Below the pieces are notes generated by a model. That model did not search any database and was not told where the DNA came from. It saw only the letters and a program-made list of their open reading frames with translations. From NCBI GenBank assembly GCA_016713325.1, contig JADJPJ010000014.1, positions 1 to 28,609 of the forward strand: a DNA stretch of 28,609 bases, read 5' to 3'. The DNA is from Candidatus Flexifilum affinis (GTDB taxonomy: Bacteria; Chloroflexota; Anaerolineae; Aggregatilineales; Phototrophicaceae). How positions within the stretch are numbered: the stretch's first letter is position 1; each line of letters begins with the position of its first letter. Positions 1 to 28,609 of the stretch are shown piece after piece. A program made the position numbers and the translations under genes.

Positions 1-170
1 TGACGGACTGCCCGCCATGTTTCTCAGCGATAATGTGGTGTTTCCAGTAGGAAAACAGGCGATCCGACTGATGCACACAGACAATATTCCACAGCACTGT
101 CCGGCGAAAAGCACGACTTCTCGACGTAACACGCATCGGAGATGTATGCTGTCATAAGGTTCTCTGATAA

Positions 171-414
171 CTACCCGTGTGCTCGGATCTTGAGGCGGGC
201 GACAAGATTGTCGAGCTGAATGTAGGCCTCTAGTTCTGCGCGTTCCAGCATCATTCCAGTGTATTCTGCCGGTTTCCCGTCCAACGAATGGCGCAGTCGC
301 TCCTGGGCGCTCTCCGGAGGCCTGGAGATGGACGTCTGTTCCGGCGTGGGCTGTAAAAGCAGAAAATCGAACGATCTCGTCGATTGGACTTTGTCCCTGT
401 CGCGCAGCAACCAT
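171..414 (-). CDS. Small unknown protein, about 80 aa, one frameshift near its start
   Basis: I do not recognise this protein. The frame ending at 171 reads as a polar, helix-prone small protein with Glu/Arg/Leu-rich C-terminal stretches such as LERAELEAYIQLDNLVARLK. A purine-rich ribosome binding site (GAAGGGA) and an ATG at 414 lie just upstream but are out of frame by one base, while the open frame itself begins at a TTG at 410. One extra base after the ATG would reconcile them. A TATAAT box lies 26-31 bases before the ATG, so the gene probably has its own promoter. It follows the EamA-type transporter on the same strand with a gap of about 50 bases. The alternative frame from the ATG also stays open to the window edge but has less protein-like composition. 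Positions 1-170 hold no gene I can support. Confidence 0.35.
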
Positions 415-439
415 AAGGCGCTTCCCTTCTCTCCAAATG

Positions 440-445
440 ATTATA
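440..445 (-). promoter_or_regulatory. Perfect TATAAT -10 box before the small unknown gene
   Basis: The minus strand reads TATAAT from 445 to 440, followed by a purine-rich ribosome binding site and an ATG at 414. No convincing -35 box is visible at 16-18 bp. The implied leader would be short, about 18-20 nt. Confidence 0.35.
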
Positions 446-464
446 CCGCGCGGCGCTGATCTCC

Positions 465-1410
465 CTACCGGGCGGCCTGCGCCAGCCAGGCGGTTCAGCG
501 AGGGCAGGTGCTGCACCGTGATCCAGGAACACCGAGAAGAGAATGATCACCAGCGTCCTGCCATGCACAACGGCAAGATAAAACTCGCTGGCCAGCAGCG
601 CCCCCAGGATGACCGCCACCACCGGGTTGACGTAGAAGCGGGTCCGACACCTTGGGCGGGCTGACATGACGCATCAGCCAGACGTAGGAACTGAAGCCGA
701 TGAACGAGTTGAAGATCCATGGGTGGCCGCGCCCAGCAACGGGGCGCTCACCTGAGCCGGATCGAAGGTGGCCAGTTCGCCGGTCACGATGTGACGATCG
801 CAGGCTGGTCGCGCCGGAGACAAGCTGCATTCCGGTCGAGCGCGGCGCCGAAGCGGGCTGGTGCGCCCCGCGCAAATAGATCGAGGCCGAAAGCCCCCGC
901 CCAGGACGCCGCCACCGAGATCAGAATCACGGCCCGGCGATTCAGCGGCGGCATGCGCCCTGTTCCGGGGCGCTGAGCATCACAATCCCAACGAAGCCGA
1001 TGGCGATGCCAGCGGCGACCACCAGCCCGCTCGGAGGACTGCCGCCGGGTCGCAGCCAGTTGATCAGCACCATCCACAGGGCATGCTGGCCGGCAGCACC
1101 GCCGCGATCCCGGAAGGCATCCGCAGCTTCGCCTCGTGGCACGCCGGCGATCGCTCCGGCGTTGATGGCGAACATGGAAACCGGCGATAATCGCCGAGCG
1201 CCAGTCGTGCTGCCGGGTAGGCCTGTTACCGCGCCGGTCCGCATCGCCACGATGATCAGCGCGATGCCGGCCGCGCCCCTAGGCCGGAGGCCATCATAAA
1301 GAGGGCGGGATGGTCTGGGAGGCGAAGGCAATGCCGAGTTAGCTGGAACCCCAGATGAAGTAGAGTGCGGCAAACGCAGCGAGGATCAACCAGCGCGCAG
1401 GCGGTTTGCA
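465..1410 (-). pseudogene. EamA/DMT-family drug/metabolite transporter, multiply frameshifted
   Basis: Pieces of one protein are read from several minus-strand frames in collinear order. An N-terminal segment (LAAFAALYFIWGSS, near 1380-1340) is typical of the first helix of EamA permeases. A mid-protein helix follows (GLVVAAGIAIGFVGIVML, near 1040-985). The C-terminal EamA signature is IGFSSYVWLMRHVSPPKVS (near 710-655), followed by YVNPVVAVILGALLASE (near 630-580). EamA proteins are inner-membrane carriers of about 300 residues with ten helices in two repeats, exporting metabolites or drugs. The span of about 315 codons fits. An in-frame TAA replaces the usual Tyr after WGSS, and at least four single-base shifts are needed. 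The stop is my best guess (TAG at 467-465). The substrate cannot be predicted. It lies downstream of another membrane transporter on the same strand. Confidence 0.7.
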
Positions 1411-1523
1411 TATTGGGACAGGTTCTTTCACTGTTTATGATTCACGCAGGGATCCGGACGATCCGCTGTTAATCGTTACACAAAACATGCAGACCACGCC
1501 ATATCCAATCATAGCGCAGCAAC

Positions 1524-2327
1524 TCACCCGCCGAAAGATGAAGCGCAGGGCGACCAGCAGCAGGAAAGATTCCGTACAGCCGCTTGACCGTGGTCGAGGG
1601 CAGCCGCAGCATCAGCCTCGCCCCGCCGAAAGGCCGAACCAGCCCACCGCCACCACCGCCGCCATGGCGATGTCGAACGCATTGTTGTTTATGATGAGTG
1701 ATCACTGCTAACCCCAGACCGACCGGCAGCAGCAGCGCGCCCAACGGCGTAACCACCGCTTCTTTCTGATCGAAGCGCAGCTGAATGACCAGCGCCGGCA
1801 CGATCACAATTCCACCGCCGACGCCGAACGGTCAGGAGATGATGCCGGCGCCGGGCAAGCAGCATACTTTTGCTGTTTCCGGTCCACCGAGCAAGGTAGG
1901 CTCAGGCGTCACCGGCTTGGGCGGCTCGGTCGACCGGATCTCCGCCAGCCATTTGCGCGGCTCGGCGAAGCGCCAGCTCGCGAATAGCAGGAAGAAGCCG
2001 TACATCACGCGCAGTGTATTGACCGGCAGCCCGAAGGCGAGCTGCGCGCCAGGATCCGCCGAAGATCAGCCCGAACACCGCCGACCGAGGCGGCCACGCG
2101 GATCTTAAGCTTTGCCGGCGCGGTAGTACTCGATGGCGGCCAGGATGGCAACAGGCATGAGCAGCGCGCCGGTAGAGGTGCCGATCGGCGCTTTGCAGAG
2201 CAAACCCGAAGAAGGTGACCAGGATGAGTTAGCGCGTACTCCATACCACGATCCCGAACATGCCGGAGAGGACTCGGCGACAAGACCAAGGACGAGGGCC
2301 GAGAGACTGAGGTGGGAGCGTAAGCAT
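1524..2327 (-). pseudogene. TauE/SafE (TSUP) family membrane transporter, multiply frameshifted
   Basis: The minus strand carries fragments of a sulfite exporter TauE/SafE-type permease. Near 2300-2260 a frame reads VLSGMFGI, the start of the first glycine-rich helix. Near 2190-2110 another gives IGTSTGALLMPVAILAAIEY followed by YRAGKA. The second internal repeat begins with GVGGGIVIVPALV (near 1825-1790) and continues with LRFDQKEAVVTPLGALLLPV and LRLPSTTVKRLYGIF (near 1615-1570). The duplicated Gly-rich helix and the RLYGIF segment are hallmarks of the family, which moves sulfite, sulfoacetate or other small anions across the inner membrane. The length (about 268 codons) fits the usual 250-300. 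Several single-base shifts and an in-frame TAA (near 2230) break it. Both ends are approximate. It precedes the EamA-type gene by about 110 bp on the same strand. Confidence 0.7.
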
Positions 2328-2899
2328 GAGGGATAACTCGCGTGCAATTTCACAATGGGTGCGATATACCCTCACTGCGATGCGGTGATCAATGTGTCCA
2401 GGAAGTCAGACTTGTCGCGTATTCTCTTCTTGACCACATCCATACCTATCGGCAGGTAGTAAGAATCAAAAACTGTGTAAAGTGTGAAGATGTAATTGTG
2501 TCTGCAATGCCTTATTTCAAGGCCCATCAATGCGTTTCGCGAAAATTCAAACACTGCTCTCGTTGATCATCACTCGCTATAGCGGTTTTCGGCGGCGTGC
2601 ATGCCGCGTCCAGCGGCGGCTTCGTCTTCGATTATGCCGGCGATGTTGGTCACTAACTGACGGCCCGAGTTTGACCAACCACCTCAGTGGGCCCGACAGA
2701 TGATGGCGCTGGCTGCGACGAACATCGCCTTGATGATATTTGATCCGGTGGTGTGGTCGTCGACGTCGACGCGGGTTGCGTGGTCGGCGGACGACCAAGC
2801 GACGATGGGGATTACGGGGCGTCTTCGCTGTGACCGGTCGCCGGATCAACCTGTTCGTTGTTCGATGTCGACTGGCTGAAGGCTGCCGCGTTAAGCCGT
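2328..2899. other. About 570 bp with no assignable gene
   Basis: Nothing here matches a family I recognise. The first 250 bases are AT-richer than the surroundings and hold only short opposing ORFs. From 2670 to 2879 the plus strand is open for 69 codons and includes a hydrophobic stretch (MMALAATNIALMIFDPVVW) that could be a remnant of a coding segment, possibly the broken 5' part of the next gene. The minus-strand ORF over 2577-2927 is Arg/His-rich and looks like a frame shadow. Confidence 0.4.
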
Positions 2900-4014
2900 G
2901 ATCTCCCAGAGTGACCCCGCCCACCACCGCCTATCTCCCGCCGGCGGGTGTGCCTGGATAGGGACCACGAGGGTGCATCCTCCCCTCCTCACGGGCTTGC
3001 CGGGCCTGACGCCGTACGCCGTCTGTGGCACGCAAGCACCACCGCTGGGGAGGTGCAGCCTGGCAGTTCCGGCGGGTTCGGTGGTCGGTTTCAGCTCCGC
3101 TGGGCGCGCAGATTTACTACAGCCCCGGCAACGCGACCGGCCTCACGCTCAACCCCGGCTCCTATCTCGTCGTCCGGACGGGACTCGACCAAGGCGTATT
3201 ATAAGATCGTTCTGGCCTGCCAATTCGTGTGGGTCCGTAAGGACGCCATGGGGCCGACTTCGAAGCGCCGCAGAGATGGTGCCCGCTCCCGCTGGCATCG
3301 TCAGTTCTTCAGCACGGCGCCTGGGAACGCTGCCGTACGTAGTCCTCTTCTCCTCCCACGCGGGGGCGGTTTGCGGAACGCCCCCTCACGCTGGTTCCGG
3401 CGGCATCCATGGAGCGCTTGTCAGGATGCTTACAACCTGTGGAACAATCAAGCGATCACTTCCGATAGAGCGCGAGGCGGCCCTTTGCCCCAGGTCAGTT
3501 CGCCCACGCCATCTCCCGACCAGTATCCAGTTTTCCGCTTTCTGTTCATCGCGCCAGATCTGGGCGTCGAATGGTTTTCGATGCCGCCCGCCAGTACTGG
3601 GATCGCTTTCGCCCCACGGTGATCAGCAACTTCGACTTTCTGAGCTACGTCGCCCAACCGCGCGGTCATCGTCACCGCCATCACGATGCGCGACTATGGC
3701 GCCCGCGCCGGCGTCGATCTGGCGCGCGTGCGGCCCCTCGGCTTGTTTCGACGCCATCGTGCGATACCTTACGGGCGACAAAGCAGGTGCTGGATCAGCG
3801 GGCGATGCTGGCGCAGCCGTTTGGCGTGCCCATCCGGGAGGCGACCCTCACGCCCGCCCGCTCGACTTCCCCATCCGACGCCCATTTCCACCCAGAATTC
3901 CGGCTTCATCACTGCCGCCGTCGCCCGCCGTCCCCCCCACGCGCGATCCGGCCCCTGCCAGCGCCCGCGCCCGTGGAGCCGACGCCCGGCTCGATCGGCG
4001 GGGTGGGTAGATGA
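2900..4014 (+). pseudogene. Probable exported multi-domain protein with Pro-rich tail, multiply frameshifted
   Basis: I cannot name this gene. Collinear fragments on the plus strand suggest three parts. An N-terminal region near 3100-3260 contains YYKIVLACQFVWVRKDAM, which looks like the end of a small beta-rich, SH3-like module. A Ser/Pro/Thr linker follows near 3480-3530. A conserved domain runs from about 3540 to 3830: W-F-F-D-A-A-R-Q-Y-W, then RFRPTVISNFDFLSYVA, AVIVTAITMRD, and ATKQVLDQRAMLAQPFGVPI. The last 60 residues are rich in Pro and Ala, ending at TAG 4012-4014. The conserved domain is clearly related to the C-terminal domain of the next gene, so the pair are partial paralogues in tandem. 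The start is unknown; 2900 is only a lower limit where protein-like sequence begins. At least five frame changes are needed. Export is inferred from the linker and tail composition; no signal peptide was found. Confidence 0.45.
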
Positions 4015-4015
4015 A

Positions 4016-4079
4016 ACCTCACCCCTGCTGCGCTGCGCTTCGCTTCCCCTCTCCGTCCGGAGAAGGTTGAGAGTGAGGT
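4016..4079. repeat. Nested palindromic intergenic repeat
   Basis: ACCTCAC (4016-4022) pairs with GTGAGGT (4073-4079), and an inner TCTCCG/CGGAGA stem lies near 4050-4063. It fills the gap between the two tandem paralogues and ends just before the ribosome binding site of the second. A related-looking CCCTGACCCTCTCTCC stretch follows the URO-D gene near 20733. It is likely a REP-type element or weak terminator. Confidence 0.5.
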
Positions 4080-4091
4080 AAGGAGATCCTC

Positions 4092-5562
4092 ATGCGCCTT
4101 GGCGATTACGTCTGGTCACGCAACCCACGCGGGCTGCTGCGTCTACAGCATTTACCAGTCGCCGCTCGATATCAGCCGCTGCCCGCGCATCCATGCCGGC
4201 TGGGCCAAGCTGATGGCCGCCGGTCTGGAATACGTCGACGACGCGCAGCACCTGCTCGTCTGAACATCACCCCTGCGTGCCCCTCTACCTGGGGCACGTG
4301 GGCGCTGTGCCCTTTACCTCGCAGCTGCGGTCGTTGGTCGATGCCTTCGCCCGCGTCGGCGTACGCTGGTTCGAGTTCTACAATGAGCCCAACCTCGGCG
4401 TGGAATGGCCGGCCGGCATCGACCCGGACTGGCGCAACACCGACAGCATCATCAAGCCGCTGATGGACAACTGGCTGCTCTTCGCCGAGTACGTCGTCAG
4501 CATCGGTTGCTATCCCGGCTTCATCCCGCTGGCGGAATCCGAAGACCTGCCTTACGCCGCCGTGCCCTGGATGGACACCATGCTGCGCTATCTGGCGGAC
4601 AACCGCTTCAGGCGCTACCAGCGCGTGCTGGCATCCAACGGCCTGTACTGCGCCACCCCCCGTACATCCTCAATCACTGGTATCAGGCGGCCGGCAGCCC
4701 GACGGTCGCGCGCCAGCGGGGTCAGGTCAACGCCCGCGAGGGGGGATGGTACTTCGAGTATCCCTACGACCCCCTCCAGCAGTCGCACGATCCGGGCCGG
4801 ACGGTGTACGGCGGCACGGCCCTCACCCCGCGCGGCGACCCGGTCGGGCCTGATCGCCATGGGGCGCATATTCAACGAGCGCAGCGCCAAATGGTTCGGC
4901 TCGCAGGCCGTGCCGGTGCTGGGCACGGAGGCGGCATCTTCCTTCGCGATCAGGTCTACCACCGGGACACGCGCTACCCGGCCTACGGCGAATTCAGTCT
5001 GCCGGGGGCACGCAAATCGCCATGTTCGAGTGGATCGCGCGGCAGGCCCGCCGTGGATGTTCAGCGTCACCTGTGGAAGGAAGATGAGTACTATCTGCCT
5101 TCCGGCGGCATGGTACGCGCCGTCGATCAGCTGGGCGATACGCCGCCCGTGCTCAGGACGTGCCGGCTGTCGAGGTCATGGGCACCGGCCTCGTGGTGCC
5201 GACCCTGCCCCGTGCCCGGCCCCGGGCCAATCCACGGGGCAGCAGATTTCCATATGGTCATCCTGGCGCTCGGCCTGGACTCGTCCTGGTTCTTCGAGAC
5301 GGCCCGCGCCTACTGGGAGCTGTTCCATCCGATGGTGACCACGCAGACGGATCTGGTCGACTTCATCCCTGGCAGTCAGAGTCTGGCCGTGACCATCATT
5401 GCCCCTGCCGAGATGGTGGACACGATGCGCCGCGCCATCGCCGAGAATACCGCTACGTCTACTTCGATCTGGTGCTGGCCGACAGCCTGGTCCGTGTGAA
5501 AGAGGTGTTCCGACGGGCGCGTGCAGCTCGGTTTTGCGATTTGGGTAAATCGGACAAAGTGA
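4092..5562 (+). pseudogene. Glycoside-hydrolase-like (clan GH-A type) protein with paralogous C-terminal domain, frameshifted
   Basis: The start is well supported: AAGGAG lies 7 nt before the ATG. The longest clean stretch (about 4277-4640) has VRWFEFYNEPN, the pattern around the general acid/base Glu of clan GH-A glycosidases (codon 4385-4387). A later VPVLGTEGGIF, read by joining two frames near 4910-4940, resembles the strand carrying the nucleophile Glu (codon 4928-4930). In between are many Trp/Tyr residues (PYDPLQQSHD, DEYYLPSGGMVRAVDQLGD). The C-terminal domain from about 5265 has SSWFFETARAYWELFHP, LAVTIIAPAEMVDTMRRAI and, after a frame change, a tail ending VQLGFAIWVNRTK before the TGA at 5560-5562. 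That domain is shared with the preceding gene. The role is probably carbohydrate cleavage or binding outside the cell, but the GH family is not identified. At least six single-base shifts interrupt it; about 488 residues if intact. Confidence 0.6.
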
Positions 5563-5575
5563 TGAGGGATGAGAA

Positions 5576-5718
5576 ATGAGGAATGAGGAAGGACAAGGGC
5601 AAGAGAAACTGAGCAGAACGGCGCAGGGGCCCCCTGCGCCTTTCGAGATTCTTCTTTTCCGCTCTGCTCGATCATTCCTGTCACTCTGCCCTTCTCTTGC
5701 TCATCGCTCATTCCTCAT
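5576..5718. repeat. 143-bp inverted-repeat element with central GC palindrome and terminator-like centre
   Basis: A perfect 12-bp inverted repeat, ATGAGGAATGAG (5576-5587) and CTCATTCCTCAT (5707-5718), bounds the element. At its centre GGCGCAGGGG (5620-5629) pairs with CCCCTGCGCC (5631-5640), followed by a T-rich run that could act as an intrinsic terminator on the plus strand. GAGCAGA on the left recurs inverted on the right (TCTGCTC), so much of the element could fold into one imperfect hairpin. It separates the glycosidase-like gene from rdgB. Confidence 0.55.
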
Positions 5719-5746
5719 AGCTTCTCCTTCTTCAGGAGTCACCGTC

Positions 5747-6337
5747 ATGATTGACCTGCTTATCGGTACGTCCAACGCCGGCAAGCTGCGCGAATACGGC
5801 GAGATGATCGCCCGCCCTTCCGGCTGCTCAACCTGCGCGACGTCGGGCTGGACTCGATTGACCTCGAAGAACCGTATGACACCTTCGAGGAAAACGCCCT
5901 GCACAAGGCGCGCAGTTTCGCCATCGCCAGCAACCGGATCGCCCTGGCCGACGACTCCGGCCTGGCGGTCGACGCGCTCGGCGGGCGGCCCGGCGTCTAC
6001 TCGGCGCGCTACGCCCCCGGCTCCGATGCCGACCGCTACAACAAGCTGCTTGGCGAATTACAGGATGTGCCGGAAGCCGAGCGCACGGCCCGCTTCGTGT
6101 GCGTGGTGGCGGCGTCCGACCCGGAAGGGATACCCTCAGCGCCGAGGGCATTGTCGAGGGCGGATCGCTTTCGCGCCCAGCCCGGTCATCTACGGCTTCG
6201 GCTATGATGCGGTGTTCATTCCACAGGGGTATGACGTGGTCTTCAGCGCTGCCCCGGCGGTGAAGAACCAGCTCAGCCACCGGGGGATCGCGCTGCGGGA
6301 GCTCATGAAGAGGCTGGAGCGCTGGGCGCGTAGCTGA
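5747..6337 (+). CDS. rdgB: XTP/dITP diphosphatase (RdgB/HAM1 family), frameshifted
   Basis: This enzyme hydrolyses dITP, XTP and other non-canonical purine nucleoside triphosphates to the monophosphate and pyrophosphate, keeping deaminated bases out of DNA and RNA. The start has AGGAG 9 nt upstream. The N-terminus has the family nucleotide-binding pattern (IGTSNAGKLREY). Joining frames gives the rest: DTFEENALHKARSFA, LADDSGLAVDALGG, PGVYSARYA, then YGFGYDAVFIP and the conserved SHRGIALREL near the C-terminus. The length, about 196 residues, is typical. Single-base shifts fall near 5815 and 6125-6165; the real frame resumes each time, which points to sequencing error. The last 35 bases overlap the stop region of the convergent GNAT gene. 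A second frame stays open over the 5' part but does not match the family. Confidence 0.88.
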   Translation: MIDLLIGTSNAGKLREYGEMIARPSGCSTCATSGWTRLTSKNRMTPSRKTPCTRRAVSPSPATGSPWPTTPAWRSTRSAGGPASTRRATPPAPMPTATTSCLANYRMCRKPSARPASCAWWRRPTRKGYPQRRGHCRGRIAFAPSPVIYGFGYDAVFIPQGYDVVFSAAPAVKNQLSHRGIALRELMKRLERWARS

Positions 6338-6904
6338 CCGCCGCCTGCCCGTAGGCGGCTTCCCATTCCCCGCGCAGAATGCCCATCACGTGCATGTCGT
6401 AGTACACGCCGTCGCGGAAGGCGAAGCAGCGCAGCGTGCCCTCATGCCGGAAGCCGACCTTCGAGTAGACGCGCAGCGCCGCATCGTTGCAGCCCAGCAC
6501 TTCCAGTCCGACGCGGTTGAGGTTCATCTCCAGGAAGCAGTACTTGAGCGCCACGCGCATGCCGTCGGTGCCATAGCCGCGACCCTGCTAGGCCGGGTCG
6601 ATGCCGATCACCACCACGCAGTGACGCGCCTGCCACTTGATGTCGCCGATCACGGTGAAACCGACCAGACGGTCGTCGTCGGCGGCGAATGGAGAACGGA
6701 AAGCCCCTCTTCTTTGTCGAGGAGGTGGGTGAACCATTCTTCCCATTCGATGGGCGCTTCGGGGTAAACCATGCCGCGCCGCAGGTTGCGCTGGAAGCCG
6801 ATATCGTGCGACCACCGCGAAATGGTGACCATCTCTTCCTTCTCCGGGCGGGCCAGATAGACCATGTCGCCCTGGAGGAGCTCATTGCCCATGAACTGCG
6901 CCAT
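6303..6904 (-). pseudogene. GNAT acetyltransferase, RimJ/RimL-like, with one frameshift and one in-frame TAG
   Basis: This is a GCN5-related N-acetyltransferase of the RimJ/RimL type, transferring acetyl from acetyl-CoA to an amine; its substrate is unknown. The N-terminal part has YLARPEKEEMVTISRW and IEWEEWF. The core follows in the next frame as LVGFTVIGDIKWQARHCVVV, then the acetyl-CoA loop QGRGYGTDGM, then LNRVGLEVLGCNDAALRVYS with GFRHEGTLR, all standard for the family. The start at ATG 6904 has AAGG about 9 nt upstream; GTG 6919 is an alternative. A TAG at about 6587-6591 sits exactly where an aromatic residue (usually Trp) precedes QGRGYG, so one base change explains it. A frameshift falls near 6700. 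It lies 55 bp downstream of dnaA on the same strand and converges on rdgB. Confidence 0.75.
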
Positions 6905-6959
6905 GTTCACAGCCTTCACGCTAAGCGAGCCGGTTGTTTACGAACAATTCTAGCACGGA

Positions 6960-8387
6960 TCAGGCGTTGAGGTTCACGATGCGCTCGCGGATGTTCTTGA
7001 CGATCAGCTTGAGATGCGGGTCAGATTCCATATCTTCGAGCATCTTGTTGCAGGCGTGCAGCACCGTGCTGTGCGTCCGCCCAAAGGCGTCGCCGATCTG
7101 CGGCAGCAGGGCGGCGGTCATGTCGCGGGCCAGGTACATGGCCACCTGACGCGCCTGGTTGATCTTGCCGGTGCGGCTCTTGCCGGTGATCGCTTCCGTC
7201 GTCAGACCGTACTGCTGCGCCGTGACTTCCAGCACCCGCGTCAGGGTGACGTGTTCGCGCGGGCGGCGGTAGCCATCCAGAATGTCGGCGGTCATGTCGG
7301 AGGTGATCGCCCGGTGCGCCAGATGCTGAGTCGCCGCCACCTGGTTGAAGATGCCTTCGAGTTCGCGGACGTTCATCTTGGAACGCCCGGCGATCATCTC
7401 GAAGACCTGCGGGGCCAGCCGCACGCTGCGGTCCGACGCCCAGTTATGCAGGATGGCCAGACGGGTCTCGTAGCTCGGCGGCAGCACTTCCATCACCAGC
7501 CCTCCCTGGAAACGGGAGCGCAGGCGGTCTTCGAAGGGCTGAAGATCGCGCGGGGGGCGGTCGGAGGCGATGACGATCTGCTTGTTGTAGGTGGTGAGCG
7601 CGTTGAAGGTATGGAAGAACTCTTCCTGCGTGCTCTCTTTGCCGGCGATGAACTGGATGTCGTCGATCACCAGGACGTCGACCGAGCGGTAGCGGTCGCG
7701 GAAGACGGCCGTCGATTTGCTGCGAATCGAATCGACCAGGTCATTGGTGAACGCCTCCGACGGGACGTAGATCGTCCTCAGATGGCGCGCCTTGCATTCG
7801 TGGGCGATGGCTTGCAGGAGGTGAGTCTTTCCCAGCCCGACGCCGCCATAAACAAAAAAAGGATTGTAGACCCCGCCCGGCCGCTCCGCGACGGAGCGCG
7901 CAGCGGCGTAAATCATCTGGTTCTCGTTGCCGGGCACGAAGCGGTCGAAGTTGAAGCGGGGGTTGAGTTCGCTCTCCGGCAGTTCAGTGCGCGACGGACG
8001 GGTCAGGCGCTCGTGCAGGGGTACGGACGAATCAACGGAATCGCGCTGCTGCTCCAGCAGGCGGAAAAGCGGCGCGTCGGCACCGGGAATTTCCACCGGG
8101 GCGGGCGCGCTGAGGACAGGCTTGAAGATTTCGAAGCGCAGTTCGACCGGCGCGCCGTAGGTTTCGGCCAGGATGCGGCGTACGTTGCGATACAGACGGT
8201 GCTGAAGCATATCGCGCGCGTACGAATTCGCGACGCCGATGACGAAGATATCGCCTGACGTATCGCCTGACAAGCCGCTTTCTACATTTAATAGGACGGC
8301 GTCGCGCAGCCAGGTGTCATAGCTGGCTCGGTCGAGCTGAAGTTCAAGCTGCTGCGCGGCAGCGCTCCAGGCCTGTTGCGGATCCAA
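6960..8387 (-). CDS. dnaA: Chromosomal replication initiator protein DnaA
   Basis: DnaA is the AAA+ ATPase that binds origin boxes, opens the duplex and recruits the replicative helicase. I chose the TTG start at 8387 (475 aa), which puts the domain I pattern (AWSAAAQQLELQLDRASYDTW) at the usual distance from the N-terminus. The open frame extends to 8570 but that part is not DnaA-like. Domain I covers residues 1-85, a variable linker runs to about 140, and the AAA+ core has Walker A GGVGLGKT (181-188), Walker B VLVIDDIQF (238-246), sensor 1 IVIASDRPP (271-279), and sensor 2 in VRELEGIFNQVAA (340-352). The domain IV signature at 431-447 reads IGDAFGRTHSTVLHACN: one residue shorter than the common GGRDH form, with Thr where E. 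coli has Asp433. His, Ser/Thr and the minor-groove Arg (KSRTGK) are kept. No dnaN, rnpA or gyrB is adjacent. A promoter lies about 250 bp upstream of the start. Confidence 0.97.
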   Translation of the reverse strand: MDPQQAWSAAAQQLELQLDRASYDTWLRDAVLLNVESGLSGDTSGDIFVIGVANSYARDMLQHRLYRNVRRILAETYGAPVELRFEIFKPVLSAPAPVEIPGADAPLFRLLEQQRDSVDSSVPLHERLTRPSRTELPESELNPRFNFDRFVPGNENQMIYAAARSVAERPGGVYNPFFVYGGVGLGKTHLLQAIAHECKARHLRTIYVPSEAFTNDLVDSIRSKSTAVFRDRYRSVDVLVIDDIQFIAGKESTQEEFFHTFNALTTYNKQIVIASDRPPRDLQPFEDRLRSRFQGGLVMEVLPPSYETRLAILHNWASDRSVRLAPQVFEMIAGRSKMNVRELEGIFNQVAATQHLAHRAITSDMTADILDGYRRPREHVTLTRVLEVTAQQYGLTTEAITGKSRTGKINQARQVAMYLARDMTAALLPQIGDAFGRTHSTVLHACNKMLEDMESDPHLKLIVKNIRERIVNLNA

Positions 8388-8642
8388 GACGTTTTTCCCG
8401 ATCTGGTGTGATGTATTGAACGGCGCTGCCGCCCAACCCGGTCCAAAAAAAGGCAACACTAAACCCTCTGCGCGTCTTTGTGCGCAGGCACACCGAGGAA
8501 ACGATTGAATTGTGTGTTGAGTGTTCACGACTGACGCATTAGAGAGAGGCCAAAAGACTGCCTTTTTCAAGCCCGCTGCGGTGCAGTGGGCAAATTTGAA
8601 GATACGTCAGGAGCGCAGGATTTAGTCGCTTATGTACCCTTC

Positions 8643-8670
8643 AGTATAGCCGAATTGGCCCCCCGGACAA
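8643..8670 (-). promoter_or_regulatory. Candidate sigma-70-type promoter for dnaA
   Basis: The minus strand reads TTGTCC (8670-8665), a 16-bp spacer, then TATACT (8648-8643), scoring 4/6 and 5/6 against consensus. Transcription would start near 8636, leaving a leader of about 250 nt before the TTG start. It borders the TTGGGAT motif cluster, so initiator binding there could also control dnaA transcription. Confidence 0.5.
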
Positions 8671-8701
8671 CCATTTGCCTTAAAAATGGGAAATTTTAAG
8701 G

Positions 8702-8954
8702 TTGGGATATTTTCTGCACGAACCTGCAAAAACGCCGAAATACTTTTCACCCGGTCATCCCAAAACTAACAGCAGAATTGCCACGATCTTGGGATAACTT
8801 GGATTAAATTGGGAAATATTGGGATGGAATCAACATTACAGAGTGGGTACATGAAAATGGCGATCTTTTTTTTAACATTGGGATTCTTTTTTGCAGGACT
8901 TGGGATCTGCTTGTCACCCACCCGACAGATCAAAAAAACGAGCTTTTATCCCAA
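8702..8954. repeat. Cluster of seven exact TTGGGAT/ATCCCAA motifs
   Basis: Forward copies of TTGGGAT start at 8702, 8789, 8819, 8878 and 8900; inverted copies (ATCCCAA) lie at 8757-8763 and 8948-8954. TTGGGAA at 8809 and TTGGATT at 8799 are one-off variants. Chance expectation for a 7-mer on both strands in 253 bp is about 0.03. Two copies extend to TTGGGATAA, whose complement TTATCCCAA differs from the DnaA box TTATCCACA only by exchange of the bases at positions 7 and 8. Confidence 0.8.
8789..8828 (+). repeat. Four tandem 10-bp iteron-like units
   Basis: Units start at 8789, 8799, 8809 and 8819 with exactly 10-bp spacing: TTGGGATAAC, TTGGATTAAA, TTGGGAAATA, TTGGGATGGA. The consensus is TTGGGATAAA. 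Ten-bp phasing places all units on one face of the helix, as expected for cooperative binding of an initiator or repressor. Confidence 0.75.
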
Positions 8955-9021
8955 ACCGTCAGGAAGCGTTGTAAACTTTTACGAAAAATATCCAATTCAT
9001 GACGATCCACGTTATGATTGA
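8851..9021 (+). CDS. Doubtful small membrane protein ORF inside the candidate origin
   Basis: A 56-codon ORF begins at ATG 8851 with GAGTGGG about 4-10 nt upstream; in-frame earlier starts exist at 8824 (ATG) and 8809 (TTG). It encodes a single hydrophobic segment (MAIFFLTLGFFFAGLGICL) followed by a charged tail ending KYPIHDDPRYD. The composition is AT-rich and unlike the neighbouring genes, and TTGGGAT motifs lie within it. It may be a chance ORF in AT-rich origin DNA. A real single-pass membrane peptide is possible but unsupported by any family I know. Confidence 0.25.
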   Translation: MKMAIFFLTLGFFFAGLGICLSPTRQIKKTSFYPKPSGSVVNFYEKYPIHDDPRYD

Positions 9022-9096
9022 ATGGACGTATGTCATGAAACTGAGTAAAATTGCATACTGGTAGCCTCACAGTTACCCATAACGCCGGAGATACTG

Positions 9097-9449
9097 ATGA
9101 CCGACTATAACGTGCAAGCAAGATTCGATGACGATGAAGAGGCAAGCATTGTGGAGGAGAGCACGTACGTCAAAGACAAACCCGATATCATCAAGGTTTC
9201 CGCGAAGTCTCGCTCCACGGCGGTAGCAGGAGCCATCGCCGCCGTCATGCGGGAGCGCCGTTACGCTGAGGTCCAGGCCATTGGCGCAGGCGCCGTGAAT
9301 CAGGCCGTTAAAGCGCTGGCCATCGCGCGGACCTACCTCGAACAAGACAATATCGACCTGATGTGCACGCCTTTCTTCAGGAAGTGGACATCGAAGGCAA
9401 TGAACGCACTGCCGTTCGTTTTACCGTCGAGCCGCGCCCCACGCCGTAA
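9097..9449 (+). CDS. spoVS: SpoVS family protein (Alba superfamily), one frameshift near the 3' end
   Basis: The core matches SpoVS almost residue for residue: IIKVSAKSRSTAVAGAIAAV, then RRYAEVQAIGAGAVNQAVKA and ALAIARTYLEQDNIDL. SpoVS is a small Alba-fold protein that affects sporulation septation in Bacillus and also occurs in non-sporulating bacteria including Chloroflexota and Deinococcus-Thermus; nucleic-acid binding is inferred from the fold. The start has GGAG 7 nt upstream. After about residue 94 the frame breaks near 9378. Moving by one base restores a family-like ending, FLQEVDIEGNERTAVRFTVE, and a TAA at 9447-9449. The corrected length is about 117 aa, against 86 in Bacillus; the extra residues are an acidic N-terminal extension (RFDDDEEASIVEEST). 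The stop overlaps the start of the PHP gene, so the two are probably translated together. Confidence 0.85.
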
Positions 9450-10308
9450 TGTTCGACCATTATGGCGTCGACCTCCATGTGCACACCAGCGCCTCCGATG
9501 GGCAGTACACCCCATCGGAGGTTGTTGGGCTGGCGCACCAATTTAATGTTATTGCCATAACCGACCACGACACAACTGATGGAATTGCCGAGGCTCGAAC
9601 CGCTGCCGCTCGCCAGGGCATGCCGTTAATCCTCGCCGGGATCGAAATCAGCACCGCCGAAGATCGCGGCGATGTTCACATGTTGGGCTACCTGGTGGAC
9701 ATCGAGGATGCCTGGTTTCAGGAGTCGCTGGCCGAATTTCGCGAGGCGCGGTTTCGCCGCGGCCAGCAGATGGTCGAGAAGCTCTCCCGGCTGGGCGTCG
9801 AACTGAAGTGGTCGCGCGTCGAGCAGATCGCGACGTCCGGCGAGAAGACCGGCGCGGTCGGGCGGCCGCATATCGCGCGGGCCATGGTCGAAGCCGGCTA
9901 TGTGGACACCGTGCGCGAGGCCTTCGACCGCTATATCGGCACCCATGCCCCGGCGTATGTCGCGCGCAAGCGCCTGCCCCGGAAGAATCGGTGGAGATGA
10001 TCCACCGGGCGGGCGGTGTGGCCGTGTTCGCGCATCCCGGCCTGGTGCCGGAGTGGCAGACGATATTGGCTAAGCTGGTGGCTGCCGGGCTGGATGGCGT
10101 GGAAGTCAACCACCTGTCGAACAATGAGGCCGCCCGGCTGGAACTGCGCGCGCTGGCGGCGAAGTACGGCCTGATCATGACCGGCGGGTCAGACTTTCAC
10201 GGGCCGGTCATCAAGCCGGGCAACTCCCTGGGCTGCATTTCTCCGCCCGAGGGCGCCGTGTACGCCCTGCACGAGCGCGCCAGACGCTACGCCAAATCCT
10301 CGCCGTAG
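9449..10308 (+). CDS. PHP-domain phosphoesterase (TrpH/YciV, RNase AM-like), one frameshift
   Basis: PHP proteins of this subfamily are metal-dependent phosphoesterases; the E. coli member YciV (RNase AM) acts as a 5'-3' exoribonuclease and 3',5'-nucleotide bisphosphate phosphatase. The metal-ligand motifs are all visible: DLHVHTSASDG (residues 8-18), ITDHDTTDG, AGIEISTAE, GRPHIARAMVEAGY, a His in AVFAHPGLVPEW, and GGSDFHG near the C-terminus. The corrected length of about 286 aa is typical. A base is missing near 9973-9979, since PEESVEMIHRAGGVAVFAHP is read in the next frame. The start ATG overlaps the spoVS stop as TAATG, indicating translational coupling. The exact substrate is inferred only from the subfamily. 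Confidence 0.85.
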
Positions 10309-10514
10309 ATTACATTACACCGCCTCAAATCTTGCGATACGTAGGGGCGGTTCGCGAGATTCTGTTGAAAAAGGGTCAGCGCTGCTCGAAACCGCGCTGA
10401 TGTCGCCGATGCGCCGCCGGAGAATGGAATTCTCCGGCTACCCTCCAAAGACGCGAGAAACCGACTGAAGTCGGTTGCCCCAGGAAGCGCTCATCCCTTG
10501 AATTCCGCTGGAGG

Positions 10515-10535
10515 AACCCTCTTCAGAGGGTTTTT
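10515..10535 (+). terminator. Intrinsic terminator within the inverted-repeat element
   Basis: AACCCTC and GAGGGTT form a 7-bp stem around a 4-nt loop, followed by TTTTTC. It faces the spoVS-PHP transcript. Confidence 0.5.
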
Positions 10536-10551
10536 CGGGGGTTTGAGGGTA

Positions 10552-10586
10552 GCCCGACGTTGCGCAGTTTTGCGCCAACGTCGGGC
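10552..10586. repeat. Strong GC hairpin
   Basis: An 11-bp perfect stem pairs GCCCGACGTTG (10552-10562) with CAACGTCGGGC (10576-10586) around a 13-nt loop that can add three more pairs. It lacks a T-run on the plus strand, so it is more likely a REP-type element than a terminator. Confidence 0.55.
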
Positions 10587-10752
10587 GGAACCGCCATGCG
10601 CTGCCTATTGGCTCTCTCTGTCTGTCGCTTGATCCTACCTCGCTTTCCCGTATTCTCCCTTTTTCAACAGAATCTTGCGAACCGCCCTCTCAGCCTCGGC
10701 CACATCGCGCTGTGCCCCTACGCTCGTGACCGCCTGATCGATTCTGAAGCAA

Positions 10753-11787
10753 TTACCTCACCAGCCCCGGATAATCGAGCAGCATCACCTCCAGCGCCAG
10801 CCGCAGATTGATGTTCGTGCTCAACCGCTCGATCATGCGGTTGGTGGCGTTCATGGCCGTCAGCGCATCCTCCGGCGAGAGCGCTCCGGCCAGTTGATTC
10901 ACCGCCTCCTCGCGGTCGATGTTGGCCAATTCCACCGGCGCATCATGGCAGCGCAGCAGCACGTCGCGCCAGAACGACTGCCACAGCGCCAGCAGCGTGC
11001 CCAGGGCCGTTTTATCCCTGTCTTTTCCCAACTCCGTAGCCAGGGCGAAGCGGCCGGCCCGGTTGGCGTTCAGGACGTCCATCAGCAGATCCAGCCCGTC
11101 GCTGCGCCGCGCCAGCGAGTCCGGGTCTTGCAGCGCGCGAATGGCCCAGCCAATTCGCCCGCCGCTCAGGTGCGCCAGCAGCGCCGCCGTGTCGGCATCC
11201 GCGCCGTAGCGCTCGCGCAGCACGGCCTGCACCGTTTCGACGGAGGCGGGCCGCAGATGCAGTAGCTGCGAGCGGCTGGTGATCGTCGGCAGGATCTGCT
11301 CGATCGACCGGGCCAGCAGGATCAGAATGGCGTGCGGGGCCGGTTCCTCCAGCGTCTTGAGCAGGGCATCCTGGGCTTGCGGCCGCACCTGATCGAAATC
11401 GGGGAAGATGCCGAAACGAAAACGGCCCTCGAAGGGCTTGAGTGACAGCCGCCCGATCTGCGCGCGAATGCTGTCGATGGTCAGCGTCGTCTCGTCTTCG
11501 CCGCGCTCGGTATAGAGCAGATCCGGATGGTTGCCGCTGGCGATCCGCCGGCAGGATGGACACTCGCCGCACGGACGCTGGTCCACGTCGGGTTGGGTGC
11601 AGAGCAGGGCCGCCGCGAAGGCGCGGGCCAGCGTGCTCTTGCCGACGGACTCCGCGCCGACGATCAGGTAGGCGTGGCGCACCCGGTTGTGCCGGATGGT
11701 CTGGCGCAGATGCTCGACCGCCCAGTCGTGGCCGAACACCCCCCAGAGTGACTCGGCGGGGTCAGATGAAGGGGTTCGCTCGCTCAC
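10753..11787 (-). CDS. holB: DNA polymerase III delta-prime subunit (clamp loader)
   Basis: HolB is part of the clamp-loader pentamer that opens the sliding clamp onto primed DNA. The GTG at 11787 is chosen because GAGGAG lies about 9 nt upstream and the family-like sequence begins soon after (ESLWGVFGHDWAVEHLRQTI). Visible features in the 344 aa are a Walker A GAESVGKS (44-51), a four-Cys zinc module (Cys63, 73, 76, 79; PCGECPSC), DQVRPQAQDALLKTLEEP, and TITSRSQLLHLRP at the SRC-motif position (Ser-Arg-Ser here rather than Ser-Arg-Cys). The C-terminal third is the helical collar domain. The open frame is continuous with the upstream protease only because of a frameshift in that gene; the two are separate genes about 160 bp apart on the same strand. 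Confidence 0.92.
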   Translation of the reverse strand: MSERTPSSDPAESLWGVFGHDWAVEHLRQTIRHNRVRHAYLIVGAESVGKSTLARAFAAALLCTQPDVDQRPCGECPSCRRIASGNHPDLLYTERGEDETTLTIDSIRAQIGRLSLKPFEGRFRFGIFPDFDQVRPQAQDALLKTLEEPAPHAILILLARSIEQILPTITSRSQLLHLRPASVETVQAVLRERYGADADTAALLAHLSGGRIGWAIRALQDPDSLARRSDGLDLLMDVLNANRAGRFALATELGKDRDKTALGTLLALWQSFWRDVLLRCHDAPVELANIDREEAVNQLAGALSPEDALTAMNATNRMIERLSTNINLRLALEVMLLDYPGLVR

Positions 11788-11948
11788 TACGGAGTCTCCT
11801 CTAAAATGTAATGTCTCGTGGGGTGGCATCGCCCCTACCCCATGACAGATCGGTCGCAGGGACGAGGCAGGCCTAGTCCGTTGACCATGCCCATAACAAC
11901 CATTCGCCGATCGGGCAACCCTTGGGTTGTCTCTACGAACGCCGCGCA

Positions 11949-13620
11949 TCACGGCACAACCTCGAAGACCGCCATAGGCGACCACGGACTTTCGCCCTGC
12001 GCCGTGCTCCACGCCTGAATCCACCAGCGGTGCGGGCCGGGGTTGAGCGGGAAGGGCGCCGGGTAGAATACACAGTGACGCGTCGCAGTACTCGACCGGG
12101 TTCAGCCACACGTTGAGGATCTTCGTGCCGTCGGCGTGGCTCAGCCAGAAATAATACATCTCGGCGTCCGGCACGACCGCCCAGGTGAAGGCCGGCGTCG
12201 TTCCCGTCACCATGCGCTCGATCGGACCGGTCTGCACCGGCGTGGCCGGCAGGGCCAGGACGCTCTGCACGGCGGCCAGGGCATCGACCCGTGGATACTC
12301 GAAGGCGCTGCGCGGGTCGTCGATCGTCACGCCGGTCGTCTTCAGCGTGTTCTCGATGGCATCCGGCGACAGGGCCGGCCGCGCCTGAAGCATCAGCGCG
12401 GCGATCCCGGCCGCCGTCGGCGAGGCCTGCGAAGTGCCCACGTAGCGGACTGTGCCGCCGTTCAGACCCGTGCTGGTGATATACGCGCCGGGCGCCACCA
12501 GATCGACCGCGCCGCCGCCGTTGGTGAAGCACGCCAGTCGGTTGATGCCGGTCGGGTCGTCGAAGCAGGACGGCCAGCTTCCGCCGAACTTCGTCCGCCA
12601 CGATCCGCTGTCCGGCTCGCGCCCCAGGTCGCTGTCGTACGTCGCTCCCACGGCGATCGCTTTGGTGATGCAGGCCGGCGCGGCGACCAGGTACGGTTCG
12701 CCCTGGTTGCCGGTGGCGGCGAAGGTCGGCACGCCCCAGAAGTCGCGCAGGATGGCGATGGCGCTGGCCATGGCCGGCTGCTGCGCATCGCAGGCGGGGG
12801 CATAGGCCGTGAACGTCCCCAGGCTCATGTTGATCACGTCCACCTGGAGCGTCTCCTGGTTGGCGATGATCCAGTCCAGCGCCGCCGCCCAGTCCGAAAG
12901 CCAGCCGGAGCCAAAACCGTCCAGAACGCGCACCGCGACGATCTGCGCAGCCGGCGCAAAGCCGATCGGCGCCACTGTCCCGTTGGACGTAATGATGCCG
13001 GTGACGTTGGTGCCGTGGCCGTTTTCGTCTTCGGCGCTGATCCCGGTGTTGGTATCGGCCGGCGGGCAGGAACCCAGCGCCGGCGTGCCCCCGCCGGTGA
13101 AGCAGACCTGCGCGATCAGATCGTCGGCCAGATCGGGGTGGTCGGTGTCGATGCCACTGTCCAGCACGGCCACGCGGACACTCGCACCGGTCAGCCCGTA
13201 CTGATTGTGCACCTGCGCCGCACCGACCGCGGGGACGCTCTCCGTCGTGGCGATGCCGCCCGGCTCGTCGGCCTGGATGTAGACCACGCGCGGGTCCGCC
13301 GCCAGAGCCGTCAGCGCGCCGGCGTCGATTTCCGCGACCAAACCGGGGATCTGGCTGAAGCGCCGCAGCACCACCCCGCCCGCCGCCGACAGCCGGTCGA
13401 TTACCGGCGCCTGCGCGGCGGCGACCGCCTCGCGTCGTTCGCCCGGCGGTGCATCGATCGACGCCGGGTCCGCCAGGGTGACGATCACACGGATCCGTTC
13501 GTTCTCAGCCAGGGCGGTGAAGGTGTTGGGATCGATCGTGTTCGCCTGCGCGTCCAATCTGACCGCCAGGATCAGAGCGAGAAGGGTGACGATCAGGGTT
13601 GTGCGCAGCGAGTGGACCAT
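11949..13620 (-). CDS. Secreted subtilisin-like serine protease (S8) with I9 propeptide, one frameshift near the 3' end
   Basis: This is a secreted S8 endopeptidase. Residues 1-26 form a signal peptide (LIVTLLALILAVRLDAQA). Residues 42-118 are an inhibitor-I9-type propeptide, which assists folding and is cleaved. The catalytic triad is Asp154 (VAVLDSGID), His202 (NGHGT) and Ser397 (GTSQASP), with the oxyanion Asn304 in ATGNQG. After residue 460 comes a small beta-sandwich-like domain (TPAFTWAVVPDAEMYYFWL). An extra base near 12066-12069 shifts the frame; correcting it gives PAPFPLNPGPHRWWIQAW and a tail ending VFEVVP before a TGA at 11951-11949, for about 556 aa. Uncorrected, the frame runs on into holB and gives a false 955-residue fusion. 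It has its own promoter and lies downstream of the sugar ABC operon, which has no evident functional link. Confidence 0.92.
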
Positions 13621-13661
13621 AACCCCAGGGCAATCGCGTTCTAGAACACCGGAAGTCTCCG

Positions 13662-13690
13662 ATTCTACAGGATCCGCCGCCTGCCCTCAA
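13662..13690 (-). promoter_or_regulatory. Candidate sigma-70-type promoter for the S8 protease
   Basis: The minus strand reads TTGAGG (13690-13685), a 17-bp spacer, then TAGAAT (13667-13662), scoring 4/6 and 5/6 against consensus. The predicted start is near 13655, 35 nt before the ATG at 13620. Confidence 0.55.
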
Positions 13691-13736
13691 ACCGGGTATC
13701 GCCCCCGCCTCAGGGAAAATGCATCCAATTCCCTGA

Positions 13737-13785
13737 CAAGTAGGGGCGGTTCCCGAACGGGCGGTTCGCGAACCGCCCCTACTTG
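13737..13785. repeat. Palindromic repeat of the GTAGGGGC family at the 3' end of the permease operon
   Basis: CAAGTAGGGGCGGTT (13737-13751) is perfectly inverted at 13771-13785, and a nested palindrome GGGCGGTTCGCGAACCGCCC lies inside. The TAG stop of the MalG-type permease (13781-13779) falls within it, so the repeat supplies the end of the gene. It may stabilise the 3' end of the ABC operon transcript or weakly terminate it. Confidence 0.7.
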
Positions 13786-14618
13786 CGCACCCCCGCCGTC
13801 AAACCAGAAATGATCTGTTCGGTTGCGAGCAGGAACAGGACGATCAGCGGCAGCGTGGTGATCACCAGCCCGGCGAACAGCGTCGACCAGTCGGTCTGGA
13901 ACTCCCCGAAGAAGCGCGTCATCCCGACCGGCAGCGTCCACTTGTCGGTGGAGCGCAGCAGGATCAGTGGGAAGAAGAAGTCATTCCAGAGTGGGACAAA
14001 CTGGAAAATGGCCACCGTCGCCAGTGCGGGACGTACCAGCGGCAGCATCACCCGACCAAAAATGGTGAACTCGTTGGCCCCGTCGATGCGCGCCGCTTCG
14101 CTCAGCTCCTGCGGAAGTTGTCGAAAAAACGCCGCCAGTATGAAGACCGAAAACGGGATGCCGGTCGCGGCATAGACCAGAATCAGACCGATCCGGTTGT
14201 CGATCAGCCCCAGGCTGTTTAGCAGGAGGAAGAGCGGTACGATGGCGAGCCGGAAGGGCAGCGTCAGGCCGGCGACGAAGAACGACGAGAAGAAGCGGCT
14301 GCCGCGGAAATCGTAGCGCCCCAGGATGTAGCCGGCCAGGGCCGCGACGACGGTCGCCAGGGTGACGGACGACACCACGATGACGACCGAGTTGAGGAAG
14401 TAGAGGCTGAAGTTGGCCTCGCCCCAGGCGGTCGCATAGCTGTCGAAGTTGATCGCCGTGGGCAGCGCGATCGGCTCCCGGTAGATGTCCCGCGTCGGGC
14501 GCATGGTGTTGGTGATCACGATGAGCATCGGCAGCAGCACCACGACGCTGTAGACCAGCAGCAGCCCATTCGCGCCGACGCTGCCGAAGGATATGCGCGG
14601 GAATCTGAAGGAAGTCAC
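13779..14618 (-). CDS. Sugar ABC transporter permease, MalG type
   Basis: One of the two inner-membrane permeases of a carbohydrate uptake ABC transporter (CUT1 type). The 279-residue protein shows six membrane segments, the first at residues 18-36 (LLLVYSVVVLLPMLIVI). The cytoplasmic EAA loop, which docks the ATPase, is intact: EAARIDGANEFTIFGRVMLP at about residues 183-202. The start codon overlaps the stop of the MalF-type gene by 4 bases (ATGA), a standard coupling arrangement. No ATPase gene is present nearby, so a shared MsmX/MalK-type ATPase encoded elsewhere is inferred. The reading frame is intact, unlike most genes at the window ends. The sugar is not predictable from the sequence. 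Confidence 0.93.
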   Translation of the reverse strand: MTSFRFPRISFGSVGANGLLLVYSVVVLLPMLIVITNTMRPTRDIYREPIALPTAINFDSYATAWGEANFSLYFLNSVVIVVSSVTLATVVAALAGYILGRYDFRGSRFFSSFFVAGLTLPFRLAIVPLFLLLNSLGLIDNRIGLILVYAATGIPFSVFILAAFFRQLPQELSEAARIDGANEFTIFGRVMLPLVRPALATVAIFQFVPLWNDFFFPLILLRSTDKWTLPVGMTRFFGEFQTDWSTLFAGLVITTLPLIVLFLLATEQIISGLTAGVRK

Positions 14619-15577
14619 TGCATTCTCCTTTCAAGCCGGCGGAACCAGGACTGCACCGCGACGGAAATAGTGAAGATGAACAGGAACATCAGGACCGCCA
14701 GCGCCGAAGCCAGTCCGAAGGCATCGGCGTCACCGCGGAAGGCCGTTCGGAAGAACACCAGCCCCAGAACATCCGTCGCACCGGCCGGAGAACCGTCCAC
14801 GCCGCCCATCGCCCAGACGATGCCGAAGGCGTTGAAGTTGCCGATGAAGGTCAGCACCGTCACAATGCCGATCACCGGCGTCAGCAGCGGCAGTTCGATC
14901 CAGCGGAAGATCTGCACGTTGGACGCCCCATCGATGCGCGCTGCTTCGCGCAGGTCCTCATCGATCCCGGCCAGGCCGGCGCCGAACAGCAGCATCGGGA
15001 ACCCAAGCCACATCCAGGCATTGACCAGGATCACCGCCGGCAGCGCGGTCGCCGGGTCGCCCAGCCAGGGGCGCGCCAGATCGCCCAGGCCCAGATCGCG
15101 CAGAGTCGCGTTGACCGGCCCGAAGAGCGGGTTCAGCATCAGAGTCCACAGGTAGCCGACCACGATCGGGCTGATCAGATAAGGCAGCGTGAAGATGGTG
15201 CGGAAAAATCGCTTACCCAGGCGAGGTTTGTGCAGCAGCACCGCGAACAGAAGCCCGAGCGTGTTCTGTATAGCCATGGTGCCGATGAAGAACTGGATGT
15301 TGTGCACGAACGCGCGCGGCACCTGCTCGCTGATCGGGTAGCGCGTGAACAACTCCTGGAAATTCTGAAGGCCGACGAACGCCCCACGGTTCAGTCCGTT
15401 GAACTCGAACGTACTGAAGACCAGGGCCTGGACCAGGGGGTAAACCATGAAGACGGTATACAGAAGAAACGCCGGCAGCAGGAACAGTGCGATCGTCAGC
15501 CGGGACGGCATCATCGTGTTTCTGCGCCGGACGGCAGGCGCTTGCTTTTGTTCTGTTGGACGGGTGAGTGTGGCCAT
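14615..15577 (-). CDS. Sugar ABC transporter permease, MalF type
   Basis: The partner permease of the CUT1 transporter, 320 aa. It has a charged cytoplasmic N-terminus (residues 1-27), then LTIALFLLPAFLLYTVFMVY as the first membrane helix, and further helices around residues 90-300. The EAA loop reads EAARIDGASNVQIFRWIELP at about residues 211-230. It follows the binding-protein gene after about 95 bp that hold an intrinsic terminator, and overlaps the MalG-type gene by 4 bases. The frame is intact. Together with its partner it forms the membrane channel through which the sugar delivered by the binding protein passes. Confidence 0.93.
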   Translation of the reverse strand: MATLTRPTEQKQAPAVRRRNTMMPSRLTIALFLLPAFLLYTVFMVYPLVQALVFSTFEFNGLNRGAFVGLQNFQELFTRYPISEQVPRAFVHNIQFFIGTMAIQNTLGLLFAVLLHKPRLGKRFFRTIFTLPYLISPIVVGYLWTLMLNPLFGPVNATLRDLGLGDLARPWLGDPATALPAVILVNAWMWLGFPMLLFGAGLAGIDEDLREAARIDGASNVQIFRWIELPLLTPVIGIVTVLTFIGNFNAFGIVWAMGGVDGSPAGATDVLGLVFFRTAFRGDADAFGLASALAVLMFLFIFTISVAVQSWFRRLERRMQ

Positions 15578-15594
15578 CCATAAACCTTTGCCAC

Positions 15595-15636
15595 AGAAAA
15601 AAATAAAGAGGGGCAGACTGATATTCAGTCTGCCCC
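15595..15636 (-). terminator. Strong intrinsic terminator between binding protein and permeases
   Basis: On the minus strand a perfect 12-bp stem (GGGGCAGACTGA at 15610-15621 with TCAGTCTGCCCC at 15625-15636, 3-nt loop) is followed by a T-rich run (15609-15595). It lies inside the ABC operon, directly after the binding-protein gene. Partial termination here would give more binding protein than permease, as known for other sugar operons. Confidence 0.8.
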
Positions 15637-15673
15637 GGTGATGAGTCAGGCTGTCAATCCGACTCGGTCGTGC

Positions 15674-16942
15674 TTACCCGGCGGTTGCCGGGACAAACCA
15701 CTGCTCGATACCGGTCTGAAGCGAGGCGGCGACCTCTTCGGGGGTGATCTCACCCAGGAACAGGCGCTGCATGTCGGTGCCCAGGACGGCCGAACCCTGG
15801 GGATCGCCGTAGCGGAATTCGACCAGCAGCAGATACGAGGCCGGGTGTTCGACCATGCCGGACGCGAACTCGGCCAGCAGTTCGTTGGACGGCGTGACAC
15901 CGGCAACGGGCGAAATCTGGTTGATTTTGTCGCTGAAGAGCTGGCCGAATTCCGGCGTACCCATCCACTCGACCAGCGCCAGCGCAGCCTCGGGGCTGTC
16001 CGTGCGGGCGTTGACGCCGTAGGAGCCGTCCATCCACGACGGGACCAGCGCCTCGGTCAGCGACTCCGGCGGAGGCGGCACCATGAACATGCCGACTTCG
16101 ATATCCGGCGCTTCGGTGTTCCAGAAGCCGATTTCGAACGAGCCGCCGATGAAGATCGGGGACATGCCGGTGATGAACAGGGTGCGCGAATCGTTGTAGG
16201 CGACGCCGACGACATCCGGCGGCAGGTAGGGCTGGAGGCCCTGAATGACGGCGATCGAGGCCACATAGTTCGGGTCGTTGAAGTCGGTCTCGCCGGCCAG
16301 GACGGATTCCTGGAAGGTTGGGCCACCGTAGCGCGGCGCGGCGACGGCATCATGCAGGATCGGCAGCATCCACGAATCCTTGGCCGGGTTGGCCAGGGGG
16401 ATGTAGCCCGCCGCGGCGGCCGCGTCCAGGATGGCGATGAATTCATCCCAGGTGGTCGGTTCGCTCACGCCGAGTTCTTCGAAGATGCCCTTGTTGTAGA
16501 ACGCGCCCAGCGCCTGAACGCCGAAGGGCACGCCATAAATGCGCCCGTCGGCGCGGCCTGTCGCGCCCTTCAGAATCGCATCGGTGAAGTTCGAGAGCGT
16601 CTCGATTTCGCCATCCAGCGGCAGCAGTTGCCCCGCCTCGGCCAGCGGCTGAAAGCCGCCATAGGCGCGCAGCTGCACGACATCCGGGCCGCCGTCGCCG
16701 GTCAGGCCGGTCGCCAGGATGTTGTTGTAGTCGGTGTTGACGAACGGCACAAACTCGACCGTCACGCCAGGATTCGCGGCCTCGTATACGTCAAAAATCT
16801 CGTTGTAAGCGTCTTCATCTTCGGTACGCCAGGACCAGACCGTGACGGTGACCTCGTCCTGCGCCAGCACCATACTGCCCATCATGGCCAGTATCAGAAT
16901 CATCAGCGAAGTGATGGCTGCAAAGCGTGCTCTTTGGTGCAT
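15674..16942 (-). CDS. Extracellular sugar-binding protein of an ABC transporter (family 1)
   Basis: The solute-binding component that captures the sugar outside the membrane and delivers it to the permeases. The 422-residue protein starts with a signal peptide (LMILILAMMGSMVLAQ, cleavage after about residue 27). There is no lipobox Cys at the cleavage site, so it is not an obvious lipoprotein. Family features follow: VTVWSWRTEDEDAYNEIFDV with NPGVTVEFV, GDGGPDVVQLRAYGG, DGRIYGVPFGVQALGAFYNK, EPTTWDEF, a SWMDGSYGVNA stretch and NQISPVAG. GGAAGGAG lies about 8 nt upstream of the ATG. It is the first gene of the operon and is followed by a terminator that probably sets its higher expression. 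The sugar is unknown. Confidence 0.93.
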   Translation of the reverse strand: MHQRARFAAITSLMILILAMMGSMVLAQDEVTVTVWSWRTEDEDAYNEIFDVYEAANPGVTVEFVPFVNTDYNNILATGLTGDGGPDVVQLRAYGGFQPLAEAGQLLPLDGEIETLSNFTDAILKGATGRADGRIYGVPFGVQALGAFYNKGIFEELGVSEPTTWDEFIAILDAAAAAGYIPLANPAKDSWMLPILHDAVAAPRYGGPTFQESVLAGETDFNDPNYVASIAVIQGLQPYLPPDVVGVAYNDSRTLFITGMSPIFIGGSFEIGFWNTEAPDIEVGMFMVPPPPESLTEALVPSWMDGSYGVNARTDSPEAALALVEWMGTPEFGQLFSDKINQISPVAGVTPSNELLAEFASGMVEHPASYLLLVEFRYGDPQGSAVLGTDMQRLFLGEITPEEVAASLQTGIEQWFVPATAG

Positions 16943-17129
16943 TGTCTAGCTCCTTCCAAGAATCTATACAAACCCATTGTGCAGCATATGATATGACAAC
17001 GGGCATCACAAACAGGGAGTGGAACAGCGGGCCGATGAAACGGTCGACTCATGACGACGGCGGATCTGTCTGCAACTCACCGCGTCAGGCGTTTCATCTC
17101 GTGAATACCAGGCAATATTCTTCAGTCCG

Positions 17130-17158
17130 ATTATAGCCAGCGGGTCGCACACACGCAA
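17130..17158 (-). promoter_or_regulatory. Candidate promoter of the sugar ABC operon
   Basis: The minus strand has a perfect TATAAT (17135-17130) preceded after 17 bp by TTGCGT (17158-17153). Transcription would start near 17123, giving a leader of about 180 nt. The region is shared with the divergent ppk1 gene. Confidence 0.45.
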
Positions 17159-17198
17159 ACGACCCAGGCCCTGGAGCGACAGGTTTTGTCCAATGTTC

Positions 17199-17220
17199 TT
17201 CAATCTGATTTCAATCTGAT
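17199..17220 (+). promoter_or_regulatory. Tandem 11-bp direct repeat upstream of ppk1 (possible Pho box)
   Basis: TTCAATCTGAT is repeated exactly head to tail at 17199-17209 and 17210-17220, then TTGACT follows at 17221. PhoB-type response regulators bind tandem 11-bp repeats and often control polyphosphate kinase genes. The sequence itself is not a close match to the E. coli Pho box, so the regulator is inferred. The repeats end 102 bp before the ppk1 start. Confidence 0.4.
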
Positions 17221-17322
17221 TTGACTGGTTTCCACTAGAATAGATGGATTGAAGGGCGTGATGCGCAGTCCGCCCTTTCCGCCCACAATCAGACTGCGTT
17301 CAGGATGCCCGAGGATAATCAA

Positions 17323-19459
17323 ATGTCGCGCCCGTCCACCGAACTGCTCACCCCCGAAACCTACATCAACCGCGAGTTGAGCTGGCTGAGCTTCAACCGG
17401 AGGGTGCTGGCGATGGCGCAGGACGAGTCGCTGCCGCTGCTGGAACGGCTGAAGTTCATCGCCATCTTCAGCTCCAATACCGATGAATTCTTCATGGTAC
17501 GGGTTGGGACCATTCACAGCAGGATGCGGCTGGAGCTGCCGACCAACCGACCGGATGGCGTCCCCTTCCCGGCGCTGATGGGTGAAATTCGGGCACAGGT
17601 CATCGAGATGATGCAGACGCAGCGCGAGCTGATGCGTGAACTCCTGCACCGCCTGGAGGATCACGGCATCCGCGTGGCCGACTTCACCAGTCTCACCCCC
17701 ACCGAACAGTCCGTTCTCAACCGGCACTTTGCCGACAACATCTACCCGGTACTGACCCCGCTCGCCGTCGACCATGCCCGGCCATTCCCCTTCATCTCCA
17801 ACCTCAGCCTGAACCTGGCCATTCTGCTGCGCCGCGACGACAAGAAGAACGACGAGCTGGAATTCGTCCGTCTCAAGCTGCCGGACAGCCACTCCCGCCT
17901 GATCAACGTCAACGAGATCATGCGCGCCTATGGCGAGGAGCCCTCCGGAGGCCAGACGCTCGTCTGGATCGAAGAGGTGATCGGCCGCAACCTCGACATG
18001 TTGTTCCCCGGCATGCGCACCGTCGAATATGCCCCCTTCCGCGTGACGCGCAACGCCGATATCGACTACGAACACGAACTGGACGACCCCGGCTCCTCGC
18101 TCAGCGATGTGATCGAGGAAGGGCTGCGCGAGCGGCGCTTCGGCAGCATCGTGCGACTGGCCGTCCCGGAGGATATTGGCGACGAGACTCTGGGCCGACT
18201 GCTGACGTACCTGCCGGTCGATCGCGACCGTGACGTCTATTACGTCAATGGCGCACTGGGCGGCGCCAGCCTATTCGAACTGATGGGCCTCGACGCCCCG
18301 GATCTCAAATACCCGGCCTACCTGCCGCGCGTGCCCGAAGGCTTCGCCGACGGGGAGGACATCTTTGCCATCATCCGGGCCGGCGACCGCCTGGTGCACC
18401 ACCCCTACGACTCGTTTCTCACCGTCGAACGCTTTCCTGCAAATCGCCGCGCACGACCCTCAGGTCCGCGCCATCAAGGCCACCCTGTACCGCGTCGGCC
18501 GCAATTCCCCGATCGTCAATGCCCTGATGGAAGCGCGCGACCACGGCAAGCAGGTGGCCGTCCTGGTCGAGCTCAAGGCCCGTTTCGACGAAGAGAACAA
18601 CCTGACCTGGGCGCGCCAATTGGAAGAGAAGGGCGTCCATGTCACCTTCGGCGTGGAAGAACTCCCGGTCAAAACCCACGCCAAGGTCGCGCTGGTGGTG
18701 CGCCAGGAGGGCGATCAGGTGCGGCGCTACGTGCACCTGGGCACCGGCAACTACAACAGCAGCACCGCCCGGCTGTACACCGACCTCGGCCTGTTCACCT
18801 GCGACAAAGCCATTGGCGAGGACGCCACGCGACTCTTCAACCGGCTGACCGGCTTCGCCCCCGCCACCGCTTACCAACGTATGCTGGTCGCACCGGAATT
18901 TCTGCTCAAAGCCATCCTCGAACTGATCGACGGCGAGATCGCCGCCGCCCGCGCGGGGAAGCCCGCCCACATCATCATGAAGATGAACCAGCTCGAAGAG
19001 GACGGCATCATCAACAAGCTGTATGAGGCCTCGAAGGCCGGCGTGAAGGTCGATCTGCTGGTACGCGGCATCTGCTGTCTGCGGCCGGGCGTCCCCGGCC
19101 TCAGCGAGACGATCCGCGTCGTCAGCATCGTCGGGCGCTACCTGGAACACAGCCGCATCTTCACCTTCCTCAACGCCCCGTCGGAGCGCCGGGTGTACCT
19201 CGGCAGCGCCGACATGATGCGCCGCAATCTGTACAACCGGGTCGAAGTGGTGTTCCCGGTCCTCGACGAGCCGCTTCAGAAGAAGGTGATGCGCATGCTG
19301 TCCACCCAGCTTGCCGATAATCTTGATGCCTGGGATATGCAGTCGGACGGCAGCTACAGGCGCCGGACGCCACCGGAGGGCGAAGAGGGACTCCGCAGCC
19401 AGAACGAATTCTTGAAGAACAGCTTCGGCCTCAAAACCAAGGCACTGCCGCAGGGGTAG
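17323..19459 (+). CDS. ppk1: Polyphosphate kinase 1, one frameshift
   Basis: PPK1 reversibly transfers the gamma phosphate of ATP to a growing polyphosphate chain, storing phosphate. The ATG at 17323 has GAGG 8 nt upstream and leads straight into the family N-terminus (YINRELSWLSFNRRVLAMAQ); an upstream in-frame ATG at 17305 lacks spacing for a ribosome binding site. The corrected length is about 711 aa, usual for PPK1. Conserved parts include SSNTDEFFMVRVG, HHPYDSF, IKATLYRVG, KTHAKVALVVR, the autophosphorylated His (about residue 471, YVHLGTGNYN), LYTDLGLFTCD, VDLLVRGICCLRPG and a second catalytic His (about residue 609, YLEHSRIF). One extra C near 18434 shifts the frame: TVERF continues as LQIAAHDPQVRAIK in the next frame. 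It diverges from the ABC operon, with tandem 11-bp repeats upstream. Confidence 0.95.
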
Positions 19460-19665
19460 AGGATAGGAATTGAGCACGTGTTTGTTAGGGAGTTTGTTGC
19501 GGGCGGATAACTCTGGTCTGCTCCTTGCATTCGAATCCGGTGGCGTAGGGGCATATCAAGTTTGCGTCCGGACAATCGCGCCGACTCGCGACTCTGCCAA
19601 CATACCCTCAATTCTCACTCCCCCCTGTCTGCCGCACTTCTGCGCGCCTGCACTGGAGAAACATC

Positions 19666-20717
19666 GTGACGCCACTGACACCCCGTGAACGCTGGTTTGC
19701 CGTCCTGAATCGGCAGACGCCCGATCGCCTGCCGATGGATTACTGGGGCACGCCCGAAGCCACCGAGAAACTGAAGCGCCACCTGGGCTGCGAGACCGAC
19801 TGGGAGGTCTTCGAGCGCCTGCACATCGACCGTATGGTGCAGGTCCGCCCACGCTATGCCGGGCCGCCGCTCCGGCCGGGCTACGACATCTGGGGGCTGC
19901 GCTACGAGAACATGGATTACGGCACCGGGGTGTACGCCGAGTGCGTTGAGCACCCACTGGCCGACTTCACCACGATCGACGAGATCGAGGCCGGCTATAC
20001 CTGGCCGACGCCCGACTGGTACGACTACGCCGCGCTGCCGGCGCAGATCGCCGGCAAAGAAGACTACCCGGTGCAGGGCGGCGGCTCCGAGCCATTCCTC
20101 ATCTATAAGGATATGCGCGGGCACGAGCAGGCTTACATGGACCTGCTGCTCAACCCGGAGATCGTCACCCACTGCCTGGACAAGCTGTTTGGCTTCGCCT
20201 ACGAAAACACCGTGCGCATTTACGAGACGCTGCCCGGCCGCGTGGATTTCTCGTACATCGCCGAGGACTTCGGCGCGCAGGATCGACTGCTCTTCTCGTC
20301 GGTCCTCATCCGCGAGATCTTTCTACCGCGCATGGGGCGCATGATGGATCTGGCGCACCAGAACGGGACGCGCGTCTTCTTCCACAGCGACGGCGCGATC
20401 TTCGACCTGATCCCGGACCTGATCGACCTTGGCATCGATATCCTCAACCCGATCCAGTGGCGCTGCGCCGGCATGGAACGGGAACGGCTCAAGCGCACAT
20501 TCGGCGACCGGGTGGTCTTCCACGGCGGGGTAGACAACCAGCAGACGCTGGCCTTCGGCACGGTCGAGGATGGGTGCGCGAGGTGCGCGAGAACATCGAC
20601 CTGCTGGGCGCGGGCGGCGGGTACATCCTGGCGCCCTGCCACAACGTGCAGGCGGTCAGCCCGCCGGAGAACATCGTGGCGCTGTACGAGACGGGGTATG
20701 CGTACGGACGGATGTGA
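19666..20717 (+). CDS. URO-D-fold protein (MtaA/CmuA-like branch, not HemE), one frameshift near the 3' end
   Basis: The protein has the uroporphyrinogen decarboxylase fold. The start is GTG 19666 with GGAG about 9 nt upstream. N-terminal TPRERWFAVLNRQTPDRLPM is typical of the MtaA/CmuA-like branch, whose members include corrinoid methyltransferases and many uncharacterised proteins. Other features are FSYIAEDFGAQDRLLFS, RVFFHSDGAIFDLIPDLIDL, GIDILNPIQW and VVFHGGVDNQQTLAFGT. A base is lost near 20570; the next frame continues VREVRENIDLLGAGGGYILA then PCHNVQAVSPPENI, for about 350 aa. The conserved HSDG, HGGVD and APCHN segments suggest metal or cobamide-linked chemistry, but no corrinoid protein or other methyltransferase gene is nearby, so the substrate is unknown. 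A 206-bp gap separates it from ppk1; it holds one GTAGGGGC motif (19545) and no gene. Confidence 0.8.
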
Positions 20718-20753
20718 GGGAGACTTCGCCCCCTGACCCTCTCTCCATTCTGG

Positions 20754-21500
20754 CTAGGGCGACCGGATCGCCCCGGTGGATTCTTCGACGGACGAGGCCC
20801 GCCTCGTCCCGACGCGTCTTCGGGTATCAAGGAGAGGCGTGAGGAAGCGATTTTTCGCGTTCGCCGCCCCGGACGGCAAGAATGCCGTCCCTACGCCCTG
20901 TTGGGTGCGGTCTTTTAGGGCAGAAGATCCCCCCGCCGCGATCGTGGCAATCTCCGCGCCGTCGAGCGTCAGGGGCAGCCGCACGGCAGGGCCGTAGATT
21001 TGCAGCGCGGCGTAGTAGGCCGGCTTCGTGTCGCGCTGCGGTTGGGTATACACCTCGACCCGGTGGTCGCGCAGATTGACGATCCAGTACAAGGGAATAC
21101 CTGCCTCGGCATACAGGCTGAGCTTGACGTTGCGGTCAATTTCCAAGCTAGAGTCCGACACTTCCACGACCAGCTCGAGCGTGTCCGGTGTGAATCGACG
21201 ATTTCCGAAATCCCGGCGCTGACCACGAACGAGGATGACATCGGGTTCTGGCATGCTATCGGCGATGACCACGGGATTCTCAGTCGAGACAAACCACCCC
21301 TGCGGTACAATCGAGTACAACCAATCCACGAGCAGGCCCATGGCAAGGATGTGCGCCTGGTCTTTACCCTCCTTCTTGACCAGATGCCCACGTATCAGTT
21401 CCACGTGATCGCTTTCGGTGAGCACGCTCGCACTCATCATGGCTTCGTAGCGTTCGAGGCTGAGCCGGAACATGCGATCGAGTGTGAGGTCAGCGCTCAT
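20754..21500 (-). CDS. Uma2 family endonuclease-like protein (DUF820)
   Basis: Uma2 proteins have a PD-(D/E)XK nuclease-like fold, are common in cyanobacteria and Chloroflexota, and have no settled role. Visible features are LTESDHVELIRGHLVKKEGK near the N-terminus, SMPEPDVILVRG (the Asp of the active-site pattern), LELVVEVSDSSLEIDRNVKL (Glu-x-Ser with the distal Lys) and AEAGIPLYWIVNLRDHRVEV. The family-like part ends at about residue 190 (AEIATIAAGG). The remaining 55 residues run through an intergenic hairpin repeat and are probably not native. A run of G residues near 20934-20929 is a likely frameshift site; a one-base change there would end the protein at a TAA at 20917-20915. The start overlaps the stop of the upstream unknown gene by 4 bases (ATGA). 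Confidence 0.8.
   Translation of the reverse strand: MSADLTLDRMFRLSLERYEAMMSASVLTESDHVELIRGHLVKKEGKDQAHILAMGLLVDWLYSIVPQGWFVSTENPVVIADSMPEPDVILVRGQRRDFGNRRFTPDTLELVVEVSDSSLEIDRNVKLSLYAEAGIPLYWIVNLRDHRVEVYTQPQRDTKPAYYAALQIYGPAVRLPLTLDGAEIATIAAGGSSALKDRTQQGVGTAFLPSGAANAKNRFLTPLLDTRRRVGTRRASSVEESTGAIRSP
20871..20890. repeat. GGACGGCA hairpin repeat
   Basis: GGACGGCA and TGCCGTCC form an 8-bp stem around AGAA, followed by CTAC (20891-20894). A smaller GCGA-TTTT-TCGC hairpin lies just before it (20847-20858). The same design occurs in inverted orientation near 24652. It lies within the non-native C-terminal extension of the Uma2 frame. Confidence 0.6.
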
Positions 21501-21918
21501 CGGACCATTCTGAAGAACGTCACAATGTCCTCCTCCGTCGTGTTTTGCTCCAGAACTAATCTCTCAAGCGAGTTCGAATCGAAGAGGAACAGCCGATATT
21601 CGTCTGCGACATACGCTCGATGCCAGAAAATGTAGTCGATGAAGACTTTGTACGACCCCAGATAGAATCCGACGGTCTGGCTATCGGGATGAAGGGTACC
21701 AATGAGACCAACGCCTTGCCCATGTTCATCAGGAGGTCCCAGTTCAGGAGCATTGTTCCCGTGTCTGTTACAGACTGCGTACCGGGCCATCGACTCTCAA
21801 GAGCGCGTCGATAGGCGTCGACATCAATCCGTAACGTACTGACGGGTTTGGGACGCGGATCATCTGGATCTGCCCAGAACAAGGGATCGACCGGCGTTAT
21901 GAAGTAGCTGGTAGACAT
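21497..21918 (-). CDS. Unknown protein coupled to Uma2, about 140 aa, one frameshift
   Basis: I do not recognise this family. The N-terminal half reads MSTSYFITPVDPLFWADPDD, then STLRIDVDAYRRALESRWPG and GTMLLNWDLLMNMG. After a shift near 21712 it continues GLIGTLHPDSQTVGFYLGS, KVFIDYIFWHRAYVADEYRL, FLFDSNSLERLVLEQNTTEE and ends FFRMVR. The start at 21918 has GGAG about 9 nt upstream; 21942 is an in-frame alternative. Its stop overlaps the Uma2 start by 4 bases, so both are made from one message. The even mix of aromatic and acidic residues suggests a compact cytosolic protein. There is no signal peptide or membrane segment. A partner or partner-regulator of the nuclease-like protein is only a guess from coupling. 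Confidence 0.6.
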
Positions 21919-21954
21919 GCTGTGCTTCTCCGCTTTGACCAAAAACCTGGGTAG

Positions 21955-21974
21955 GGGCAGTTCGTGAACTGCCC
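21955..21974. repeat. GTAGGGGC-family palindrome
   Basis: GGGCAGTTC (21955-21963) and GAACTGCCC (21966-21974) form a 9-bp stem with a 2-nt centre, inside a GTAGGGGC-type copy beginning at 21951. It lies between the DinB-fold gene and the unknown/Uma2 pair on the minus strand. Confidence 0.6.
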
Positions 21975-21991
21975 GTGTTTGCGAACCCCCA

Positions 21992-22453
21992 TCAGCTCTT
22001 CTGCCGCAGCGCGATCACATCCTGCAGGTGCTCACGTTCGTGCGCAATCGCCCCTTCGATGAACTCCATCACCGTGTTGCGCCCCCAGGGGAAGTGAATG
22101 GATCGGCTGTAGTCGGATTCAGGGATGGCCAGCAGCAGCGTTCTGAGCGCGAACCGGTTGATATCACATTCGAGCTGCTCATCCTGGACGCTGAAGCTCT
22201 GGCGAGCGGCCACGAAATGCGCATTGGTCGCATCGAGGTCGAAGTCGGTGGTCGCCTCGGCCTCGACGCCCGCCAGCGTGTCGCAGAAAATTGTGAACAT
22301 GAGCGCATCCCAGCCGCCCATGTGCGCCAGGAAGTCGCGTTTATTCCAGGCGGGGGTGATCGTGCGTTCTGAATCGAGATCGTCCAGGGCAGCCCACAGT
22401 TCAGCGCGCGCCTGATCGAGTTCCTGAAGCTAACGCTGCTTGTCGTCCCTCAT
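21992..22453 (-). pseudogene. DinB-superfamily (ClbS/DfsB-like) protein with an in-frame TAG at codon 8
   Basis: This looks like a DinB-fold four-helix protein, a superfamily that binds a divalent metal through three His residues and includes thiol transferases and ClbS-type hydrolases. Features are FLAHMGGWDALMF (first His), a helix with FVAARQSFSVQDEQLECDIN, WGRNTVMEFIEG, and AIAHEREHLQDVIALRQ with the last two His. From the ATG at 22453 the frame is open except for a TAG at 22432-22430 (codon 8), where a single base change from CAG would restore Gln. The downstream frame is intact to TGA, giving about 153 aa. A later start at ATG 22321 would remove the first helix. The stop-codon error fits the generally poor sequence here. 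The substrate is unknown. Confidence 0.65.
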
Positions 22454-22536
22454 CCATCGAATTCCTTGATTGCCGTTTCCAGGACGCGAGTTGTTTGCGT
22501 CGATTGTAGCGCGCCGGCCCGTTCGCCGCCCCGCGC

Positions 22537-22566
22537 TGCCAACCGACACCATTTCACCGCTATAAT
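22537..22566 (+). promoter_or_regulatory. Candidate promoter of the aldehyde dehydrogenase gene
   Basis: A perfect TATAAT lies at 22561-22566, 65 nt before the ATG at 22632. The best -35 position (TGCCAA at 22537-22542, 18-bp spacer) is weak, so an activator may be needed. Confidence 0.4.
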
Positions 22567-22631
22567 CACAGTATCAGCGTACGAACAACGCCCGCCCTCG
22601 CGGCGCGGCGGCTAAAAAAAGGTTAATCCCC

Positions 22632-24121
22632 ATGACCGTTCTGGATTCACGCACCGTGGCCCAGCAGACCCTGGCCGATTCTGTTTACGGGGTCTTTATC
22701 GACAACGAGTATCGCCCTTCCGTCACCGGCAAGACCTTCGACGTGACCAACCCCGCCACCGGCGACCTGCTGGCGACGGTCCCCGACGCCGGCGCCGACG
22801 ACACCCGCGCGGCCATCGACGCGGCAGCGGCGGCGTTGCCCGGCTGGTCGGCCGTCCCCGCCCTCCAGCGCAGCGACATGATGCGCAAGGCCGCCGCCCT
22901 GATGGTCGAGCGCAAGGAACGCCTGGCGACCGTCATGACCCTGGAGCAGGGCAAGCCGCTGACCGAGGCGCGCGGCGAGATCGTCTACGCGGCCAGCTTC
23001 CTGACCTGGTTCGCCGGGGAAGCGGAGCGCGTCTACGGGCAGATCGTCCCGGCGACCGTCCCCAACAAGCGGCTGATGGTACTGCGCCAGCCGGTCGGCG
23101 TGTGGCGCTGATCACACCGTGGAACTTCCCGTCCGCCATGCTCACCCGCAAGCTCGGCCTGGCCCCCTGGCCGCCGGCTGCACCGCCATCTGCAAGCCCG
23201 CCGAGCAGACGCCGCTCTCCGCGCTCGAACTGGGCCGCATCTTTGACGCCGGCTTCCCGCCCGGCGTGGTCAACATCCTGCCGGCCAGCGACCCGATCCC
23301 CTTCTCCGACGTGATCTTCGCCGATGACCGCGTCCGCAAGGTGTCGTTCACCGGCTCGACCGAGGTCGGCAAGATCCTCATTCGCAACTCGGCGGCCACT
23401 GTCAAGCGCATCTCGCTGGAGCTGGGCGGCAACGCGCCATTCATCGTCTTCGACGACGCCGACCTGGACGCGGCGGTGAAGGGCGCGATTGCGTCGAAGT
23501 TCCGCAACAACGGCCAGACCTGCGTCTGCGCCAACCGCATCTACGTCCAGCGTGGCATCTATGACCGCTTCGCCGCGCGCTTCGCCGAAGACGTGGGCAA
23601 GATGAAGGTCGGCAACGGCCTGCTGCCGACAGCGTCCTTGGCCCGCTTTTCGATCGACATGGCGGCGCGGATGAAGGTGGAGAAGCACATCAGCGACGCG
23701 CTCTCGCATGGCGCCAATCTGCTGCTCGGCGGCAGCGCCATGCCCGACGACGCCAACACCAGCGGCACTCTTCTGGCAGCCGACGGTGCTGACCAATGTC
23801 GGATCGGACATGCTGATCACTCAGGAAGAGACGTTCGGACCAGTGGCCCCGCTCATCCCGTTTGACACCGAAGACGAGGTGATCGCCGCTGCCAACAACA
23901 CGCCTTTCGGTCTGGCCGCCTATTTCTACACGCGCGACGTCAGCCGGGTGATGCGCGTCGCCGAGCGGCTGGAATATGGCATCATCGGCGCCAACGACGC
24001 CCTGCCCTCGACGGCCAATGCGCCGTTTGGCGGCGTCAAGCAGAGCGGCCTGGGGCGCGAAGGCGGCAGCGTCGGCATCGACGAGTATCTGGAAGTGAAA
24101 TACCTCTCGCTGGGTCTGTAG
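22632..24121 (+). pseudogene. NAD(P)-dependent aldehyde dehydrogenase, succinate-semialdehyde dehydrogenase-like, multiply frameshifted
   Basis: This belongs to the ALDH superfamily, which oxidises aldehydes to acids with NAD(P). The closest-looking group is succinate-semialdehyde dehydrogenase (GabD), but substrate choice cannot be proven here. Features in order are GVFIDNEYRPSVTGKTFDV, TLEQGKPLTEARGEI, ITPWNFPSAMLTRKLGLA, CKPAEQTPLSALEL, the NAD-site VSFTGSTEVGK, the general base Glu in LELGGNAPFIV, the catalytic Cys in NNGQTCVCANRIYVQ, then [13 protein letters not shown] and [18 protein letters not shown]. The length of about 495 aa is typical. Frameshifts fall near 23103, 23160 and 23767, plus a scrambled stretch near 23625-23660 where a conserved GPLID-type segment should be. 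Each break returns to conserved sequence, so the gene is probably intact in the organism. It is followed 9 bp later by a DinB-fold gene with a strong ribosome binding site. Confidence 0.88.
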
Positions 24122-24130
24122 GAGGAGCCG

Positions 24131-24587
24131 ATGGACGCCTTTTTCGCGGAGTATCTGACCACCCTGAAGAAATTGCCCGCGACTTCATCGCCACGTTTGA
24201 CGATCTGCCCGATGAAGCGCTCGACTGGGTGCCGGGGGAAGACATGAACTCGCTGGTCGTGCTGGTCGTGCACACAACCGGCTCGGCCCGCTTCTGGATC
24301 GGCGAGGTCGGCGTCGGCGATCCGGCGTACCGCGATCGCCCCGCCGAGTTTCAAGCGAAGGGCTAACGAAGGACGAGCTGAAGGCCCGTTTCTCGACCCT
24401 CGAAGCCTACCTCAGTGACAAATTCGGAGCAGCTGACCCTGGCCGACCTGGGGGCGGCGCGCCCGATCCGCGCAAGGAAGCCGGCGGGACCGTCACGGCC
24501 GCCGAGGGCATCCTGCACGCGCTGGAGCACACCGGCCTGCACCTCGGCCATGCGCAGATCACGCGCCAGCTCTGGCAGCATCCGTAG
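24131..24587 (+). pseudogene. Second DinB-fold protein, frameshifted
   Basis: The ATG at 24131 follows GGAGGAG by 4 nt and lies only 9 bp after the aldehyde dehydrogenase stop, so the two are likely co-transcribed. Joined frames read MDAFFAEYLTTLK, FIATFDDLPDEALDWVPG, MNSLVVLVVHTTGSARFWIG (first His), ELKARFSTLEAYLSD, and LHALEHTGLHLGHAQITRQL with two spaced His near the C-terminus. That pattern of His residues on helices fits the DinB/DUF664 superfamily of small metal-binding proteins. The length would be about 152 aa. At least three single-base shifts (near 24170, 24362 and 24420) break it. No activity is assigned; many relatives are thiol-dependent transferases. Confidence 0.65.
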
Positions 24588-24651
24588 AGATGCCTGCGGG
24601 CCGTCGCTCAGGTTGCAGCTATAATGACCCATTGAGCTGCCCTGGTTGTAG

Positions 24652-24700
24652 GGACGCCATTCTTGGCGTCCGACGCTGATGGACGCGAAAAATCGCGTCC
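24652..24700. repeat. Pair of GGACGC hairpin repeats
   Basis: Two 8-bp hairpins stand 9 bp apart: GGACGCCA/TGGCGTCC around TTCT (24652-24671) and GGACGCGA/TCGCGTCC around AAAA (24681-24700). They are preceded by GTAGG (24648-24652). The layout mirrors the repeat at 20847-20894 in reverse order. A TATAAT sits just upstream (24620-24625) but no gene clearly uses it. Confidence 0.65.
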
Positions 24701-24806
24701 CATGTACTGTCTACTGATCAATCCGTTGAAAACCTGCCCCTGCCAGGAGGGTGTCAGGGGTGAGGGGTTCAACCACTTTCCGTATTTCTCCTAGATTTGG
24801 GCATGA

Positions 24807-25200
24807 ATGGCTGGCGTAACGACAAACGAGATAATCGAAAAACTCTGGCTGGGGGTACGGGCACGCTGCCCGAACTGCGGCCAGGGCGCGCTGTTCGCGA
24901 AGTTCTTCAAGATGAACCACCTCTGCCCGGTGTGCGGCGTTCGCTTTGAACGGCAGGACGGCGGATCCATCAGCGGCATGGTGCTCAACTTCAGCTTCGC
25001 GGTCGTGACTGCGCTGGCGGCTTCTTCATCGTCGAGGCGCTCTACCACCGCCGCTCCTCACCCAGATGCTCCTCTGGAGCGTCTACACACTGGTCGTGGT
25101 GCTGGGACTCTCCCGCAGCACGCGCGGCGTCTGGGTGGCGGTCGCCTATCTGACCAGCGGGGTCAAGCGAGATGATGAGACTCAAGAGAAAGGGAGTTAA
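24807..25200 (+). CDS. DUF983 family zinc-ribbon membrane protein, frameshifted
   Basis: DUF983 proteins have a short N-terminal zinc ribbon and two membrane helices; their role is unknown. The N-terminus shows two Cys pairs: RARCPNCGQGALFAKFFKMN followed by HLCPVCGVRFERQDGG, then SISGMVLNFSFAVVTALA as the first helix. The frame then breaks near 25020; the next frames give GFFIVEALYH and MLLWSVYTLVVVLGLSRSTR with GVWVAVAYLTSG, the second hydrophobic region, ending KRDDETQEKGS at the TAA 25198-25200. The corrected length is about 130 aa, normal for the family. No clear Shine-Dalgarno sequence precedes the ATG. It ends 6 bp before the cystathionine beta-synthase-like gene, suggesting co-transcription. 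Confidence 0.75.
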
Positions 25201-25206
25201 CGCCCG

Positions 25207-26604
25207 ATGCCCGTACAGATCACGACAACATCCTCGGCACGCTCGGAGGCACGCCGCTCGTCCGGCTGAACAAGGTCGCGCGCAGCATCCCCGCCGGATC
25301 GTCAGCGAATGCCGAGTTTCTGCCAACCCTGGCGGATCGGTCAAGGACCGCATCGGCATCCAGATCATCGAGGACGCCGAGCGCGGGGGCGGCTCAGGCC
25401 GGGCGGCACGATCGTCGAAGCCACCAGCGGTAACACCGGCATCCGGGCTGGCCATCGCCGCCGCCATCAAGGGCTACAATTGCGTCTTCGTGTTGGCCGA
25501 CAAGCAGTCGCCGGAGAAGATCCAGATCCTGCGGGCGTTCGGCGCGCGGGCGATCGTCACGCCCAACGTCGAGCCGGAGGACCCGCGCAGCTATTACAGC
25601 GTCGCCCGCCGCGTGGTCGAGGAGACGCCGGGGGCTATCCTCGCCAACCAGTACCACAACCCGTCAACCCAAGGCCCACGAGCTGACCACCGGCCCGGAG
25701 ATCTGGGAACAGACGGGCGGCGACGTCCACGCCGTCGTCATGGGCATGGGCACTGGCGGCACGGTCACCGGCGTGGCCCGCTACCTCAAGTCGAAAAACC
25801 CGAATATCCAGATCGTCGGCGTCGATCCGGTCGGCTCCATCCTCTACCACCACTTCAAGACTGGCGGAGAGATGACCGAGGGCGCACAGCTACCTGGTCG
25901 AGGGCATCGGCGAGGACTTCTCCTCCACTTACGATTTCTCCCTGGTCGACGACGTGGTGCAGGTGTCCGACAAAGGTCGTTCCTGATGACCCGCCGCCTG
26001 GTTCGCGAAGAGGCATCTTCTGCGGCGTCTCCTGCGGCAGCGCCGTGGCGGGACCCTGCGCTATGCCCGGGCCGCTAAACTGACGCGCGGTCAGCGGGTG
26101 GTGGTCATCCTGCCGGACAGCGGCTACCGCTACCTGGGCAAGGTCTTCAACGACGAGTGGATGCGCGAAAACCGCTTCCTTGACCCGGTGTGGGTTGGCG
26201 CGTCGGTCGAAACCCTGCTTGACCGTCGCCCGCCGCAGGAGCTCATCGTCGCCCAGTGCAGCGACAGCATCGGCAGCGTGATCGCCAAGCTGCGCGAGCA
26301 CAGCATCTCGCAGGTGCCGGTGGTCAACGCCGAGCGCCAGCTTCTCGGCCTGGTGTCGGAGGTCAACCTGCTGAGTTTCCTGCCCAAGCAGAATGGCGCC
26401 GGCAGTATGGAGGAGGTCTCGCTGGAGGACTCCGGCGTCATCGAGACCGACCCGCCCAGCGCCGAACTCGACACCCCGCTGGATGTGCTGATGGCCACCC
26501 TGACCGGCAGTCGCAACGTCGTCATCGTCAAAGCCGGCGACGAAGTGCGCGACATCATCACCAAAATCGACCTGATCGATTTCATTTCCGGCGCGTCGCG
26601 GTGA
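25207..26604 (+). pseudogene. Cystathionine beta-synthase/cysteine synthase-like PLP enzyme with C-terminal CBS pair, multiply frameshifted
   Basis: This is a fold-type II PLP enzyme of the cysteine synthase/cystathionine beta-synthase group. Joined frames show LGTLGGTPLVRLNKVAR, NPGGSVKDRIGIQIIEDAER with the PLP-binding Lys, ATSGNTGI-type phosphate/substrate loop (near 25430), LADKQSPEKIQILRAFGARA, MGTGGTVTGVARYLKSKNPN (PLP-phosphate loop) and GIFCGVSCGSAVAG, then LPDSGYRYLGKVFNDEWMRE. From about residue 340 two CBS domains follow (QCSDSIGSVIAKLREHSISQ, then LDVLMATLTGSRNVVIV), ending DLIDFISGASR. CBS domains in such enzymes often bind S-adenosylmethionine or adenine nucleotides and regulate activity; which applies here is unknown. 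It acts in homocysteine-to-cysteine transsulfuration or O-acetylserine sulfhydrylation. The span equals 465 codons. Frameshifts fall near 25230, 25290, 25330, 25400, 25670, 25890 and 25975-26050; the CBS part is clean. Confidence 0.88.
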
Positions 26605-26704
26605 ACACTCATCAACCTTTAAGGGAACTGCGTAGTATTTCTATCGTTGCCATCTGTCGTTATTTGAGCACACCATGGCCGGCCACTCCTGAGGAGCAAA
26701 CCTG

Positions 26705-28609
26705 TTGAAAATCAAAACGCTCTTGCTGATCCTTTTGCTCGATGACTATCGCGCCAGCTGCCGCTGGCGCAGGACGCCCCCGGCCGAGGAGGAAATTCCC
26801 AGTGCCCAGATCCTCAACGAACAGGGCGGACCGGCGTCGATCACGGGTGAGGTCAACACACCAACGGCTTCTTCACGCTGGGCGTGGCCGAGCCGATGGT
26901 CATCCTGGAGAAAGATCAGGCCGGCTTCATCGACCGCGATCGCGGCTTCTGATCGCGCAGAATCGCAGGTCCTGGGCAAGATCACCTCGGACTTCTACAC
27001 CTCGCCCTTCACCTACCGCATCGACCAGCCGATCGAACCGGCCGGCACTCTGCGCGATGTCGACCAGGATGGCGAAGCAGACACCGGCGTGATGGTCTAC
27101 CCACCATCGCCCTACTGGACCAACACCTGGGGCGATCCGTATCTGGAAGAGCGCGACCTGTACGGCGGCGGCTGGTCCAGCGCCTACGCCTCGACACGCG
27201 TCGATCCGAACCCTTCGGCCAAGGGGGAGATCATCGGCGGCAAGTACTGATTTTCGCGCCGGAAGAAGGGCGGGGCTTCCCGTCCGGCTTCGGCGAGGAC
27301 GGCCGGCTCTTCACCGCCGACGACCCGATCGTGGTCGTGCCGCAGGGCTACACGGTGGTCAACCTGGAAAGCGATCCGTTCACCTTCGACCGCTCGCGCC
27401 GCCCGGTGATCAACCTGATCGAGGGCGAAGGCTCGAGCAGGAAGATTACTCCAACCTCAGCTACACCGAAGCTTTCGACGCGCTGATCGAGCTGTTCCGC
27501 GAGACGTACGCCTATACTGAAGCTCCAAGGAAATCGACTGGGACGCCAAGCTTGACGAAGGTTCCGCCCCATGTTCGAAGCAGGCCGAGGAAGATGTCGA
27601 CGTCGTGGCCTACCAGCTTGCCCCTGCGCGACTTAATCTGGTCGCTCCCCGACAGCCCACCTGAGCGCCCCCTTCGACCAGAACCAGTTCGCCATCGACA
27701 CCGCCGGCGGCTTGGGCATCCGCCGCGCGCGAAGCTGGACAACGGACGCGTGCTGGTCAAGGCTTACCTGTTGCCGGACGGCCCCGCAGCGAAGCGGGCG
27801 TCGAACTGCGGGCCGAACTGCCCCGAACTGAACAGGCAGCCGGTTCAGAAGTCATTCCCACCATTCAACCCCTGGTCGCTGCCCTTCAGTGCCGACCACA
27901 CCCTGCGCCTCTCAGCGGCTTCGCTACATGCTGCGCTCTCGGATCAGCACGGAGGTCGAGGTCACCTACCAGAACCCGGTGACGACAGGCCGACGACAGT
28001 TACGCTGACCAGCATCCCGGAGCGCGTCAGCTTCGCCTTCTCGTCCTTCAATGCCGGGCTGACCGGCGCGGAACAGCCATCGAGTTCCATGCGCTCGACA
28101 GCGGCTATGGATACGTCAGATCTACAGCTTCTCGGATAACGGGAAATCTGCTCAGCATCCAGCTCTGGGAGCGCGATTCGCTACGAACAGCGCCGGCACG
28201 CCAGGAGCTGATCATCGACATGCGCCAGAACGGCGGCGGCAGCGCTTCCTGGCAAAACCAGATGGCCGCGTACTTCCTATCGGGGAGGCGCTGGTATTGG
28301 GCAACAGCGGTCGTATGACCGAGAGCCTGGGCCGCTTCTACGCCGACCGGGATCTGGCGCGAAGTTTCTTCCTGCCCCGACGGAACTGCGCTACGACGGC
28401 CGCGAATCGCCGTGCTCTCGTCGGCCCCAGCCACAACAGCGCCCCTTGCAGTACTTCACCTACAACATGACCCTCGAAGACCGCGCCGCCATCGTCAGGC
28501 CAGTATCCGACGGCCGGCCTGGGCGGCGAGCAAACCTGATGCCCGGTGGCCTTCCAGCTTCAATGCTCGTTCACCCGCTCCGTCAGCCCGGATGGCGGAT
28601 CATCATCGA
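26705..28609 (+). pseudogene. S41-family C-terminal processing peptidase, secreted, frameshifted and cut by the window end
   Basis: The gene starts at TTG 26705 after GAGGAG and begins with a hydrophobic signal segment (KIKTLLLILLL, continuing in the next frame as SMTIAPAAAGAG). The N-terminal part contains SDFYTSPFTYRIDQPIEPAG and DRDLYGGGWSSAYASTR-like sequence, with EERDLYGGGW visible. Near 27370-27500 come RSRRPVINLIEGEG and a helical stretch (YTEAFDALIELFRE). Near 27600-27900 are LRDLIWSLPDS, FAIDTAGGLG and LDNGRVLVKAYLLPDGPAAK, resembling the bridge into a PDZ domain. The protease core follows: LIIDMRQNGGGSA (the S41 DLRxNGGG motif) and, after shifts, a GPSHNSA stretch near 28419-28440 where the catalytic Ser is expected. 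These enzymes cleave proteins from the C-terminus outside the membrane. More than ten single-base shifts are needed. The end is beyond the window. Confidence 0.75.

Follow-up and report, generated by a model that had tools for sequence, protein, structure and literature searches.

A conserved TTGGGAT repeat cluster upstream of dnaA in Candidatus Flexifilum affinis: a probable operator array of a non-DnaA regulator

The region shared by the divergent genes dnaA and spoVS in Candidatus Flexifilum affinis contains a dense cluster of TTGGGAT repeats. We think it on balance probable that this cluster is a conserved operator array for a putative non-DnaA regulator of dnaA and/or spoVS, and that the chromosomal origin lies elsewhere. 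We favor an operator for a protein other than DnaA because the motif is distributed differently from a second, DnaA-box-like family (TTWTNNACAG), its copies are phased at about 10.5 bp, and tandem pairs of it are kept in genomes without a detectable dnaA. Positions below refer to the window, the whole stretch of 28,609 nucleotides that was analyzed.

Results

The repeat cluster between dnaA and spoVS

Seven exact copies of TTGGGAT or its complement ATCCCAA are found between positions 8702 and 8954 (8702, 8789, 8819, 8878 and 8900 on the plus strand, 8757 and 8948 on the minus strand), just as the original prediction had counted them, and only two further copies occur elsewhere in the window. 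Shuffling the whole window gives a mean of 2.76 copies per 28.6 kb, or about 0.024 per 253 bp, in agreement with the predicted chance expectation near 0.03. The intergenic stretch is AT-rich (43% GC versus 63% for the whole window); in 5000 first-order Markov simulations of it TTGGGAT reached at most 3 copies, and any 7-mer at all reached at least seven copies in 37. The features of the region are as follows.

6960 to 8387, minus strand: dnaA, with a probable TTG start at 8387
8678 to 8701, no strand: palindrome CCTTAAAA-N8-TTTTAAGG, with 8-bp arms at 8678-8685 and 8694-8701, abutting the first TTGGGAT
8702 to 8708, plus strand: TTGGGAT copy 1, abutting the palindrome; kept in L114, one substitution in L115
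8757 to 8763, minus strand: TTGGGAT copy 2; kept in L114 and L115
8789 to 8828, plus strand: four-unit 10-bp tandem array, with exact TTGGGAT at 8789-8795 and 8819-8825 and degenerate units at 8799 and 8809
8878 to 8884, plus strand: TTGGGAT with TTTTAACA before it (8870-8877), a composite that recurs in the clade; TTGGGAT kept in L114 and L115
8900 to 8906, plus strand: TTGGGAT, absent at this position in L114 and L115
8948 to 8954, minus strand: TTGGGAT within TTGGGATAA (equal to TTATCCCAA on the plus strand); the TTGGGAT position is kept in L114 and L115
9097 to 9546, plus strand: spoVS, the divergent neighbor across the shared intergenic region (PF04232, 1.8e-28)

The 10-bp array is real, but its second unit, TTGGATT, is two bases off TTGGGAT (or lacks one G) and is not the single-base variant that had been described. 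The inverted repeat predicted as 7 bp at 8679-8700 is present and abuts the first copy, with arms that are one base longer. Two copies read TTATCCCAA (8789-8797 and 8946-8954), as noted before, and this sequence differs from TTATCCACA at two positions, bases 7 and 8 being changed. No TTATCCACA-type box (TTWTNCACA) occurs within one mismatch in 8400-9120, which upholds the earlier statement on standard DnaA boxes, and the same region has no TTWTNNACAG although it is AT-rich and carries a repeat cluster. The palindrome half-site ACCTTAAA is spread more widely upstream of dnaA than TTGGGAT; among 40 loci from other Anaerolineae, 17 have it. An RNA element was considered for 8300-9200 and rejected, as Rfam gave no match at the gathering threshold.

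Counted from the probable dnaA start, the TTG at 8387, the cluster is some 315-567 bp upstream; from the spoVS start at 9097 it is 143-395 bp upstream. Beyond the cluster, the spoVS and PHP ORFs (9097-10308 and 10753-13620) appear frameshifted, possibly through sequencing errors, and one ORF of 955 aa fuses a subtilase to a DNA polymerase III delta subunit domain, where a sequencing error is also possible. A different sequence, TTTTCAACAG, occurs at 10362, 10661 and 26702 (three copies versus 0.43 expected by shuffling).

The cluster is conserved and helically phased in one clade

Among the best 120 of 7997 DnaA proteins, those with a source name are mostly from Anaerolineae or Chloroflexi/Chloroflexota, and two named sources are Phototrophicaceae and Aggregatilineales. 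Our comparison sample comprised 396 genomes of the class and 154 of the order; the DnaAs of two order members, G450 and G447, are 84% and 83% identical to that of the window. We built a tree of 131 DnaA proteins from domains I-III alone, and it puts the window DnaA in a clade of 63 rows (SH-aLRT 99). Sixty-two loci of this clade, the window included, extend 300 bp or more upstream of dnaA; ATCCCAA is present at least once in 57 and at least twice in 54, so that conservation in relatives, a check proposed with the original prediction, is borne out. Altogether these 62 regions hold 212 copies versus 11 of a reversed 7-mer control and not one TTWTCCACA; the five loci with no ATCCCAA at dnaA are L157-L160 and L176. 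Outside the clade only 12 copies were found in 68 loci, with two or more copies only in L191 and L197.

When the window is aligned with its two nearest relatives, the boxes at 8757, 8789, 8878 and 8948 are kept in both, the box at 8702 in one, and those at 8819 and 8900 in neither. The palindrome is conspicuous in this alignment, as are array units 1-3, which are nearly invariant in L114 and L115; unit 4 (8819-8828) is not kept. Across the clade, spacings between ATCCCAA copies on the same strand upstream of dnaA peak at 10-11, 22, 32-33, 41-43 and 52-53 bp, which are multiples of the helical turn with a phase of about 10.5 bp. OmpR/PhoB-type response regulators, CtrA and MtrA for example, use direct-repeat operators with tandem half-sites about 10-11 bp apart, and the TTGGGAT spacing counts show direct repeats at that distance.

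The origin seems to lie upstream of a GAF histidine kinase gene

The chromosome of the relative G328 is a single contig of 5,631,885 bp that begins at dnaA. Where sampled, its GC skew and TA skew have negative values to either side of dnaA, become positive at 838-845 kb and reverse again between 3.62 and 3.75 Mb. At finer scale the GC skew is -0.053 at 820-838 kb, -0.005 at 838-844.5 kb and +0.037 at 845.1-852 kb. The flip is 0.84 Mb from dnaA, and there is none at dnaA. Within the zone of the flip, at 844,545-845,033, eight ATCCCAA and TTATGAACAG-type boxes lie upstream of a GAF histidine kinase gene. The same kinase adjoins a similar box cluster and dnaN in G430, a genome whose skew shows a weak trend only. 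Whether the skew minimum falls at the dnaA cluster was a check proposed with the original prediction; in G328, the one closed relative sampled, the dnaA region is not at the minimum, which falls at this other box cluster. The skew evidence comes from one closed chromosome of the clade, and we infer that it carries over to the window's genome. In these relatives the origin seems to lie elsewhere than dnaA, at the following site.

Upstream of the GAF histidine kinase gene, candidate origin: loci L313-L332, L334, L337-L340, L342, L344, L347, L349, L354, L359 and L363

At least four TTWTNNACAG boxes are present at 25 of the 28 clade kinase loci. None was found at L333, L335 and L336, the last being unreadable upstream because it starts at a contig end. 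The two nearest relatives (L324 and L327) have six boxes each, five of them TTWTGAACAG, plus one ATCCCAA. A second kinase search covered 34 genomes and gave 30 loci, of which 23 were used (L349 from the clade and 22 from outside); at least four TTWTNNACA occur in seven, and 16 have no cluster, at least four of these (L341, L343, L348 and L350) having less than 1 kb upstream. The two motifs are distributed in opposite ways: in the same 24 clade genomes there are 89 ATCCCAA versus 5 TTWTNNACAG upstream of dnaA, and 77 versus 187 at the putative origin. Extra matches to DnaA domain I only were noted at L481, L482 (G328), L483 (G440), L484 (G428) and L485 (G431); by eye, L483-L485 have a ParA-like ORF in the same stretch, which suggests mobile-element replication genes.

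Position 6 of the TTWTNNACAG box varies with DnaA residue 433

The domain IV sequence FGRTHSTV of the window DnaA corresponds to FGGRDHTTV in B. subtilis-type and Photobacterium DnaAs, and the position of E. coli Asp433 is non-Asp in all 63 clade DnaAs. In PMC8235120, Asp433 is described as contacting base 7 of the box. We compared box position 6 with residue 433 at the 32 kinase loci with at least four boxes. C is found in 18 of the 19 boxes of the three genomes with Asp433 versus 23 of 279 in the 29 genomes without it (Fisher p 1e-16, with boxes counted as independent, which they are not), and it is the majority base in 3/3 and 1/29 genomes, respectively. Asp/non-Asp changes on the DnaA tree number at least 3. 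A further 108 Asp-type loci give 435 matches upstream of dnaA, and 288 of these have C at position 6. Where DnaA lacks Asp433, the altered DnaA-like boxes at the candidate origin are TTWTGAACAG, TTWTCTACAG and TTWTCGACAG. On the simplest reading of these sequences, TTWTNNACAG would be the DnaA box of the order, altered at position 6 as Asp433 was lost. The lineage seems to use altered DnaA boxes, as had been proposed, but at the other site and in the form TTWTNNACAG, not that of TTATCCCAA.

A switch of the box to TTATCCCAA itself, co-varying with residue 433, once looked likely because Asp433 reportedly contacts base 7 and TTATCCCAA changes bases 7 and 8. This idea was dropped after the skew-defined origin showed the second box family, and it is also undercut by the presence of the motif in genomes without detectable dnaA. 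Upstream of dnaA, 81 non-Asp loci of the order have 129 CAA-ended boxes, with ACA endings outside the top twelve; residues for this count were set by a regular expression with some false matches (QTD, RGP, ESA and three hyphens), and an alignment column was used later.

Tandem pairs occur elsewhere and persist without a detectable dnaA

We searched whole genomes for direct pairs, defined as two ATCCCAA with a gap of 2-15 bases, with the reversed pattern as control. Thirteen genomes have 89 pairs versus 3 controls. In the window's subclade G450, G447 and G452 have one each, and G456, G453 and G454 have 6, 9 and 8. Tandem pairs are not quite limited to the clade, as two Asp-type genomes outside it have 4 (G425) and 1 (G417) versus 0 controls. 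In the 800 bp upstream of gyrA, for which 27 of 30 loci were used (25 from the clade and two from outside), ATCCCAA occurs at least twice in 13 clade loci, once in two and not at all in ten; neither of the two outside loci has a copy. All 13 loci with two or more copies belong to sister groups outside the window's own subclade, whose seven gyrA loci have one copy in G450 and G447 and none in G446, G456, G452, G453 and G451. A wider regulon is sparsely represented in the window's own subclade, where the origin locus of the two nearest relatives also has just one ATCCCAA, and this weakens the regulon view.

A match to PF08299, the DnaA domain IV family, is absent in 26 order genomes (G321, G346, G472-G479, G481-G483, G485, G487, G489-G492, G494, G193, G264, G307, G363, G378 and G393) and present in five listed neighbors; the placement of the 26 near these five is taken from listing order, and values for kinship and completeness are not given. 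The pattern looks like a lineage-wide loss of dnaA. Loss of dnaA is described for cyanobacteria (PMC7198777). A search of twenty of these 26 genomes for tandem pairs gave 68 versus 1 control. A DnaA box would be expected to depend on a DnaA in the genome, and the tandem motif does not seem to do so. With no PF08299 match and the pairs kept, the binder in these genomes would be a protein other than DnaA, unless an unrecognized DnaA persists. Apart from gyrA and the origin locus, no coherent function emerges from the contexts of 30 tandem sites (L371-L400) and 20 further regions. Seven proteins were scanned against Pfam, six near these sites or regions and one beside the G430 origin; three have no match, and the others are two ArsR-type regulators, one response regulator-GGDEF and one metallo-beta-lactamase-fold protein.

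Discussion

A putative regulator and the alternatives to it

We propose that an operator array of the form WTATCCCAA / TTGGGATAW sits in the divergent dnaA-spoVS promoter region, where a putative non-DnaA regulator may occupy it cooperatively with one protein for each helical turn. This regulator would probably adjust how strongly dnaA and/or spoVS is transcribed. The same motif occurs at further sites in clade genomes, among them what is probably the true origin and also gyrA in the sister groups of the window's subclade. DnaA, for its part, would bind the TTWTNNACAG boxes at the origin upstream of the GAF histidine kinase gene. A two-component system is an attractive guess because a histidine kinase adjoins the origin; this GAF kinase is the known two-component candidate there, and the one response regulator scanned near a site has a GGDEF output. 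Of the two functions originally suggested for the cluster, a strong regulatory site for dnaA stands, and self-regulation by DnaA is disfavored because the tandem motif is kept where dnaA is not detectable.

Several points speak against a non-DnaA operator: the motif begins TTAT like a DnaA box, it occurs in the origin, and it marks a DnaA clade without Asp433. The five clade loci with no copy at dnaA and the few pairs outside the clade count against it as well. In the main rival reading, TTATCCCAA belongs to another class of DnaA box, comparable to the weak ATP-DnaA boxes that have C at position 7, through which an altered DnaA autoregulates dnaA and which it also uses in the origin. This is a real but minor possibility. 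It would account for the TTAT start, for the presence of the motif at both dnaA and the origin, and for clade DnaAs having lost the residue that reportedly contacts base 7 (PMC8235120). Helical phasing of the boxes would suit DnaA equally, and a regulon that is thin beyond dnaA in the window's subclade is in its favor as well. It fits poorly with the tandem pairs kept by 20 genomes in which dnaA is not detectable, with other order lineages that lack Asp433 and mostly lack the motif, and with a TTGGGAT distribution opposite to that of TTWTNNACAG. Ten PMC papers contain TTATCCCAA or TTGGGATAA, and none of them is on DnaA boxes as judged by titles and the starts of abstracts; among the titles listed for DnaA boxes or oriC in Chloroflexi/Anaerolineae, none is on origins of this group.

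That the sites are operators of the divergent spoVS and not of dnaA we regard as improbable. The cluster is closer to spoVS than to dnaA, and a divergent spoVS is present in 33 of the 53 order loci with at least two copies and more than 1400 bp upstream. The remaining 20, however, have the motif but no spoVS that could be detected in 1500 bp, and spoVS is still there in 18 of the 32 order loci that have at most one copy. Even less probable is that the dnaA-adjacent cluster is the chromosomal origin, with TTATCCCAA as the altered DnaA box. The cluster is dense in boxes, AT-rich and next to dnaA, with a conserved architecture, but this reading is left unsupported because the skew minimum is 0.84 Mb away in one closed relative and the homologous kinase site, with its DnaA-box-like cluster in 25 of 28 clade loci, exists in the two nearest relatives. 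MraZ operators consist of TGGGN repeats with a similar 10-bp period, but an MraZ operator is largely refuted: no mraZ match was found in eight genomes that have the motif at dnaA (G450, G447, G446, G456, G453, G451, G454 and G452), and only one of 14 mraZ upstream regions has TTGGGAT, in a single copy (the L403 locus is incomplete).

Returning to a non-DnaA regulator, we tentatively offer a broader idea that we would not call likely. An undescribed cell-cycle regulator of this Chloroflexota order may bind TTGGGATAA arrays at dnaA and the origin, and also at gyrA in some of the clade; it may have outlived DnaA in a whole sub-lineage that would have lost dnaA and perhaps assumed some of the control of initiation there, and the DnaA box would have switched at position 6 with the loss of Asp433. 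A second motif common to dnaA and the origin, and kept without dnaA, points to an uncharacterized replication-linked regulator and offers a concrete lead to that protein.

Comparison with known systems

The array resembles OmpR/PhoB-type operators, such as those of CtrA and MtrA, in its tandem half-sites about 10-11 bp apart and in a link to control of dnaA and the origin. Its sequence is unlike the CtrA/MtrA-type consensuses, and the system here is known from its sites alone. The R-type DnaA box, TTWTNCACA, is like TTATCCCAA a 9-mer that starts from TTAT and is clustered at dnaA and the origin. It ends in NCACA, however, whereas the motif described here ends in CCCAA and its pairs are kept in genomes without detectable dnaA; the TTWTNNACAG family, which is separate, is a better match for DnaA. 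For E. coli and, as KMRTCCCSM, for C. crescentus, weak ATP-DnaA boxes that carry C at position 7 are reported (PMC8235120). They share the C at position 7 with TTATCCCAA; the motif here differs in being strict, dense and clade-wide, with no TTWTCCACA neighbors at dnaA. A precedent for lineage-specific boxes is given by the Epsilonproteobacteria, whose DnaA boxes have the core TTCAC (PMC5043019). In that account position 5 is a fixed T and CAC is kept, whereas here it is position 6 of the origin box that changes, and Asp433 is lost.
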